A DNA stretch of 64,000 bases from Planctomyces sp. SH-PL62 (GTDB lineage: Bacteria; Planctomycetota; Planctomycetia; Isosphaerales; Isosphaeraceae). Every line of letters starts with the position of its first letter. Within the stretch, counting starts at the first letter, position 1. The stretch spans positions 5,828,001-5,892,000 of the forward strand of contig NZ_CP011273.1 of assembly GCF_001610895.1 (NCBI RefSeq), read 5' to 3'. Made by a program: the position numbers and the translations under genes. Positions 1 through 64,000 of the stretch are shown here, piece after piece. A model generated the notes under the pieces. It worked only from the letters and a program-made list of their open reading frames with translations, had not been told where the DNA came from and ran no database searches.

Positions 1-1
1 C

Positions 2-79
2 GACAGCAAGGAACTCCGCGAGATGGAAGCCGAACTCGCCGGCTCCGCCGAGCAGGTCTTCGAGGGTTCCGCCCGCTGA
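2..79 (+). CDS. C-terminal end of an unidentified protein (partial)
   Basis: An open frame enters from the left edge and stops at TGA 77-79. The visible 25 residues (DSKELREMEAEL... ending in GSAR) are charged and helical in character. They are too short to assign a family. The reading frame is inferred from the absence of stops and from the terminator-like hairpin that follows about 40 bases downstream. Confidence 0.45.
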   Translation, partial: DSKELREMEAELAGSAEQVFEGSAR

Positions 80-119
80 CCGGCTCGCTCGCTGAATGCT
101 GAACGACGCGACGACCTTC

Positions 120-153
120 GGGCCTCCCCGCTCCACCGCGAGCCGGGAGGCCC
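120..153 (+). terminator. terminator-like hairpin after the first partial gene
   Basis: The 14-base arm GGGCCTCCCCGCTC (120-133) pairs with GAGCCGGGAGGCCC (140-153) with one mismatch around a 6-base loop. No T-run follows, so termination would depend on the stem alone. It separates the left-edge gene from the ExbB operon. Bases 154-363 hold no gene that I can support. Confidence 0.5.
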
Positions 154-363
154 GCTTCATGCGCCCCGCGAGGCCGTCGCGGGACGATCGCGGGCCGAAG
201 GCCGCGGCGAAGACGCTGAGATGAGATGGGGAGGGCCTGTGCGTCGGGGGGGTCGCACGGCCCTCGCTCGCCGCCCCGCGCCGGTTGCGTTTGTCGCATC
301 GGGGACGATCGAGTAAGTTGGGAGGGGGGCGGATTGCTGACGTCGAAGGCGGGAGGTCCGGCG

Positions 364-1302
364 GTGACGGAATCACGGCGTGGCCGGGTGTGGGCGATCG
401 CGTCCTTCCTCGGAATCTGGCTCCTGGCGATCTCATGGTCCCTCTCCCCGTCGACCGCGACGGCCCAGGAGTCGGAACCGGCGGCCGTCGCGACGGCCTC
501 GACGGGGGGCGAACAGCTCGCCGGCGACGACGGCGGCGAATCGTTCCTGCGCTGGATGATCCGCGCGTCGGGCCTGATCGGCGTGCTGATCGCGGTGATG
601 TCGTTCTACCTCGTCGCCCTGATCGTCTGGATGTCGATCCACTACCGGACCTCGGCCGCCGCGCCCCGGTTCCTGGTGCGCGAGACCCGCGAACTGCTGG
701 ACCAGCGGCGCTACGGCGACGCCTACAACCGGCTGGCGGCCGACCGCTCGCTGTTCGCCCGGGTCCTCGCGGCCGGGGTGCAGAAGCTCCCCGCCGGCAT
801 CCTCCCCGCGCGCCGGGCCATGGACATGGCGAATGAGGACGCCACGATGGAGATGGAGCACCGGACGACCTACCTGGCGACCGTCGGCACGCTCGGGCCG
901 ATGATCGGCCTGGTGGGGACGGTCTACGGCATGATCAAGGCGTTCCGCGTCATCGCCACCAAGGGGACCGCCCCGCAGGCCAGCCTTCTCGCCGAGGGGA
1001 TCTCGACGGCCCTGTTCGCGACCCTCGAAGGGATCGCGATCTCGATCCCGGCCATCTACTTCTACGCCTTCTTCCGCAATCGCATCGCCCGGATGTCGCT
1101 CGAGGCCGAGAAGGCCGCCGAGCCGCTCCTGGAACTGTTCGCGCCGGGGGTCAAGCCCGAGACCTCGGCGACGCCCAATCCGGCGCCCGCCACCCCGGCC
1201 GGGCCGGGCTCGCATCCCCATCCGTTCGCGCTCAACGCGGCGTTGGCGGCGTCAGGCGGGGTCGCGCCGCGATCGGCGCTGCCGCCGGCCCATCCCGAGT
1301 GA
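364..1302 (+). CDS. MotA/TolQ/ExbB family proton channel protein with a signal peptide
   Basis: This is an inner-membrane proton-channel subunit of the ExbB/TolQ/MotA superfamily, which uses proton flow to power a partner across the envelope. GTG at 364 is chosen because GGGAGGT lies just upstream. The frame stays open to an ATG at 226, but that extension looks non-coding. The N-terminus reads as a Sec signal peptide (basic start, hydrophobic core, ATA-Q cleavage site). It is followed by a transmembrane segment (IGVLIAVMSFYLVALIVW), a cytoplasmic stretch, and the conserved block GTLGPMIGLVGTVYGMIKAF with the last helix FATLEGIAISIPAIYFYAFF. The tail is Pro/Ala-rich. Two ExbD-type genes follow directly, which supports an energy-transducing complex. 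Confidence 0.9.
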   Translation: MTESRRGRVWAIASFLGIWLLAISWSLSPSTATAQESEPAAVATASTGGEQLAGDDGGESFLRWMIRASGLIGVLIAVMSFYLVALIVWMSIHYRTSAAAPRFLVRETRELLDQRRYGDAYNRLAADRSLFARVLAAGVQKLPAGILPARRAMDMANEDATMEMEHRTTYLATVGTLGPMIGLVGTVYGMIKAFRVIATKGTAPQASLLAEGISTALFATLEGIAISIPAIYFYAFFRNRIARMSLEAEKAAEPLLELFAPGVKPETSATPNPAPATPAGPGSHPHPFALNAALAASGGVAPRSALPPAHPE

Positions 1303-1327
1303 TCGCCCCCGGTCGAGGCCGCCCGAC

Positions 1328-1861
1328 ATGTCGCGCTCGTCCACGTCGCACACGCTGAACCCGAACCTGACGCCGCTGCTGGACCTGGTCCTCCAGCTGA
1401 TCACGTTCTTCATGATGCTGGTCCACTTCGGCAACCAGATCGAGGGTGAGACCCGCGCGGTGCGGCTGCCGCTGGCGCCCGCCGCCCTCCCCGGCGCCGA
1501 CCTGGCGCTGGACCGGCTCGCCGCCGCGATCGACGCCCGGGGGAACCTCCTGGCGGACGGCCGGGTCTACGAGGGCGAGGACGCCTCGGCCTGGTGGAAG
1601 CGACAGGCCGAAGCCCGCCGCGCCGGGCTCGAACTGATCCAGACGGCCCCGGCCGCCGAACCGACCCGCCCCGAAACCCCGACGCTTCGCCTGCAATTCC
1701 CGGCCCCGACTCCCGATCCCGGCGGTGAGCTTCCCACGGTCGTGGTCCTCCGGGCCGACCGCGAGGCGTCGTTCGGCGCGGTGCGGAAGACGCTCGCCGA
1801 GGCGCAGTCGCTGGGCTTCGCCAATTTCAGCCTCGTGGTCCTGAACCGGGAGGAGCCGTGA
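1328..1861 (+). CDS. ExbD/TolR family protein (first copy)
   Basis: ExbD/TolR proteins have one N-terminal transmembrane helix carrying a proton-coupling Asp and a periplasmic domain. Here residues about 10-35 (NLTPLLDLVLQLITFFMMLV) match the family signature, with the Asp in PLLDL. The rest is a 140-residue periplasmic region that appears to carry an inserted linker (residues about 95-120, rich in Pro and Thr) before the usual end. Its last bases overlap the next gene in GTGA, which indicates translational coupling. Confidence 0.88.
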   Translation: MSRSSTSHTLNPNLTPLLDLVLQLITFFMMLVHFGNQIEGETRAVRLPLAPAALPGADLALDRLAAAIDARGNLLADGRVYEGEDASAWWKRQAEARRAGLELIQTAPAAEPTRPETPTLRLQFPAPTPDPGGELPTVVVLRADREASFGAVRKTLAEAQSLGFANFSLVVLNREEP

Positions 1862-2403
1862 GCGTCTCGCCGCAACTCGCGATCCCCCCGGCCGGCAACG
1901 ACGACCCCGAAGCCCGGGGGACTCGACGATACCGCCCCGGCCCCCCCGACGACGTGTACTTCCCGGTCGCGCCGATGCTCGACATGGCGTTCCAACTCCT
2001 GGCCTTCTTCATCCTGACGTTCCGGGCGCCGACCGCCGAGACCCACATCGAGCTTTACCTGCCCACGACCCCCGCGGCGCTCCCCACGGCCGCTCGCGGC
2101 CTGGCGAGGCCGACGTCGCGGACCGTCGACGTCGACCTGGAGAACGACGTTTTGATCCGCGCCGAGGCCGACGACCTCGGCGACCTGAAAGCCCTGCGGC
2201 TCGGCGAGGCCCCCGTCCCCGACCTGGCCCAGCTCGGCCAGCGGCTCCGCCGCTACGTCGAATTGCTCGGGAATCGACCGCTGCGCGTCCGACTGATCGC
2301 CGACGACCGCCTGCTCTACGAACCCGCCGCCCGGATCATCGCCGTCTGCTCGGCCTCGGGCGTCGCCGCGGTCCGACTGGCCCCGCCCGGGACCTCGCCG
2401 TGA
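1858..2403 (+). CDS. ExbD/TolR family protein (second copy)
   Basis: The GTG start overlaps the stop of the first ExbD gene by four bases. After about 30 residues of a Pro-rich cytoplasmic lead comes the signature helix VAPMLDMAFQLLAFFILTF with the expected Asp in MLDM. A periplasmic domain of about 110 residues follows. It differs clearly from the first ExbD, so this is a divergent pair that may form a heteromer rather than a recent duplication. The end overlaps the next gene's GTG by four bases. Confidence 0.88.
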   Translation: MSVSPQLAIPPAGNDDPEARGTRRYRPGPPDDVYFPVAPMLDMAFQLLAFFILTFRAPTAETHIELYLPTTPAALPTAARGLARPTSRTVDVDLENDVLIRAEADDLGDLKALRLGEAPVPDLAQLGQRLRRYVELLGNRPLRVRLIADDRLLYEPAARIIAVCSASGVAAVRLAPPGTSP

Positions 2404-3119
2404 GGCCGTTCGGGGGCCGGTCCCTCGCCGCCGCCGCCCTGATCCTCGCTCTCGCCGTCTTCGCGCCCGCCGCGACGGCCCGGCAGGACGACGCGCCGCT
2501 GGGCCTGACCGACCTGGCCGCCGAACACGAGGCGCTCTCGGGCAAGTTCGACGCCGCGACGCCTCCCCGCGCGGCCACCTTCCGCGCGCTCTGGGATCGC
2601 CCCGACGAGTTCCGAGGCGTTCGGGTCCGGGTCGCCGGCCGGGTCGTTCGAATCTTCCGTCAGGACGCCGTCGGCAGCTTCCCCGCTCTCGTCGAGGCCT
2701 GGATCGAGGAGCCTTCGGGCGACCTCCTCTGTCTCGTCTTCCCCGCGTCCGACCGCGAGGCGGGGGTGGCGAAGGGGGCCTTGGTGGCCTTCACCGGCGT
2801 CTACCTGCGGCGCGTCCGCTACCAGGCCGAGGGCGAACGGCTCGCCCCCTTGATCGTCGGCCCGGATGCGCCGAGCGTCGTGAAGCCGGCGGCGCGCGAC
2901 GAGTCGGAAGCCGCCCCTCGCCCGATTTCCGACTGGCCGGGGCCGTTCGCGACCGTAGGATTGTTCATCGGATTGGCGCTGATCGCCGGGCTCCTCGCCT
3001 GGCGTTCCCTGACCGCGTCGGTCGGGCCAAGGCGCCGCCGAGAAGGTCGAACCGGGCTCCCGCCCGGGCCCGCGCCCGAGTTCCTCGAACCGGAGGCCGA
3101 CGATGGCGATCGCCGATGA
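2400..3119 (+). CDS. Secreted or membrane-anchored protein of the ExbB/ExbD operon, function unknown
   Basis: This 239-residue protein starts at a GTG that overlaps the previous stop. It has an N-terminal signal peptide (hydrophobic SLAAAALILALAVFAPAATA, then RQDD). The middle (residues about 60-150) is beta-rich and begins around RVAGRVVRI; it resembles an OB-like fold, but no family is recognised. A transmembrane helix near residues 180-203 (PFATVGLFIGLALIAGLLAW) is followed by a basic cytoplasmic tail. It overlaps the VWA gene by 17 bases, so it is probably a structural partner of the channel, exposed in the periplasm. That role is inferred from position only. Confidence 0.7.
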   Translation: MRPFGGRSLAAAALILALAVFAPAATARQDDAPLGLTDLAAEHEALSGKFDAATPPRAATFRALWDRPDEFRGVRVRVAGRVVRIFRQDAVGSFPALVEAWIEEPSGDLLCLVFPASDREAGVAKGALVAFTGVYLRRVRYQAEGERLAPLIVGPDAPSVVKPAARDESEAAPRPISDWPGPFATVGLFIGLALIAGLLAWRSLTASVGPRRRREGRTGLPPGPAPEFLEPEADDGDRR

Positions 3120-4148
3120 GCACCGGCTGGGACGGACGCCGCTCACCGACCCCCGTTCGCTGGGGACGTCGGCGCTGTTCCACGTCCTGCTCGCGGCCCT
3201 GGCGTCGCTGTCGGTCCTGTCGGCGGTGATGTCGCCGGCCGACGACGAGGGGCGGAAGGCCCTGCGGGGCGTGCTGGAGCCGGTCGACAATCGAGCGAAG
3301 GGGGGAGAGGAGTCGGGCGCGGGGGGGGGCGGCGGGCCGGGGGAGATCGGCGGCCTGGGCGACCCGGACATGGCGGCCCGGCCGTCCGACTCGCCCGAGA
3401 TCAAGCCGGTGCGCGACCCCACGGCCGACGCCCTGCTCTCCGAGATCCTGCCCCGAAGCGTCGTGAATCCCGAGGAGTCGCCGATGCGCGACCTCCCCGA
3501 CCTGCCGACCTCCGGCGCGGGGCTGATCCCCGGATCGGGGTCGGGGGGGGCGGGGGTCGGGGCGGCGGGTCCGGCGGGGGCGTCGGCCGGGGGATCGGGC
3601 CGGGGACCGAGTTCTTCGGCAGTCGCGAACAGGGACGATCGTTCGCTTATGTGATCGACTGTTCCGGCAGCATGAGCACCCGCAACGCGCTGGACATCGC
3701 CAAGCGCGAGCTGCTGGCGAGCCTCGACCGCCTGCCGCCGGACGTCGACTTCTCGGTCACGTTCTACGACCTCAACGCCCGCAAGCTGACCGACGCCCAG
3801 GGGCGACGCGGGCTGATGCCGGCGACCGCCGCCAACAAGGCGAGGGTCCGCGCGCAGCTCGCCGCCGTCTCCCCCTTCGGCGGCACCGACCACCTCCTGG
3901 CCCTGCGCACGGCGCTGGTCGACAAGCCCGAGGTGGTCTTCTTCCTGACCGACGCCGCGTCGATGACCAACGACAATGTCACGACCGTGCTGTCGGAGAC
4001 GGGGCGGAGCCGAATCCAGGCCATCGAGTTCGGCATCGGCCGCGACCTCGGCGACAACACCCCGTTGCGGCGGCTGGCCTCCACGACCGGCGGCGCGTAC
4101 TTCTACGTCGACACCTCGAAGTTCCCCAAGTCGGCCGCGGGCTACTGA
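3103..4148 (+). CDS. Membrane-anchored von Willebrand factor A domain protein, broken by an apparent -1 frameshift
   Basis: One gene is read in two frames. The 5' part (3103-about 3545) gives a membrane anchor (TSALFHVLLAALASLSVLSAV) and a Gly/Pro-rich linker. From about 3545 the coding frame moves by -1 and reads GPGTEFFGSREQGRSFAYVI, then DCSGSMS, the MIDAS metal site of a VWA domain. The downstream frame alone could start at GTG 3651, but that would remove the first beta strand and the anchor. The break coincides with a run of eight G at 3543-3550. A missing G in the assembly is the simplest cause; programmed slippage is possible. The VWA domain is complete to SAAGY. It probably acts in the periplasm as the effector of the ExbB/ExbD motor. 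Confidence 0.8.
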
Positions 4149-4179
4149 GCCGAATCGAGCCCGTGGCGACGCCGGAGCC

Positions 4180-6645
4180 TCAACGCCGCCGCCCCCCCTG
4201 GGGCCGGAAACTCTTGCTGAGGGCCGTCTCCATCGCCTCGGGGATCTCCATCCCCTGGGCTTCCAGCTCGCGATAGACCTCGGCGGGGTCGGTGTAGGTC
4301 GACTGCCGGGCGCGCGGGGCGTCCCACAGGATGAATCGCTGGACGCTCTTGAAGTCCTGGTAGGCCAGGAGCAGGCTGTTGTCCGTGTAGGGCCAGGCGG
4401 CGACGATCGGGCGGCTTCGCGACCCCGAGGTTCGAAGCGAGGGGGTGAGCAGTTCGAGCTGCTTGCTGGGCATCCCCTGCACGACCACCTGGCCGGCCGA
4501 GGCGCCCCGCATCGAGGGGACGACCGTCAGGCGATAAGGCCCCAGCGGGGTGTGGCGATGCCCCGCCGGGCGGGCCCCCGGGCCGCCGGTCGCCTGCTGC
4601 ATGGAAGCGGCGGCCTCTTTCCAGAGTTCGTGAAGCTCCCCCTGGAGGAACCGGATCGGATCGACGTCGACGAGCGCGACCTGGTCGCCCCCCACGACCT
4701 CCGCGTCGGCCTCGGCGGCGATGGCCCCGATCCGCGAGGCCTCGGCCCCCTGGGCGAACCTCGCGGCGCGGGAGTCCTGGTCCTCGGGCGCGGCCTCCTC
4801 GTCGGGCTCGACTCGCGCCAGGGCCCGTTCGAGCTGGACGGCCGAGCGGTCGATCTGTTCGACGACCCTCGGGGCGAGGTGGCGGGTGAGGATCCGGTGG
4901 AGCTTCTCGCCGGGGTCGGGGAGGTGGAGGACGCGGCTGGCGAGGAAGTGCCAGGCGTCGCTCAGGCGGCTTCGCCGCCCGCGCTGCCATCGGGCCATCT
5001 CGACGAGCGGATAGACCACCTCGGGCCACATCGCCGCGCCCGAAGGGTCGCGATAGGCCGCGCCGCCGGCGTAGCGGAGGACGGTTTCGCGCAGCTCGGG
5101 GTGCTCGCGCCAGGCGTCGGCCAGGCGGTTCCATCGCTCGACCAGGTCGTCGCCGACCTCGCGTTCCGGGGCGATCTTGCGAAGGTCGTCGGCCGAGCGC
5201 GGGATCAGGCCGACGTTGAGCACTCCCTTGTCGTCGGTCATGTGCTCGCGGGCGTAGGAGCTGGCTTCCTGGATCGCCTTGCGCATCTGTCGGAGCATCC
5301 GCCGGCGGTTGGGGCTGTCGCGCCAGCTCAAGAACTTGGCGAGCACCACCGGGTTGAGCGCCGGGCGGACCTCGACCTTCTGGTCGAGGAGCTGGGCGGC
5401 TTCCTGCACGGCCGCCTGGGAGTCCTGCGCGGTCAGGGCGTAGGTCAAGGCGAGGATGAGCCGCGCGCGGTCGGCGTTGAGGCGTTCGAGCTTGCGGCGG
5501 GCGTAGAACGGCCGGCGTCGCGAGCCGACCAGAAGGTAGGCGAGGTAGTAGCCCGAGAGATAGCGTTCCTCCGGGGTCAGCGAGGTCGGCTCGGCCAGGA
5601 TCGTCCGGAGCATCGTGCGGACGAGGGGGGACGCGGCGAGATCGGCCGCCTCGGCCGCCGCGACACGGGGGGCCGCGTCCTGTCGGCGTGCGGGCCGCTT
5701 CGCCCCGGCGTCCGCGGTCGCGTGCGGGTTCACCGCGCGGCCTTCGCCCAGCTCGGCCAGCGCGCCGAGGTCGACCACCGGCTCGACGGGCTCCTCCGGG
5801 GGGGCCGCGTCGTCGCCGCCCGGCTCAGCCTCGCCCAGCAGCTTCCTCGCCTCGACGCGGAGGATCTTCGCCACGGCCGCCCCGCCGGCGGGCCGGTCCT
5901 CGGGACGCTTGGCCATCAGGGCCAGGATCAGCTTCTCCAGTTCGGGCGAAGCGCCCCGCTCGCGCGCCATGAGCGGCGGCGGCGGGGTGTTGGCGTGCTG
6001 GGCCATCACGATCACCGGGGTCCCCGTGAACGGGACGGCGCCGGCGACCGACTCGTAGAGCATCACACCCAGCGAGTAGAGGTCGGTGCGATAGTTGAGC
6101 CGTTGCCCCTTGGCCTGCTCGGGGCTCATGTAGTTCGGCGTCCCCCGGACGATCCCGGCGGCCTCGTCGTTCTCGGCCAGGAGCGAGAGGCCGAAATCGG
6201 AGAGTTTGGGGACGTCGGTCGAGGTGAGCAGGACGTTGCCCGGCTTGACGTCGCGGTGGATGACCCCCTGGTGGTGGGCGTAGTCGAGCGCCTCGGCCAC
6301 TCCGGCGAGGATCATCAGCCGTTCGCCCAGCGTGATCTCGCGCCAGCGGCGGCTGTAGCTGGTGCCGTCGACCTTCTCCATGACCAGGTAGCTGGTCCCG
6401 CCGGCCTGGCCGAAGTCGTAGATCCGCACGACGTTGTCATGCAGCAGCCGGGCGGCGATCTGGGCCTCCAGGCGGAGCCTCTTGGAGACCTCCTCGCCGG
6501 CCTGCTGGTCCTTCAGGACCTTGATCGCCACCTCGCGCTGGAGCACCTCGTCGGTCGCGGAGTAGACGGCGCCCATGCCCCCCCGGCCCAGCTCCGTCAC
6601 GAGCCGGAATCGATCATTGAGCGTCGAGCCTGGGCCGATCACCAC
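4180..6645 (-). CDS. Serine/threonine protein kinase with a large uncharacterised C-terminal region
   Basis: The N-terminal 270 residues form a complete Hanks-type kinase: glycine loop ELGRGGMGAVY (18-28), catalytic Lys42 in AIKVLK, HRDVKPGNVLL with Asp132, DFG at 150-152 and the SPEQ activation-segment motif near 174. The other 550 residues carry no transmembrane helix and no recognisable PASTA, TPR or WD repeats. They contain a helical region (residues about 340-600) and a distinct last domain of about 140 residues. The protein is therefore likely cytoplasmic, with an unknown sensor or scaffold region. It is convergent with the VWA gene (31 bases apart) and divergent from the phosphatase gene. 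Confidence 0.92.
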   Translation of the reverse strand: MVIGPGSTLNDRFRLVTELGRGGMGAVYSATDEVLQREVAIKVLKDQQAGEEVSKRLRLEAQIAARLLHDNVVRIYDFGQAGGTSYLVMEKVDGTSYSRRWREITLGERLMILAGVAEALDYAHHQGVIHRDVKPGNVLLTSTDVPKLSDFGLSLLAENDEAAGIVRGTPNYMSPEQAKGQRLNYRTDLYSLGVMLYESVAGAVPFTGTPVIVMAQHANTPPPPLMARERGASPELEKLILALMAKRPEDRPAGGAAVAKILRVEARKLLGEAEPGGDDAAPPEEPVEPVVDLGALAELGEGRAVNPHATADAGAKRPARRQDAAPRVAAAEAADLAASPLVRTMLRTILAEPTSLTPEERYLSGYYLAYLLVGSRRRPFYARRKLERLNADRARLILALTYALTAQDSQAAVQEAAQLLDQKVEVRPALNPVVLAKFLSWRDSPNRRRMLRQMRKAIQEASSYAREHMTDDKGVLNVGLIPRSADDLRKIAPEREVGDDLVERWNRLADAWREHPELRETVLRYAGGAAYRDPSGAAMWPEVVYPLVEMARWQRGRRSRLSDAWHFLASRVLHLPDPGEKLHRILTRHLAPRVVEQIDRSAVQLERALARVEPDEEAAPEDQDSRAARFAQGAEASRIGAIAAEADAEVVGGDQVALVDVDPIRFLQGELHELWKEAAASMQQATGGPGARPAGHRHTPLGPYRLTVVPSMRGASAGQVVVQGMPSKQLELLTPSLRTSGSRSRPIVAAWPYTDNSLLLAYQDFKSVQRFILWDAPRARQSTYTDPAEVYRELEAQGMEIPEAMETALSKSFRPQGGRRR

Positions 6646-6911
6646 ACGTCCCCCGCCGTCGAAGGTCCGAACCGGGCTCCGTCGCCGCGTCTCGCGAGCC
6701 GAAGCGGCGCCCGATCCGGCGCGGCGTCGCGAAGCGAAGCGGGCCGCGGGCTACATCGTCATGATGCCCCCCCCCGCGCCGCTCGTCAATCACGCAAGGA
6801 CTTGCGGCGACTGGAAACGGCCCGGCCGGGCGGCTACAGTCGGACTCCAGACGGCCGGAGCGCCGGGGACGAACCCGGCCGGCCCCCCCTCCCCGACCGA
6901 GGAACCACGCG

Positions 6912-8354
6912 ATGACCGCGAGCCGCTTGACGATCCCCGCCCTGATCGCGATCGGATGGATACAGGCCCCCGCGCCCGTCCGGGGACAGTCCCCGGCGCC
7001 TCCTGCCGTCCAGAGCCCGGTCCAGGCCCCGGTCCAGGCCGACTCGCCCCGGACCACGCCGGTCGCCGAGGCCGACGCGCACCGGCCCTCGCCGATCCCC
7101 GACCGGATCATCCGCACGATCGCGGCCGACCCCGCGCGGTCGATCGCCGTCACCTGGCGGACCGACGCCAGCGTCGGCCAGGGGCTGGCGCAGATCGCCC
7201 CGGCCGACCACGGCCCGAGGTTCGTCGCGCGGGCCGCAACGGCCCAGGCCGACTCGCAGGAACTTCGGACGAACCTCAACGTGGCTCGGTTCCACTCGGT
7301 CGTCTTCCGCGACCTGGAGCCCTCGACGCGCTACGTCTACCGCGTCGGAGACGGCGTCGACTGGAGCGAGTGGTTCCAGGTGCGCACCGCCTCCGACAAG
7401 CCCGAGCCGTTCACGTTCCTCTACTTCGGCGACGCCCAGACCGAGGTCAAGTCGATGTGGTCTCGGGTGGTCCGCAAGGCGTACGCCGACGCCCCCGACG
7501 CCGCGTTCCTGGTCCACGCCGGCGACCTCGTCAACCGAGGGGCGAGCGACGCCCTCTGGGGCGAATGGTTCGCGGCCGGCGGTTGGCTCAACGCGATGGT
7601 CCCCAGCGTCCCCTCCCCCGGCAACCACGAGTACGAGCGAGCACGCCTCCCCGACGGCAAGGCCGACCCGAACGCGAAGTCCGTCTTCACCGCCCACTGG
7701 CGGGCCCAGTTCGCCCTCCCGGAGAACGGGCCGCCGGGACTTGAAGAGACCGCCTATTTCTTCGACCACCAGGGCGTGCGCGTGGTCTCGCTCAACTCCA
7801 GCGAGCGTCACGCGGAACAGGCCGAGTGGCTCGACCGCGTGCTGGCCGAGAATCCCCAGACCTGGACCATCGTCACGTTCCACCACCCGATCTACTCGCC
7901 GGCCAAAAACCGCGACAACCCCGAGCTGCGCGGCCTCTGGCAGCCGATCTTCGACCGTTACAAGGTCGACCTCGTCCTGCAAGGCCACGACCATACCTAC
8001 GCCCGGACCGGGCTCAAGGCGTTCGAGAACGTCCCCTCCGGCGGCACCGCCCGCGACGATCCCGGCGCGACCGCCGGCACGGTCTACGTCGTCTCGGTCG
8101 CCGGGCCGAAGATGTACGTCCTGGACCCGGAATCGTGGATGCAACGCTCCGGCGAGGACGTGCAGCTCTATCAGGTCATCTCCATCGACGGCGGCGTCCT
8201 CCGCTACGACGCCCGCACGGCGACCGGCGATCCTTACGACGGCTTCGAGTTGCACAAGCAGCCCGAAGGCCGCCCCAACCGCCTGGTCGAGCGCATCCCC
8301 GAGACCCCCGAGATCCGCCGCCCCGCCCCCCAGGCCGCCGCGACGGGCAAGTGA
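6912..8354 (+). CDS. Secreted purple-acid-phosphatase-like metallophosphoesterase
   Basis: This 480-residue protein has a short signal peptide (MTASRLTIPALIAIGWIQAPAP). A fibronectin-III-like N-terminal domain typical of purple acid phosphatases follows (residues about 60-160, IAVTWRTD... TRYVYRVGDG). The catalytic metallophosphoesterase domain carries all five metal-ligand blocks: GDAQ (Asp174), GDLV (Asp205), GNHE (Asn238-His239), VTFHHPIYS, and GHDHTYAR. It should hydrolyse phosphomonoesters or related substrates in the periplasm or outside the cell, with a dinuclear metal centre. The substrate cannot be read from the sequence. No operon partner is evident. Confidence 0.9.
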   Translation: MTASRLTIPALIAIGWIQAPAPVRGQSPAPPAVQSPVQAPVQADSPRTTPVAEADAHRPSPIPDRIIRTIAADPARSIAVTWRTDASVGQGLAQIAPADHGPRFVARAATAQADSQELRTNLNVARFHSVVFRDLEPSTRYVYRVGDGVDWSEWFQVRTASDKPEPFTFLYFGDAQTEVKSMWSRVVRKAYADAPDAAFLVHAGDLVNRGASDALWGEWFAAGGWLNAMVPSVPSPGNHEYERARLPDGKADPNAKSVFTAHWRAQFALPENGPPGLEETAYFFDHQGVRVVSLNSSERHAEQAEWLDRVLAENPQTWTIVTFHHPIYSPAKNRDNPELRGLWQPIFDRYKVDLVLQGHDHTYARTGLKAFENVPSGGTARDDPGATAGTVYVVSVAGPKMYVLDPESWMQRSGEDVQLYQVISIDGGVLRYDARTATGDPYDGFELHKQPEGRPNRLVERIPETPEIRRPAPQAAATGK

Positions 8355-8355
8355 G

Positions 8356-8589
8356 TCACTCGGCCTCGGCCTCGTCGTCCTCATCCTCGTCGCCGACCTC
8401 GTGAGTCCAGTTCACGAGGTCGATCTCCTCGGGCGGGATGTGGACGACTTGATTGTTCCGCCAGCTCACCAGCGGCAGGCCGAGCCTCTTGTGGAGGGTC
8501 GCCGCCTCCCGCGCCGCCTGGCCGATGGCCGCTTCGATCAGGGTGACCTCCCTGAAAGCCTTTCCGATGTCGACCTTTCGTTCCTTCAT
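8356..8589 (-). CDS. Small acidic-tailed protein coupled to the zeta-type kinase
   Basis: This 77-residue protein starts at ATG 8589, which overlaps the stop of the zeta-type gene in ATGA, so the two are translationally coupled. The middle resembles small proteins often paired with zeta-toxin-like kinases: a helical AAREAATLHKRLGLPLVSW segment and the ending VVHIPPEEI. The last 15 residues are almost all Asp and Glu. It could be an antitoxin or an accessory partner. A further in-frame ATG exists at 8625 but lies inside the upstream gene. Confidence 0.7.
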   Translation of the reverse strand: MKERKVDIGKAFREVTLIEAAIGQAAREAATLHKRLGLPLVSWRNNQVVHIPPEEIDLVNWTHEVGDEDEDDEAEAE

Positions 8590-9176
8590 CGGGAGTCTCC
8601 CGCCTGGCCCTGGAATCGTCGCCATGCCGCCGGTCGCTTGACGAGTCGCACCTCCGGCCCGCTCCCACCCGCGACGATCCGCAGGTGGTCCCTTCTCACA
8701 TTATTGTAAACGTGCCAGTTCGCAGCCAGGGGACGGTACAGCGTCTGGAAGTTCCGCATCCCGGCCGCATAACGACGGCGAATGACGTCCTCGGGGACGT
8801 GGTGCCCCCCGTGGAGGACGCGATCGGCCACGCGCGCGACGGCCAGGTCGGCGGACGGGAGCCAGAGGAAGACGAGGTGGAACTCGTAACCCGTCGCGAT
8901 CAGCGAGCGGAGCCAGTGGGCGAAGGATCGGCTGGCGAGCGTGGTCTCGAACGCGAAATCGGCGCGGGCCGCGGCGAGTTGCTTGATCCGGGCCAGCATG
9001 ATACGGCCAGCCTGAACGGCCGTCGATTCGGGTGCGAACGCGGAGAGCCCGCGGGCGATCTCGTCGGCGTTGACGAAGTGGTCGACCGCCAGCGTCCCGC
9101 GCAGAAGCGACGGAGCCGCGGTCGACTTGCCCGCGCCGTTCGGTCCGGCCAGCACGATGACGCTCGGGGCTCCCAT
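8586..9176 (-). CDS. Zeta-toxin-family P-loop kinase
   Basis: The 196-residue protein begins with a textbook Walker A motif, LAGPNGAGKST (residues about 8-18), followed by VNADEIARGL and FAFETTLASRS, the pattern of zeta/PezT-type kinases. These kinases phosphorylate UDP-activated cell-wall sugars or other small molecules in known cases; the substrate here is unknown. The gene lies 10 bases downstream of a Panacea-domain gene and overlaps the small gene after it, so the three form an operon. The compact domain with no extra modules matches the chromosomal zeta-like proteins of planctomycetes and cyanobacteria. Confidence 0.88.
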   Translation of the reverse strand: MGAPSVIVLAGPNGAGKSTAAPSLLRGTLAVDHFVNADEIARGLSAFAPESTAVQAGRIMLARIKQLAAARADFAFETTLASRSFAHWLRSLIATGYEFHLVFLWLPSADLAVARVADRVLHGGHHVPEDVIRRRYAAGMRNFQTLYRPLAANWHVYNNVRRDHLRIVAGGSGPEVRLVKRPAAWRRFQGQAGDSR

Positions 9177-9186
9177 CGGCGGTGTC

Positions 9187-9663
9187 TCAGACCCCCGCCG
9201 CCTCGGGGTCGAGTCGGCGTCGGTAGACCTCGCGCATGAGGTCTTCGGAGATGACGCCTTCCCAGCGGCCGTCGACGCACTCGGGCGCCCCCTCGCGGGC
9301 GGCGAGCCAGGCGTCGTCGCGATGGATCATCGCTTCGAGGTGGCGGGCGTCGAACTCGCCTAGCTCGTCGAGCATCGTCTTGAGGAACTGCTCGGTGTGC
9401 GGGTCGAGGACCGGCCGGGGGATGAACTCGTCGAGGCTCCGCCAGCCGAAGTGCTCGAACCGACGGTGGACCGAACGGAGCGTCGGGCCGTGCGCCCACG
9501 CCTCGAATCGGCCGGCGAACAGCGGTTCGTCGTGCATCGCCAGGTGGCGGGCCTGGGCGAAATACAGAAGCTTCTGGAGCTTCGCCAGCGTGATGTAGGA
9601 ACCGGCCTCGTGGCAGTCCCAGACGATGTAATTGGTGACTCCCTGGACGCACTGCCGACTCAT
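9187..9663 (-). CDS. Panacea-domain (DUF4065, SocA/GepA-like) protein, probable antitoxin
   Basis: This 158-residue protein carries the Panacea fold signature: ITLAKLQKLLYFAQARHLAM, then LFAGRFEAWAHGPTLRSVHRRF, which matches the KLQKLLYYAQ...EAWxHGP pattern of the family. Panacea domains are known to neutralise a wide range of unrelated toxins in two-gene operons. The next gene downstream, 10 bases away, is a zeta-type kinase, which fits an antitoxin-first arrangement. It is the first gene of a minus-strand cassette, with about 115 bases of intergenic DNA separating it from the next gene to the right. Confidence 0.88.
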   Translation of the reverse strand: MSRQCVQGVTNYIVWDCHEAGSYITLAKLQKLLYFAQARHLAMHDEPLFAGRFEAWAHGPTLRSVHRRFEHFGWRSLDEFIPRPVLDPHTEQFLKTMLDELGEFDARHLEAMIHRDDAWLAAREGAPECVDGRWEGVISEDLMREVYRRRLDPEAAGV

Positions 9664-9749
9664 GGCGTCGTCTCCGTGATTCGAGAACGAGTCTAGCCCT
9701 CTCCTCAGTTCATTCTATCCTACACCAGCAACCGTCGATAACAACAGTC

Positions 9750-9778
9750 CCGACAGCTGCTTCGGAAACAACTGCCGG
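9750..9778 (-). terminator. possible terminator hairpin after the large secreted-protein gene
   Basis: On the minus strand CCGGCAGTTG and CAGCTGTCGG can pair with wobble around a 9-base loop, directly after the stop of the gene that ends at 9780. There is no T-run. The stem is modest, so this is only a candidate. Confidence 0.3.
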
Positions 9779-9779
9779 A

Positions 9780-12509
9780 CTATCGCGATATCCGGATCGA
9801 GACCCGCGTCGGGCCCCCCGGGCCGATCTTGATCGTGCGCGTGCCGCCGCGACGGCCGACGATTTCCCCGGTGACCTGGGCCTCGTCGGCGACGCCGTGG
9901 ACGACGACGAACGACGGCCCGGCGCTCCAGGGGAGGACGGTGAAGGCGGCCTCGCCGGGCGCGTCGGCCTCGACGTCCACCGCGCCGGGGGCGCAGACCC
10001 AGATCCCCGAGGCGCGGAGCGCGCGGAACTGGTAGGGCCGGGCCTGGGGTCCGGCGAGCAGCCGCAGGGCCCCGGGCTGGAGCGTGCCGGGGTTGATGTC
10101 GGCCGGGTTCCGGGACTGCGAGGTCAGGTTGAACGAGTCCGGCAGGAGGCCCCGGCTCGGCTCGTCGAGCGGGTAGGTTTGCAGGACGCCCGAGGCCGCG
10201 ATGCCGTCGGCGAGCTTGTTCCAGGGGCCTTCCGCGTCGTGGCGGGCCAGCTCGATGAGAGCGTCGGCGTAGACCAGGCCGCACCATTGCACCGGGAGGC
10301 CGATCCAGTTGGGGGCGACCCAGTTGGTCGAGCCGAGGACGGGGATCGTCGCGTAGGGCCCGATGGCCTCCGGGTCGCTCGCGTCGGTCGGGTTCTCCAG
10401 GTAGACGAACGGGACGCCGGTCCAGGCCCAGTACTTTGCGGCGTCCAGGAACGACGGATCGCCGGTCAGTTCATATCCCAGGACGAAGGCGCGGACGAGA
10501 TAGGCCGAGGCGAGGACGTCCGGGGTGTGCAGGGCGATCTCCCAGGTCTGCGCGCCGCGCGGGACGCCGTCGCGGAAGCGATCGCGGAGGACCGCGAGGA
10601 GCCGCAGCGACTCGTCGACGGCGACCTTGTCGCCCGAGTACGCGGCCAGGCGGAGCATCTGGTCGACGGGCTGGGCGGCATAGCCGTCGGCCTCGTCGCT
10701 GAAATGGGTGCGGCCGTAATCGATCCGGCCGGGGATCGGCCTGTACCGGCGCGTGCCGTCGGGCTCGAAGCCTCGCGACTGGGCGACGACCGCCGCGATC
10801 GCCCGCTCGAAGCTCCCGGCGCCGCCGTCTTTCGAGGTCTCCGCGGCGGGGAGGACCAGCGGGGCGACAGGGTAGCGGTTGTGGCCCACCGCCGCGAGCA
10901 GGTATTGCTCGGGCCGCAACTGGGCCTCGGCCTCAGTCGACGCCGCGCGAAGGCGTTCCGCCAGCTTCGGGTCGTCGGCGAGGGCGGCCAGCCAATTCAT
11001 CATCCAGGCGGCGTCGGCGGCGGGCTGCGCCCTGAAATCGCCGGCGGCGGTCGCGTGGCGATAACGGCCGCCGTCGCGGATCGGCGAGTCGAGCCAGCCG
11101 GCGGCGGCCAGCTTGACGTACTCCTGAAGGCCGGGCGTCGCCGGGATCGGCGGCAGGCCCTTCAGCGCCACGTACTTCTGGACGGCCGGGATGATCGTCG
11201 ACCCGTCGCCGGCGATCAGGAGGCCGGACGCCCGCGCGGGGGAGTCGGGCGAGACGACCGTCGGTTCGTCCGGGAAGAGCGAGCCCTCGGCGCGGTCGCC
11301 GTCGGCTCCGGGGGCGATCAGGCCCATCAGGTGCCCGCCGCCGCCGAGCGTGCGGTCGGGCGAGTCGAACAGGGGCGCGACGCCCGGCGCGCGGTCCCAG
11401 ATCACGCCGAGGTAGCGTCCCCGCGCCTGGATCGCCATCAGCGGGAACGTGAGCTTCGACGCCGAAGGGACCTTGCGCAGCGCGTCGGCTTCGCCCAGGT
11501 CGGCCGTCGAGCTGCTCGGCTCGTCGTCCAGGTATTCGACCCCCGCGAGCAGCGCCTGCCCCTTCGAAGGCCCGAAGGCCCCCTGGCCGTTCCCCGGAAG
11601 GACCACCAGCAGCGGGACGTGGAAGACCGGCCGGGGGGCGTCGACCGCGCATTCGGCCTGAAACGCGATCACGCCGGGCGAGTGGGGCCGGAACGTCTGC
11701 TCGAGTCGCCATGAGCCCCCCTCCTCGTCCCGGAAGCTCGCCCGGACGCGGAGCGACTGGTCGGCGGGGTCGACGGTCGTCTCGACCTTCGCGTCGGCGC
11801 CGGCGCCGGCCACGTCGATCCATTTCACGACGGGACGGCCGTCGACGACGGCGCGATAGGCGATCGTCGGCCGGTCATACCCCGTGGCGACCTCTCGACC
11901 GTCGACGCTCAGCGCGAAGCCGCCGAGCCGCGCGGGGTCCTGTCGCAGCACGAGCGTCCCCGAGGCGACGGAAGGGGCGTCGGCCGACGGCTTCGGGACG
12001 CCCGGCCTGGGCCAGCTCGGTTCGATCGCGACCCTCTCGGCGAACCGGATCGACTCGATCAGGCAGACGCCCGAGCCTCCCGGGGGGTCGATGCGGAGGG
12101 TGGTTCGCGGCCCCATCGGCGGCAGGTGGAGAGTCACGTCGCGCCAGTCGCCCCCGCGAACCGGCTTCCGCGTCGAGCGTTCCTCGCTCGGACCCTCGCC
12201 CGCTCGGGAGTAGAACACCTGGAGCTCACCCGACTTCTCGACCTTGATCCGGACCGTGGCCGTCAGGAGGACGCCCTCGGGGAGATCGAAGGCCGGGCTC
12301 CCGAAGTAAGGGTCGGGTCCGTCGATCCGGACCGCCAGCCCTTCGGGGACGGCCTGGAGCGGTTGGACGTGGTGGAGCGCCGTCCAGCCCCGCAAGGATT
12401 CGGGAGAGCGGAAGTCGAAACCCGCGAGCGGCGTCTGGGCGACGGCCTGGGGAGAGGTCCACGACGACGCGGCCAGCATCAGGCCGAGGAGTGCGAGGGG
12501 GATTCTCAT
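9780..12509 (-). CDS. Large secreted protein, possibly glycosidase-like, family not recognised
   Basis: ATG 12509 is chosen because AAGGAG lies just upstream and a signal peptide follows (MRIPLALLGLMLAASSWTSPQAVAQ). An in-frame ATG 61 codons earlier would bury the signal. The mature protein is about 885 residues. The first part (about 25-180) reads like a carbohydrate-binding beta-sandwich (LRGWTALHHVQPLQAVPEGL...). The centre is beta-rich, and residues about 500-800 are helical with Trp and Tyr clusters, as in alpha/alpha-barrel glycosidases or lyases. No catalytic motif could be fixed. A periplasmic polysaccharide-active role is a guess from architecture alone. Confidence 0.7.
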   Translation of the reverse strand: MRIPLALLGLMLAASSWTSPQAVAQTPLAGFDFRSPESLRGWTALHHVQPLQAVPEGLAVRIDGPDPYFGSPAFDLPEGVLLTATVRIKVEKSGELQVFYSRAGEGPSEERSTRKPVRGGDWRDVTLHLPPMGPRTTLRIDPPGGSGVCLIESIRFAERVAIEPSWPRPGVPKPSADAPSVASGTLVLRQDPARLGGFALSVDGREVATGYDRPTIAYRAVVDGRPVVKWIDVAGAGADAKVETTVDPADQSLRVRASFRDEEGGSWRLEQTFRPHSPGVIAFQAECAVDAPRPVFHVPLLVVLPGNGQGAFGPSKGQALLAGVEYLDDEPSSSTADLGEADALRKVPSASKLTFPLMAIQARGRYLGVIWDRAPGVAPLFDSPDRTLGGGGHLMGLIAPGADGDRAEGSLFPDEPTVVSPDSPARASGLLIAGDGSTIIPAVQKYVALKGLPPIPATPGLQEYVKLAAAGWLDSPIRDGGRYRHATAAGDFRAQPAADAAWMMNWLAALADDPKLAERLRAASTEAEAQLRPEQYLLAAVGHNRYPVAPLVLPAAETSKDGGAGSFERAIAAVVAQSRGFEPDGTRRYRPIPGRIDYGRTHFSDEADGYAAQPVDQMLRLAAYSGDKVAVDESLRLLAVLRDRFRDGVPRGAQTWEIALHTPDVLASAYLVRAFVLGYELTGDPSFLDAAKYWAWTGVPFVYLENPTDASDPEAIGPYATIPVLGSTNWVAPNWIGLPVQWCGLVYADALIELARHDAEGPWNKLADGIAASGVLQTYPLDEPSRGLLPDSFNLTSQSRNPADINPGTLQPGALRLLAGPQARPYQFRALRASGIWVCAPGAVDVEADAPGEAAFTVLPWSAGPSFVVVHGVADEAQVTGEIVGRRGGTRTIKIGPGGPTRVSIRISR

Positions 12510-12675
12510 GGGGGCTCCTTCCTGGGCGGGGTGGAGAGGTCGGGCGGGGCGGCTCGTCGCGGCGGGCGGGAGAGCCTCGCGAGGAACGGTCGCCAGTCTA
12601 TCCCCCCCCTCGCGCCGGAGCCAGCGGGCGGCGAGGCCGACCACCGGGGGCGGTCGGGTTCGATTCGAAATGCGA

Positions 12676-12710
12676 CGGACCTGCCGACGCACGAGGCGTC
12701 GGCAGGTCCG
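12676..12710 (-). terminator. intrinsic-terminator-like hairpin after the 208-residue secreted-protein gene
   Basis: A perfect 15-base inverted repeat, CGGACCTGCCGACGC (12676-12690) and its complement (12696-12710), surrounds a 5-base loop. It lies about 40 bases downstream of the stop at 12751 on the minus strand. The stem is followed by TCGCATTTCG rather than a clean T-run. A second small palindrome, GTGAC-TTGC-GTCAC (12741-12754), overlaps the stop codon itself. Confidence 0.65.
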
Positions 12711-12750
12711 TTGAATCGGTTCACGATTCAGCCGAGAGTCGTGACTTGCG

Positions 12751-13377
12751 TCACTCGCCGGCCGGGGTGGGCAGGAGCAGGCCGCCGGTGCGGACTTCGG
12801 GGGCCGGGGGAGCCTCTTCGCCGGTCAGCGAAGGGGTGAGCTCGGCCGGGACCGAAGCGACGGTCGCGGTGGGGCTGCTCAGGTAGGTGTGCTGGCCGGC
12901 GCCGTAGACCTGACCGGTCGGGGCGGCCTGGCCCTGGGCCGTCGGGGCGACGTAACCCTGGCCGGACGGGGCGGCGTAGCCCTGGCCCGAGGGGACGACC
13001 TGGCTGGTCGGGTAGACGGTCTCGACCGGGCCGCAGCTGTCGCCGCAACCTTCGCCGCAGCCGCCCTTATGGCCCCACAGCCGCTTCTTCTTGAGGACCC
13101 ACTCGTAGGTCACCGGGGGGTGAAGGAGGCTCTTCACCTTGCAGTGCAGGCCGTCGAGCTTGCCGCCAAGGTGGCCGAAGAGCTTGCACTTCTTGGCCGG
13201 GACGCACTCGTCGCACGAGGCGACGGTCGGGGCGTAGCCCTGGGGGCTCGCCACGACGCCCTGGGGCGAGGCCAGGCCGCAGGTCGTGCAACCACCGTCA
13301 AACGCGCCCGCCATGCTCACGCTGCAGAACCCAAGAGCCATGGCAAGGCTGAGGCTCATCGTCAGGGGCTTCAACAT
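12751..13377 (-). CDS. Secreted Cys- and Gly-rich protein with short repeats, function unknown
   Basis: The 208-residue protein has a signal peptide (MLKPLTMSLSLAMALGFCSVSMAGA). It then has a cysteine-rich stretch (CTTCG, CDEC, CGEGCGDSCG), a basic central segment with KKKR, and a C-terminal half of loose repeats of the type SGQGYxAP and QGYAAP. It ends in an acidic, Pro-rich tail. Such proteins are common and uncharacterised in planctomycetes. The cysteines may bind metal or form disulfides. The start is supported by AAGGAGAG directly upstream. Confidence 0.75.
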   Translation of the reverse strand: MLKPLTMSLSLAMALGFCSVSMAGAFDGGCTTCGLASPQGVVASPQGYAPTVASCDECVPAKKCKLFGHLGGKLDGLHCKVKSLLHPPVTYEWVLKKKRLWGHKGGCGEGCGDSCGPVETVYPTSQVVPSGQGYAAPSGQGYVAPTAQGQAAPTGQVYGAGQHTYLSSPTATVASVPAELTPSLTGEEAPPAPEVRTGGLLLPTPAGE

Positions 13378-13378
13378 G

Positions 13379-13392
13379 GGAGAAAACTCTCC
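13379..13392 (-). promoter_or_regulatory. small hairpin overlapping the ribosome binding site of the 208-residue protein gene
   Basis: On the minus strand GGAGA and TCTCC form a 5-base stem around GTTT just before the ATG. One arm is the Shine-Dalgarno sequence AAGGAGAG, so the hairpin could mask it. A TATAAC box at 13402-13407 on the same strand would give a leader of about 20 bases, but no convincing -35 box was seen. Confidence 0.3.
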
Positions 13393-13927
13393 TTGAGTAA
13401 CGTTATACGAGGGTCGCGATTCCGGCCGGCCGTTTCGCTCGACCCCGTCTCGTTTCGGTCGTCCATTGGCATCGATCCCGCGGTCGAGGTCTTCCCGGGA
13501 CCCGGGGCCTTTCAGCCCCCCCGCGAACCGACGCCACCAGGTTTCGGTGCTCCCGTCTTCATCTCACCTCCGGGCTTTTGCGTTCCCCTCGGCGAGTCAC
13601 TAGTTGTATCGTCATCGAGGCCGACCTCCTTGAACCCGCTTCACCTTTTGCACCAACGCTTTACGTCGATGACCCTGCCGATCGTCGGGGTCCGAGAAGA
13701 TAGGCGGTCGCCGCAAGATTGAACGACGGCGCATCCCCGACAACCGGACTTTTCGACGACGAACGGCTTGCCCGACCCCGCGAGTCCCCCGAGGCGGCAG
13801 CGGCCACGACGTCGACAGCCTTTCGCTCACCGCCAGGAACCCCCGGCGCGGGCGTGCAAATCTTGCATGGGGAGGGGGGCGAGAGCCCGGGAAAGACCCC
13901 GGAAGGGACTCCCCGGGGTCGTCTTTC
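13393..13927. other. intergenic region without a recognised gene
   Basis: About 530 bases separate two minus-strand genes. Open frames here have no ribosome binding site and no family resemblance. Apart from the TATAAC box near 13402 noted with the adjacent hairpin, I see no regulatory element or repeat. Confidence 0.5.
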
Positions 13928-15751
13928 TCAGCGGAAGGCGGGTCGCGGAGCCGCGACGGCCGCCCGGGAGGGGTGGGGATCGAGCCGGAGGAGGACCAGG
14001 CCGTTCCGTTTCGCCGTGGGCTCGCGCAGCAAGGGCGTCGAGACCCCCTCCAACTCCGGGCCGAGGTCCCGGTACACCTTCTCGCGAAGCAAGAGGTACT
14101 CGTCGGTCCGGGACTCGTGCGCGAGCCACTCCGCGAGGACCGTCCGGGACCGGGCGATCAGGCCGGACGCCGGGGGGGAGCCGTCGGCTTCCCGCCCCGT
14201 GATCTGGTCGTAGGCGTCATTATAACGGGGGCGGCTACCGGGGACGGCTTCAAGGCGGCGCCCTCGGAGGTAGAACCAGAGCCCTTCATCCAGCTCGTGA
14301 AAGAAGGCGACGGCGTCGACCTCGGCGGGCAAGGCCCGGTCGATCTTCCGCGCGATCTCGCGGTGCCCCCGCGCGGCGTTCGCCGAAGGAGCCACCACTC
14401 CATAGCCGACGACGACCGCGAGAGCCGTCGCCGCCAGCGCCGGCGCGACGGCCAGCGGCCCCCAGCCCCGACGCCCCGCCATCGCCCCGACCACCCCTGC
14501 GCCGACGACCGTCACGGCCATCAACGCGCACCAGCCGGGAGTCGCCGCGCCGAGCGCCCGACCGGAGAGAGCCAGGGCCGAGCCCCCCAGCACCGACCAA
14601 ATCCCCCATTGGAGAAAGACGAGGGCGCGGGCGGATCGAAGGCGGTCGCCCTGGAACGCCCTCCGGTCCAGGCGGAGCCAGGCCGTTCCCGCCAGCAGCG
14701 CGAAGCCCGGCAGGCACGGCATATAATAGTTGGGCTTCGCCACCGCCCAGAGGCCCAGGGAAAGCGCGACCCCGATCGACCAGCACCACGGCAGCCAGAT
14801 CCACGGGTCGCCGCCGTCCCGATCGCGGCGGAACGGCAGGATCGCCCCGGAGATCCCGGCCACCACCCAGGGGGCGATCAGGGCGGGCCACTGAGCCAGG
14901 AACCCGACCCGCTCGCGATGCACGATCGGCAACGCGCCGGTCTTCTGTCCCATCTCCGCGATCCAGACCCCGACCGCGTTCGGGTCGACCCACCAGACCG
15001 GCAACGGCCAGGAGAGCGCCAGCGTCAGGAACGCGAGGCCCCCCCAGGGATCGAACGCCAGCCTTGCGATCTCCCGGAACCGGCGAGCCAGCAGGCCGAA
15101 GGGGAGGAGCGTCGTCCCGACGATCGCCAGGATGATCGGCCCCTTGCAGAGGAACCCAAGCCCCATCGCGACGTGGAAGGTGGTCGCCCAGGGCCGAAAC
15201 GAGGGGAAGCGGCGTCGCGGCCAGCCTGAATTCCCGCCCTCGCCCTCAAGGGAGCGAAGCGCCGCATAGATGGCGAGCGTCGTGAAGAAGGCCAGCGGGA
15301 CGTCTTGCCCGGCCTGCCTCGCCTCGGAGATGAAAAGCGGGGTCGTGCCGAGGATCATCGCGGCGGCGAGCCCCAGCGACCTTCCGCCGAGCCGCACCCC
15401 CAGCAGATAGGTCAGGCCGATCGTCCCCAACGCCGCCAGCGCGCCCGGCAGGCGGACGACGACCTCGTCGCATCGGCCGAGGACCGTCGCCAGGGCGGCG
15501 GTCGTCCAGCGCGGCAAGGGGGGCTTTTCCAGCCGGGGCCGCCCCTGAATCTGGGCGATCAGCCAGCGGCCGTTCTCGATCGTGTCGACGACCTCGGCCG
15601 CCAGCCGCTGTTCGCGCTTGCCCCAAAGCTCGATCGAGCCCAGGCAGCCCAGGAAGATCGCGCCGACCAGGGCCGCGACGACCACCTCGACGAGCCATCC
15701 CCGAGTCGCCGTTTCTTCGACCGCCGCCGCTTCCGTGACGGAATCCGACAT
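13928..15751 (-). CDS. ArnT/PMT-like membrane glycosyltransferase (GT83-type)
   Basis: This 607-residue multi-spanning protein has the hallmarks of the ArnT/PMT_2 family, which transfers sugars from a polyprenyl-phosphate donor to lipid A or other envelope acceptors. The first periplasmic loop begins W-G-K-R-E-Q-R and continues with GRPRLEKPPLPRW; the latter is the typical YxKPPLxxW-like motif. At least ten hydrophobic helices follow, including LAAAMILGTTPLFI and FHVAMGLGFLCKGPIIL. The C-terminal third is a soluble periplasmic domain. The substrate is unknown. The gene stands alone on the minus strand. Confidence 0.88.
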   Translation of the reverse strand: MSDSVTEAAAVEETATRGWLVEVVVAALVGAIFLGCLGSIELWGKREQRLAAEVVDTIENGRWLIAQIQGRPRLEKPPLPRWTTAALATVLGRCDEVVVRLPGALAALGTIGLTYLLGVRLGGRSLGLAAAMILGTTPLFISEARQAGQDVPLAFFTTLAIYAALRSLEGEGGNSGWPRRRFPSFRPWATTFHVAMGLGFLCKGPIILAIVGTTLLPFGLLARRFREIARLAFDPWGGLAFLTLALSWPLPVWWVDPNAVGVWIAEMGQKTGALPIVHRERVGFLAQWPALIAPWVVAGISGAILPFRRDRDGGDPWIWLPWCWSIGVALSLGLWAVAKPNYYMPCLPGFALLAGTAWLRLDRRAFQGDRLRSARALVFLQWGIWSVLGGSALALSGRALGAATPGWCALMAVTVVGAGVVGAMAGRRGWGPLAVAPALAATALAVVVGYGVVAPSANAARGHREIARKIDRALPAEVDAVAFFHELDEGLWFYLRGRRLEAVPGSRPRYNDAYDQITGREADGSPPASGLIARSRTVLAEWLAHESRTDEYLLLREKVYRDLGPELEGVSTPLLREPTAKRNGLVLLRLDPHPSRAAVAAPRPAFR

Positions 15752-15899
15752 TCCCTCGCCCCCCTGCCCGGACGCCGACCTTGAAGGCGGCTCGATCCCG
15801 GCGGCAGGCTATCGGAAAGCGCCCGTTCGGGCAATCGGAGACGGCCCGCGGCGAGGCGTCTCCGGATCGACGAGCGAGGAAGGCGCGAGGGCGCGGTTC

Positions 15900-16463
15900 T
15901 CAGGGAGTGGTTTCGAGGACGAAGTAAAGGGTCAGGCTCGGCTGGGGTTCGGTTCGGGCGTACATCAAACCGAGGTAAAGCCCGGGCGCGATGCAGCGGA
16001 TCTCGTCGCGATTCTTCGCGTAGACGCGAGAGGTCTGCGCGTAGTCGAGGATCAGCGACGGGGTCCCGTCGAGCCAACTCTCCCCCTGGTAGAGCCGCCC
16101 CTTGATCGCGGGGAGGCCGAAGAAGCGGTTGACGGCGATCTCGCCCGACTCGTCGACCGTCTTCCCCTGCCAGATCAGCCGGGAGCCGACCGACATCGCC
16201 GCGTTGCGCCGGGCGCCCGGCGCGGGGAGGACCGTCCCCCGGATCCGACCCGTCGGAAGGCCGACCACCGTCCCCTGGCGGTAGAGCGACTGCAACTCGG
16301 CCTCGTTCATCCGGCGGAGCGCGGCGACGTCGAGGGGGCCGGCGGTCTCCTGCGCCCGCGCCTCGGCGCCCAGGCCGACGGCCGCGGCCGCGCCGGCGAC
16401 CGCGCCCAGCACCAGGCGGGCGATGGAGGAGAGCAAATCTCTGGTGAGTCGTTGCATGGGCAT
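15900..16463 (-). CDS. Secreted protein of unknown function
   Basis: The 187-residue protein has a hydrophobic export signal (SSIARLVLGAVAGAAAAVGLGAEARAQE, cleavage after ARA). A mature domain of about 150 residues follows, beginning LDVAALRRMNEAEL and ending in a beta-rich section. Starts at ATG 16463 and ATG 16457 are both possible, and the second gives MQRL. I do not recognise the family. Planctomycete genomes hold many such secreted, lipid- or surface-associated proteins. It is divergent from the acyltransferase operon across about 650 bases. Confidence 0.7.
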   Translation of the reverse strand: MPMQRLTRDLLSSIARLVLGAVAGAAAAVGLGAEARAQETAGPLDVAALRRMNEAELQSLYRQGTVVGLPTGRIRGTVLPAPGARRNAAMSVGSRLIWQGKTVDESGEIAVNRFFGLPAIKGRLYQGESWLDGTPSLILDYAQTSRVYAKNRDEIRCIAPGLYLGLMYARTEPQPSLTLYFVLETTP

Positions 16464-17112
16464 GGGGGAAGCTCGCGGAAGACCTGACGACGCGGCGGAA
16501 ACGCAGGCCGAACCTGCCTCGAACCGTCATCGGCGTCCCGAGTCCGACGGCTTGAACGGTCCTCCCGATCCCCGCCCACCGACCGCGAGGGCCGCGCCGT
16601 CTCGGACGAGGGGGGGAAATAGTCGGGCCGGTGAGCGGCGGGGAGACGCCTAGGCATCAGGGAGTGGGAGCAGTCGGGTTGACAGTCTCCCCCCCCCGCG
16701 GTTAAATCGCCCAACCGCATCGGTCTCCGGGCCCATGTCCCGGCGGCGGACCGACCGAATCACGCAAGGCCGATCGGATCTCAGGAACATTAAAGGATTC
16801 CAGTAGAGAATCTTCGGCGAGGATTCCGACCCGATTTCCAGGCGTACCAAGGATGGTGACCGTTGCGGGGAGCACCCGGCTCAAGGACGAGCTGGTCCCC
16901 GCAACCTTCCGGACGGCGTTCCGGGCGATTCCATCCTTCCCATCGCGCCTTCCGATCGGGACGACACGTCCTCGACCCGACGGAGCAAGTTGGCGTCGCG
17001 CGGTCCGATCCGCGCGGCCGATGGACCGGCAATTCAGGATGAACGGCCCCCGCCCGCCTTCGCAAACGGCGATCGCGGCCGGGAGCCCGCAGGTTCGAAG
17101 AAGGGATCGTCT
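16464..17112. other. divergent intergenic region upstream of the MBOAT operon
   Basis: No coding region can be supported across these 650 bases. They contain a convincing sigma-70-like promoter at 16679-16707 and a C-run at 16689-16697. The stretch 16780-16860 is less GC-rich than its surroundings. The promoter would give the MBOAT operon a 5' leader of about 400 bases, which leaves room for a cis-acting element that I cannot identify. Confidence 0.5.
16679..16707 (+). promoter_or_regulatory. candidate sigma-70-type promoter of the MBOAT operon
   Basis: A perfect TTGACA (16679-16684) is separated by exactly 17 bases from TTAAAT (16702-16707), which keeps four of six TATAAT positions. Such a match is rare in this GC-rich sequence. 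It faces the MBOAT gene that starts at 17113. Confidence 0.5.
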
Positions 17113-18525
17113 ATGGGGCCGAACGTCGGGAACCCGATCACGTCGCGAACCACGCCCCACCAGCGATACGTCGTGCCCGAGGGCGCCGGCGCGCCGCGGC
17201 CGTCGGGGTGGATCGAGACGCTCTACGCCGACGAGCCGGCGAACTGCCGTCGGGCCCTCGTCCCGTTCCTCCGCAACTTCCTGTTCTTCGGGCTGGTGTT
17301 CGCCGTCTGTCGGCTGTACCAGACCGAAGGGCGGGCCTTCCAGGTCCTGCTCCAGATCGCCGGGGTGGCGTTTCCGATCCACTACCTGGCCCCCTACCGC
17401 TGGAAGAAGGCCGTGTTCCTGGCGGCCTCGATCGCCGGGCTCTTCCTGGTCTTCGGGACGGACGTCGGGGCCGTGGTGACGGCGCTCTCGGCGGTGCTGA
17501 TCGGGATCAGCCGGCTGCCGATCTCGTGGAACCTCCGCGCCGGGATCCTCGCCGTGATCAGCGTGTTCCTGTCCTGCGGCCAGCCCGCGGCGCTGTTCGC
17601 GTACGCCCCGTCGACGGTCTGGCCGGTGGTCGGCTCGATGTTCATGTTCCGCATGCTCATCTACATGTATGAGCTGAAGCACGCGAAGAAGCCGGAGAAG
17701 CTGATCGACGCGGTGGGCTACTTCTTCCTGCTGCCGAACTACTGCTTCATGCTCTTCCCGGTGGTCGACTTCCGGACCTGGCAGCGCGGCTACTTCGCGT
17801 CCGACGTCCACGACGTCCAGCGCCGAGGCCTGGACATGACGTTCCGGGGCGTCGTGCAGCTCATCCTCTACCGGATCATCGATCAGGAGTTGCTGATTCC
17901 CGCGACCGACGTGAGCGGGCCGCTCAGCTTGCTGGGCTTCCTGGTGTTCAACTATCTGGTGTACCTGCAGGTCTCCGGGCAGTTCCACGTCGCCTGCGGC
18001 ATGCTCCACATGTTCGGCTACCAGCTCCCGGACACCCACCACCGCTACCTGCTGGCGACGGGCTTCACCGACTACTGGCGGCGGATCAACATCTACTGGA
18101 AGGACTTCATGGTCCGACTGGTGTTCAACCCGGTGGTCTTCCGCCTGAAGCACTGGCCGCAGCCGGCGGCGCTGGCGGCGGCGACGGCCGTGGTCTTCTT
18201 CGTGACCTGGCTGCTGCACGGCTACCAGTCGTTCTGGCTCCGGGGGACGTGGGGCTTCACCACGCCCGACGCCGTCTTCTGGACGGTCCTCGGCGGGCTG
18301 GTCATGGTGAACGTCCAGATCGACGCCCGCAAGAAGCCGGCCCGCGCCAAGCTTCGACCCAGGGCGGACGAGCCGCCGCCGGGCTTCGACTTCAAGGCCC
18401 TGGCGGTCCGCAGCGTCAAGATCGCCGCCACGTTCGCGACCATCACGCTCCTGTGGTCGCTCTGGAACAGCCCCAGCGTCTCGGCCTGGTTCGAACTGTT
18501 GGGCCGCGGCCTCCAGGCGTCGTGA
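17113..18525 (+). CDS. MBOAT-family membrane O-acyltransferase (DltB/AlgI-like)
   Basis: This 470-residue polytopic membrane protein belongs to the MBOAT class, which transfers acyl groups across or at the inner membrane. ATG 17113 follows AAGAAGGG; upstream in-frame ATGs at 16990 and 17038 lack support. The signature region is present: GFTDYWRRINIYWKDFM followed after about 40 residues by TWLLHGYQSFW, whose His is the expected catalytic residue. About ten hydrophobic helices precede and surround it. It is followed after 22 bases by an SGNH-type gene, the usual partner of MBOAT proteins in alginate acetylation and Dlt systems. Confidence 0.85.
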   Translation: MGPNVGNPITSRTTPHQRYVVPEGAGAPRPSGWIETLYADEPANCRRALVPFLRNFLFFGLVFAVCRLYQTEGRAFQVLLQIAGVAFPIHYLAPYRWKKAVFLAASIAGLFLVFGTDVGAVVTALSAVLIGISRLPISWNLRAGILAVISVFLSCGQPAALFAYAPSTVWPVVGSMFMFRMLIYMYELKHAKKPEKLIDAVGYFFLLPNYCFMLFPVVDFRTWQRGYFASDVHDVQRRGLDMTFRGVVQLILYRIIDQELLIPATDVSGPLSLLGFLVFNYLVYLQVSGQFHVACGMLHMFGYQLPDTHHRYLLATGFTDYWRRINIYWKDFMVRLVFNPVVFRLKHWPQPAALAAATAVVFFVTWLLHGYQSFWLRGTWGFTTPDAVFWTVLGGLVMVNVQIDARKKPARAKLRPRADEPPPGFDFKALAVRSVKIAATFATITLLWSLWNSPSVSAWFELLGRGLQAS

Positions 18526-18547
18526 TTAAGAGAGGACCCGATACGCC

Positions 18548-19780
18548 ATGGCGCTGATCCAGAACCCCACGCTCGCCGCGGCCCGAATCGCCATGCTGCA
18601 GGCGATGGCCCTCGTGGCGATCTACCTGATCCCGATCCCCGCGAGCTGGCCGCTGGCCCGCCGGGTGATGGCCTCGGCCAGCTCGAACTCGTCCAACCGG
18701 GCCGACGCCGACCACCACGCCACCGGCTACTACGAGGGCCTCGTCGGCGGCGCCGAGGGCCCCGGCGGCCGGGGCGAGCTGACCCTCAAGCTAATGGGCA
18801 AGCCCAACGGCTGGGTCCGCTTCAACGACGCCGGCGTCGTCCGCCACCTGGACCACGACTTCCTCCAGTTCGAGTTGATCCCCAAGATCGACAGCGTCCT
18901 CTTCGGCCAGCCGTTCGTCACCAACTCGCACGGCATGCACAGCCCCGAGGCGACCGTCGAGAAGCCCCCGGGCGTCTTCCGGATCGCCCTGCTCGGGGCG
19001 TCGATCGACATGGGCTGGGGGATCAAGTATCAGGACTCCTACGCCCACCGGCTCCAGGAGTGGCTCAACACCCACGCGGCGCACCAGGGCTTCGCCTCGG
19101 AGCGCAAGTTCGAGGTGCTGAACTTCGCGGTCGCGGCCTACAGCCCGCTCCAGCGCCTGGAGTCGTTCCGTCGCAAGGCCAGGGAGTTCCAGCCCGACCT
19201 GGTGATCTACTCGTCCACCATGCTCGACTCGCGGCTGGCCGAGATCCACCTCTGCGACGTCTTCCGGACCAAATCCGAGATCCCCTTCGACTTCGCCCGC
19301 GAGGCCGTCGCCCGCGCCGGCGTGACCGAGGACGACCGCCGGGTCGACTCCCGGGGCCAGCTCCCCGCCAAGGAGGCGATCAAGAAGAAGCTGGAGCCGC
19401 ATTACTGGGACCTGTACGACCAGACGGTCGCCAGCCTCTCGGCCGACTGCCGGTCCGCCGGGGTCCCCCTGATGATGGTGATCGTCCCACGCGTCGGGAA
19501 AGACGCCGACGCGTCGCTCCGCGCCGAGCCGTCGGCCCGGCTGAAGTCCATCGCCGGCCGCTACGCCCTGCCGATCTACGACCTCACCGACGCCTTCGAC
19601 GATCTCGACCCGGCGGACCTGGAAATCGCCGCCTGGGACGACCACCCCAACGCCCTGGGCCACCAGCGGCTGTTCATGGCCCTGACCCGCGAGCTGGTCA
19701 CCGACCAGGGCCGCTATGAGCTCCTCTACCCCGGCCGCAAGGCGGTGGCCGAGGCGTCGCTCCCCGCCGACCGGCCGTGA
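18548..19780 (+). CDS. SGNH/GDSL-type hydrolase or acyltransferase partner (AlgJ/DltD-like role)
   Basis: The 410-residue protein starts with one hydrophobic N-terminal helix (MLQAMALVAIYLIPIPASW) that would anchor it facing the periplasm. The SGNH core follows: block I RIALLGASIDMGWG with the nucleophile Ser, and block V DDHPNALGHQRL with the Asp and His of the catalytic pair. Between them lies VLNFAVAAYSPLQRLE. In MBOAT systems such proteins carry the acyl group to the final polysaccharide or lipid acceptor. It sits in the middle of a four-gene operon with MBOAT, adenylation and LPLAT genes. Confidence 0.88.
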   Translation: MALIQNPTLAAARIAMLQAMALVAIYLIPIPASWPLARRVMASASSNSSNRADADHHATGYYEGLVGGAEGPGGRGELTLKLMGKPNGWVRFNDAGVVRHLDHDFLQFELIPKIDSVLFGQPFVTNSHGMHSPEATVEKPPGVFRIALLGASIDMGWGIKYQDSYAHRLQEWLNTHAAHQGFASERKFEVLNFAVAAYSPLQRLESFRRKAREFQPDLVIYSSTMLDSRLAEIHLCDVFRTKSEIPFDFAREAVARAGVTEDDRRVDSRGQLPAKEAIKKKLEPHYWDLYDQTVASLSADCRSAGVPLMMVIVPRVGKDADASLRAEPSARLKSIAGRYALPIYDLTDAFDDLDPADLEIAAWDDHPNALGHQRLFMALTRELVTDQGRYELLYPGRKAVAEASLPADRP

Positions 19781-19840
19781 CGCCCGACCTCGCAGCGACC
19801 TGACCCACTTACGCGCAACCGAGCTGAACGGATCGACGCC

Positions 19841-21430
19841 ATGGAAGGACGCCATCTCAGCCGACTGCTGGAGGAAGCCGCCGCGAGGCGGCCCGGCCAC
19901 CCCGCCGTCGAGGACGAGCGGGGCCGCTCGCTGACCTTCGCCGAGCTGGACCGCGCCGCCGACCGCTTCGCGGCCCGACTGGCCCGCTGGGGGATCGACC
20001 GGGGAGACCGGGTCGGGCTCTGGCTCCCCAAGAGCCTGGAGGCCGTCGCCGCGATCCACGGCGTCCTCCGCGCCGGTGGCGTGTACGTCCCCGTCGACCC
20101 CACCGGCCCCGCCGGCCGCGCCGAGGGGATCTTCGCCGACAGCGGCGCCAAGGCCGTCGTCGTCGCCGCGAAGCTGGCCCCCGCCCTCCGCGCCGCCTGG
20201 GCCGACCGCGAGGCGGCCCCCCGGCTCGTCGTCGTCGAGGACGGCGAAACTCCCCCGATCGCCGAGCCCGGCTTCGAGGAGGCCACCTGGGCCGAGATCC
20301 AGGCCGACGACGCCCCCTCCCCCCTCCTGCCGCCGCGCGAGGCCGACGACCTGGCCTACATCCTGTTCACCTCCGGGTCGACCGGGAAGCCCAAGGGGGT
20401 CATGCTCTCGCATGCCAACGCGTTCACCTTCCTGGAATGGTGCCGCGACGCCCTCGGCCCCTGGAGCGACGACGACCGCTTCTCGTCGCACGCCCCCTTC
20501 CATTTCGACCTCTCGATCTTCGACCTGTACGTCTCCTGCCTGAACGCGGCGACCCTCGTCCTGATCGGCGAGACGCTCGCCAAGGAGCCGGCGCCCCTGG
20601 CCGACTTCATCCAGGAGCGTCGGATCAGCGTCTGGTACTCGGCCCCCTCGATCCTGGCGATGATGGCCGAACTGGGCCGCCTCGACCGCCCCGGCTACAC
20701 GCCGCCGCGACTGGTCCTCTTCGCCGGGGAGGTCTTCCCCATCGCCCCGCTCCGCAAGCTGCGGGCGCTCTGGCCCGCCGCCAGGATGTGGAACCTGTAC
20801 GGGCCGACCGAGACGAACGTCTGCACGGCGCTGGAGATCCCGGAGACCATCGACGACGCCCAGGCCGGGCCGTTCCCGATCGGCTTCGCCTGCCCTCCGC
20901 TGCTGGGTCGGGTGGTCGACGAGGAAGGCCGGACGCTCCCCGTGGGCTCGCTCGGCGAGCTGGTCATCGCCGGGCCGGGCGTGATGCGGGGCTACTTCGG
21001 CCTCCCCGAGCTGACCGAGGCCGCGTTCTTCGCCGACGACCGGGGGACCTCCTGGTATCGCACCGGCGACCTCGTCATCGACGACGGCGCCGGCTGCTAC
21101 CAGTTCCACGGCCGCCGCGACCGCATGGTCAAGAAGCGCGGCTACCGGATCGAGCTCGGCGAGATCGAGGCCGCCCTCTATCGCCACGAGGGGGTCGATC
21201 GCGCGGCGGTCGTCGCCGGCAGCGACGACGCGGGGGTCTCCATCTCGGCCTTCATCGCCCTCAAGGCCGGGGGCAAGAAGTCGCTGATCGCGATGAAGCG
21301 GCACTGCTCGATCCACCTGCCCAACTACATGATCCCGGACCGGATCACGTTCCTCGACAGCCTCCCGGCGACCTCGACGGACAAGGTCGATTATCAGAAG
21401 CTGAAGGCCCTGGCCTCCGAGGAGGGATGA
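19841..21430 (+). CDS. Stand-alone amino-acid adenylation domain (DltA-like AMP-forming ligase)
   Basis: The 529-residue enzyme has the complete set of adenylation motifs: A3 LFTSGSTGKPKGVMLSH, A4 FHFDLSIFDL, A5 NLYGPTETN, A7 YRTGDL, A8 GRRDRMVKKRGYRIELGEIE, and the A10 lysine in TSTDKVDY. The A4 region is close to that of DltA, which activates D-alanine and loads it on a carrier protein. No condensation or carrier domain is attached, and no carrier gene is found in the window. The product is therefore probably an aminoacyl adenylate or an aminoacyl carrier located elsewhere. The last codon overlaps the next ATG in ATGA. Confidence 0.9.
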   Translation: MEGRHLSRLLEEAAARRPGHPAVEDERGRSLTFAELDRAADRFAARLARWGIDRGDRVGLWLPKSLEAVAAIHGVLRAGGVYVPVDPTGPAGRAEGIFADSGAKAVVVAAKLAPALRAAWADREAAPRLVVVEDGETPPIAEPGFEEATWAEIQADDAPSPLLPPREADDLAYILFTSGSTGKPKGVMLSHANAFTFLEWCRDALGPWSDDDRFSSHAPFHFDLSIFDLYVSCLNAATLVLIGETLAKEPAPLADFIQERRISVWYSAPSILAMMAELGRLDRPGYTPPRLVLFAGEVFPIAPLRKLRALWPAARMWNLYGPTETNVCTALEIPETIDDAQAGPFPIGFACPPLLGRVVDEEGRTLPVGSLGELVIAGPGVMRGYFGLPELTEAAFFADDRGTSWYRTGDLVIDDGAGCYQFHGRRDRMVKKRGYRIELGEIEAALYRHEGVDRAAVVAGSDDAGVSISAFIALKAGGKKSLIAMKRHCSIHLPNYMIPDRITFLDSLPATSTDKVDYQKLKALASEEG

Positions 21431-22458
21431 GCCTCGTGAAGCACATCTCGCGTCGCATCTTCACCTGGAAGTTCTACTTCTACGAGCTGCTCCTGCCGAG
21501 CCTGGGCGCCCTCGCCCCGGCGCGGGCCGACGCGATCGTGCGCGCGATGGGAAGGGCCTCCACCATCTTCCGACCGGGCCGCCGCGCCCTCCTCAAGGCG
21601 GCGATGGCCCGCGCGGGCTCGCTCACCGGCCGCGAGGCCGACTGGACCGCGCTGGCCGAGAGCGCCGCGCGGTTCACCGCCCGCGACTACCCGCTCGACG
21701 GCGTAGACGACTCCGAGGCGCTGGCGCGGTTCGACGTCGTCGGCTTCGAGGCCGTGCGCGAGGCCCTGGACCAGAGCCGGGGCGCGATCCTCGTCGGCAG
21801 CCACTTCGGCGCCCATATCGCCGGGATGCACTGGCTGTTCCGCCGGGGGCTTCCGGTCCGGGCGTTGGTGCAGCGGCCCAAGCACGTCTCGCGCGTGCTG
21901 AACCGGCGGTTCGACGCCGACGACGTCCCGTATCCCCAGATCGAGTTCTTCCTCAAGCGCGACCTGACGACCGCCGCGGCCGTCGAGCGCATGATGCAGG
22001 CGCGGTCGGCCCTTCGCGACGGCATGGCGATCTACCTCAACGGCGACATCGTCTGGGAAGGCTCCAACACCCGGACCTGTCGGCTGCTCGGCCGCGACCA
22101 CGAGTTCCTCGCCGTCTGGGCCGAGCTGGCCTGCCTGACCCGCGCCCCGGTCTTCTTCGCCTTCTGCCGGCACCTCCGCGGGGGCCGGTTCGGCCTGGAG
22201 TTCAAGGCGCTCGACCTGGCGGAGAGGCACCCGGAACTCGCGCTCGCGGCCTATCTCGCCGAGGTCGAGGCCCAGGTGGCCGCCGACCCGTCCGAGGCCG
22301 TAGCCTACCTGACCTGGCCCTGCTACACCGACGCTCCGGAGGCCGCCGCGACGGCCTCGCCTCGCGTCGACGACGCCGAAGCCCGCCCCGGGCCGATCGG
22401 CGCCGCCTCATCGCGACGCGCCCCGATCGGGCGGGGCGGGGGCCCGGTCAAGGCTTGA
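21427..22458 (+). CDS. LpxL/HtrB-type lysophospholipid acyltransferase-family protein
   Basis: The ATG at 21427 overlaps the adenylation-gene stop, so the two are coupled. The 343-residue protein has an N-terminal hydrophobic helix and the LPLAT motif GAILVGSHFGAHIAGMHWLF with the catalytic His, as in the lipid A lauroyl/myristoyl acyltransferases. It has no thioesterase or carrier domain. In this operon it may place an acyl chain, or an aminoacyl group, on an envelope lipid. The last 50 residues are low-complexity Ala/Arg/Pro and may be dispensable. The 3' end overlaps the convergent SGNH-TPR gene by 11 bases. Confidence 0.88.
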   Translation: MSLVKHISRRIFTWKFYFYELLLPSLGALAPARADAIVRAMGRASTIFRPGRRALLKAAMARAGSLTGREADWTALAESAARFTARDYPLDGVDDSEALARFDVVGFEAVREALDQSRGAILVGSHFGAHIAGMHWLFRRGLPVRALVQRPKHVSRVLNRRFDADDVPYPQIEFFLKRDLTTAAAVERMMQARSALRDGMAIYLNGDIVWEGSNTRTCRLLGRDHEFLAVWAELACLTRAPVFFAFCRHLRGGRFGLEFKALDLAERHPELALAAYLAEVEAQVAADPSEAVAYLTWPCYTDAPEAAATASPRVDDAEARPGPIGAASSRRAPIGRGGGPVKA

Positions 22459-24163
22459 GCCGTTCCCGGACAGGTCGCGGGCCGACGCCCGGCAGGTCGA
22501 GCGACTCGACGTCCGCGCCCGCCTTCAGGGCGTCGAGCGCCGCCTTGTAGCGGTCGCGCTTCGCCAGCCGTTCCGCCTGGTCGAACCGCAGCGGGGCGAT
22601 CAGATGGTAGAAGCCGACCGCGTTGGCGCAGACCGCCTCCCACGTCGCGGGCCCGACGCCGAAGTGGGCCGCGACCTCCGCGAGATCGAGCGTCGGCGCC
22701 GGCGTGGCCTCGGGCCAGTCGAACGCCGATCGCTCCTTCAAACCCGCCAGGACCCCCTCCGCCAGCGCGACGTGCCCCTCCAGCGAGGGGTGGAATCCGT
22801 CGTTGAACAGGAAGTCGTCCAGCAGGCCGCGCGGGTGCCTGGCGCGAAAGACTTCCTGGGCGTCGATCAGGATCAGGCCCCGGCTCGCGGCGAGTTCCCG
22901 ATACACCTCCTGGAACGACGTGAGGCAGCGCAGGGGGTGGGCGTCGAGGTCCCTCGCCGCGACGTAAGACTTGTAGGCGTCTTCATACTTCCCGCCCCCT
23001 TCGAGCAGCCGGGCGAGGCGGAAATGCGTCTCGGCGAAGCCCGGTTGGCGTTCGAGCAGGGCGCGATAGGCGGTTTCGGCCCCGGCCGGGTCGGTCGCTT
23101 CGAGCTTCCGCGCGGCCTCGAACGAGCGGGCGAAGACCTCGCGACGGGCGCGAGGGACGTCGGGAGGCAGCACGGAGCGGTCGGGCTCGAAACCGGCGTC
23201 GTTGCCGGCGGGGGGGATCAGGACCGGAATCGCGCCGACGTCGCGACAGAAGTCGAGGATCGACTCCATCCGGCGGCGGAAGTCGTCGAGCAGCTCGGCG
23301 CGCTCGGCGACGGTGTGCGAGGGGGCGTCGATGAGCCGACGCCCCAGGCGCGGCGGGGGGGCGGCGACGCGCCGAAGCTCCAGCGTCTCCTCGATCAGCC
23401 GCACCATCGGCGAGACCCGGCCGAACGCCGCGCCGATCGACCACGGCCGCGACCAGCCCGGATCGTCCAGGTAGTACGGCGCGACCTCGTGCGACCACGC
23501 GTGGCGCGCGTAGAACTCGTTGTGGCCGCAGTAGATGATCAGCAGCTCCGGCTTTCGCGTCAGGCTCGTGAGTTTCCGGTGCATGTCCTCCAGCCGCTTG
23601 CCCGACTCGGCGAGGACATCGACCCGGACCCGACGCCCGGGCAGGGCGGCTTCGAGCCCCCAGCCGACGAGCCGTCCGACCGACAGCCACTTCTGGTACG
23701 GCACCCCCTCGGCGCTCGACTCGCCGATCACGACGACGTCCAGGTCCGTCGGCGATTCGGCGCCCGGCTCGAACGTCGTGGGGAGGCCGGGGACGGCGGC
23801 GAACGCCTTGGGGAGGTCCGGCGACCGATGGCTCCAGGCCAGCCAGGCCCCCGCCGCCGCCTCGGCCGCGATCAGGGCCAGGCACGTCGCCGCCAGCCCC
23901 AGCGCCGCCCGCGACAGGGCCGCGGGGACCGCCTCGCGACGCCTCCGCCTGCGAATCACGATCCAGACGAGCACCGCCGTCGCCGCCAGCACGCCGAGCG
24001 CCGCGGCGACGTAGACCCGTTGCAACGCCGCCAGGAACTCGATGGCCGTCGTCACCTCTCGCGCCCCAAGGTCCCCCTGGGCGAGCATCGCCACGCCCGC
24101 GATAGGACGGCCCGGATTGAAACGACGGCGGCCTGCTTCGCTCTCGACCATCTTCGGCCCCAT
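22448..24163 (-). CDS. Membrane-anchored SGNH-hydrolase-like protein with TPR-like repeats
   Basis: This 571-residue protein starts with two hydrophobic helices (VYVAAALGVLAATAVLVWIVI and ALGLAATCLALIAAEAAAGAWLAW). An SGNH-type domain follows: VVIGESSAEGVPY with the nucleophile Ser, LIIYCGHNEFYARH, and DGFHPSLEGH with the Asp/His pair. A TPR-like pair (AETAYRALLERQPGFAETHFRLARLLEGGGKYEDAYKSY) is inserted between blocks III and V. Starts at 24163, 24088 and 24055 are possible; the last (GTG) sits just before the first helix. It may act on the same envelope polymers as the operon it converges on. Confidence 0.8.
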   Translation of the reverse strand: MGPKMVESEAGRRRFNPGRPIAGVAMLAQGDLGAREVTTAIEFLAALQRVYVAAALGVLAATAVLVWIVIRRRRRREAVPAALSRAALGLAATCLALIAAEAAAGAWLAWSHRSPDLPKAFAAVPGLPTTFEPGAESPTDLDVVVIGESSAEGVPYQKWLSVGRLVGWGLEAALPGRRVRVDVLAESGKRLEDMHRKLTSLTRKPELLIIYCGHNEFYARHAWSHEVAPYYLDDPGWSRPWSIGAAFGRVSPMVRLIEETLELRRVAAPPPRLGRRLIDAPSHTVAERAELLDDFRRRMESILDFCRDVGAIPVLIPPAGNDAGFEPDRSVLPPDVPRARREVFARSFEAARKLEATDPAGAETAYRALLERQPGFAETHFRLARLLEGGGKYEDAYKSYVAARDLDAHPLRCLTSFQEVYRELAASRGLILIDAQEVFRARHPRGLLDDFLFNDGFHPSLEGHVALAEGVLAGLKERSAFDWPEATPAPTLDLAEVAAHFGVGPATWEAVCANAVGFYHLIAPLRFDQAERLAKRDRYKAALDALKAGADVESLDLPGVGPRPVRERLKP

Positions 24164-24296
24164 GTCCGACCCGTCCCGGCGCCGACCCCGATCGACGTCG
24201 CGTCCTTCATCGAAGGAATGCGATTTGCTGATATTGTCGCCCCGGAGTCAACGGTTGAAAACTTCGGATCTCGGGAATCCCGATGAGGCGGAAATC

Positions 24297-25421
24297 ATGA
24301 ACGCCAAGAACGTTCTGGGGGGCAAGATCCGTTACGGCGTCGTCGCGGGGGGGATGATCTCGCAGGCGCACTTCATGCCGGGCGTCCGCAACACCAAGAA
24401 TTCCGAGCTGACGGTGCTGGTCACCGGAGACCGGGAGAAGGCGAAGGCGCTCGGGGAGGAGTTCGGCCTCCTGAACACCTATCATTACGACGACTTCGAC
24501 AAGCTGCTGGCCGCCGACGAGGTCGACGCACTCTACGTCGCCACCCCCAACCACCTCCACACGAAGTACGTCGTCCCCGCGCTCCAGGCCGGAATCCACG
24601 TCCTGCTGGAGAAGCCGATGGCGGTCAGCGAGGAAGACTGCCAGGCGATGATCGACGCCGCCCGGGAAAGCGGGGCCAAGTTGATGATCGCCTATCGCCT
24701 CCACTTCGAGCCGGCCACCCTCGCGGCGCTCGAGCAGGTCCGCGCCGGCGACATCGGCGAGGCGCGGCTGTTCACCGCCAACTTCAGCCAGGCGCTGAAG
24801 CCCGACAACCATCGGGCCAAGCACGGCTTCGACACGGGACCGATCTACGACCTGGGCGTCTATCCCATCAACGCCGCCCGCCAGTTCTTCGACGCCGAGC
24901 CCATCGAGGTCCGCGCCGTCGGCGCCCGGAACCCCGATTGGGGCCTGGAGGACATGGACGACACCGTGAGCGTCGCCCTCCGCTTCCCCGGCGACCGCCT
25001 GGCCTCGTTCGTCGTGTCGTACACCCTGAACAGCTTCGAGCACTACGTCGTCTCGGGGACGAAGGGGAACCTGGCGTTCCGGCCCGCCTTCTCCTACGGC
25101 CACGGCCTGGAATACGACGCGATCCTCGGCGACGAGACGGAGCACCGGACCTTCCCCGAGGTCGACCAGTTCGGCAGCCAGGCGGAGTACTTCGCGAACT
25201 GCATCCTCGACGACCTGGACCCCGAGCCCGACGGCGAGGAAGGCTGGTGCGACGTCCGGATCGTCGAAGCGATCCGTCGCGCCCTGGAGACCGGCCGCCC
25301 CCAGGTGCTGGAACCGTACACCCGGAAGCACCGGATCGAACACACCCAGGTGATGGGGCTCGCCCCCCCCGAGCCGGTCGAGATGGTCAACGCCGAGGAC
25401 CCGAGCGAGAACCGCGACTGA
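24297..25421 (+). CDS. Gfo/Idh/MocA-family NAD(P)-dependent oxidoreductase
   Basis: The 374-residue enzyme has an N-terminal Rossmann fold (IRYGVVAGGMISQAHFMPG), the family motif EKPMAVS (about residue 105), a conserved YRLHFEP segment, and GPIYDLGVYPINAARQFF in the C-terminal domain. Members oxidise or reduce sugars, inositols or their derivatives, and it most resembles the glucose-fructose oxidoreductase-like branch. ATG 24297 is chosen because the upstream open frame lacks a start signal and the family begins here. No signal peptide or Tat motif is present, so it is cytoplasmic. The substrate is unknown. Confidence 0.92.
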   Translation: MNAKNVLGGKIRYGVVAGGMISQAHFMPGVRNTKNSELTVLVTGDREKAKALGEEFGLLNTYHYDDFDKLLAADEVDALYVATPNHLHTKYVVPALQAGIHVLLEKPMAVSEEDCQAMIDAARESGAKLMIAYRLHFEPATLAALEQVRAGDIGEARLFTANFSQALKPDNHRAKHGFDTGPIYDLGVYPINAARQFFDAEPIEVRAVGARNPDWGLEDMDDTVSVALRFPGDRLASFVVSYTLNSFEHYVVSGTKGNLAFRPAFSYGHGLEYDAILGDETEHRTFPEVDQFGSQAEYFANCILDDLDPEPDGEEGWCDVRIVEAIRRALETGRPQVLEPYTRKHRIEHTQVMGLAPPEPVEMVNAEDPSENRD

Positions 25422-25554
25422 CGGCCGAACGCCCGACCGGACGACCGACCCCGGTTGCCGGATCGGCCGATTCCTGGGACGATGGGGCAGGAAGCCGCTG
25501 GCCCGGCGGCTCCCCGTTTCCTTGCGAACCCCCGGCCGGCGTTCAGGACGATCC

Positions 25555-26715
25555 ATGTCGAGCTTCCCCCTGTTCCAGTCCTCGGACAACCCGTACGGCG
25601 TGGTCTTCGAATCGGTCGGGGGCCTGACCGAACGGATCAAGGAGACCCTGGAAGGGGAGTTCGGCGGGGTGGCGGTCCGTGGCGAGATCTCGAACCTCTC
25701 GCGGCCGCGTTCCGGTCATCTCTACTTCAGCCTGAAAGACCAGGCGGCCGGGATCCGCGCGGTCATGTGGCGGAGCGACGCCCAGCGGCTGCCGTTCGAC
25801 CTGTCCGACGGCCTGGCCGTCCGGCTCGTCGGCCGGCTGACCGTCTACAGCCCGCGCGGGGAGTACCAGATCATCGCCCAGGCCATCGAGCCCGAGGGGA
25901 TGGGCGCGCAGGAGCTGGCGTTCCGGCAACTCTTCGCCCGGCTCTCGGCCGAAGGGCTGTTCGACCCGGATCGGAAGCGGCCCCTGCCGCGGTTCCCCCG
26001 CCGAATCGCCGTGGTCACCAGCCCCACCGGCGCGGCGGTGCGCGACCTGCTCCAGGTCACCGGCCGTCGCTGGGAAGGGACCGACGTGCTGATCGTCCCC
26101 ACGAGGGTCCAGGGCCTGGGGGTCGGCCGCGAGATCGCCGCCGCCCTGGAGTTGGCCGGGCTCGCGCCTGGCGTCGAGGTCGTGATCGTCGCCCGAGGGG
26201 GCGGCAGTGCCGAGGATCTGAGCCCGTTCAACGACGAACGGGTCGTGCGGGCCATCGTCGACTGCCCCGTGCCGGTCGTCGCCGCTGTGGGCCATGAGAT
26301 CGACGTGACCCTTGCCGACCTGGCCGCCGACCGCCGCGCCCTGACCCCCAGCGAAGCCGGCGAGCTGGTCGTCCCCGACGGGGCCGAGATCGCCATGCAC
26401 CTGGACCGTCTCGCCCAGGCCCTTCGCCACGCCGGTTCCGGCCGCCTCCGCGACGCCCGCGCCGGGCTCGACCACCTGGCGCGAGGCCTGACCGCCGCCT
26501 TGGGACAGGACCTGGAACGTCGGCGACATCGGCTCGATCGGCTCAAGACCTCGCTCGACGCCCTCAACCCCGAAGCGGTCCTCGCCCGGGGATATAGCCT
26601 GACCCTCGCCCAGGACGGCCGGACCGTCGTCCGCGACCCCTCCCAGGCCCCCGCCGGCACCCTCATCCAGACCGTCCTCGCCGGCGGTCGGATCACCTCC
26701 CGCGTCGAATCCTGA
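25555..26715 (+). CDS. xseA: Exodeoxyribonuclease VII large subunit
   Basis: The 386-residue protein is the catalytic subunit of exonuclease VII, which degrades single-stranded DNA with the small subunit XseB. An N-terminal OB-like DNA-binding domain (residues about 15-110, GEISNLSRPRSGHLYFSLKD) is followed by the catalytic core, with RIAVVTSPTGAAVRDLLQV, ARGGGSAEDLSPFNDE and AVGHEIDVTLADLAADRRA. The C-terminal coiled coil ends in LARGYSLTLAQDGR. It is slightly shorter than the E. coli protein but complete. Its partner gene is not adjacent: xseB begins about 8 kb downstream, after two giant surface-protein genes. Confidence 0.95.
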   Translation: MSSFPLFQSSDNPYGVVFESVGGLTERIKETLEGEFGGVAVRGEISNLSRPRSGHLYFSLKDQAAGIRAVMWRSDAQRLPFDLSDGLAVRLVGRLTVYSPRGEYQIIAQAIEPEGMGAQELAFRQLFARLSAEGLFDPDRKRPLPRFPRRIAVVTSPTGAAVRDLLQVTGRRWEGTDVLIVPTRVQGLGVGREIAAALELAGLAPGVEVVIVARGGGSAEDLSPFNDERVVRAIVDCPVPVVAAVGHEIDVTLADLAADRRALTPSEAGELVVPDGAEIAMHLDRLAQALRHAGSGRLRDARAGLDHLARGLTAALGQDLERRRHRLDRLKTSLDALNPEAVLARGYSLTLAQDGRTVVRDPSQAPAGTLIQTVLAGGRITSRVES

Positions 26716-27164
26716 CGCATCACGGCCCTCCCCCTCACCTACATCTCTCACGCCCGCACGCACTGACTCAACGCGCCACGAAACGGGATTCGACCGATTT
26801 CGTGCGGAATGGATCTCCGTGAGAAAAGCCGCCGAAAACTCGCCTGATCAGGCCGTTTAAGTCCTCTCGTCCTTCCCAGAGTTTCCATGATTCAAGATTA
26901 CGGGCCTTTGCCCTGGACGATGGGATAAAATAGGTCCGTTGCGCAAATTTCAACCTTGCGTGGCAAATTTCAAAATAGGTAATCTGGACGGCGCACCTCG
27001 TGTTGCCTGCGTGCAGGATTCGATCCGAGCCGCCAACCGGGCGTCCCGCCAGCCGCGCATCGAGTCGGGGATCGGATCCTGCCGTGACGACTGTCGCGTC
27101 AGGGCCGCGTCTCTAGGCGTCCTCGACCCTCTCCAACTGATCGACTTCCTCGGAGCCCTCAGTC
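26716..27164. other. intergenic region with AT-richer, repeat-like DNA
   Basis: These 450 bases contain no supported gene. From about 26780 to 27000 the sequence is noticeably less GC-rich than its surroundings. The direct repeat GCAAATTTCAA occurs at 26943-26953 and again near 26963. Read on the minus strand, 26860-26950 resembles a dispersed bacterial repeat whose chance translation gives PSSRAKARNLES. It lies between xseA and the first giant surface-protein gene and may mark an insertion boundary. Confidence 0.35.
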
Positions 27165-30100
27165 ATGATCCCGACGACGACGCGGACGGCCGGCCCTCGG
27201 ATGCTGTGGGGGATGTGGGGCAAAGCCGAGGGACCAGGCCGTCGCAAGCGTCGTCTTCGCGGCGAGACGCTCAGGAGCCTCGAGGGCCTGGAAGGCCGCA
27301 CGATGCTGGCGGCCTCGATCAACATCGATCCCGTCGGCGTCCTGACCTACGACACCGACGGGGCGACGGCGGAGACGCTGACGATCTCGGTCGTCGGGAA
27401 CATCTACACGTTCGCCTCGACCGAGACGATCAACGTGGTCAGCAACTCCCCGGGGCTCCCCGTCACCAACGACGGCACGACGACGGTGACGGTCCAGGGG
27501 ATCCTCGGGCTCCAGGTAGACGCGAACGGCCAATCCGACCGGATCACCGTGGCGAGCACCAACGTCGCGACGGGCGTCACGCTGCAAAACAGCGACGCCG
27601 TCGTCACCCTGGGCTCCGCGGCGACCCCCACCGGCCTCGGGACGTTGACCGCCGCGATCACGGTCTCCGAGACGGGGGTGGTGACGGGCAACGCCGTGGT
27701 GCTGGACGACACCGGCATGGCCTTCTCGATCCCCACCGCGTACGTCCTGACCGCCACGACCGTGTCGCGGGCCGGGTTCGGCGGCCTGACCTATTCGGGC
27801 GTCGACGAGCTGACGCTCAAGGGGGCCTCGGCGGGCTTCGGGGGGCAGAATTCCTACACGGTGAGCGGCACCGCCGACGACGTGGCGACCCGGCTCGACG
27901 ACTCGGCGAACCAGGGCCTGGGGACCTACAACGTCGGCGGCACCTCGGCCGTCAAGAACGCGACGACCAGCCTGCGGCTCGACGCCGGCGGCGGCGCCGG
28001 CGACGACGTCTTCAACGTCGCGGCCGCCTCCTCGGCCGTGGACCTCTGGGCCGGCGGCGGCCCGACCAGCCTGAACCTGACCGACGCCGGCTCAGCCTCG
28101 GGCGTGACCGGGGCGGTCACGCTCCACAATGGCGCAGGAGCGCCGTTCGCCGTGACGGTCGACCACTCGGCCGGGACGGCCGGCGGTGCCTGGAAGCTGG
28201 GGGTCGCCTCGGCCCTCGCCCGGTTGACGGGCTTCAGCGCCGGCGGCTCGCTCGCCTACGACCCCGCCGAGATCCAGGCGCTGACGCTCCGCAACGCCGC
28301 GGGGACGGCCAACTCGCTGGAAGTCGATTTCGGCCCGACCAACCCCCTGCCCGCCGGCTCGACGACCTACGACGGCGGCTGGACCAGCTCGTCGGGGGCC
28401 AAGAGCGACCTCATCCTCCTCGGCGACCCCGAGGCGGCCATCGCCTATGAGATCCATTCGCCCTCGGGGACCGGCGCCGGCCTGCTCCAGTTCGTCGACG
28501 AGGACTCCGCCGCCACGTCGATCTCCTACTCCGGGCTCTCCCCGCACAGCCTCTATGACACGGTCCCGGCGACGACCTACACGTTCAATTACCTGGGCGA
28601 CCCGAACGACGGCGTGAGGATCAGCGACGGCGAGAACTCGGCCGCGACGGGGAACGTGCAGACGCTCAAGATCGCGTCGGACGGGGCGATCCCCGCGTTC
28701 GTCGACACCCATGTCGCGAACAAGACGAACGTCGTGGTCAACCAGAACCTCGCCCCGGGCGACTACTCCATCACGGTGGATTACGCGATCGCCGCCCCCG
28801 TCGCCGGGCTCTCGACGCTGACGATGGCCTCGGGTTCCGGTGACGACGACGCCGACCTTCTCGCCCTCCCCGCCGGCGCCGCGACCGTCCTGCTGCAAGG
28901 CGGCGGCGACGACACGGCCTCTCTGGCCCTCGTCGGCGCGTCGGCCGCGGCCTCGACCTCGCTCGACGGCGGCGCGGGGACCGACTCCCTGGTCGTCGAC
29001 GCCGGCGGCCTGGCCGTCACGGCGGCGAACTTCGCGGCCGGTCCCGGCGGCGCGACCACCATCACCGGCGCGCCCATCACCGGCGGACCCATCACGTATC
29101 GCCGCTATGAGAGCGTCGTCGTCACCGACGTCGGCCCGATCACGCCGACCGTCTACAGCGTCCCGATCCACGCGGTCCAGGGCCAGCGCCTGGTCGACGC
29201 GCTGGTCGGCGCCTTCACGGCCCCGGCGACCGCTCGGGCGTCCGACTTCGTCGCGACGATCGCCTGGGGCGACGGCTCGACGTCGGCCGGCGTGATCGTC
29301 CAGGACGCCTCGACCCCGTCGATCTTCTACGTCTACGGGACGCACACGTTCTATCAGGACGCCCCGGCCCTGGCGACCGCGATCACCGTCCGGTCGCTCG
29401 GCTCCACGAGCACGACGAGCATCGGCGGCGTGCCGGTGACGATCATCGCCCCGGCCGGCTCCCCGGTCACCACGGCGGGGACCGCCTCGGTCGACAACGC
29501 GCCCATCAACGTCGTCGTCCGCGGCTTCTCGGGCTTCGAGAACATCCCGATCGCCTCCTCGCCGTCGATCGTCGTGGCGACCTTCACCGACCTCGGGGGC
29601 GTCGCCCCGACCGACGCGAATCCGGCCGGGAACTACACCGCCACCATCTACTGGGGCGACGGCTCGTCGGGCGTCGGCGGCCTGACGATCGTCCGGAACG
29701 GGACGTCCAACAGCTTCATCGTGACGGCCGCCCCGCACACCTACGACACGCCGAGGAGCTACGTCGTCACCGTCGTGGTGAGGGACGCCGAGACGTCGGC
29801 CGTGGTGGGGATCGGCAGCGGCTCGGCGTCGATCGCCGACGCGCCGCTGACGGCGACGGCCTCGCAGCCGACGAACACGAGCATCCTGGAAGGCTATCGG
29901 TTCGTCGACTGGGTCGTCGGCTCGTTCAACGACGCCAACCCGCTGGCGAGGACCGACCAGTTCGCGGTCACCATCGACTGGGGCGACGGCTCGCCGACCT
30001 CGTCCAGCCGGGTGATCCAGCCGGGGGGCGTGGGGACGACGTTCTACGTCATCGGCAGCCACACCTACGCCGACGCGCTCGCCCCGGGGGCCCACCCCGC

Positions 30101-31166
30101 CACGGTCGGCGCCGGGCCGGTCTTCGGCCCCGTCACCCAGGACGGCGTCTTCCTCGTGACGATGACGGTCCGGGATACGTTCGGCTCGGCCGCCAACCTC
30201 TACAACGAGCTGACGGTCGCCGACCGGCTCCTGACGGTCTCCGGCGCGCTGGACTCGGCCTCGGACACCGGGGCCTCGAATTCCGACGGCGTGACCAGCG
30301 ACTCCACGCCGACGTTCAGCGGGAGGGCCAGCGAGGGGAACGCGGTCGTCTACCTGTACGGCTCGCCCGGCGGCGCGCCGTTCCTGATCGGATCGACCAC
30401 GGCCGACGCCACCGGCGCCTGGAGCATCACCCCGGCCGCGGCCCTGGCCGACGGCGACTACCTGATCCAGGCGCAGGCGTACGACGCCCGGGGGCACACC
30501 ATCAGCGCCCTCACGGTCATCCAGGCGGTGGTCGTCGACACCGTCGGCCCCAAGGTCGCGGACCTGCTGTTCGACAACTTCCGCGGCCAGGTGATCGCCA
30601 CGTTCCAGGACTTCGGCGGCGCGTCGAACGCCGGTGTGGGCCTGAACCTGGCGACCGTCCGGGACGCGAACAACTACCGGTTCTCCGCGCTGCTGGCGTC
30701 CCACCCGAATCTGCGGCGCTGGCTGGTCACGTCGATCGATGTGACGCCCGGCACGACCGTGGGCGAGCAGGTCGCCACGGTGCGGTTCAACGACGGCGCG
30801 GGCATCCGGGGGGGACGCTACCTGTTCACCGCCCGGTCGGTCGACCCGTCGAACCTGTCGGGCGTGCAGGACAACGCCGGCAACGCCCTGGACGGCGAGT
30901 TCTACGGCACCTTCCCGTCGGGCAACAACGTCAACGGCGGCGACTTCGAGGCGAGGCTCGACGCCATCCACCACACGATCTTCCCCGCCAGGACCCAGGT
31001 CGGGACGGCCACCCCGGTCACGCCTCCGGGCCGCCCGGCGACGGGCCGATTCCTCCGGCTCGACGGCACCCTGCTTCCCTCGGCCCGCACGGCGGTTAGA
31101 CTGGCTTCGGCCCGCGCGACGCCGGGGGCGGCCCGCCTCGCCCGGCTCGAACGGCTCGGCTCCTGA
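27165..31166 (+). CDS. Giant PKD/Ig-like surface protein with a planctomycete N-terminal sorting motif
   Basis: The 1333-residue protein begins with a basic stretch and the motif LRSLEGLEGRTMLAA, the LE-x-R-x-x-L-A type signal found on planctomycete surface proteins. Residues about 50-650 are beta-rich with Gly/Asp repeats. Three PKD-like domains follow, each with a WGDGS turn and a HTY or HTF strand (FVATIAWGDGS, YTATIYWGDGS, FAVTIDWGDGS). An Ig-like domain (DSTPTFSGRASEGNAVVYLYG) and a C-terminal domain (GPKVADLLFDN... to PSGNNVNGGDFEARLD) end the protein. It is probably exported and used in adhesion or cell-surface structure. The next gene is a paralogue that shares the PKD repeats and the C-terminal domain. 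Confidence 0.85.
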   Translation: MIPTTTRTAGPRMLWGMWGKAEGPGRRKRRLRGETLRSLEGLEGRTMLAASINIDPVGVLTYDTDGATAETLTISVVGNIYTFASTETINVVSNSPGLPVTNDGTTTVTVQGILGLQVDANGQSDRITVASTNVATGVTLQNSDAVVTLGSAATPTGLGTLTAAITVSETGVVTGNAVVLDDTGMAFSIPTAYVLTATTVSRAGFGGLTYSGVDELTLKGASAGFGGQNSYTVSGTADDVATRLDDSANQGLGTYNVGGTSAVKNATTSLRLDAGGGAGDDVFNVAAASSAVDLWAGGGPTSLNLTDAGSASGVTGAVTLHNGAGAPFAVTVDHSAGTAGGAWKLGVASALARLTGFSAGGSLAYDPAEIQALTLRNAAGTANSLEVDFGPTNPLPAGSTTYDGGWTSSSGAKSDLILLGDPEAAIAYEIHSPSGTGAGLLQFVDEDSAATSISYSGLSPHSLYDTVPATTYTFNYLGDPNDGVRISDGENSAATGNVQTLKIASDGAIPAFVDTHVANKTNVVVNQNLAPGDYSITVDYAIAAPVAGLSTLTMASGSGDDDADLLALPAGAATVLLQGGGDDTASLALVGASAAASTSLDGGAGTDSLVVDAGGLAVTAANFAAGPGGATTITGAPITGGPITYRRYESVVVTDVGPITPTVYSVPIHAVQGQRLVDALVGAFTAPATARASDFVATIAWGDGSTSAGVIVQDASTPSIFYVYGTHTFYQDAPALATAITVRSLGSTSTTSIGGVPVTIIAPAGSPVTTAGTASVDNAPINVVVRGFSGFENIPIASSPSIVVATFTDLGGVAPTDANPAGNYTATIYWGDGSSGVGGLTIVRNGTSNSFIVTAAPHTYDTPRSYVVTVVVRDAETSAVVGIGSGSASIADAPLTATASQPTNTSILEGYRFVDWVVGSFNDANPLARTDQFAVTIDWGDGSPTSSSRVIQPGGVGTTFYVIGSHTYADALAPGAHPATVGAGPVFGPVTQDGVFLVTMTVRDTFGSAANLYNELTVADRLLTVSGALDSASDTGASNSDGVTSDSTPTFSGRASEGNAVVYLYGSPGGAPFLIGSTTADATGAWSITPAAALADGDYLIQAQAYDARGHTISALTVIQAVVVDTVGPKVADLLFDNFRGQVIATFQDFGGASNAGVGLNLATVRDANNYRFSALLASHPNLRRWLVTSIDVTPGTTVGEQVATVRFNDGAGIRGGRYLFTARSVDPSNLSGVQDNAGNALDGEFYGTFPSGNNVNGGDFEARLDAIHHTIFPARTQVGTATPVTPPGRPATGRFLRLDGTLLPSARTAVRLASARATPGAARLARLERLGS

Positions 31167-31191
31167 CCTGACCTGATCCGATCTCCGAACG

Positions 31192-31222
31192 CCGCGCCCG
31201 GGCCCCCTCGGTCCGGGCGCGG
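31192..31222 (+). terminator. terminator-like hairpin between the two giant surface-protein genes
   Basis: A perfect 10-base stem, CCGCGCCCGG (31192-31201) with CCGGGCGCGG (31213-31222), lies 25 bases after the stop of the first giant gene and about 25 bases before the start of the second. No T-run follows. It could limit read-through between the paralogues. Confidence 0.4.
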
Positions 31223-31247
31223 TCCGTCACACCATGCGTCGCGCAGC

Positions 31248-34200
31248 TTGATCGCCCCGGAGTGTTCCATGGATCGCAATTTCCTCTCGGCGTGCCGAAA
31301 CCGGCTCGGACTCCAGCAACCTCGGCCCAGGAAGCCGGCGCGACGGCGGGTCGGGGTCGAGTCGCTGGAAGACCGCCGCCTGCTCGCCGCCTCGCTCAGC
31401 ATCGGCGGCGGCACGCTGCTGTTCCAGGCCGCCGGCGGCGCCATGAACCTCACGCTGTCGGTCGACGGGTCCGACGTCTATACGTTCCGCGACCCCACCC
31501 AGGCGATCACGCTGGGCTCGGGGACCGCGGGCTGGACCCTCTCGGGCGACGGCCACAGCGCCACCGGCCCGGCGTCGTCGTTCACCTCGGTCGCCGTGAT
31601 CGGCGACGCCGGCGCGTTCAACGACGTGGTGAGCGTGGCCTCGACCAAGGCCCCCGTGAGCCTGAGCACCGGAGCCGGGAACGACTCCTTCTTCTTCACC
31701 ACGGCGTCCATCGCCGCGCCGGTCTCGCTCAACAACGCCGTGAGCGGCGGCTCCGACGCCGATGCGGTCTTCTACGCCGTCGGCGGCGTCGACGGGGCCT
31801 TCGCCACCGGCTCGCTGGGGCGAGAGACGTTCCTCAGCTCGGCCGCGGGTGCCGGGCTGATCAGCGTCAACACGGTCAAGCCGACCTACACCTCGGCCTT
31901 CCCCGACCTCGTCGGCTCCGGCGCCAAGCTGGATCTGAACCTCAACAGCCTGTACGCCTCCCCCGTCCTGCTCTCGACCACCCTCTCCGTCACCGGCGGC
32001 GTGATCCGGGCCGACGTGGCCGGCGGCCCGGTCCACAGCTTCCCCGAGAACACGATCGACCTCTTCGCGATCGGCGGCACCACGGCCGGGAACACCCTGA
32101 CGATCGACTACGCCGGCGGCGTCCCCTACGGCCCGAGCGTCGACTTCTCGCCCCCCGTCGCGGGCTCGAACACCCTCGTCCTCGAGAACGGCTCCTTCTC
32201 GCAGCAGTCCTACCTCGCGTCGGCCCCCGGCGCCGGGCAGATCGCCTTCCCGAACCGCACGGTCGGCTCCGGCACCATCACCAACATCATCGACTTCGCG
32301 AACCTCAGCCCGATCATCGACACGGTGGCCGTCACCGGCTTCACCTTCACCGCCCCCGCCGGCGCGCAGACCATCGAGGTCGAGCCCGGGCCGATCGTCT
32401 CGGGCGTCCAGACGACCCGGATCCGCAGCACGACGAACGCCTTCGAGCGGATCGACTTCGCCAACAAGGGCTCGGTGGCGATCAACACCGGCGCCAACGC
32501 CGACACCCTGTCGATCGACCTGGGCGTCCCGGCCGCCGGCCTGACCGCGGTCTCAGTGGCGACCGGCGGGGGCGACGACACGATCGTCCTGCTGGCCTCG
32601 GCCGCCGGCGTGACGACCACCCTCGACGCCGGCGCGGGCTCGGCGAACCTGATCGACCTGAGCGACGCGGGGAGCCTCGTCGGCCTGCTGGGCGACGTCT
32701 TCGCCAGGTCCACGGGGGGCGCGAGCACCCTCAAGCTCGACGACTCGGCGCGGAACGTGGCCGACGCCTTCGTCATCACGCCCGGCCGCGTCACGGGGGG
32801 CCGATCGGGACCTTCGTGGACTACTCCGGCGGCGGCGTGACCGGCGTCGAGGTCCGCGGCGGCTCCGCGAACGACACGTTCACCTTCACCGGCTTCGGCG
32901 GCCCCACCACGGCCGAGGTCTACACCATCGCCGGCGGCCCCGGGACCGACGCCCTGGTCGTCAACTCCACGCTCCCGGCGGTGGACTTCGCCACGCCGGG
33001 CGTCCTCAGCTTCGGGGCGGGCGAGCCGACCATCGCCTATTCCAGCATCGAACAGGTCACGCTCAACCTCTCGAACACGCCCCCGACCGGCATCCCGGTC
33101 ACGCTCTCCGCGGTCGAGGCCCGGCCCTTCGTCCAGCAGACGGTCGCCCGCTTCACCGACGCCGCGCCCAGCTCCGGGGTCGTCTACTACGCCTCGATCG
33201 ACTGGGGCGACGGCTCCTCCCCGTCCGGCGGCGTGATCGTCCCCACGGGGGTCACCGGGACGTACGAAGTGGTGGGCGCGCACACCTACGCGGCGGCGGC
33301 CACCTACCCCGTGAGCGTCGTCGTCACCCGCCAGGGGGGCGGATCGAGCGGGACCACCGTCGTCGGCGGCGTGCCGATCACGGTCAACAGCGGCGTCGCC
33401 GAGAGCACCACGGTCGCCTCGACGGCCGTCGTCCGCGCCGCGCCTCTGTCCGCCCAGGGAGTCCCCTTCACGGGCCGCGCCGCGTCCCCGCTGGCGACGA
33501 GCGCCGGCGGCGTGCAAGTCGCCACGTTCACCGACTCGGGCACCGACCTCGGACCGTCGGCCTACACCGCGCTGATCTACTGGGGGGATGGCTCCGCCCC
33601 GACCCCGGCCACGCAGATCACCGCCACCGGGACCAGCGGCGCGACCGTGTACAACGTCTTCGGCGACCACACCTACGCGCGTCCGGGGAACTATACCGTC
33701 ACCGTGTTGATCACCAAGCCGCCGGCCGCGGTGACCGCCCCGGTCGTCCCCCAGGCGCCCCCGGGCGCGCGGGCCGTGGCCGTGTCGAGCGCCTCGATCC
33801 TGCCGTCCGCGCTCGCCAGCGTCGTCGGCCAGCTCAACCCGGCCAGCGACTCCGGCGCCTCCAGCTCCGACGGGATCACCAACGTCGTCCAGCCGACCTA
33901 CTCCGGCATGACCGACTCGCCCGGCGCCACCGTGGCCGTGGTCGCCGTCGCCTCCAACGGCTCCTCGATCCTCCTGGGAGCCACCCAGGCCGACGACGCG
34001 GGCGCGTGGAGCGTCACGTCGGACGTCGCCCTGGCCGACAGCGTCTACACCATCACCATCTACGCCGGCGACCGATTCAACCCGACCATCGTCCTCACCA
34101 ACGTCCTCTCCCAGGCCCTGACGATCGACACGATCGGCCCCAAGATCATGGGCGCCGCCTTCCAGCCGTCGTCGGGCTCCGTCCACCTGAACTACCAGGA

Positions 34201-34744
34201 CTTCGGCGCGGACGCCAACGCCGGGTCGGGCGTCAACCTGGCGACCGTGCAGGACCCGAGCAACTACGCCTTCGCGTTCATCTCGACGACCGTCCGCCGC
34301 TACAAGCCCCCCGCGCGCTGGCTCGTCGGGCCGATCGCCGTGGTGCCCGGGACCACCACCGGGATCCAGGCCGCGACCGTCGTCATCAACGGCGGCACGC
34401 CGATCCGGGGCGGGGTCTACCAGATCCTCGTCCGGTCGCGCTCCGAGAACACCCCGGCGGGCGTGCAAGACCTGGCCGGCAACGCCCTGGACGGCGAGTT
34501 CTACAGCGTCTTTCCGTCGGGCAACAACGTCAACGGCGGCGATTTCACGGCGCGGCTGGACTCGATCCACAACCGGGTCTTCTCGCCCGAGACGACCGTC
34601 GGCCCCGGGCGTCCCGGGCCCGTCCGTCCCGGCCGGCCCACGCCCGTGCGCCCCGTCCGCCCCACGCCGGTCCGTCCCGTCCGCCCCGCGCCCGTCCGAC
34701 CCGCGCCGGTTCGTCCCGCGCCCGTCCGGCCTGTCGGTCGCTGA
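31248..34744 (+). CDS. Giant PKD/Ig-like surface protein, second paralogue, with an apparent -1 frameshift
   Basis: The N-terminus carries RRVGVESLEDRRLLAAS, the planctomycete sorting motif. The first frame runs from 31248 to a stop at 32840. From about 32800 the coding frame moves by -1 and continues PIGTFVDYSGGGVTGVEV, with two PKD-like domains (YYASIDWGDGS, YTALIYWGDGS), an Ig-like domain and the same C-terminal domain as its neighbour (GPKIMGAAF... PSGNNVNGGDFTARLD). The break falls on a run of six G at 32795-32800; one extra G restores a single frame of about 1165 residues. I treat it as one gene. The protein ends in a Pro/Arg repeat tail that the first paralogue lacks. Confidence 0.8.
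34600..34741 (+). repeat. tandem coding repeat giving a PVRP-type tail
   Basis: The last 45 codons of the second giant gene consist of imperfect repeats of about 15-24 bases that encode units such as PTPVRPVRP and PAPVR. The nucleotide repeats differ mostly at third positions, so the protein pattern appears to be selected. The tail is strongly basic and may bind acidic surface polymers. Confidence 0.7.
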
Positions 34745-34784
34745 CCCCGGCCCTCGGCTTGGCCCGTCGCCGCGAAATCGCTAA

Positions 34785-34824
34785 GGTGAGGGGGTGGAGC
34801 GGCTCCGCCCCCTCGCCTTTTTTT
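34785..34824 (+). terminator. strong intrinsic terminator just upstream of xseB
   Basis: GGTGAGGGGGTGGAGC (34785-34800) pairs with GCTCCGCCCCCTCGCC (34802-34817) over 14 Watson-Crick and two wobble pairs, and a run of seven T follows (34818-34824). This is the best intrinsic terminator in the window. It ends transcription of the giant surface gene and lies only 24 bases before the xseB start. Confidence 0.8.
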
Positions 34825-34848
34825 CTTTCCTCTGCCCGCGACGAACCC

Positions 34849-35325
34849 ATGACCGACCAACCCGAAGTCCGCTTCGAAACCGCCCTGGCCGAGCTGGAGG
34901 AGATCGTCGAGTCGCTCCAGCGCGGGGAGCCCGAGCTCGACGCCGCCCTTGAGAAATACCAGAAGGGCGTCGCCTTGCTGGGCCACTGCTACGGCCTTCT
35001 CGAACGCGCCGAGCGGTCCGTCTCCGTGTTGACCGGCCTCGACGAGTTCGGCGAACCCATCACGACCGACTTCGACCCCACCGCGACCTTCGACCTCGCC
35101 CGGTCCGCCGCCGCGACCATCGTCGCGTCCGTCACGGTCCCGGTCCCTCCCCCGGCCGAGGCCGCGAACCCGGCCGAAGCCCCCGTCGCCGCCAAGACCG
35201 TCCGCCGCAAGCGCACCGTCAAGGCCGCCGCCCCGGAGCCGGAACCCGCCCCGGAGCCCGAGCCGACCCCCCAGCCCGAAGTCGGCCCCGAGCCCGAATA
35301 CGACCGCTTCGACCCGCCGTTCTGA
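34849..35325 (+). CDS. xseB: Exodeoxyribonuclease VII small subunit with a long C-terminal extension
   Basis: The first 75 residues match XseB: RFETALAELEEIVESLQRGEPELDAALEKYQKGVALLGHC. They form the helical hairpin that packs on the XseA coiled coil. A further 80 residues, rich in Ala, Pro and Glu with one basic patch (KTVRRKRTVK), have no counterpart in typical 70-80-residue XseB proteins and look disordered. ATG 34849 is the usual family start. The gene is separated from xseA by two giant surface-protein genes and directly follows a terminator. Confidence 0.88.
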   Translation: MTDQPEVRFETALAELEEIVESLQRGEPELDAALEKYQKGVALLGHCYGLLERAERSVSVLTGLDEFGEPITTDFDPTATFDLARSAAATIVASVTVPVPPPAEAANPAEAPVAAKTVRRKRTVKAAAPEPEPAPEPEPTPQPEVGPEPEYDRFDPPF

Positions 35326-35351
35326 GAACCCCGAGCGTCAGTCGCCGGGCG

Positions 35352-35975
35352 TCACGCGCCGCTGTGCATCCTCGGCCCCGGCGTCTGAACGGCCAGGATC
35401 GCCGCCTCGGCTTCCAGAAGCTCCCGCCATCGGGCCTGGACCTGATCGTCGGGCAGGACGTGACCGGCGAGGAGCAGGAAGACGCGGTAGTGGCCCAGTT
35501 CCGACGCGCCCAGGCGGTTGTAGAACCGCGCCAGCTCGCGATCGCTCCCGGCCGCGCCCCGGGCCAGCGCCAGGAACCGCTCGCAGGACCGGGCCTCGAT
35601 CAGGGCCGAGATCAAAAGCCGGTCCACCAGTTCCTCGTTGCCGCGTCCGCTCCGCACGAGCGCCCGCAGGGCGTTGGCGTAGGGGTTGCGATGGTTCCGC
35701 TCCAGCCGACCGCCGCGACGGATCAGCAAGCGAAGCACCGAGCTGAGGTGGGCCGCCTCGTCGTGGGCCACCGAGGCCAGGGTCGTGGCCCAGTCGTCCG
35801 GGGGAACCGGCTCGGGCCAACGGTTCAGGAGATCGAGCGCATTGGCCGCCGCCTTCTTCTCCAGGAAGGCATGGTCGTTCAACAGCGCCAGCGGCTCGCT
35901 CAGGCCGCGCTCGGCCCAGGAATCGGGGGTCCGGGAGAGGAGCGGCAGGTCTTCGACCGAGTCGACGAGGCTCAT
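35352..35975 (-). CDS. miaE: tRNA-(ms2io6A)-hydroxylase
   Basis: MiaE is a diiron enzyme that hydroxylates the isoprenyl group of ms2i6A at position 37 of tRNAs. The 207-residue protein has the expected ferritin-like iron ligands: Glu in HAFLEKKAA, Glu and His in VAHDEAAHL, Glu in LIEARSCERF, and Glu and His in ASELGHYRVF. I chose ATG 35975 (MSLVDSV). An in-frame ATG 22 codons upstream is also open but has no clear ribosome binding site. The gene stands alone, convergent with xseB and divergent from ispA. Confidence 0.9.
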   Translation of the reverse strand: MSLVDSVEDLPLLSRTPDSWAERGLSEPLALLNDHAFLEKKAAANALDLLNRWPEPVPPDDWATTLASVAHDEAAHLSSVLRLLIRRGGRLERNHRNPYANALRALVRSGRGNEELVDRLLISALIEARSCERFLALARGAAGSDRELARFYNRLGASELGHYRVFLLLAGHVLPDDQVQARWRELLEAEAAILAVQTPGPRMHSGA

Positions 35976-36271
35976 GAGGGGCGACCGTCTCCAAGATTTC
36001 GCGAGGTCGCCCGTGCTCGCCGCGGCCTGCGATATTTCCACATCTTCCCCATCCTACCGCCGAAACCGGGTCGTCGGGGACGCGAGGCGATCCGCGAGGC
36101 TTTGCCTTGCAAAGTTCTGGTGGCAGCCATGTAGACAAGGCCGGGGGGAATGTCGAGAATAACAGCGGGCGCGGGGAGTTGGGAGGATGGAACCCTCCGG
36201 GACGTCGCTTTGCGAGGCGACGCGGCGTCCAGAGACTTGTCCGCCCCGGCACTCCGTGTAACATCATCTTC

Positions 36272-37210
36272 ATGACAAGCTGTTCAGATACCTTGACCGC
36301 GTCGACGCTCGACGACTATCTCGGCCGGCACCGCCGCCGCGTGGAGGAGGCCCTGACGGGCGTACTTCCCGGTCCGGCCCCGGGCGCTCTCGGGGACTGT
36401 CCCGAGCGTCTGGCTTCGGCGATGCGCTACAGCCTGCTCGGTGGCGGCAAGCGTCTGCGTCCGGTCCTCTGCCTGATGGCGGCGGAGGCGTGCGGCGCGT
36501 CGTGGGAAGCGGCGATGCCGGCGGCGCTGGCGTTGGAGTTGGTGCACACCTACTCGCTGATCCACGACGACCTGCCGGCGATGGACGACGACGACCTGCG
36601 TCGAGGCCGGCCGACGTGCCACAAAGCCTACGACGAGGCGACGGCCATCCTGGCCGGGGACGGCCTGCTGACCCTGGCGTTCGAGCTGATCGTCCGGGGG
36701 ATCGAGCCGTCGGGCCCGGCCGCGGAATGCGTGCGGATCCTGGCCGAGGCGTCGGGCCCGTCGGGGATGGTCGGGGGCCAGATGGCCGACCTGGAGGCCG
36801 AGGACCGCGCCGGCGACGGCGAGGACGGCTCGGCGGCCGAGCTGGAGGCGATCCACCGTCGCAAGACGGGCGCCCTGCTCCGGGCCCCGCTGGAGATGGG
36901 GGCCGTGATCGCCCAGGCGCCCGACGCCTGGCGAGAGGCCCTGGCCCGGTACGGCCGGGCGGTGGGCCTGGCGTTCCAGATCGTCGACGACCTGCTGGAC
37001 GTCGAGGGGGACGAGGCCAAGCTGGGCAAGCGGGTCGGCAAGGACTCGGGCCACGGAAAATGGACGTATCCCCGATTCCTGGGGGTCGAGGGGAGTCGGG
37101 CCAAGGCCCGGCAGCTCGCCCATGAGGCGGTCGCCGCCCTGGGCCCGTTGGAAACGCGCGGCGGACGGCTCCGCGAGCTGGCGCTGGCTCTTTTGGAAAG
37201 GGAGTGTTGA
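36272..37210 (+). CDS. ispA: Polyprenyl (farnesyl/geranylgeranyl) diphosphate synthase
   Basis: This 312-residue short-chain trans-prenyltransferase condenses isopentenyl diphosphate with allylic diphosphates. The first aspartate-rich motif is HDDLPAMDDDDLRRG, preceded by SLLGGGKRLRPVL. The second is FQIVDDLLDVEGD, with the typical GKRVGKDSGHGKWTYP that follows. Together they place it in the FPP/GGPP synthase group. ATG 36272 begins the family domain. Its stop overlaps the next gene's ATG by one base, so ispA and dxs are coupled in an isoprenoid operon. Confidence 0.92.
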   Translation: MTSCSDTLTASTLDDYLGRHRRRVEEALTGVLPGPAPGALGDCPERLASAMRYSLLGGGKRLRPVLCLMAAEACGASWEAAMPAALALELVHTYSLIHDDLPAMDDDDLRRGRPTCHKAYDEATAILAGDGLLTLAFELIVRGIEPSGPAAECVRILAEASGPSGMVGGQMADLEAEDRAGDGEDGSAAELEAIHRRKTGALLRAPLEMGAVIAQAPDAWREALARYGRAVGLAFQIVDDLLDVEGDEAKLGKRVGKDSGHGKWTYPRFLGVEGSRAKARQLAHEAVAALGPLETRGGRLRELALALLEREC

Positions 37211-39234
37211 TGCTCAGCCCTGATTCGATCCTGTCCCGGATCGGCTCCCCGACGGATCTCAAGGCGCTGAACGACAAGGAACTCGACCAGCTGGCCGACG
37301 AGATGCGCGGCGAGCTGATCGGCGTCGTGGGGCGGCGCGCGGCGCACTTCGCCAGCAACCTGGGCGTGGTGGAGCTCTGCCTGGCGCTCCACCTGACCTT
37401 CGACTTCGCCACCGACCGCCTGATCTGGGACACCGGCCACCAGATCTACCCCCACAAGCTGATCACCGGCCGGGCCGGCGAGCTCCATACGATCCGGACC
37501 AGGGGGGGCCTGATGGGCTACCCCAACCCGGCCGAGAGCCCGTACGACCTGTTCATGACCGGCCACGCCGGCTGCGCCCCCTCGACCGCGCTGGGGCTCA
37601 AGCTGGGCGACGAGCTGATGGGCCGGACCGACTCCCACTCGGTCGCCGTGATCGGCGACGGCGCCTTCCCCTCGGGGATCGTCTTCGAGGCGCTCAACCA
37701 CGCGAGCGGCTCCCAGAGCAAGCTCCTGGTGATCCTCAACGACAACAAGATGTCGATCTGCCCGCCGGTGGGGGGGGTCGCCAACGCGCTCGACCGGGCG
37801 CGGATGTCGAAGACCTACCACGACTGGAACAAGCGGCTCAAGTCGCTCGTCCCCACGATCCCGCTGGTGGGCGAGACCGCCGAGCGCTGGGTCCAGCAAC
37901 TCAAGGACGCCATCAAGGCCTCGCTCCAGCACGGCATGCTCTTCGAGGAGCTGGGGTTCACCTACCTCGGCCCGATCGACGGCCACGACCTGAAGGGGCT
38001 GCGGACCTACCTGGAGAAGGTCAAGGAGATGAGCGGGCCGATCCTGCTCCACGTCCTGACCAACAAGGGCCACGGCTTCGAGCCGGCCGTCAAGGACCCG
38101 GTGAAGTTCCACGCCCCCGCCCCCTTCCGCAAGGGCGAGGGGGGCTACGTCCCGATCAAGGTCTCCAGCAGCGAGACGTACACCGACGCCTTCAGCGCCG
38201 CGCTGTTCGACGCCTGCGGGCGGGACTCGCGGGTGGCCGTCCTGACCGCCGCCATGTGCGAGGGGAACAAGCTCCAGAAGGTCCGCGAGAGCTTCCCCAG
38301 CCAGTTCTTCGACGTCGGCATCTGCGAGAGCCACGCGGTGGCGCTGGCCGGCGGCATGGCCAAGGCGGGCGCCCGCCCGGTGGTCGACGTCTACAGCACG
38401 TTCCTCCAGCGCGCCTACGACCAGATCTTCCAGGAGGTCTCGCTCCAGAACCTCCCGGTCGTCTTCTGCCTCGACCGCGCCGGGCTCGTGGGCGCCGACG
38501 GGCCGACCCACCACGGCAGCTACGACCTGGCCTACATGCGGGCCTTCCCCAACATGGTCGTCATGGCCCCCGGCGACCGCCGCGACATCAGCCCGATGCT
38601 CGACTTCGCCCTCGGCCACGACGCGCCGGTCTCCATCCGCTACCCCCGCGCCAACCTCGAATCCGTCGAGCGCGACGTCCAGCCGATCGAGCTGGGCCAG
38701 GCCGAGGTCATCGAGTGGGAGAGCGACGGCATGATCATCGCCTGCGGCTCGCTCCTGGGCGCCAGCCTCCAGGCGGCGGCCCGGCTGCACGCGCGGTACG
38801 GCCTGCACGTGGGCGTGATCAACGCCCGGTTCGTCAAGCCGCTCGACCGGGCGACGATCGGCAAGGCGATCGAGGAGGCCGGGTTCGTGCTGACCGTCGA
38901 GGAAGGCTGCCTCCCCGGCGGGTTCGGCTCGGCCGTCCTGGAAGCCGCCAACGACGCCGGCCTGCCCACGCGGCACGTCCGACGCCTGGGCCTCCCCGAC
39001 CGCTTCGTCCTCCACGCCGAGCGCGACGAGCAGCTCGCCGAGGTGGGCCTGGACGTCGACGGGATCACCGCCGCCGCCCTGGAGATGGCCCGCGCCGTCG
39101 GCCTGGAATTCACCGACCTGGCCGCCGAGTCGGAGTCGGGGTCTCATCCAGCCCCGGCGTCGATCGCCGACGGCGGGGCGCACCCGAACGCGAACGGCTC
39201 GGCGGTCGTCGCCGCCTCCCCTTCCCAGCAGTAA
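37210..39234 (+). CDS. dxs: 1-deoxy-D-xylulose-5-phosphate synthase
   Basis: DXS joins pyruvate and glyceraldehyde 3-phosphate with thiamine diphosphate, the first step of the MEP isoprenoid pathway. The 674-residue protein shows DTGHQIYPHK, FMTGHAGCAPSTALG, and the thiamine-diphosphate motif GDGAFPSGIVFEALNH ending in ILNDNKMSI. The pyrimidine-binding and C-terminal transketolase domains follow (HHGSYDLAYMRAFPNM, EEGCLPGGFGSAVLE). Of GTG 37204, TTG 37207 and ATG 37210, the ATG has the best spacing from AAGGGAG and overlaps the ispA stop. The last 40 residues are low-complexity. It lies between ispA and nadK. Confidence 0.95.
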   Translation: MLSPDSILSRIGSPTDLKALNDKELDQLADEMRGELIGVVGRRAAHFASNLGVVELCLALHLTFDFATDRLIWDTGHQIYPHKLITGRAGELHTIRTRGGLMGYPNPAESPYDLFMTGHAGCAPSTALGLKLGDELMGRTDSHSVAVIGDGAFPSGIVFEALNHASGSQSKLLVILNDNKMSICPPVGGVANALDRARMSKTYHDWNKRLKSLVPTIPLVGETAERWVQQLKDAIKASLQHGMLFEELGFTYLGPIDGHDLKGLRTYLEKVKEMSGPILLHVLTNKGHGFEPAVKDPVKFHAPAPFRKGEGGYVPIKVSSSETYTDAFSAALFDACGRDSRVAVLTAAMCEGNKLQKVRESFPSQFFDVGICESHAVALAGGMAKAGARPVVDVYSTFLQRAYDQIFQEVSLQNLPVVFCLDRAGLVGADGPTHHGSYDLAYMRAFPNMVVMAPGDRRDISPMLDFALGHDAPVSIRYPRANLESVERDVQPIELGQAEVIEWESDGMIIACGSLLGASLQAAARLHARYGLHVGVINARFVKPLDRATIGKAIEEAGFVLTVEEGCLPGGFGSAVLEAANDAGLPTRHVRRLGLPDRFVLHAERDEQLAEVGLDVDGITAAALEMARAVGLEFTDLAAESESGSHPAPASIADGGAHPNANGSAVVAASPSQQ

Positions 39235-39282
39235 TCCGGCCCAGACGGGGCGAGCCCGCCCCGCGGGCCCGGGGAGTTCCCC

Positions 39283-40185
39283 ATGGCGACGACCCTCGAA
39301 ACGCCCGGCCCGCCGGGACGCTACCACCCGCTTCGACTGATGATCCTGGGCAACGGCACCCGTGAGGAGGTCCAGGATTACGTCGAACGGGTGGCCGCCG
39401 CGATCCGGGCCGTCCCCCGATTCGCCCTGGTGGGGATCGACCTCTCGGCGGATTCGGACCTCTCCCAGTGCCCGGCCGACGTCGCGGTGGTCGTCGGCGG
39501 CGACGGCACGGTGCTGCACACCGTCCGCCGGATGGCCGACAGGCCGACCCCGATCCTGGGCGTCAACGCCGGCCGGCTCGGCTTCCTCGCCGACCTGACC
39601 GTCGAGACCTTCGTCGAACGGCTCCCCGACCTGGCCGCCCGCCGGTACACGATCGAGAATCTCATGACCATGTCGGTCAAGGTGATCTCGGCCCGGGGGC
39701 CGACCCGGGTCTTCCACGCCCTCAACGACGCCGTGCTCCGCGCCGCGCCCTACTTCCGAATCGTCGAGATCGGCCTGTCCATCGACGGCGAGAGCGTGAT
39801 GTCCTATCGGGGCGACGGCCTGATCCTGGCCACGCCCGCCGGCTCCACCGCGCACAGCCTCTCGGCCGGCGGCCCGATCCTCCCCCCCAGCGCCCACATG
39901 TTCGTCGTCACGCCGATCTGCGCCCACACGCTCACCCAGCGCCCGCTGGTCGACAGCGGCCACAAGACCTACGAGCTGGTGGTCCGGGGCGAGGGGATCG
40001 CCATGATCCTCGTCATCGACGGTCAGATCCAGATCCCGCTCCAGTCGGGCGACCGCGTGATCGTCCGCCGCGGCGATTCCCATTTCCCCATCATCCGCCT
40101 CCCCGGCCACAGCTTCTACAGCACCCTCCGCGACAAGCTCGGCTGGGGCGCCTACCCCGCCGGCGACCGCGGCCCCCGCTCCTGA
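39283..40185 (+). CDS. nadK: NAD kinase
   Basis: The 300-residue protein phosphorylates NAD to NADP. It has the family motifs VVVGGDGTVLHTVRRM (residues about 69-84), the NDAVL segment of the catalytic site, and YRGDGLILATPAGSTAHSLSAGGPI. The Thr and Tyr usually seen in TPTGSTAYSLSAGG are replaced by Ala and His here, but the fold and the remaining motifs are intact. It lies 49 bases after dxs and is probably in the same operon, supplying NADPH demand in isoprenoid synthesis. Confidence 0.93.
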   Translation: MATTLETPGPPGRYHPLRLMILGNGTREEVQDYVERVAAAIRAVPRFALVGIDLSADSDLSQCPADVAVVVGGDGTVLHTVRRMADRPTPILGVNAGRLGFLADLTVETFVERLPDLAARRYTIENLMTMSVKVISARGPTRVFHALNDAVLRAAPYFRIVEIGLSIDGESVMSYRGDGLILATPAGSTAHSLSAGGPILPPSAHMFVVTPICAHTLTQRPLVDSGHKTYELVVRGEGIAMILVIDGQIQIPLQSGDRVIVRRGDSHFPIIRLPGHSFYSTLRDKLGWGAYPAGDRGPRS

Positions 40186-40230
40186 GTTGAGCCCCCCTCC
40201 TCCCCTCGAACCCACAAAACCTGCTGGCGC

Positions 40231-40343
40231 CTTCATGCCTTATCCCCTTGTGGGAGAAGGCGGCCGAAGGCCGGACGAGCGCGCTCAGCTCGCCCCTTTA
40301 ATGAGAAGAATGCCGGCGCGATCATGCCTTCCCCCCCGGTGGG
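40231..40343 (+). repeat. MITE-like dispersed repeat, locus 1
   Basis: The stretch contains the core GGGAGAAGGCGGCCGAAGGC (40252-40271) and further G-rich and C-rich arms. It lies between nadK and the left end of IS copy 1, and the IS terminal repeat begins at 40344. The element shares segments with other loci at 41650-41885, 49425-49560 and 51318-51445. Confidence 0.6.
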
Positions 40344-41649
40344 CTTTCAGGGGGAGGTATCGATTTTCATCAATACTTCGGGGGGCGGGGCGGCGTCGCG
40401 CGGCGGGCCGGGCCAGGGCTCCGGGAGGAAGCGGCCGGCGGGGTCGGCCCCCCCGATCCAGGCCCGCAGGACGGCGGCGCCCCCCAGCAGGAAGGTCGAC
40501 CAGCGCCGGGGCTTGGGGGCGGCGGCCGGCCCCGGCCCCGGCTCGGGCTCGGGTCGATCGGCGGCGTCGGCCGCGCCGCCGACCTCCAGCGTCCACAGGG
40601 TCGCCAGGGCCATCGCGGCCCACAGCCGGGCCGCCCGCGCCGGGTCGGCCATCCGGCTCCGCTCCCACCGCCAGCCGTCGCTCTTGATCTTCTTGAACGA
40701 GCACTCGATCCAGGCCCGCACGGCGTACCAGGACGCGTCGGCCTGTTCCGGCGGCAGGTCGGTGAGGATCAGCCAGGGGTCGGCGCGGCCCTCGTCCCAC
40801 CGCGCCAGCAGCGTGCAGTCCAGCCGCGCCTCCTTCGTCTTGAAGGCCTGGCCGCGGGCCCGGAACCGGGCCCCGTGCCGCGGGGCCAGCTCGGGCATCC
40901 GCGCCCATCGGCCCCCCTGGGGCCGGAAGCAGCCCCGGGCCTTGGCCCGCATCAGCGGGTGCCAGCCCAGCTCGACGATCGCCCGGAACAGGCCCGACGA
41001 CTCGATCCCCCGGTCCGACAGGACGAACACGCGTCGGTCCGGCCCGACGTGCTCGCGGAGCAGGCCCAGGAGCCGCTTCCAGTGCGGGTTCCAGGCCCCC
41101 GGCTCGTTCCCCGGCAGGACCGCCCAGGCGACCGGCACGGCGCACGACCGGTAGAGCGCCGCGACGCACAGGACCGTCATCCGATCGCCCAGCGCGGTGG
41201 CGTCGACGGCCAGGGCCAGGGGGCCGTCGCCCCAGCTCGAGAGGACCCAGCCCAGCAGCGGGCCGAAGCAGGCCTCGGGATCGAGCTCGCGGCGGGACCG
41301 GCCCCGCTTCGAGGCGGCCGGGCGGTAGAACTCGCGGAGCCGCTGGCGGACCGTGCCGGGCCCCACGTCCAGCAGGGCCGCCAGGTGGACGGCCACCCGG
41401 TCCAGCCCGCCGCCGCGTGCCAGGATCATCCCGAGGCTGTACCAGGCCAGGACCCGGGCCTGGCATCGCGACAGCGTGGGGAACCGAGTCGCGACGCGGT
41501 CGGACCAGCGGTACAGTAGTTCGGGGCGGGGCATGGCTCCTCCCGGTCGAACAGCGGTCAGCCCTGGTAAGCCGTCCGCTATAAACCGGGACCGTGCCCC
41601 GTTCCATACCCCTCTCCCATAAGCCGGACGAAATACCTCCCCCTGAAAG
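40344..41649 (-). mobile_element. IS4-type insertion sequence, copy 1 (1306 bp)
   Basis: The element is bounded by 17-base terminal inverted repeats, CTTTCAGGGGGAGGTAT (40344-40360) and its complement (41633-41649). It holds one transposase gene. It is the same length as the copy at 51446-52751 and nearly identical, but in opposite orientation. The transposase stop codon lies inside the left terminal repeat. The outer flanks belong to the dispersed repeat family and show no obvious target duplication. Confidence 0.9.
40347..41534 (-). CDS. IS4-family DDE transposase, copy 1
   Basis: The 395-residue transposase has an N-terminal helical region with DRVAVHLAALLDVGPGTVRQRL (DNA-binding) and a catalytic core with DDE residues: Asp in LAVDATALGDRM, Asp in FVLSDRGIES, and Glu in WYAVRAWIECSFKKIKSDGW. 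The last matches the IS4-family signature Y-x2-R-x3-E-x6-K exactly (Y, R, E and K at the right spacings). The C-terminal tail is Pro-rich. It differs from copy 2 by one residue, Lys for Arg in MRAKARGCF. Confidence 0.92.
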   Translation of the reverse strand: MPRPELLYRWSDRVATRFPTLSRCQARVLAWYSLGMILARGGGLDRVAVHLAALLDVGPGTVRQRLREFYRPAASKRGRSRRELDPEACFGPLLGWVLSSWGDGPLALAVDATALGDRMTVLCVAALYRSCAVPVAWAVLPGNEPGAWNPHWKRLLGLLREHVGPDRRVFVLSDRGIESSGLFRAIVELGWHPLMRAKARGCFRPQGGRWARMPELAPRHGARFRARGQAFKTKEARLDCTLLARWDEGRADPWLILTDLPPEQADASWYAVRAWIECSFKKIKSDGWRWERSRMADPARAARLWAAMALATLWTLEVGGAADAADRPEPEPGPGPAAAPKPRRWSTFLLGGAAVLRAWIGGADPAGRFLPEPWPGPPRDAAPPPEVLMKIDTSP

Positions 41650-41885
41650 CCCGCCAGGGGGGAAGACCGTGATGGAGCGAAAGCCGTCGCAGTCCGAATC
41701 CGGGCCGTAAAGTCCTTCCCCCCTCGCGGGGGAAGGTGGCCGAAGGCCGGATGAGGGGGAAGACGAGCACGGAAACCGTCGGGCGTTCCGGCCCGCCCGC
41801 GATGACGGAGGCCGTCGGCGCGATCCTTCGCCCACCAGGGGAGAAGGAAAGGCTTCCGTGCCGGCGCGTCGAGGTCTTTGCGGCG
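41650..41885 (+). repeat. MITE-like dispersed repeat, locus 2
   Basis: This non-coding stretch lies between IS copy 1 and the 3' end of the sulfatase gene. It carries AGGGGGGAAGACCGTGATGG (41656-41675), which matches locus 6 near 55927, and a later arm with GTGGCCGAAGGCCGGATGAG (41737-41756). The right end pairs imperfectly with that arm. The whole element reads as a large imperfect palindrome with a variable loop. Confidence 0.6.
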
Positions 41886-44071
41886 TCAGTCGCCGAGTTC
41901 GACGACCACGGACTCGATGGTTCCTCGGAAGGTGTTGGGGGAGATGTAGGGGCCAACGGCTCCGTCGTCGTCGCGGCCGACTTGAAGGCCGTCGACGGGC
42001 TGGCGGCCGATGAGGCGGCCCTGGGCGGTTTTGGCGGGGCGACCGTCGACTTCCAGGGTCAGCTTGCCGGCCTTGTCGATCCCGGCGACGAGCGCGTGGG
42101 GGCCGGGCGCGAGCGCGGGCCGGAGACCCTCGCGGCGTCGCCGCGCCCCGCGCCGTCGCGGACCAGGAACGAGGGGCGGCCGTCCTTGATGAACAGCGTG
42201 AAGCCGGCGGCGGTCCCGCCGTGGGCGACGATCACGCCGTCGGGCTGTTCCTCGGGGACGGTGAACTTCGCGATCAGGCTGATCGGCCTGCCCTCGACGG
42301 CGGGCGCCGAACCGCGCCGAAGATCGGCGTCGGCCTTGAGTTCGAACCGGCGATTCCGGCTCGGCGCGGCCTGCTCGCCGCCTCGCCAGGCGCCCAGGGG
42401 GAGGACGTCGGCGCGGGCGGCGTAGGCGTCCCACGCGGCGGCCATGGCCCGGACGCGGTCGGGGTGTTCGGCGGCCCGATCGTGAAGCTCGGAGCGGTCC
42501 TCGGCGATGTCGTACAGCTCCCACGGCTCGTTCGACCTGGCGACGAGCTTCCAGTCCCCGTCGCGGACGGCGCGGTTCCCCTCGTGCTCCCAGAAGAGGG
42601 GCCCCGGGCGGTTCAGGGGCTCGCCCTGGAACGCGGGACGCAGGCTGACGCCCTCGCGAGGCTTGATGGGACGGCCGTCGACCTCGGTGGGATAGGTCGC
42701 GCCGGCGAGGTCGACGCAGGTGGCCATCACGTCGATCAGGTGGCCGGGCTGGGGCTCCAGCTTGCCGTTGCGATCGGGCTTCACGCCCGACGGCCAGTGG
42801 ACGATCAGGGGCGTGGAGATCCCCCCTTCGTGAGTCCAGTGCTTGTACTCGCGGAAGGGCGTGTTGCTGACGTTGGCCCAGCCCCGGCCGTAGGCGACGT
42901 AGGTGTCGGCCGGGCCCGGCATGACCCCCGGCCCGGTGCGGACGGGGCGGCCGTCGCGAGTCTGCATCGGCGGCCCGCCCCGGCGCTGGAGGTCGTCCGG
43001 TCCCAGCGGCTTCAGGCCGTCGACCGGCGGCTGGGGCTTGTTGCGGCCCATGTCCTCCGCGCAGGCGCCGTTGTCCTGGAGGAAGAGGATGAGCGTGTTC
43101 TCCAACTCTCCCGCCGCCTTCAACTGCGCGACGATCCGGCCGATCCCGGCGTCCATCGTCTCGATCATCGCCGCGTAGACTTCCTTGCAGCTCGCCTCGC
43201 GCGCCTCGTCCTCGACCTCGTTCCAGTCGTCGGAGGCGGGAGTGATCTCGGCGTCCTCGGGGACGAGGCCCATGGCCTTCATACGCGCCAGGCGACCCTC
43301 GCGGACCGGCGCATAGCCGGCGTCGTACTTCCCCTTGTATTTTGCAATGGCGTCTTCGGGCGCGTGCATCGGCCAGTGCGCGGCGGTATAGGCGACGTAC
43401 AGGAAGAAGGGCCTGTCGGGCGATTCGGCCTCATGATCGCGAATGTATTTGACCGCGTTGTCCGAGATGGCATCGGTGTAATAATATGACTCGGGCTGAT
43501 ATTCCGGGTCGTTCGCGGGAGTGATGAGGGTCTCCTGGCGGCAGAGGTTGCCGGGGTCGAAGTAGCTCCCCGCGCCGATGATCGTCCCGTAGAACTTCTC
43601 GAACCCCCGGCCGACGGGCCAGGTGGCGCGGTCGCCGTTGGGGCCGGTGAATCGCGTGAGGTGCCACTTGCCGGTCATGTAGGTCCGGTATCCGGCCGGC
43701 TTGAGGACCTCGGCGATCGTGGCCGAATTCCGGTTGAGGACGCCGCGATAGCCGTCCCGGCCGCGATCTTCCATCATGTGGCCGACGCCAGCCTGGTGGG
43801 GGTAGAGCCCGGTCAGCAACGAGGCCCGCGTCGGGCAGCACCGCGCGGCGTTGTAGAACTGGGTGAACCGCACGCCCCCCGCCGCCAGGGCGTCGAGATT
43901 CGGCGTCGTCAGCTCGCCGCCGTAGCAGCCCAGGTCCGAGAACCCCATGTCGTCGCTCATGATGAGCACGACGTTCGGCCGCTTCGCTCCCTCGGCCGCG
44001 GCCGCGGACCCCGAACCGATCCGACCCAGCAGCACCAACCCGGCGACCAGCACCCCCGGCGAAATCCTCAT
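41886..44071 (-). CDS. Secreted arylsulfatase-type sulfatase with a C-terminal binding domain, frameshifted near the end
   Basis: The protein starts with a signal peptide (MRISPGVLVAGLVLLGRIGSGSAAAAE) and the sulfatase core: PNVVLIMSDDMGFSDLGCYG for metal binding, and CCPTRASLLTG, whose Cys in C-x-P-x-R is converted to formylglycine. TYMTGKWHLTR and HWPMHAPEDAI complete the domain. It should desulfate polysaccharide or glycan outside the cytoplasm. The frame that reaches 42059 gives a nonsense tail. A -1 shift near 42115-42121 continues ALAPGPHALVAGIDKAGKLT to 41886 and yields about 728 residues, ending in a concanavalin-like domain. A missing base in the assembly is likely. Confidence 0.9.
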
Positions 44072-44481
44072 CCCATCCCCTCCCTCGTCACGTTCGATCC
44101 CCAGGCCCGACGGCCGATCGTAGCGAACTCCTCGGGAAATCGATAGCGAACGCCGGCGGCGTCCCGCCCGGCCCGCGAGGCCTGGAGGCGTCCTCGCGAG
44201 GCGACGGGATGCCCCGGCGCGTCGTCGCGATGCACAGGCCGCACGCGGGCCGGCCCGCGCGGCGCCGGCGCGTGGCGGAATCGCGTCATGCGATGAAACC
44301 CCTCAACCCGGTTTGCGTGGGCGCCTGCATCGATCTTATGCTCCACCCCACGGTCGCAAGACATCAGCGAAAGATCACGTCTTTGATGATCAACGCAAGG
44401 ATGGGACGAGGAACGAGCAAAGACGCCGGCCTTCGCGATGCATGGCGAGAATCTTAAGCGCAACGTCTTGGAGAATTGATG
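44072..44481. other. divergent intergenic region between sulfatase and PEP-CTERM genes
   Basis: No coding region is supported over these 410 bases. The region must hold the promoters of both flanking genes, but I cannot define boxes with confidence. The part from about 44300 to 44475 is less GC-rich. GGAGA at 44470-44474 is the ribosome binding site of the plus-strand gene. Confidence 0.5.
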
Positions 44482-45291
44482 ATGAAGTCCTCCGTTCACC
44501 GCATCCTGGGTTTCGCCTTCCTGTTGACCACGAGCGTTGGCGCCGCCGCACGGGCGGACATGCAGATGGATTTCAGCGACCCGGTCGTCCTTGGCAACAC
44601 GCAGGCCCCGGGGGTGTGGTACAAAGACCGCTACGTGCCGGCCGGCTTCGTCAGCCAGCAGTCGTTCCTGGGGGACGACCGCCTCCTCCAGACCATCAGC
44701 GCCTCGGACGCGCAAGCCAACGCGTTCTACAACACCCAGGGCCGCAAGTTCGACCTGGAGCCCGGCACCTTCGCGGCGAGCATCGACCTCTACATCGACG
44801 CGCAATGGCAGGACGACGGCTCCGACGCGCTTCGCTTCGCGGGGTTCTGGGGGACCGGAGTGGACGCCGCCGACGACGTCTCGGCCTACCCGATCATCGA
44901 GATCTCGCGCTACACCCGGGGCGAGCTCGGCGTCTACGTGTGGGACACCATCAACGGCGGGTTCACCCTGGCAAAGGCCCTGACCGCTGCCGATCTGGGC
45001 GGGTTCCACACCCTGGGCTTCGGGCTGGTCGGCGGGGACTTCGTCTACACCTATGACGGCGACGTCATCGGCGGCGGGGGCGGCAACGGGACCGTGGCCC
45101 TGAGCAACATCATCCTCCAGGGCCACAACACGACGACCGGCGTGAACCGCGGCATCTACTGGGACAACCTGTCCAGCACCAACAGCACCGCCGCCGTCCC
45201 CGAGCCGGCGAGCCTGATCTCCGCCGCCTTCGCCCTCGGCGCCGCCGGCCTCTTCGCCGCCCGCCGCGCCCGCAGCCGTCGCGCCGCCTGA
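44482..45291 (+). CDS. PEP-CTERM sorting-domain protein
   Basis: The protein (269 residues from ATG 44482) has a signal peptide (MKSSVHRILGFAFLLTTSVGAAARA). A beta-rich extracellular domain follows (LTFS-like strands, RYTRGELGVYVWD). The C-terminal sorting signal is VPEPAS, then a hydrophobic helix, then RRARSRR. PEP-CTERM proteins are exported and processed by exosortase in bacteria with extracellular matrix. TTG 44476, ATG 44479 and ATG 44482 are all in frame; the last has the best spacing from GGAGA. A terminator-like hairpin follows the gene. Confidence 0.9.
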   Translation: MKSSVHRILGFAFLLTTSVGAAARADMQMDFSDPVVLGNTQAPGVWYKDRYVPAGFVSQQSFLGDDRLLQTISASDAQANAFYNTQGRKFDLEPGTFAASIDLYIDAQWQDDGSDALRFAGFWGTGVDAADDVSAYPIIEISRYTRGELGVYVWDTINGGFTLAKALTAADLGGFHTLGFGLVGGDFVYTYDGDVIGGGGGNGTVALSNIILQGHNTTTGVNRGIYWDNLSSTNSTAAVPEPASLISAAFALGAAGLFAARRARSRRAA

Positions 45292-45326
45292 TTCTCCCCC
45301 CTCGGCTCACCCGGTTCGCATCACAG

Positions 45327-45359
45327 GGCGGTCCCGCTCCACGGAGGAGCGGGGCCGCC
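45327..45359 (+). terminator. terminator-like hairpin after the PEP-CTERM gene
   Basis: The stem GGCGGTCCCGCTCC (45327-45340) pairs with GGAGCGGGGCCGCC (45346-45359), 13 Watson-Crick pairs and one wobble, around the loop ACGGA. Only two T follow, so it may rely on stem strength alone. It lies 36 bases after the stop. Confidence 0.6.
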
Positions 45360-45443
45360 TTGCCGCGCGTCGCGGACCTGATTCGGCTTGCTCGTCGACG
45401 ATGCTCTGGCGAACGCCTCGGCCGTCGGGCATGATGAACGGTT

Positions 45444-46904
45444 ATGAGCCACGCACACGACGCACCGCTGGGGCGGCACTTGCTTGACCGTCGGGGGTTC
45501 CTGTCGCACATGGCGACGGGCGTCGGGGGGATCGCGCTCGGCGCGATCCTAGCCGAGAAGGGGCTGCTCGCGGCCGACGGGCCCAAGGCCGGGCCGCTCG
45601 CCGCTCGGCCCCCCCACTTCCCCGCCAGGGCCAAGCGGGTCGTGCACATCTATTGCACCGGGGCCGTCAGCCACCTGGACACCTGGGACTACAAGCCCGA
45701 GCTGATCAAGCGCCACGGCGAGCCGATGCCGGGCGCCGACAAGCTGCTCACGTTCCAGGGGGAGAACGGCGCCCTCGCCCGGAGCCCCTGGGAATTCAAG
45801 CCCCGGGGAGAATCCGGCAAGTACGCGTCCGACCTGCTGCCGCACCTGGCCGAGCGGGTCGACGACATGTGCTTCATCCACTCGCTGACCTCGAAGACGA
45901 ACACGCACGGCCCCGGCGAGATGTTCATGTCGACCGGGTTCACGCTCGAAGGCTTCCCCAGCATGGGCGCCTGGGTCAGCTATGCGCTCGGGACCGACGA
46001 CCAGGACCTCCCGGCGTACGTCGCCATCCCCGACCCTCGCGGAGACCCGCAGCAGGGGCCGGCGAACTGGACCAACGGCTTCCTGCCGGCGGTCTACCAG
46101 GGGACGTCGTTCAACGCCGACAAGCCGATCCGCCACCTGGCCCGGCCCGAGAAGGTCTCGCCCGACGACGACCGCGCCACCCGCGACCTGATCCGCATCC
46201 TCAACGACGAGCACCTGGCGCGCAACCCCGGCGACGACGAGCTGTCGGCCCGGATCGCGGCGTACGAGCTGGCCGCGCGGATGCAGCTCAGCGCGCCGGA
46301 GGTGGGCGACCTCTCGCGCGAGAGCCCCGCCGTCCGCTCGCTCTACGGACTCGACGACCCCGACCCGATCCTCGCCGGCTTCGGTCGCAACTGCCTGCTG
46401 GCGCGGCGGCTCCTGGAGCGCGGGGTCCGGTTCGTCACCCTGTTCAACGGGGCCTTCGCGATGGGCGAAGGCGCGCTCAACTGGGACGGCCACAAGCGCA
46501 TCAAGTCGGACTACGACCGCCACGGCCCCATCCTCGACAAGCCCGCCGCCGCCCTCCTGATCGACCTGAAGGACCGGGGGTTGCTCGACGACACCCTGGT
46601 CGTCTGGTCCACCGAGTTCGGCCGGATGCCGACCTTCCAGAAGGGGACGCAGGGCCGCGACCACAACCCCAAGGGGTTCACCGCCTGGCTCGCCGGCGCG
46701 GGGGTCAAGCGCGGATACAGCTTCGGCGCGACCGACCCGTTCGGCTACCAGGCCGTCGAGAACGTCGTCGACGTCCACGACTTCCACGCCACCATCCTCC
46801 ACCTGCTCGGGCTCGACCACGAGCGCCTGACCTACTACAACAACGGCGCCCAGCGCCGGCTGACCGACGTCCACGGCCACGTCATCCGGGACGTCCTGAC
46901 CTGA
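45444..46904 (+). CDS. DUF1501-family protein with a Tat-type leader
   Basis: This 486-residue protein belongs to the DUF1501 family, which is abundant in planctomycetes and related to alkaline-phosphatase-like/sulfatase folds. The N-terminus [23 protein letters not shown] resembles a Tat signal (R-R-G-F-L). The core contains [44 protein letters not shown] and [24 protein letters not shown], which carry the conserved Asp, His and Glu of the family. DUF1501 genes are usually paired with a cytochrome-like DUF1553 gene, which is not present next to it here. The role is unproven. Confidence 0.92.
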
Positions 46905-46945
46905 CCCGTCGCCCGCCCGACCGCCTCTCACGGAGCTTCCCCGCC

Positions 46946-47887
46946 ATGTTCGCTTCCGCATTTATGCTCATGTGTCTGACGGCCCTCGGCGTCGGCGGGG
47001 TCGACGACGACGATGATCTCGATCAGGTGGTCGAGCCGCTGGAGCGGGTCGAGAGGCTCTGGGACCAGGGGACGTTCACCGAGGGGGGGGCGACGGCGGC
47101 CGACGGCTCGATCCTGTTCTCCGACATCGGCGACCGGATCATGCGGTTCAACCCCAGCACCGGCGAGACCAAGGTCTTCCGCGAGCCGAGTGGCCGGGCC
47201 AACGGGATGATCATCGACGGCCGGGGCCGGCTGATCGTCGCCGAGGGCGCCAACACAGGCGGCGGCCGTCGGATCTCGATCACCGACCCCGACGGCGACT
47301 GCCGTACCCTGGCCGACCGCTTCGAAGGCAAGCGATTCAACAGCCCCAACGACGTCGCGATCGACGACAAGGGCCGCGTCTACTTCACCGACCCCCGCTA
47401 CGTCGGCGACGAACCCCGCGAGCTGGACTTCGAGGGCGTCTTCCGCATCGACCCCGACGGCCGCGTCACCCGGCTGGAGACCGGCGCCAAGAAGCCCAAC
47501 GGCCTGGTCGTCAGCCCCGACGGCGAAACCCTCTACGTCGCCGACAACGGGCCCGACCGCCGGGCGCTCCTGGCCGTCGACATCGACGACGATGACGACG
47601 ACGACGATGATAAAGACTCGAAAATCCGGGTGATCCACGATTTCGGCGAGGAGTCGGGGATCGACGGCATGACCATCACCGTCGACGGCCGGATCGTCGG
47701 CGCCACGGCGAAGGGGGCGGCCGTCTTCACCCCCGAAGGCCGTCGGATCGCCCTGATCCCCACCCCTGAACCCGCCGCCAACGTCGAATTCGGCGGCGAC
47801 GGCGGTCGGGTGCTCTACATCCTCGCCGGCAAGAGCCTCTACCGCATCCCGACCACCATGACGGGATACCACGTCTCCCCGCGCTGA
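46946..47887 (+). CDS. SMP-30/gluconolactonase-like secreted beta-propeller protein
   Basis: The 313-residue protein has a signal peptide (MFASAFMLMCLTALGVGG) and then an Asp-rich stretch. The rest reads as a six-bladed beta-propeller of the SMP-30/gluconolactonase family, with GRANGMIIDGRGRLIVAE, FNSPNDVAIDDKGRVYFTD and GLVVSPDGETLYVAD blades. Such enzymes are lactonases that need a divalent metal. A run of about nine Asp (47581-47610) is inserted between two blades, which is unusual. The gene lies 41 bases after the DUF1501 gene and may form an operon with it. Confidence 0.88.
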   Translation: MFASAFMLMCLTALGVGGVDDDDDLDQVVEPLERVERLWDQGTFTEGGATAADGSILFSDIGDRIMRFNPSTGETKVFREPSGRANGMIIDGRGRLIVAEGANTGGGRRISITDPDGDCRTLADRFEGKRFNSPNDVAIDDKGRVYFTDPRYVGDEPRELDFEGVFRIDPDGRVTRLETGAKKPNGLVVSPDGETLYVADNGPDRRALLAVDIDDDDDDDDDKDSKIRVIHDFGEESGIDGMTITVDGRIVGATAKGAAVFTPEGRRIALIPTPEPAANVEFGGDGGRVLYILAGKSLYRIPTTMTGYHVSPR

Positions 47888-47902
47888 CGAAGGAGGCCCG
47901 CC

Positions 47903-48892
47903 ATCGAGGCGACGTACCGACGGTCGCGCTCGCAGTGGCGTCAGGGGGTCGGTTTCCTGCTGGGCTTCCTGGCGTGGGGCGTCTTCAGCTTCGTCGTCCT
48001 GGTCCTGCAGTCGCCCCCGGCGGCGAATCGACTCGCGCTGGCGGCCGTCGTCTCGGTGCCGTTCCTGATGGCGGGGCTCTCCGCCTGGATGCTGCTGGAC
48101 TACCATCGGGGCTCGCTGACGTTCCAGGGCTCGCGGGTCGTCTCGCAGGGCGTGGTCCGACGGGTGGAGATCGACCTGGCCGACGCGGTCGAGGCCCGAT
48201 GGCGGATCCATCCGGTCGGCGGGAGCCTCGTCGTCCGGGACCCTGCGACCCGCCTCGTCGTCAACTTCGCCGAGCTCGGGCGCGACCAGCGCCACGCCAT
48301 CGTGGCCAGGCTCCGCGAAGCGATCCGGCCCGAGATCCAGTCGGATTGGGACCTCTTCGCCTACAAGACCCGCTTCGGGGAAGGGGGGAAGCCCCGAGCG
48401 GTCCCCGGCCCGGGAGAGATCCTGGCGACCCGCGCGCGCTGGACGCGGATCTTCGCCCCCGCGCTCGTCGCGTCCGCCGCGGTCGCGGCCGTCGCCTGGT
48501 GGTGGACGAGGCATCCGTCGGTGTTCGCCGTCGTCCCGGTCGTCGCCGGGATGTGGTCGCTCTTCCGCGCGATGACCCCGGCCGAGGGGAAAGTCGAGCG
48601 AGAAATTTCGTGGCGTTCCGACCCGGACCTGATGGGCCCGTTGGCGTTCTTCCCGGCCTGGGGCGTCGTCGGGGCCGTCGGCATCTTCGCTTTCAACCGC
48701 CTCTGGCCTCGGCCGGCCCATCCGAAGGCGCTGGCGATCGTCGGCTGCGTCGCCTGGTTCGGGATCTTGCTGCTGACGGCCCACCGCTTGGATCGCCGCC
48801 AGGCGCGCCGTGACCGGGAAGCTGCCGAACGCGCGGCGAGGGAGCGGGAGGAGGCCGATCGGTGTTCCCTTCCATCCGCCACCGAATTATGA
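47903..48892 (+). CDS. Membrane protein of unknown function, apparent AUC start
   Basis: The frame has no ATG or GTG until 48056, but that start would delete a complete N-terminal helix. The strong ribosome binding site AAGGAGG (47890-47896) is followed, six bases later, by ATC at 47903. From it reads a protein of 329 residues with hydrophobic helices at about 18-37 (GVGFLLGFLAWGVFSFVVLVLQ), 49-65, 185-205 and 225-270, and a basic coiled C-terminus. I therefore propose AUC as the start, or a base error. The family is not recognised; the middle resembles bacterial PH-like domains. Confidence 0.55.
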   Translation: MEATYRRSRSQWRQGVGFLLGFLAWGVFSFVVLVLQSPPAANRLALAAVVSVPFLMAGLSAWMLLDYHRGSLTFQGSRVVSQGVVRRVEIDLADAVEARWRIHPVGGSLVVRDPATRLVVNFAELGRDQRHAIVARLREAIRPEIQSDWDLFAYKTRFGEGGKPRAVPGPGEILATRARWTRIFAPALVASAAVAAVAWWWTRHPSVFAVVPVVAGMWSLFRAMTPAEGKVEREISWRSDPDLMGPLAFFPAWGVVGAVGIFAFNRLWPRPAHPKALAIVGCVAWFGILLLTAHRLDRRQARRDREAAERAAREREEADRCSLPSATEL

Positions 48893-48899
48893 TGCCCCC

Positions 48900-49323
48900 A
48901 TGGCCAACAATCCCCCCACCACGCTGGAACGGCTTTTGGACGCGATCGTCGATCAGCTCTCGCCCGAAGGGGCGCGGGCGGTGTTGGATCTGTACGCGCC
49001 CGACGACGTCAAGGCCCGGATCGACGCGCTGGTCGAGAAGATCATGCAGGGCGGGCTCGAACCCGCCGAGCAGGACGAGTACGACGGCCTGATGCAGATC
49101 GTCCACGCGATCTCCATGATCCAGGACCGCCTCGAAGCGAAGCACGCCGGTCCCCCCCGCGCGCCGACGCGGCCGCGCCGACGACCTACATCGAGAGCAT
49201 CGACCTCGGCACGCCTTCCCGCATCCCCCGGCCCGGCGGCTCCCCCCCACCCCCCGCCTCGACGGTCTGGAAGCCATGCTCGACGACCTGGACGACAACA
49301 TGCGACCGGGCCGCGAAGCCTGA
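48900..49323 (+). CDS. Small helical protein with two apparent -1 frameshifts
   Basis: The gene starts at ATG 48900 with MANNPPTTLERLLDAIVDQL and is helical to about residue 80. At the C-run 49152-49158 the frame must move by -1 to read DAAAPTTYIESIDLGTPS. At the C-run 49242-49248 it moves again to read TPRLDGLEAMLDDLDDNMRP, ending at TGA 49321-49323. Each shift is equivalent to one missing C, so I annotate a single protein of about 141 residues. It resembles no family I can name. It follows the membrane-protein gene by seven bases. Confidence 0.6.
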
Positions 49324-49424
49324 GAGACGGCCCCAGCAGGTCGAATTGCGGGCCGTCGCGATCACGCCGAGTAACCCTCGAGGCCTTCGCCGAGACGCCT
49401 CAACGTATTAAGACATGATGGCGC

Positions 49425-49560
49425 GATCATGTATTTACCCCTGGTGGGGGAAGGCGGCCCGCACGGACGGATGAGGGGGACCGCCATCCCGGACGGCTTT
49501 CGTACTCGTCTTCCCCTCATCCGTCCGTGTGGGCCGCCTTGCCTCGCCGGGGAGAGAGGC
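49425..49560. repeat. MITE-like dispersed repeat, locus 3
   Basis: A clear palindromic element: the left arm GGTGGGGGAAGGCGGCC (49444-49460) with CACGGACGGATGAGGGG, and the right arm CCCCTCATCCGTCCGTG with GGGCCGCCTTGCCTCGCC, can form a long stem. The loop holds CGGACGGCTTTCGTACTCGT. It is intergenic, downstream of the small frameshifted gene. Confidence 0.65.
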
Positions 49561-49574
49561 CGTCGTTCGATCCG

Positions 49575-49817
49575 TCAGCCCCTTTCCGGGACCGCCTCGT
49601 CGTTCGGGCCGGTCGCCGGGGGCTCCGATTCCGGCTCCGGCTCCGGCTCGGCCAGGATCCTCAGGAACGGCTCCAACTCCTCCTGAAACTCCATCATCCG
49701 CCCGATCAGGGCCGAGAGGCTCTCGGCGATCCGGGCCATCTCCTCGCGACCGTCGTCGATCGCCCCGGACGGCGGCGGCTCCGCGTCTCCGTCTGAACGC
49801 CGCACGGGATCGTTCAT
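49575..49817 (-). CDS. Small acidic coiled-coil protein
   Basis: The 80-residue protein starts at ATG 49817, preceded by GGGAAGGAG with good spacing, which supports a real gene. The middle MARIAESLSALIGRMMEFQEELEPFL is predicted to form an amphipathic coiled coil, and the C-terminus is a Pro-Glu-rich tail. No family is recognised. It is divergent from the MDR dehydrogenase gene. Confidence 0.6.
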   Translation of the reverse strand: MNDPVRRSDGDAEPPPSGAIDDGREEMARIAESLSALIGRMMEFQEELEPFLRILAEPEPEPESEPPATGPNDEAVPERG

Positions 49818-49978
49818 CCTCGGCTCCTTCCCGGTGATCGGGCCGGCGAACGGGGTCGGCCCTCGCCACCCCTTGATCCGGCCCGCATCATGACAATGAT
49901 AAGGGATCTCGCCGCGTCCCGCCGAAGTTCGGCCGGGACGGAGCGACTTCTCGCCAGACCAGACGAAAGGATGTCACC

Positions 49979-50989
49979 ATGAAAGCGATCCTGCTGCGCG
50001 ACCTGGGGGGCCCCGAACTGTTGAGGCTGGAGGACGTCGCCGATCCGACGCCGGGGCCGGGCGAGGCGGTGATCCGCCTGAAGGCGGCGGCCTTGAATCA
50101 TCGCGACGTCTGGATTCGCAAGGGGCAGTACGCGGGGATCAAGCTGCCGGCGATCCTCGGCTCCGACGGCGCGGGGATCGTCGAGAGGGTGGGGGAGGGG
50201 GTGGACGCCTCACTCGTCGGTCGCGAGGTCGTCGTGAACCCGAGCCTCGACTGGGGGACCGACGAGCGGTTCTTCGGCCCCAACTTCCGCATCCTCGGCC
50301 TCCCCGACGCCGGAACCTACGCCCAGTTCGTGAAGGTCCCGGCCGAGAACGTCCACGCCAGGCCCGCCGGACTGAGCTGGAATGAGGCCGCCGCGATCCC
50401 GCTCGCGGGGCTCACCGCCTACCGGGCGCTCGTCTCGCGAGCGAAGGCCCAGGCCGGCGAGACGGTCTTCATCCCCGGGATCGGAAGCGGCGTCGCCACG
50501 TTCGCCCTGCTGTTCGCCAAGAAGCTGGGGGCGAGGGTCCTGGTCACGTCCGGGAACGAGGCGAAGCTCGAACGCGCCCGCGCGCTCGGGGCCGACGGCG
50601 GGGCCTGCTACAAGGACGCCGGCTGGGTCGACAAGATCCGCGAACTGAGCGACGGCCAGGGCCCGGACGTCGTGATCGACGGCGTCGGCGGCGAGACCTA
50701 CGCCGCCTGCATCGACCTCCTCCGCCCCGGCGGCCGGATCGCGACCTTCGGCGCGACGACCGGCCCGGTCCCCGACTTCCTGACTCGCCAGGTCTTCTGG
50801 AAGCAACTCAACCTGCTGGGCACGACGATGGGCTCGCCGGCCGAGTTCGCCGCCATGCTCGACCTCTTCGCCGACGGCTCCCTCCGCCCCGTCGTCGATC
50901 GCGCCTTCCCGCTCGCCGAGGCCTCGGCCGCCCACCAGCACATGGACGAGGCGGGGCAGTTCGGCAAGATCGTCCTGGAAATCCCCTGA
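49979..50989 (+). CDS. Zinc-type/quinone-oxidoreductase-like medium-chain dehydrogenase (MDR family)
   Basis: The 336-residue protein has the GroES-like N-terminal domain (AAALNHRDVWIRKGQY, GSDGAGIVERVG) and a Rossmann domain with GETVFIPGIGSGVATFALLFAKKLGARVLVTSG. The catalytic-zinc Cys and the structural-zinc cysteine set are missing, which fits the zinc-free quinone oxidoreductase branch that reduces enones or quinones with NADPH. It appears to be transcribed alone. The C-terminus is complete. Confidence 0.9.
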   Translation: MKAILLRDLGGPELLRLEDVADPTPGPGEAVIRLKAAALNHRDVWIRKGQYAGIKLPAILGSDGAGIVERVGEGVDASLVGREVVVNPSLDWGTDERFFGPNFRILGLPDAGTYAQFVKVPAENVHARPAGLSWNEAAAIPLAGLTAYRALVSRAKAQAGETVFIPGIGSGVATFALLFAKKLGARVLVTSGNEAKLERARALGADGGACYKDAGWVDKIRELSDGQGPDVVIDGVGGETYAACIDLLRPGGRIATFGATTGPVPDFLTRQVFWKQLNLLGTTMGSPAEFAAMLDLFADGSLRPVVDRAFPLAEASAAHQHMDEAGQFGKIVLEIP

Positions 50990-51119
50990 AACGGGACGCG
51001 TCACCGTCCCGGATCGGCGATCCGGTCAAATCGTCCAGGTAGGGGGCACTCCCGGAACCGGCCCCCTCCCTCTCCCCCGGACGATCCAATCGGCCCGATC
51101 GAACCTGCGGAGAGATCGA

Positions 51120-51245
51120 CGAAATCCGCCGAACAAAGCCAATTCCGCGGAGATGGTATCTTGTTTAATGTGTTGGTGTCAAATCGATTAGGGAAATCGG
51201 CTTCGCTTGTATGGCGGAGCGAACGAAGCCAATTTCCGACCGCCG
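51120..51245. repeat. palindromic dispersed repeat with CGAACGAAGCCAATTTCC core
   Basis: CGAACAAAGCCAATTCCG (51131-51148) and CGAACGAAGCCAATTTCCG (51222-51240) are near-identical direct repeats about 90 bases apart. The second also forms an imperfect palindrome with GGGAAATCGGCTTCG (51190-51204). The segment is AT-richer than its surroundings and non-coding. I recall this GAAGCCAATTTCC core as a recurrent dispersed motif in planctomycete genomes, from memory only. Confidence 0.4.
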
Positions 51246-51317
51246 CCACGTCCTTTGCACTGAAGGGGCTTGTCCAGTCAACGTCTCGACGGCGAGCGGA
51301 GCGACGCCGGGAGTTTT

Positions 51318-51445
51318 CGACGGAGCGCCCTTGTGAGGGAAGGGGCCGCGCAGGGGCGCATCAGGGGGCGACGAGCGCGAGGGCCGTCGCCTCCTGAGTT
51401 CGTCCGCGATGACGGTCTCCCTCATCCGGCCTTCGGCCACCTTCC
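51318..51445. repeat. MITE-like dispersed repeat, locus 4
   Basis: Intergenic element directly left of IS copy 2. It contains GTGAGGGAAGGGGCCGC, then GACGAGCGCGAGGGCCGTCG, GTCCGCGATGACGG and the right arm CCCTCATCCGGCCTTCGGCC. The arm matches the complement of locus 2. The IS terminal repeat begins at 51446, inside or against the C-rich palindrome core. Confidence 0.6.
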
Positions 51446-52751
51446 CTTTCAGGGGGAGGTATTTCGTCCGGCTTATGGGAGAGGGGTATGGAACGGGGCA
51501 CGGTCCCGGTTTATAGCGGACGGCTTACCAGGGCTGACCGCTGTTCGACCGGGAGGAGCCATGCCCCGCCCCGAACTACTGTACCGCTGGTCCGACCGCG
51601 TCGCGACTCGGTTCCCCACGCTGTCGCGATGCCAGGCCCGGGTCCTGGCCTGGTACAGCCTCGGGATGATCCTGGCACGCGGCGGCGGGCTGGACCGGGT
51701 GGCCGTCCACCTGGCGGCCCTGCTGGACGTGGGGCCCGGCACGGTCCGCCAGCGGCTCCGCGAGTTCTACCGCCCGGCCGCCTCGAAGCGGGGCCGGTCC
51801 CGCCGCGAGCTCGATCCCGAGGCCTGCTTCGGCCCGCTGCTGGGCTGGGTCCTCTCGAGCTGGGGCGACGGCCCCCTGGCCCTGGCCGTCGACGCCACCG
51901 CGCTGGGCGATCGGATGACGGTCCTGTGCGTCGCGGCGCTCTACCGGTCGTGCGCCGTGCCGGTCGCCTGGGCGGTCCTGCCGGGGAACGAGCCGGGGGC
52001 CTGGAACCCGCACTGGAAGCGGCTCCTGGGCCTGCTCCGCGAGCACGTCGGGCCGGACCGACGCGTGTTCGTCCTGTCGGACCGGGGGATCGAGTCGTCG
52101 GGCCTGTTCCGGGCGATCGTCGAGCTGGGCTGGCACCCGCTGATGCGGGCCAGGGCCCGGGGCTGCTTCCGGCCCCAGGGGGGCCGATGGGCGCGGATGC
52201 CCGAGCTGGCCCCGCGGCACGGGGCCCGGTTCCGGGCCCGCGGCCAGGCCTTCAAGACGAAGGAGGCGCGGCTGGACTGCACGCTGCTGGCGCGGTGGGA
52301 CGAGGGCCGCGCCGACCCCTGGCTGATCCTCACCGACCTGCCGCCGGAACAGGCCGACGCGTCCTGGTACGCCGTGCGGGCCTGGATCGAGTGCTCGTTC
52401 AAGAAGATCAAGAGCGACGGCTGGCGGTGGGAGCGGAGCCGGATGGCCGACCCGGCGCGGGCGGCCCGGCTGTGGGCCGCGATGGCCCTGGCGACCCTGT
52501 GGACGCTGGAGGTCGGCGGCGCGGCCGACGCCGCCGATCGACCCGAGCCCGAGCCGGGGCCGGGGCCGGCCGCCGCCCCCAAGCCCCGGCGCTGGTCGAC
52601 CTTCCTGCTGGGGGGCGCCGCCGTCCTGCGGGCCTGGATCGGGGGGGCCGACCCCGCCGGCCGCTTCCTCCCGGAGCCCTGGCCCGGCCCGCCGCGCGAC
52701 GCCGCCCCGCCCCCCGAAGTATTGATGAAAATCGATACCTCCCCCTGAAAG
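51446..52751 (+). mobile_element. IS4-type insertion sequence, copy 2 (1306 bp)
   Basis: The ends are CTTTCAGGGGGAGGTAT (51446-51462) and its complement (52735-52751). The length is identical to copy 1. The two copies are nearly identical and lie in inverted orientation about 9.8 kb apart. The outer flanks are dispersed-repeat sequences: locus 4 to the left and locus 5 to the right. On the right, CCCGCGAGGGGGGAAGA continues the repeat core directly after the IS end. Confidence 0.9.
51561..52748 (+). CDS. IS4-family DDE transposase, copy 2
   Basis: The 395-residue protein matches copy 1 except for Arg in place of Lys in the segment MRARARGCF. The catalytic Asp, Asp and Glu and the Y-x2-R-x3-E-x6-K signature are intact, so the gene appears functional. 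The start ATG follows GGGAGGAGCC, a good ribosome binding site. The stop codon lies inside the right terminal repeat. Confidence 0.92.
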   Translation: MPRPELLYRWSDRVATRFPTLSRCQARVLAWYSLGMILARGGGLDRVAVHLAALLDVGPGTVRQRLREFYRPAASKRGRSRRELDPEACFGPLLGWVLSSWGDGPLALAVDATALGDRMTVLCVAALYRSCAVPVAWAVLPGNEPGAWNPHWKRLLGLLREHVGPDRRVFVLSDRGIESSGLFRAIVELGWHPLMRARARGCFRPQGGRWARMPELAPRHGARFRARGQAFKTKEARLDCTLLARWDEGRADPWLILTDLPPEQADASWYAVRAWIECSFKKIKSDGWRWERSRMADPARAARLWAAMALATLWTLEVGGAADAADRPEPEPGPGPAAAPKPRRWSTFLLGGAAVLRAWIGGADPAGRFLPEPWPGPPRDAAPPPEVLMKIDTSP

Positions 52752-52917
52752 CCCGCGAGGGGGGAAGACAGACCCCGAAGGGGTCAGATGAGGGGGAGGA
52801 CCAGCACGAGCGCCGTCGGAGCTCGCAGTCCGGCCGCCTGAAACGCTGACGGCCCTGGTCTTCCCCCTCATCCGACCCTGCGGGCCACCTTCCCCCGCCA
52901 GGGGAGAAGGACGTTAG
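52752..52917. repeat. MITE-like dispersed repeat, locus 5
   Basis: This stretch begins with CCCGCGAGGGGGGAAGA, then CAGATGAGGGGGA, an internal GGACCAGCACGAGCGCCGTC, and a right arm CTTCCCCCTCATCCGACCC with GGGCCACCTTCCCCCGCC. The left and right halves are inverted complements of each other. It lies between IS copy 2 and the methyltransferase gene. Confidence 0.65.
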
Positions 52918-52957
52918 GGGATGGGCCGAGTTCGCCGGGCCTTTTCCAGCCGTCGCC

Positions 52958-53917
52958 CTACGGCCGAAGCCGCTTGCGACCCGCGACGTTTACGCCCGAG
53001 CCGATGATGAGGTCGCGGTCGTAGGCCCAGCCGTAGAGTCGGCCCGACTTCATGGGGCGGAGTTCGACGAGGTTTTCGAAGCCTTCCTCGACGAACCACG
53101 AGGAGAGTTCGGGGAGCGTGTGGTGCGACTGGTGCTCCGGCGCCCACCAGTCGAAGTTGTCGCAGACGCGCAGGGTCCAGTCGGGGTGGGCGGAGAAGTT
53201 GACCAGCTTGTTCAGCGTGCGGTTCAGCACCGGCACGCTCCCAAGCGCGCCCAGGCCGGCGCACAGGGGTTCCAGCACTCGGGCGGGGAGGCGGGTGGTC
53301 AGGGCGCGGACGCCCGTGTTGAGCCACTCCTGCGGCGGGGTGTTCCGGCGGTAGAGCCAGACCGCCAGACGGCCGCCGGGCCTGACGCGGCGGGCGATCT
53401 CGGCGAACGCCCGGCGCGGGTCGGGCGAGTGGTGCAGCACGCCGATCGAGAAGACCAGGTCGAACGCCTCCTCCACGACCGGCAGGTCCAGGAGGTCGGC
53501 CTGGACGATCTGGACGCCGGGGAGCCCCGCGCACAGCGCGGCGGCCTTGTCGACGGCGCTGCTGAGGTCCACGCCCAGCACCTCGGCGCCGTGATCCCCC
53601 AGGAGCTTCGCATACCGACCGCCGCCGCAGCCGGCGTCGAGCACCCGCTTGCCCGCCATCTCTCGCGGCGCGACGCCCGTCTTGGCCTCGAAGGTCGCCT
53701 CGTCCTCCTCGGTCCTCGCCACGTCGTAGCGGTTCCACTGGCGGCCGAAGCTGCCGACGTAGGACTCGCCCGCCAGCCGGGGGACGCCGCCGACGATCGG
53801 ATAACGCTCGGAACCGTCCGGAGAGGCGAGTTCAGACCCCTCGACATGCAGGGACGACCTCGTCCGGGGCGAGCGCAGCAGGGCGATCAGGTCGGGATTC
53901 AAGGCGGGCTCCGTCAT
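52958..53917 (-). CDS. SAM-dependent methyltransferase with a Trm112-like N-terminus
   Basis: The 319-residue protein begins with a Trm112/UPF0434-like segment (NPDLIALLRSPRTRSSLHVEG...YPIVGGVPRL, residues about 6-48) fused to a class I methyltransferase. The SAM motif is VLDAGCGGGRYAKLLGDHGAEVLGVDLS, followed by FDLVFSIGVLHHSPDP and RPGGRLAVWLY. The C-terminal 110 residues are helical. ATG 53917 is chosen because it begins the domain and follows GAGAGAA; a start at 53974 is also open. Substrate unknown. Confidence 0.88.
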   Translation of the reverse strand: MTEPALNPDLIALLRSPRTRSSLHVEGSELASPDGSERYPIVGGVPRLAGESYVGSFGRQWNRYDVARTEEDEATFEAKTGVAPREMAGKRVLDAGCGGGRYAKLLGDHGAEVLGVDLSSAVDKAAALCAGLPGVQIVQADLLDLPVVEEAFDLVFSIGVLHHSPDPRRAFAEIARRVRPGGRLAVWLYRRNTPPQEWLNTGVRALTTRLPARVLEPLCAGLGALGSVPVLNRTLNKLVNFSAHPDWTLRVCDNFDWWAPEHQSHHTLPELSSWFVEEGFENLVELRPMKSGRLYGWAYDRDLIIGSGVNVAGRKRLRP

Positions 53918-54108
53918 CGTTCTCTCGCCGCGTCGGGGGCGGATCGGATCTCCCCTACGAATATATACCGCCACCCTCCCCGACGCACGAGACGCCCCGA
54001 CCGCCCCGGCTCCTCGTCGAAGGATTCGACGGGACGGGCTGGCGTATCAGGGGTAAGGTTGTATACTTCCCAGTGGTCAAACGCCCACCTGGCACAGGGA
54101 AGCCCGCC

Positions 54109-54396
54109 ATGCGATGGAAACTCGAACTGATCTACGACGACGGCCGCCGCGAGCATCCCCTCGCGGACCTTCCGGGAGAGTGGTTCGCCCAGAACTGGCT
54201 CGCCGTCGTCGGCATCATCGGCAGGCGCGGCGCATTCCCCCGAATCCGGCTCATCTCCGAGGATTCCCAGGTCCTGGTCCCCGTCCTCTCGGAGACCGAC
54301 CTCGGGCAGGTGGAGTGGTGGCGGGTCCTCGGCTCGCCGGTGGTGCGGCCCGACCTCCGCTCGGCCCTGAGCTACTGCCAGGCCCAGAAGGACTGA
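54109..54396 (+). CDS. Small hypothetical protein
   Basis: The 95-residue protein (MRWKLELIYDDGRREHPLADL...) is beta-rich and single-domain, without signal peptide or transmembrane helix. ATG 54109 is preceded by AGGGAAG; an in-frame ATG at 54073 is also possible. It lies 54 bases upstream of the tilS gene. I do not recognise a family; the strands and the WW pair near residue 70 suggest a small beta-barrel. Confidence 0.6.
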   Translation: MRWKLELIYDDGRREHPLADLPGEWFAQNWLAVVGIIGRRGAFPRIRLISEDSQVLVPVLSETDLGQVEWWRVLGSPVVRPDLRSALSYCQAQKD

Positions 54397-54450
54397 ACCC
54401 CCGCCTCGGCCGCCATCCTCTCGGGCTCGGCATCCTGGTATCCTTCGGGG

Positions 54451-55883
54451 ATGCGAGACGATCCGAGGCATCACGAGCCCCCCCTCCCCGCCTGGCTGGG
54501 GACCGTCCGGCGACGGCTGTCGGGCTGGGTCGAGCCCGATGCCGACCCCGAGCGCGGGACCGCCTGGGTCGTCGCCGTTTCGGGGGGGAGCGACAGCGTG
54601 GGCCTGCTGCGGGCCTTGCACCTGCTGGCCGGAGAGTTCGACCTCCGGCTGACGGTGGCGAATCTCGACCACGGCACGCGCGAGGGGGCCTCGGGCGAGG
54701 ACGCCCGGTTCGTCGCCGCGCTGGCGAATTCCCTCGGCTTGCCGTTCGAGGGGGGCGTCTGGTCGTCGAGCCGCGCCGGGCATTTCGAGGCCGACGCTCG
54801 CGAGGCTCGTTATGCGTGGCTCGCGGAGGTCGCGCGATCGCGGGGGCGTCGGCCGTCGCGGTCGGCCACACCCGCGACGACCAGGCCGAGACGATCCTCC
54901 ACCGGATCGTCCGGGGCACGGGTCCGCGAGGGCTCGCCGGCATCCCTGCGCGTCGCCCCCTGGCGCCGGGGGTCGCGCTCGTCCGGCCCTTGCTCGGGGT
55001 CTCGCGACGGGAGATCCGCGACGAGTTGGCCCGGATCGGCCAGGCTTACCGCGAAGACGCGACGAACCGCGACGTATCCCAGACCCGCGCGCGAATCCGA
55101 CACGACCTGATCCCACGCCTGGAAGCCGACTACAACCCGAAGGTGGTCGACGCGCTGGTGCGACTGGGGGAGCTTGCGGCGGCGAACGGGAGGGTGCTCG
55201 ACGCGCTCGTCGCCTCGACGGAAACCGCGACCGTCCGCGAAGCGGGGCCGGAGCGGATCGCGATCGACCGCCTCGCGTTCGCGGCGCTCGACCCGTTCCT
55301 GGCCGTCGAGGCCCTCCGACGCGCCTGGCGATCGGCCGGCTGGCCCGAGGGTGAGATGACGGCGCGACGCTGGCGACGCCTCGCCAGGGGCCTCGCGCGG
55401 GGCGAGGCCGAGCCCCACGTCGGCGCGGGGGTCGCGCTGCGGATCGAGGGGGACGCGGCGACCCTCGACCGCTCGTCCCGGCTGGCCCCGGCCCCGACCG
55501 CCGCGCCCATCGCGCTGGAGGCGCCGGGGACGGTCCAGGTCCCCTGGGCCGACGCCCGTTTCGAGGTCCAGATCGTCCACGACGCGTCCGGCTGGGACGA
55601 AGTCGTCGACCTGGACCGCGTGACCTTCCCGCTGGTCGTCCGCACGCCCATGCGGGGCGAGAGCTTCGACCCGCTCGGGATGGGGGGACGCCGTCAGCGG
55701 CTGGTCGACTTCCTGCGCATTCGCCGCGTGCCGTCGGAACGCCGCCAGGCCGTCCCGGTGGTCGCCGACCCGCACGGGATCCTCTGGGTCGTCGGCCATC
55801 GAATCGCCGAACGCGTCAAGACGACCGAAGCAACGTCGCGACGCCTGGGCCTCCGATGGTCTCGCCGCGAGCCGCAGCCCTGA
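54451..55883 (+). CDS. tilS: tRNA(Ile)-lysidine synthase, with an apparent -1 frameshift
   Basis: TilS adds lysine to C34 of the tRNA that reads AUA, using ATP. The N-terminal frame (54451-about 54845) holds the PP-loop VVAVSGGSDSVGLLRAL and LTVANLDHGTREGASGEDA. After the G-run 54842-54846 the frame moves by -1 and continues ASAVAVGHTRDDQAETILHRIVRGTGPRGLAG, the second TilS motif, then the C-terminal domains (KTTEATSRRLGLRWSRRE at the end). One added G restores a single frame of about 477 residues. The gene is essential in most bacteria, so a sequence error is far more likely than loss. Confidence 0.9.
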
Positions 55884-55904
55884 TCCCGAGAGCCCGACGA
55901 ACTC

Positions 55905-56060
55905 GACTCGTCACCCCCTCATCCCCCGCGAGGGGGGAAGACCGTGATTGAGCGCGGATGCCGGCGCTGTAAAGTCCGGCCGGATTGCGGATCCCGACGG
56001 CTCACCGGCTCGCCTTCCCCCTTGTCTGTTGAAAGGGGCCGCGAGATGGCTTCATGGCCC
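55905..56060. repeat. MITE-like dispersed repeat, locus 6
   Basis: This stretch follows the tilS stop. It has CCCCTCATCCCCCGCGAGG, GGGAAGACCGTGATTGAGCG, CGCTGTAAAGTCCGGCCGG, and a right part with CGCCTTCCCCCTTGTCTG. The first half matches locus 2 (ACCGTGATGGAGCG and GTAAAGTCC). It is the only copy with no IS near it, so it may represent the ancestral element. Bases 56061-56200 hold the start region of the next gene. Confidence 0.6.
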
Positions 56061-56200
56061 ACGCCGGCCTGAGGATGCGGAGACGGGCGGGCTCGTCTGA
56101 AGTTGACGATCCCGGCGGTTTGGCTTAGGATCCGCGCCGACTTCGGCCGGTCCCACCGGGGGATGGAGTCCGTCCACGTCCCGAGAGAGGATGGCCGCTG

Positions 56201-57505
56201 ATGGCTGGAGAGCCGGGTCGGATCGATCGGATCGGGAAGCTTCCGATCCCCGCCCTGGCGATCGCGGTCGAGGTCGGGCTGTTGCTGCGGGTGGCGGCGG
56301 CGAACCTCGTCGAGTGGTGGGTCCGTCGGGGAGGGGGCGAGCGGGTCTGCCTGTTCCCGGACGCGGAGTATTACTGGGAACTCGCGCGGACGATCCGCGA
56401 CGGCGAGGTCTTCCAGATCGTGGAATGGGGCGACATCCCCCACTTCGCCCTCCGCACGCCCGGTTATCCGCTCTTCCTCGCGTCCTGCCGGACCCTCCTG
56501 GGCGATCGTCCCCTCGGGGCGAGATTGGTCCAGGCCGGGCTCGGCGCGGTCTGCGTCTGGCTGGTCTTCCGGCTGACGCGGGTGGTGCTCGGCGGTTCGG
56601 AAAAAACGGGAACGGGGCGAGCGGCTCCGATCGCCGCGGCGTTCACGTCGATTCATCCGTACTTCGTGATCATGTCGGTCGTTCTCCTGTCTGAGGCGGT
56701 GTTCGCGCCGCTGCTGCTGGGCTTCCTCTGGGCGCTGGCGGTCCTCTGGGATCGGGACGGGGCCAGGGCGATGCTCGGCCCGGCGCTGGGGGCGGGGGCG
56801 GCGGCGGGGGCGGCGGTGTTGACGCGGCCGTCGTGCCTGCTCTTCTTTCCGGCGGCGATCGCGGCGTGGCTGGCGCATCGTGCGGTCTCGGGCCGGTCGA
56901 TCCGCCCGGCGATCGTCGCGACGATGGTCGCGGCGGCGGGATTCGCGGGGGTGATGGCGCCCTGGTGGGTCCGCAACGCGAGGGTGTACGGCGAGTTCGT
57001 GCCGACGGCCCTTTGGATGGGGGCGAGCCTCTACGACGGGCTGAACCCCCAGGCGACTGGGGCGAGCGACATGCGGTTCCTGAACGACCCGGACGTCTGG
57101 CCGAACAGCGAGCGCGACCAGGACGAACTGCTGAAGCGGCGGGCGTTCGCGTTCGTCCGCGAGCAGCCGGGGCGGGCGCTGGAGCTGGCGCTGGCGAAGC
57201 TCGGCCGGTACTGGAGCCCCTGGCCCAACGCGGAGGGGGTGCGGTCGCCCTGGCTGACGGTCGCGGCGGGCCTGGTGATGGGGCCGGTCCTGGGGCTGGC
57301 GGGCCTCGGGCTGTGGACGCTTCGGCGGGACGGCCGGGCCTGGGTGATCCTGGCGGGGCCGATCCTCTATTTCGGCCTGATCCATGCGGTGTTCGCGAGT
57401 TCGATGCGGTATCGGACGCCGGGCGAGATCCCCGCGATGGGGCTGGCGGCCGTCGGCCTGCTGCGGGTCGTCGACGGGGCCTCGTGGCGTTCGAAGCAGG
57501 CCTAA
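56201..57505 (+). CDS. PMT/ArnT-like membrane glycosyltransferase (second copy)
   Basis: The 434-residue protein has about nine hydrophobic helices. The first loop contains PDAEYYWELARTI, the polyprenyl-phosphate-mannosyltransferase-like pattern with an acidic pair, followed by ALRTPGYPLFLA. It is shorter than the protein at 13928-15751 and only distantly similar to it. It probably transfers a sugar from a lipid donor to an envelope acceptor. The gene is followed after 33 bases by a large AsmA-like gene and may be co-transcribed with it. Confidence 0.85.
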   Translation: MAGEPGRIDRIGKLPIPALAIAVEVGLLLRVAAANLVEWWVRRGGGERVCLFPDAEYYWELARTIRDGEVFQIVEWGDIPHFALRTPGYPLFLASCRTLLGDRPLGARLVQAGLGAVCVWLVFRLTRVVLGGSEKTGTGRAAPIAAAFTSIHPYFVIMSVVLLSEAVFAPLLLGFLWALAVLWDRDGARAMLGPALGAGAAAGAAVLTRPSCLLFFPAAIAAWLAHRAVSGRSIRPAIVATMVAAAGFAGVMAPWWVRNARVYGEFVPTALWMGASLYDGLNPQATGASDMRFLNDPDVWPNSERDQDELLKRRAFAFVREQPGRALELALAKLGRYWSPWPNAEGVRSPWLTVAAGLVMGPVLGLAGLGLWTLRRDGRAWVILAGPILYFGLIHAVFASSMRYRTPGEIPAMGLAAVGLLRVVDGASWRSKQA

Positions 57506-57538
57506 GCGCGGCTGAGGCCGGGCGTGGGGGGTGGCGGA

Positions 57539-60500
57539 ATGGGGTTCGGGCGACGCCTGGCGAAATTCCTGATCTGGGGTGGGGTCGTCGGCCTGGGGCT
57601 GGCGGCGGCGGCGACCTGGTTCGCCTATGCGTTCGTCACCGACGGCGACACGGTGACGCGGCTGATCCGGGCGGAGCTGCGGCGGTTCTTCCCGCACGCC
57701 GAGTTCGAGTTCGGCAGCGTCGACTTCCGTCCCCTGCGCGGGAAGGCCACGCTCAAGCAGGTCGCGGCGATCCAGAAGGTCGACGGCCGGATGTTCCGGA
57801 CGCTGAACCTCCCCTGGCTGGAAGTGCGGTTCAACGCCTGGCGGATGCTCCAGGGGGAGCAGTCGCCGAGCGAGGTCGTGGTGACGCAGCCCACGCTCCG
57901 GCTCCTCCAGAAGAAGGACGGCGGCTGGAACCTCCTGGACCTGCCGGCCCATCCCTGGCCCCGGGCGGCGATCGAGAATCCGCCGCCGATCGACATCGTC
58001 AACGGGACCGTCGAGCTGGTCGTGGAGCGGAGCCGAGGCGGGAATTCCCTGGTGGACGAGCCGGCCTCCGCCGCGGGCGACGACAAGGTGTCCGCGGCGA
58101 TCCTCCGCGAGGTCACGTTGCGCATCGAGCCGACCGAGGAAGGCCGGCTTGAGTTCAAAGGCTCGGCGCGGGGGGATCTCTTCGATCGGGTCGACCTGCG
58201 CGGGTCGGTCGACCCGGCCACCGGCGACGTCGACCTGACCGGCGGCCTGGTCGACCTCACGCTCTCGGACACGCTCCGCCGCCGCCTGCCGGCCGACTTC
58301 GCCGCCGGCTTCGACGCCCTGTCCCTGAGCGGCGGGGACGTCGACGTGGAGCTGAAGCACCTGGCCTTCCGACCCGGCCTGCCTCCCGAGGCGCAGCTCT
58401 CCTACGACGTGGAGGCCCAGCTCCTGCGCGGGGTCTGCGCCTGCCCACATCTCCCGTTCCCGCTCAACGACCTGTCGGCCCGGGTGGGCCTGCGCGACGG
58501 CGTCCTGACGATCGTCCACGCCGAGGGCTTCAACGGCGCGACCCGGGTCCGGGCCTCCGGGGCCCTCCGCGCTTCGGCCTCGCTCGAGACGCCGATGGAT
58601 CTCCGCGTCGAGATCTTCGACCTGGACCTGGACCAGCGGCTGAAGGACCGGACCCCCCCGGAATTCGTCGAGCTGTGGGACGTGTTCCAGCCCAAGGGGC
58701 GGGTGAACGTCAAGGCCAACGTCGCCAGGGCCGTCGAGGGGGGCCCGGTGGAGTTCTCGGCCTCGGCCGAGCTGCAAGACGTCTCGGCGCGCTACCGCCA
58801 CTTCGATTACCCGCTGAAGAACCTCAAGGGGACGCTCGCCCTGGAGGGCCGGCGGCTCACGGTCGACCTGAACGGTCCGATCGGCGACAAGCCGGCCCGG
58901 CTCCACGGGACGGTCGACGACCCCGGCCCCGACGCCCTGGTGGACCTCAAGGTCGAGGCCGAGTCGGTGCCGGTCGACGCGGCCTTCCTCGACGCGCTTC
59001 AGCCCGAGGTCCGCCGCTGGGTCGACCGCTTCAAGCCGGCCGGGTCGGTCAAGACCGACGCGCGGATCTTCCGCGCGCCGCTGGTCGGCCCGCCGCAACT
59101 GAAGCAGGAGGGCGGCCGCATGGTCGAGGCCAACCTTGAAACCGAGGTGGGCCGGCTCGTGATCGACGCCGACCTCGACCTCGACCCCCGGCGCTGCGAG
59201 ATCACCTGGGTGGAGCTTCCGTTCCCGGTGCGGAACCTCTCGGGCCGGCTGGAGCTGCACCCGGACCTCTGGATCTTCAAGGACCTGCGGGGCCGCAACG
59301 GCCAGGCCGTGATCACCGGCTCCGGCAAGGTGGAGAAGCTGCCGGGGCCCAACCTCCCCAACGGCGACCCGCCGCTGAAGATCGGCATGACTTTGGACGC
59401 CCAGAACCTGCCGTTCAGCCCGGAGCTGCGCGAGGCCCTCCCCGACGCCTGGCGGAAGTCCTGGGAATTCATCAATCCCGACGGCGCCAGCGACGTCCAC
59501 GCCGACGTCGCCGTCGAGACCGGCAAGCCCGACCAGACCCGCGTGACCATCTCCCCGAGGCCGGAGTCGCACGTCCGCCTGGTGGTGCCGAAGTCCCCCG
59601 GGCCGGGCGTCGAGCCGGGGGCGACGATCGAGCTGAAGATGCAGAACGCGCTGGGGGCGTTCGAGTTCGTCAACGGCAAGGTCGCGATGCGGGACGTCCG
59701 GTTCACGTTCCACGGCGCCCCCGTCGAGTTCCCCGAGGGGACGGTCGTGGTCGAGGACAGCGGCCGGTTCGACCTGGCGGTCCGCGACGTGTGGGTCCGC
59801 GACCTCCTCTTCGGCGCCAACCTGCGACGGATCATGCCCACCCTGATGGCCCAGTTCGCGATGCGCCTGGACGACGGCCGGCCGTTCACGGCGCGGGGGG
59901 ACCTCAAGATCGGCTGGAGCGGCGAGGCCGGCGTCCCCGCCTGGTGCCAGTGGGAGAACACCCGCGTCTTCCTCGTCGACAACAAGCTCAAGGCGGGCAT
60001 CCCCATGGAGCACCTCAACGGCCAGCTCAAGGAGGTCTGGGGCCGCTCCGACGGCCAGTACCTGGAAGTCCACGGCGTCCTGGACATCCAGAGCGCCAGC
60101 GTCGCCGGGCTCCAGGTCACGCGGCTCCAGGGCCCCCTGGTCGTCAAGGACGGCAAGGCGCGGCTGGAGAGCCTCAAGGGGAGCTTCCTGGGGGGCGAGC
60201 TGTACGGCGAAGGGGCGATCACGCTGGCCGAGACCCCGAGCTACAGCGGATCGGCCCAGCTCTCCGGGGCGCAGCTCCAGGAGTACGCGCGGAGCCTCCC
60301 CGGCCGCCAGGCGTTCCGGGGGCTTGTCAACGCCCGGGTGGGATTCAACGGCCTGGGCACGGACTTCCGCGGCCTCCAGGCGAGGGGCGAAGGCCACGTC
60401 GTCGACGGCGACCTCGGCGAGCTGCCGTTCGTGCTGAAGTTCGCCAAGGCCCTCAACCCGCTCACGCTCCGGGGCCGCAACGACGACGGCAAGTCGATGT

Positions 60501-60808
60501 TCGACGCCGCCGACCTCGAATTCCGGATCGTCAACGGCACCACCCATTTCGACAAGATCCGGCTCACCGGCAGCCCGATCAGCCTCGAAGGCGACGGGAC
60601 CCGCGACCCGTTCGACAACATCGACCTGACGCTCCGGGTCCTCTACGGCCGGAATCGGTTCGACGTCCCCCTCCTCAGCCCGATGATCCGCGAGGCCAGC
60701 GGCGAGTTCATCAACGTCAACATCAAGGGGACGCTCGCCCAGCCCCGCCCCGACCTCAAGTACGTCCCCAGGCTTCAGAGGATCGGCAACCGCGGCGACC
60801 GCCCCTGA
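57539..60808 (+). CDS. Large AsmA/TamB-like protein
   Basis: The protein (1089 residues from ATG 57539) has one N-terminal helix (LAKFLIWGGVVGLGLAAAATWFAYAFV) and a long periplasmic region rich in beta strands with regular hydrophobic repeats. Examples are LEVRFNAWRMLQGEQSPSEV, VDLKVEAESVPVDAAFLDAL and LRRIMPTLMAQFAMRLDDGR. Such repeats form the hydrophobic groove of AsmA/TamB/bridge-like lipid transporters. The C-terminal end FINVNIKGTLAQPRPDL is close to the AsmA-type ending. It probably moves or organises lipids between the inner and outer membrane. Confidence 0.82.
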   Translation: MGFGRRLAKFLIWGGVVGLGLAAAATWFAYAFVTDGDTVTRLIRAELRRFFPHAEFEFGSVDFRPLRGKATLKQVAAIQKVDGRMFRTLNLPWLEVRFNAWRMLQGEQSPSEVVVTQPTLRLLQKKDGGWNLLDLPAHPWPRAAIENPPPIDIVNGTVELVVERSRGGNSLVDEPASAAGDDKVSAAILREVTLRIEPTEEGRLEFKGSARGDLFDRVDLRGSVDPATGDVDLTGGLVDLTLSDTLRRRLPADFAAGFDALSLSGGDVDVELKHLAFRPGLPPEAQLSYDVEAQLLRGVCACPHLPFPLNDLSARVGLRDGVLTIVHAEGFNGATRVRASGALRASASLETPMDLRVEIFDLDLDQRLKDRTPPEFVELWDVFQPKGRVNVKANVARAVEGGPVEFSASAELQDVSARYRHFDYPLKNLKGTLALEGRRLTVDLNGPIGDKPARLHGTVDDPGPDALVDLKVEAESVPVDAAFLDALQPEVRRWVDRFKPAGSVKTDARIFRAPLVGPPQLKQEGGRMVEANLETEVGRLVIDADLDLDPRRCEITWVELPFPVRNLSGRLELHPDLWIFKDLRGRNGQAVITGSGKVEKLPGPNLPNGDPPLKIGMTLDAQNLPFSPELREALPDAWRKSWEFINPDGASDVHADVAVETGKPDQTRVTISPRPESHVRLVVPKSPGPGVEPGATIELKMQNALGAFEFVNGKVAMRDVRFTFHGAPVEFPEGTVVVEDSGRFDLAVRDVWVRDLLFGANLRRIMPTLMAQFAMRLDDGRPFTARGDLKIGWSGEAGVPAWCQWENTRVFLVDNKLKAGIPMEHLNGQLKEVWGRSDGQYLEVHGVLDIQSASVAGLQVTRLQGPLVVKDGKARLESLKGSFLGGELYGEGAITLAETPSYSGSAQLSGAQLQEYARSLPGRQAFRGLVNARVGFNGLGTDFRGLQARGEGHVVDGDLGELPFVLKFAKALNPLTLRGRNDDGKSMFDAADLEFRIVNGTTHFDKIRLTGSPISLEGDGTRDPFDNIDLTLRVLYGRNRFDVPLLSPMIREASGEFINVNIKGTLAQPRPDLKYVPRLQRIGNRGDRP

Positions 60809-60888
60809 CCTCGCCGGAACCGAAATCCCCGTCCGTCCTTCCGGACGCCCGCCGCGCGGAGTATCCTCGGATGCGGGAGGAACCTCGC

Positions 60889-61980
60889 ATGCGCCAGAGC
60901 CGATTCGCGTCCGCCTTCACGTTCGCCCTGATCTCCGCCGCCTGGCCCCTCGCGACGGCGTCGCGAGGCGAGGAGCCGCCGGCGCCCAAGCCGCATCCCC
61001 TGGTCGCCCCGATGAAGGAGGGGCTGAACATCACCGGGATCAACGACCGAGGCGACGTGGTCGGCTTCCACTGGGAGCCGGAGAACGGCAACCCCGACAT
61101 CCTGTATGAGGCGCCGTTCCTCGCCCAGGGCGACAAGATCACCCGCCTGCCGCTGCTGAAGACCTACACCGCGACTTTCCCCGCCGCCGTCAGCGACGAC
61201 GGCGTGGTCGTCGGCCGATCGAGCAAGCCCGCGCCCCCGAACACCTTCGTCCCCCTGCGGAATCAGGCGTTCGTCTGGACGGCCGACCAGGGGATCAAGG
61301 GGCTCGGCGCCGCCGAGGGGGACGCGGCCTCGTTCGCCACTGGGATCAGCCGCGACGGCCGTCGCATCAGCGGGCTCAGCGTCGGGGACTACCGCCTCCG
61401 GGGCGTCGTCTGGGAGCGCGACGGCGACGCCTGGAAGGCCGTCGTCATCCCCGAGGCCGACCAGCTCAGCTCGAACGTCCTGGCCGTCAGCCCCGACGGC
61501 AAGCGCCTGGCCGCCGTCCAGAAGGGGGAGACCTCGCTCTGGACCGAGGCCGAGCCCGGCGTCTGGAAGCGCGAGCCGCTCTCCCAGGACCGGAACGCCA
61601 TGATCCCTCGCGGAGTGAACGACTCGGGCGTGGTCGTCGGCCATCGCAACGATCCCGACGGCACCCTGCGCGCCGTGATCTGGACCCGCGAGCAGGGCCT
61701 CCAGACGCTTGGGATCCCCGAGGGATTCCAGCACGCCCAGGCCAGCGCCGTGAACAACGCCGGCGCCGTGGTCGGCCAGATCGACGGCCCCCACGGAGGG
61801 CTTCCCGGCCCCCGCGCCTTCATCTATGAGGACGGCAAGCTCCGCATCCTCGACGAGCACGGCCCCGACTTCATCTGGGCCACCGCCATCAACGACCGCG
61901 GCCAGGTCTCCGGCGTCCTGGAAGAACCCGAGGAAGCGCACCCCGCCGAGGACGCCGAACCGCCCGCGAAACAACCGTGA
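60889..61980 (+). CDS. Secreted HAF-repeat beta-propeller protein
   Basis: The 363-residue protein (ATG 60889, GGGAGG eight bases upstream) has a signal peptide (MRQSRFASAFTFALISAAWPLATA). It then has repeats of the type INDRGDVVGFHWEP, AVSDDGVVVGRSS, GVNDSGVVVGHRN, AVNNAGAVVGQIDG and AINDRGQVSGVLEE. These match the probable-extracellular HAF repeat, which is thought to form propeller blades. No catalytic residues are evident. It lies 80 bases after the AsmA-like gene. Confidence 0.88.
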   Translation: MRQSRFASAFTFALISAAWPLATASRGEEPPAPKPHPLVAPMKEGLNITGINDRGDVVGFHWEPENGNPDILYEAPFLAQGDKITRLPLLKTYTATFPAAVSDDGVVVGRSSKPAPPNTFVPLRNQAFVWTADQGIKGLGAAEGDAASFATGISRDGRRISGLSVGDYRLRGVVWERDGDAWKAVVIPEADQLSSNVLAVSPDGKRLAAVQKGETSLWTEAEPGVWKREPLSQDRNAMIPRGVNDSGVVVGHRNDPDGTLRAVIWTREQGLQTLGIPEGFQHAQASAVNNAGAVVGQIDGPHGGLPGPRAFIYEDGKLRILDEHGPDFIWATAINDRGQVSGVLEEPEEAHPAEDAEPPAKQP

Positions 61981-62046
61981 GCCTCGACGCATCCCGCTCG
62001 CTCCTCGCGCGAAGGCGACCCGGACGGCCGACGGGCGAGGCGCGGG

Positions 62047-63711
62047 TCAGGAGGGCTCGGCGGCGCGGCCGAAGCAGACGATGGAGAGGTCGTCGAGCGG
62101 ACGTTGATCTTTCATGTGCTCGCTGAGCACGGCCAGGATCGCCTCGCCGACCTGGTCGGCGGCCCCTTCGGTCTGGGCGAGGACCTTCTTGAGCCGATCG
62201 AGCCCGAACGGGCGGAGGCGGTGGTCGACGGCGTCGACCAGGCCGTCGGAGTAGAGGACGACGACCTCGCCCGGGGCCAGGTCGACGCCGGCTGATCGAT
62301 AAGTTGCGTCGCGGTCGACGCCGATCGGCGAGCCGCCGCCGGGACAATCCATGAGGTCGACGCGGCCGTCGACCCGGCGGACCAGCGGCGCCGGGTGGCC
62401 GGCGGAGGCGACCGTGAGCCGGTGGGCCGCCGGATCGACCTCGATCAGCATCATCGTGACGTAGTGGTTGGAGATCCCCGAGTCGTAGAAATGCTCGTTG
62501 ACGTCCGTCAGGATCTCTTCCGGGGTGTACCCGGCGCGGGCGAGGAGGCGGACCTCCGGGCAGACCCCGGCCATGAGGATCGCCGACGACATGCCGTGCC
62601 CGGTCACGTCGCCGAGCGTCACGCACCAGCGCGAAGGGACCGACGCGGGGACGTCCGGGTCCTCGACGCGGATGTAATCGTAGAGGTCGCCGCCGACCTC
62701 CTGCGCCGTTCGGTAGAACTCCCAGAAGGTGTAGCCGGGGATCGCCGGCCGGGCGCGGGGCAGCAAGGCTCGCTGGATCTCGGCGGCGGCGGCCCACGAC
62801 GCCTGCTCCCGCACCAGCCGATCGTTCTCGACGGCCGTGGCGATCGGGACGGCCAGCGCCGCCAGCAGGTCCAGGTCTTCCTCGCGGAACTGCTCGTGGG
62901 GCGAGACGCCGTCGAGCTGGACCATGCCGACGGGGCGGCCGTCGTGGCCCAGCAGCGGCGCGCAGATCGCCGTGCGGATCGCGGCGGAGAGGCTCTCGTG
63001 GTCCTTGAACCGCTCGTCGACGTAGACGTCCTTGATCAGGATCGCCCGCCCCTTCCGCAGCACCTCCTCGATGAGCGTACGGCTGAGCACGGGGGGGCCG
63101 GCCGGGCCCCTGGCGTCGCGATGGGCCCGCAGCGGCAGCGATCCGTCGGGCTCCAGGGTCGCCACGAATCCGCGCGTGCCCTTCGGCAGGATCGTCATCA
63201 GGCCGCCGAGCGCCCGGGACAGCCGCTCGTCCAGGTTAGACGCCCCCCCCAGCGCGCGGACCACCTCGATCACGCCGAGCAGCGCACCGGCCGGGTCGAC
63301 GGCGCGCTGGACCAGCCCCGACGAGCTGAGATCGGCGAGCGAGCCCAGGACGGTCGATTTCGCCACCTCGCCCGGCGCGCCCACCCGCGCCGCGGCCTCG
63401 TGGAAGATGAACTCATAGTCGACGATCCGGATCCGAGAGCCCTCGCGCACCTCGGTCGGCTCGTACGGCTTCAGCCGCACCCCGTCGAGGTGGGTCGCGT
63501 TCTTGCTCATCAGGTCGACCACGCGATAGGTGCCGTCGAACCGCCGCTCAATCCGGGCGTGGTAGAGCGACACCTTGGGATGGTCGAGCGGCACCCCGAC
63601 CATCGGATGCCGGCCGATGTGCAGGTCGGTCCCTCGCAACTCGATGACCCGCTCCGTCCGCCCCTGGCTGACCATCTCCAGCGTGGCGCCGACGCTCTCC
63701 CTGGATCTCAT
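62047..63711 (-). CDS. FHA-GAF-SpoIIE phosphatase
   Basis: The 554-residue signalling protein has an N-terminal FHA domain (ELRGTDLHIGRHPMVGVPLDHPKVSLYHARI, residues about 22-100) that reads phosphothreonine. A GAF domain follows (about 150-320, with ICAPLLGHDGRPVGMVQLD). A C-terminal SpoIIE/PP2C domain follows, with AAEIQRALLP, GGDLYDYIRV, LGDVTGHGMSSAILMAGV and LYSDGLVDAVD, which carry the metal-binding Asp residues. Such proteins dephosphorylate anti-sigma-factor antagonists in partner-switching pathways. No sigma factor or kinase of that type is in the window. Confidence 0.92.
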   Translation of the reverse strand: MRSRESVGATLEMVSQGRTERVIELRGTDLHIGRHPMVGVPLDHPKVSLYHARIERRFDGTYRVVDLMSKNATHLDGVRLKPYEPTEVREGSRIRIVDYEFIFHEAAARVGAPGEVAKSTVLGSLADLSSSGLVQRAVDPAGALLGVIEVVRALGGASNLDERLSRALGGLMTILPKGTRGFVATLEPDGSLPLRAHRDARGPAGPPVLSRTLIEEVLRKGRAILIKDVYVDERFKDHESLSAAIRTAICAPLLGHDGRPVGMVQLDGVSPHEQFREEDLDLLAALAVPIATAVENDRLVREQASWAAAAEIQRALLPRARPAIPGYTFWEFYRTAQEVGGDLYDYIRVEDPDVPASVPSRWCVTLGDVTGHGMSSAILMAGVCPEVRLLARAGYTPEEILTDVNEHFYDSGISNHYVTMMLIEVDPAAHRLTVASAGHPAPLVRRVDGRVDLMDCPGGGSPIGVDRDATYRSAGVDLAPGEVVVLYSDGLVDAVDHRLRPFGLDRLKKVLAQTEGAADQVGEAILAVLSEHMKDQRPLDDLSIVCFGRAAEPS

Positions 63712-63820
63712 CGACTACGCCCCCGATCCGAGCCGCCCTCGCACACATGGGCCCGACACATCTGCAATCCGCCGGCTCATCCTACCGCAGCCGCGTCGAA
63801 AAATCCGGACCGATCCGGCT

Positions 63821-64000
63821 CATTCCCCACCGGCCCCCTCCCCCAGCAGGAAGGCCCTCAGGAACGAGACCTCCACGGCCTGCTGGTAGTCCTGATTCGG
63901 CTTCCTGGCGAATCCGTGGCCCTCGTTCGCGCCGACGACGTACCAGACCGGCACGCCGTTCTCCTTGACCTTCGCGACGAGCTGCTCGGACTCGGAGAGC
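63821..64000 (-). CDS. Prolyl-oligopeptidase-family peptidase, C-terminal part (partial)
   Basis: The visible 59 residues, running off the right edge, read LVAKVKENGVPVWYVVGANE and GHGFARKPNQDYQQAVEVSF. The His in EGHGF is the catalytic His of S9-family alpha/beta-hydrolases, and the rest matches the C-terminal helix of that family. The stop TGA lies at 63821-63823. Bases 63712-63820 between this gene and the FHA-GAF-SpoIIE gene hold no gene. Confidence 0.85.

Follow-up and report, generated by a model that had tools for sequence, protein, structure and literature searches.

The four-gene operon at positions 17113-22458 of the window (the whole stretch of 64,000 nucleotides of Planctomyces sp. 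SH-PL62 that was analyzed) probably encodes one half, for activation and transfer, of an MBOAT/SGNH acylation system that is split between loci and has a cargo derived from L-proline. Gene content, family membership, the proline code of the adenylating enzyme, the families of a carrier protein and of a dehydrogenase, and their co-occurrence were computed; from these we infer the catalytic steps, the oxidation level of the cargo, the acceptor, the final ester, and the direction of transfer. The adenylating enzyme (19841-21430) would activate proline and load it onto a dedicated phosphopantetheine carrier (C1:4740776-4741018), and a dehydrogenase (C1:3327058-3328197) would oxidize the carrier-bound prolyl group to pyrrole-2-carboxyl, or at least to dehydroprolyl. 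Next, the MBOAT would remove the acyl group from its thioester bond with the carrier and transfer it outward. The SGNH protein would receive the group and attach it as an ester to a hydroxyl group of a glycan or glycolipid, either in the envelope or exported.

The four genes were co-directional on the + strand and encoded an MBOAT-fold acyltransferase (17113-18525, 470 aa), an SGNH acyltransferase (18548-19780, 410 aa), a stand-alone amino-acid adenylating enzyme (19841-21430, 529 aa; predicted to be an L-proline:carrier ligase), and an LpxL-like LPLAT (21427-22458, 343 aa). Intergenic gaps were 22 and 60 bases, and the genes of the adenylating enzyme and the LPLAT overlapped by 4 bases. The tight operon of the original prediction was borne out at these positions, and its gene order (MBOAT, one or two SGNH genes, ligase, LPLAT) recurred in 20 Isosphaeraceae-type loci with enough flanking sequence. 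Two SGNH genes were found in most other Isosphaeraceae loci and one in the Paludisphaera loci. The MBOAT was present in 44 of the 45 genomes of the order. The MBOAT of the window was 87% identical to that of Paludisphaera soli, which places the genome in Paludisphaera or near it. Second MBOAT-SGNH copies with no adjoining ligase or LPLAT were observed in Singulisphaera and relatives (L039, L040, L055, and L060). Isosphaeraceae-type clusters were also present on two MAG contigs labelled Candidatus Kuenenia stuttgartiensis (L064 and L068), which are likely mislabelled or misbinned. A convergent gene for a TPR/GDSL protein (22448-24163 of the window, - strand) overlaps the stop of the LPLAT gene and lies outside the conserved operon. 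A reading as a defense system was dropped, because PADLOC gave no match.

The adenylating enzyme was assigned to PF00501/PF13193 and matched TIGR01733 at 366 bits (cut-off, 317); its score with the DltA model TIGR01734 was 282 bits, below the cut-off of 560. The ten specificity residues, read from alignments with positions mapped by motif and not by structure superposition, were DLFYLALVCK. The nine aligned positions of PltF read DLLYLALVC, and at the single site where PltF and the window ligase differ, PigI has F, as does the window ligase. The window code was found in 22 Isosphaeraceae loci, and the exact PltF residues were found in 15 loci of other phyla. When the 140-residue pocket stretch was compared with the PDB, only five sequences matched at E ≤ 1e-15: 6o6e (123 bits) and 7thn (91 bits), which we take to be PltF and PigI, both L-proline ligases, followed by DltA proteins at about 62 bits. 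The best single-domain PDB match of the ligase was PltF (350 bits; DltA, 231 bits). Linear gramicidin synthase was dropped as the nearest ligase because its 410 bits add up two domains, and the exosortase-associated ligase TIGR03098 was dropped because the score was below the cut-off (261 vs. 592 bits). The original prediction had the ligase mirroring DltA, but comparison of the adenylation code did not sustain this: the pocket residues follow PltF and PigI, not DltA, so D-alanine specificity was rejected and the predicted cargo is derived from proline. Sequence and co-occurrence together give strong support to the predicted activation of proline and the pairing of the ligase with a carrier. 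The open-access literature searched contained nothing on the specificity string or on PltF with a carrier.

In other phyla, a carrier of ~90 aa with the motif FLPGEDP...GGILDSI adjoins the MBOAT, which there is usually fused to an SGNH domain. A profile built from 17 members of this carrier family detected it, always in trans, in each of the 45 Isosphaeraceae genomes, with a single high-scoring copy per genome (one fragmented assembly had a second, partial high-scoring copy). The carrier of the SH-PL62 genome (C1:4740776-4741018, equal to L139:7771-8019; 83 aa, 129 bits) is located about 1.1 Mb from the operon, contains the invariant LDS motif with the phosphopantetheine serine, and matches PF00550 above the cut-off. 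The absence of a carrier, as first claimed, thus holds for the operon only: the genome has a dedicated carrier in trans, as do all 45 of the Isosphaeraceae genomes searched, and other phyla have it in cis. True absence was dropped, since the profile found a carrier in every Isosphaeraceae genome, and the puzzle of a carrier-less operon is resolved by a system split over the genome.

Among 196 Planctomycetota genomes, the MBOAT was found in seven and carriers of >100 bits were found in six, all of them MBOAT-positive (Fisher's exact test, P = 1e-10, shared ancestry ignored). One MBOAT-positive genome had no carrier of >100 bits, and all other carrier matches were <72 bits. Beyond the Isosphaeraceae, the genomes with both MBOAT and carrier belonged to two other families.

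The only NCBIfam match of the carrier at E ≤ 1e-20 was NF052616, "ornithine lipid biosynthesis ACP" (166.7 bits; cut-off, 130); DltC was not matched. Together with olsH (NF052613, 976 bits), which adjoins the carrier gene in the SH-PL62 genome, and with the olsH/olsI-type genes of many relatives, this match favors an explanation in which the carrier in trans belongs to ornithine-lipid synthesis, while the ligase of the operon works with a different carrier or with no carrier. We consider this quite improbable. OlsH and OlsI were discovered in Singulisphaera acidiphila; OlsH is reported there to need no ACP, and none was studied (PMC12493201). OlsH-like proteins (E ≤ 1e-100) were found in twelve of the 196 Planctomycetota genomes, of which only SH-PL62 also had a strong carrier, whereas the five other genomes with a strong carrier had the MBOAT and lacked OlsH; outside the Isosphaeraceae, strong carriers therefore occurred with the MBOAT and never with OlsH. 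Several Isosphaeraceae carrier loci had no olsH neighbor, and the carriers that adjoin the ligase in cis in other phyla belong to the same family as the carrier in trans. The NF052616 name therefore probably reflects the neighborhood, and the carrier probably belongs to the MBOAT/proline-ligase system instead, although it could conceivably be shared between the two. OlsH is a GH3-like protein of a recently described planctomycete ornithine-lipid pathway, and its gene was near the carrier gene here and in many Isosphaeraceae; olsI (NF052614) was recognized in relatives at carrier loci of this type (OlsH/OlsI loci, L139:5641-7740, L143:10791-12368, and L143:13019-13966). Directly upstream of the carrier gene, most Isosphaeraceae had a PF01663 phosphodiesterase gene (L139:8086-9666 in SH-PL62).

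Loci with a homologous MBOAT were collected from other phyla (Beta- and Gammaproteobacteria, Acidobacteria, Gemmatimonadetes, Hydrogenedentota, and others), and of these 39 loci, 24 contained the carrier, 25 the ligase, and 22 an acyl-CoA-dehydrogenase-like gene. The best PDB matches of the latter were AnaB, a prolyl-ACP dehydrogenase (4irn, 329 bits), 6cxt (290 bits), and the L-prolyl-carrier dehydrogenase 5zw0 (279 bits), with other ACADs at ≤246 bits; 6cxt is Bmp3 (PMC10849742). The same dehydrogenase was found in 41 of the 45 Isosphaeraceae genomes, with one strong profile match in each. In SH-PL62 it is encoded at a third site (C1:3327058-3328197), unlinked from the operon; it retained the W-E-R motif with the catalytic Glu and scored 392 bits with AnaB, 333 with Bmp3, and 294 with PigA-type enzymes, compared with ≤284 bits for ACADs of other function. 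It was below the NCBIfam equivalog cut-offs of PigA (410 vs. 500) and RedW (387 vs. 650). The distance between the dehydrogenase and carrier genes was no more than about 4 kb in five genomes (G007, G008, G026, G043, and G044) and no more than about 13 kb in another four (G011, G027, G037, and G038). In the standard cassette, a proline ligase, a carrier, and an FAD dehydrogenase yield the pyrrole by a four-electron oxidation (PMC10849742). Dehydrogenation of carrier-bound proline is well supported. The gene set of the original prediction is extended by this prolyl-carrier dehydrogenase, which Dlt systems lack. AnaB stops at the dehydroprolyl stage and is the closest match, so the oxidation level of the cargo is given here as pyrrolyl or dehydroprolyl.

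The same system might instead transfer the unoxidized prolyl group, forming an amino-acyl ester nearer to that of D-alanylation, with the dehydrogenase serving otherwise in planctomycetes. Being positively charged, a prolyl ester would affect charge in the way that D-alanylation does. Besides being unlinked in SH-PL62, the dehydrogenase gene was missing from four of the 45 Isosphaeraceae genomes, including one that is 92% complete, and from another MBOAT-positive planctomycete (G209). Transfer of plain prolyl is accordingly possible in those genomes. As a general explanation it is unlikely, given the frequency of the dehydrogenase both in the family and at the loci of other phyla, its location in nine genomes on the contig of the carrier, no farther than about 13 kb from it, and its closest similarity to dehydrogenases that act on prolyl carriers (AnaB, Bmp3, and PigA).

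With Pfam and NCBIfam, the MBOAT gave no convincing match, so its family membership rests on the fold. The AlphaFold model (pLDDT 86) had DltB (8jem and 6bug) as its top Foldseek matches, followed by HHAT (Hedgehog acyltransferase) and PORCN (Porcupine), and the best 22 PDB matches were MBOAT-superfamily proteins throughout. Two residues were invariant in the alignment of homologs: N326 in WRRINIYWKDFM and H369 in TWLLHGYQ. The protein is predicted to be the membrane transferase that takes the acyl group off the carrier thioester. Its SGNH partner, with an N-terminal membrane helix, matched PF13472 just under the cut-off, and no DltD family was matched in Pfam or NCBIfam. The predicted model had the SGNH fold, with CgnD and TesA as top matches; S152, D364, and H366 (Ser-Asp-His) were invariant, and the SGNH portions of the MBOAT-SGNH fusion proteins of other phyla are homologs of this protein. 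The Dlt-like logic first proposed, in which an adenylating enzyme, an MBOAT, and an SGNH protein probably acylate the envelope, is supported.

In the MBOAT-SGNH systems studied, the acyl group is relayed by the tyrosine of an FXYXXF motif located at the C-terminus of DltX or of the MBOAT (PMC12148441). This motif was not found in the MBOAT of the operon, the C-terminus of which reads LWSLW...W, and no frame in positions 14000-27000 of the window ended in it; a DltX-like microprotein was not found. Just past the membrane helix of the SGNH protein, Y61-Y62 form a Tyr-Tyr pair that was invariant in all aligned homologs, separate or fused. That this pair acts as the acyl relay is speculation on our part, and the SGNH model is poorly resolved there.

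The LPLAT matched PF03279 (38 bits; cut-off, 22) and had been proposed to replace the carrier. This role was dropped: the LPLAT is an extra, Isosphaeraceae-type gene that lies outside the set conserved at the loci of other phyla. Its HX4D/E motif was altered, with HFGAHI in the window and I, V, or L at the acid position in 22 of 22 aligned sequences; the corresponding residues in a mycobacterial phosphatidylinositol mannoside acyltransferase are HSGNWD. Since the acid is replaced, the enzyme may have changed or lost its activity. In Isosphaeraceae its substrate is probably the acceptor lipid or one related to it, and this is the least certain role of the system.

Outside the Isosphaeraceae, the set was also found in compact form. 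The megaplasmid pMVF16-2 of the alphaproteobacterium Microvirga sp. VF16 (L183:5179-11442) encoded the complete four-protein system, with an MBOAT-SGNH fusion gene divergent from the genes of the other three proteins (carrier, 117.9 bits; ligase, 515.6 bits; and dehydrogenase, 574.3 bits). In four planctomycetes of other families (G104, G134, G149, and G176), the MBOAT, carrier, and dehydrogenase genes were within about 6 kb of one another. Some loci of other phyla were near genes for glycosyltransferases, a pyruvyl transferase, a UDP-GlcNAc epimerase, or a bacterial sugar transferase; glycan genes were a minority of the neighbors, with glycosyltransferase families matched by only about 6 of 83 flanking ORFs. 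The Isosphaeraceae carrier locus often included a polysaccharide-export gene (Poly_export) and the PF01663 phosphodiesterase gene. The likeliest acceptor is an envelope or exported glycan, and a glycolipid is possible.

Chemistry of the PltF/PltE type occurs in the synthesis of antibiotics and toxins (PMC10849742), and a small lipid might be assembled by the LPLAT. The operon might instead produce a small molecule for secretion, either a pyrrole-type natural product or a glycolipid, with the MBOAT and SGNH proteins as off-loading enzymes and no polymer being decorated. This is very improbable: studied MBOAT-SGNH pairs acylate envelope polymers (PMC12148441), an MBOAT in 44 of 45 genomes of a bacterial family would be unusual for a secondary metabolite, and glycan-synthesis genes were among the neighbors in other phyla. 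Within the preferred reading of a surface acylation system, a broader proposal is more tentative and somewhat doubtful: that a widespread, unrecognized system transfers pyrrole-2-carboxylate or dehydroproline, made from carrier-bound proline, onto envelope or exported glycans, with the SGNH Tyr-Tyr pair as relay instead of FXYXXF.

Four known kinds of system were most similar. Like the Dlt system (DltA-B-C-D-X, teichoic acid D-alanylation), the proposed system has an adenylating enzyme, a carrier thioester, an MBOAT with a DltB-like fold, and an SGNH partner. Unlike Dlt, its ligase has a proline-type code and scores below the DltA cut-off, its carrier is in trans and of another family, a DltD Pfam match, DltX, and FXYXXF are lacking, and a prolyl-carrier dehydrogenase is added. 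Because several defining features of Dlt were tested and not found, it is not a Dlt system. With the proline-to-pyrrole cassettes (PltF/PltL/PltE, RedM/RedO/RedW, PigI/PigG/PigA, Bmp1/Bmp3, and AnaC/AnaD/AnaB) it shares the proline ligase, the dedicated carrier, and the FAD dehydrogenase with the W-E-R Glu, but here a membrane MBOAT/SGNH pair takes the place of NRPS/PKS or halogenase enzymes, and the genes are conserved family-wide and split over three loci in SH-PL62. PatA/PatB and other MBOAT-SGNH O-acyltransferases have the same pair, with the invariant MBOAT His and the SGNH Ser-Asp-His; in contrast to these, the predicted donor is a carrier-bound amino-acid derivative and not acetyl-CoA, and the C-terminal hexapeptide Tyr motif is lacking. 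In clorobiocin and coumermycin synthesis, a carrier-made pyrrole-2-carboxyl group is put on an antibiotic sugar hydroxyl by a soluble acyltransferase (CloN/CouN), whereas transfer here is predicted to occur across the membrane onto an envelope acceptor.

The gene combination had been put forward as undescribed, and the open-access literature searched contained no description of it, nor of a proline-to-pyrrole cassette that feeds an MBOAT-SGNH pair. To our knowledge, antibiotic-type pyrrole chemistry joined to surface acylation has not been described. If correct, the proposed system would provide a function for the carrier that currently bears an ornithine-lipid ACP annotation, and it would reveal a family of MBOAT-SGNH proteins that lack the usual acyl-tyrosine motif. 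A surface pyrrole ester would be predicted that could be sought by mass spectrometry in Singulisphaera acidiphila, in which gene deletion works (PMC12493201). The chemistry of antibiotics and toxins (prodigiosin, pyoluteorin, and anatoxin) would then also modify bacterial surfaces, in the Isosphaeraceae and in scattered lineages of several other phyla.
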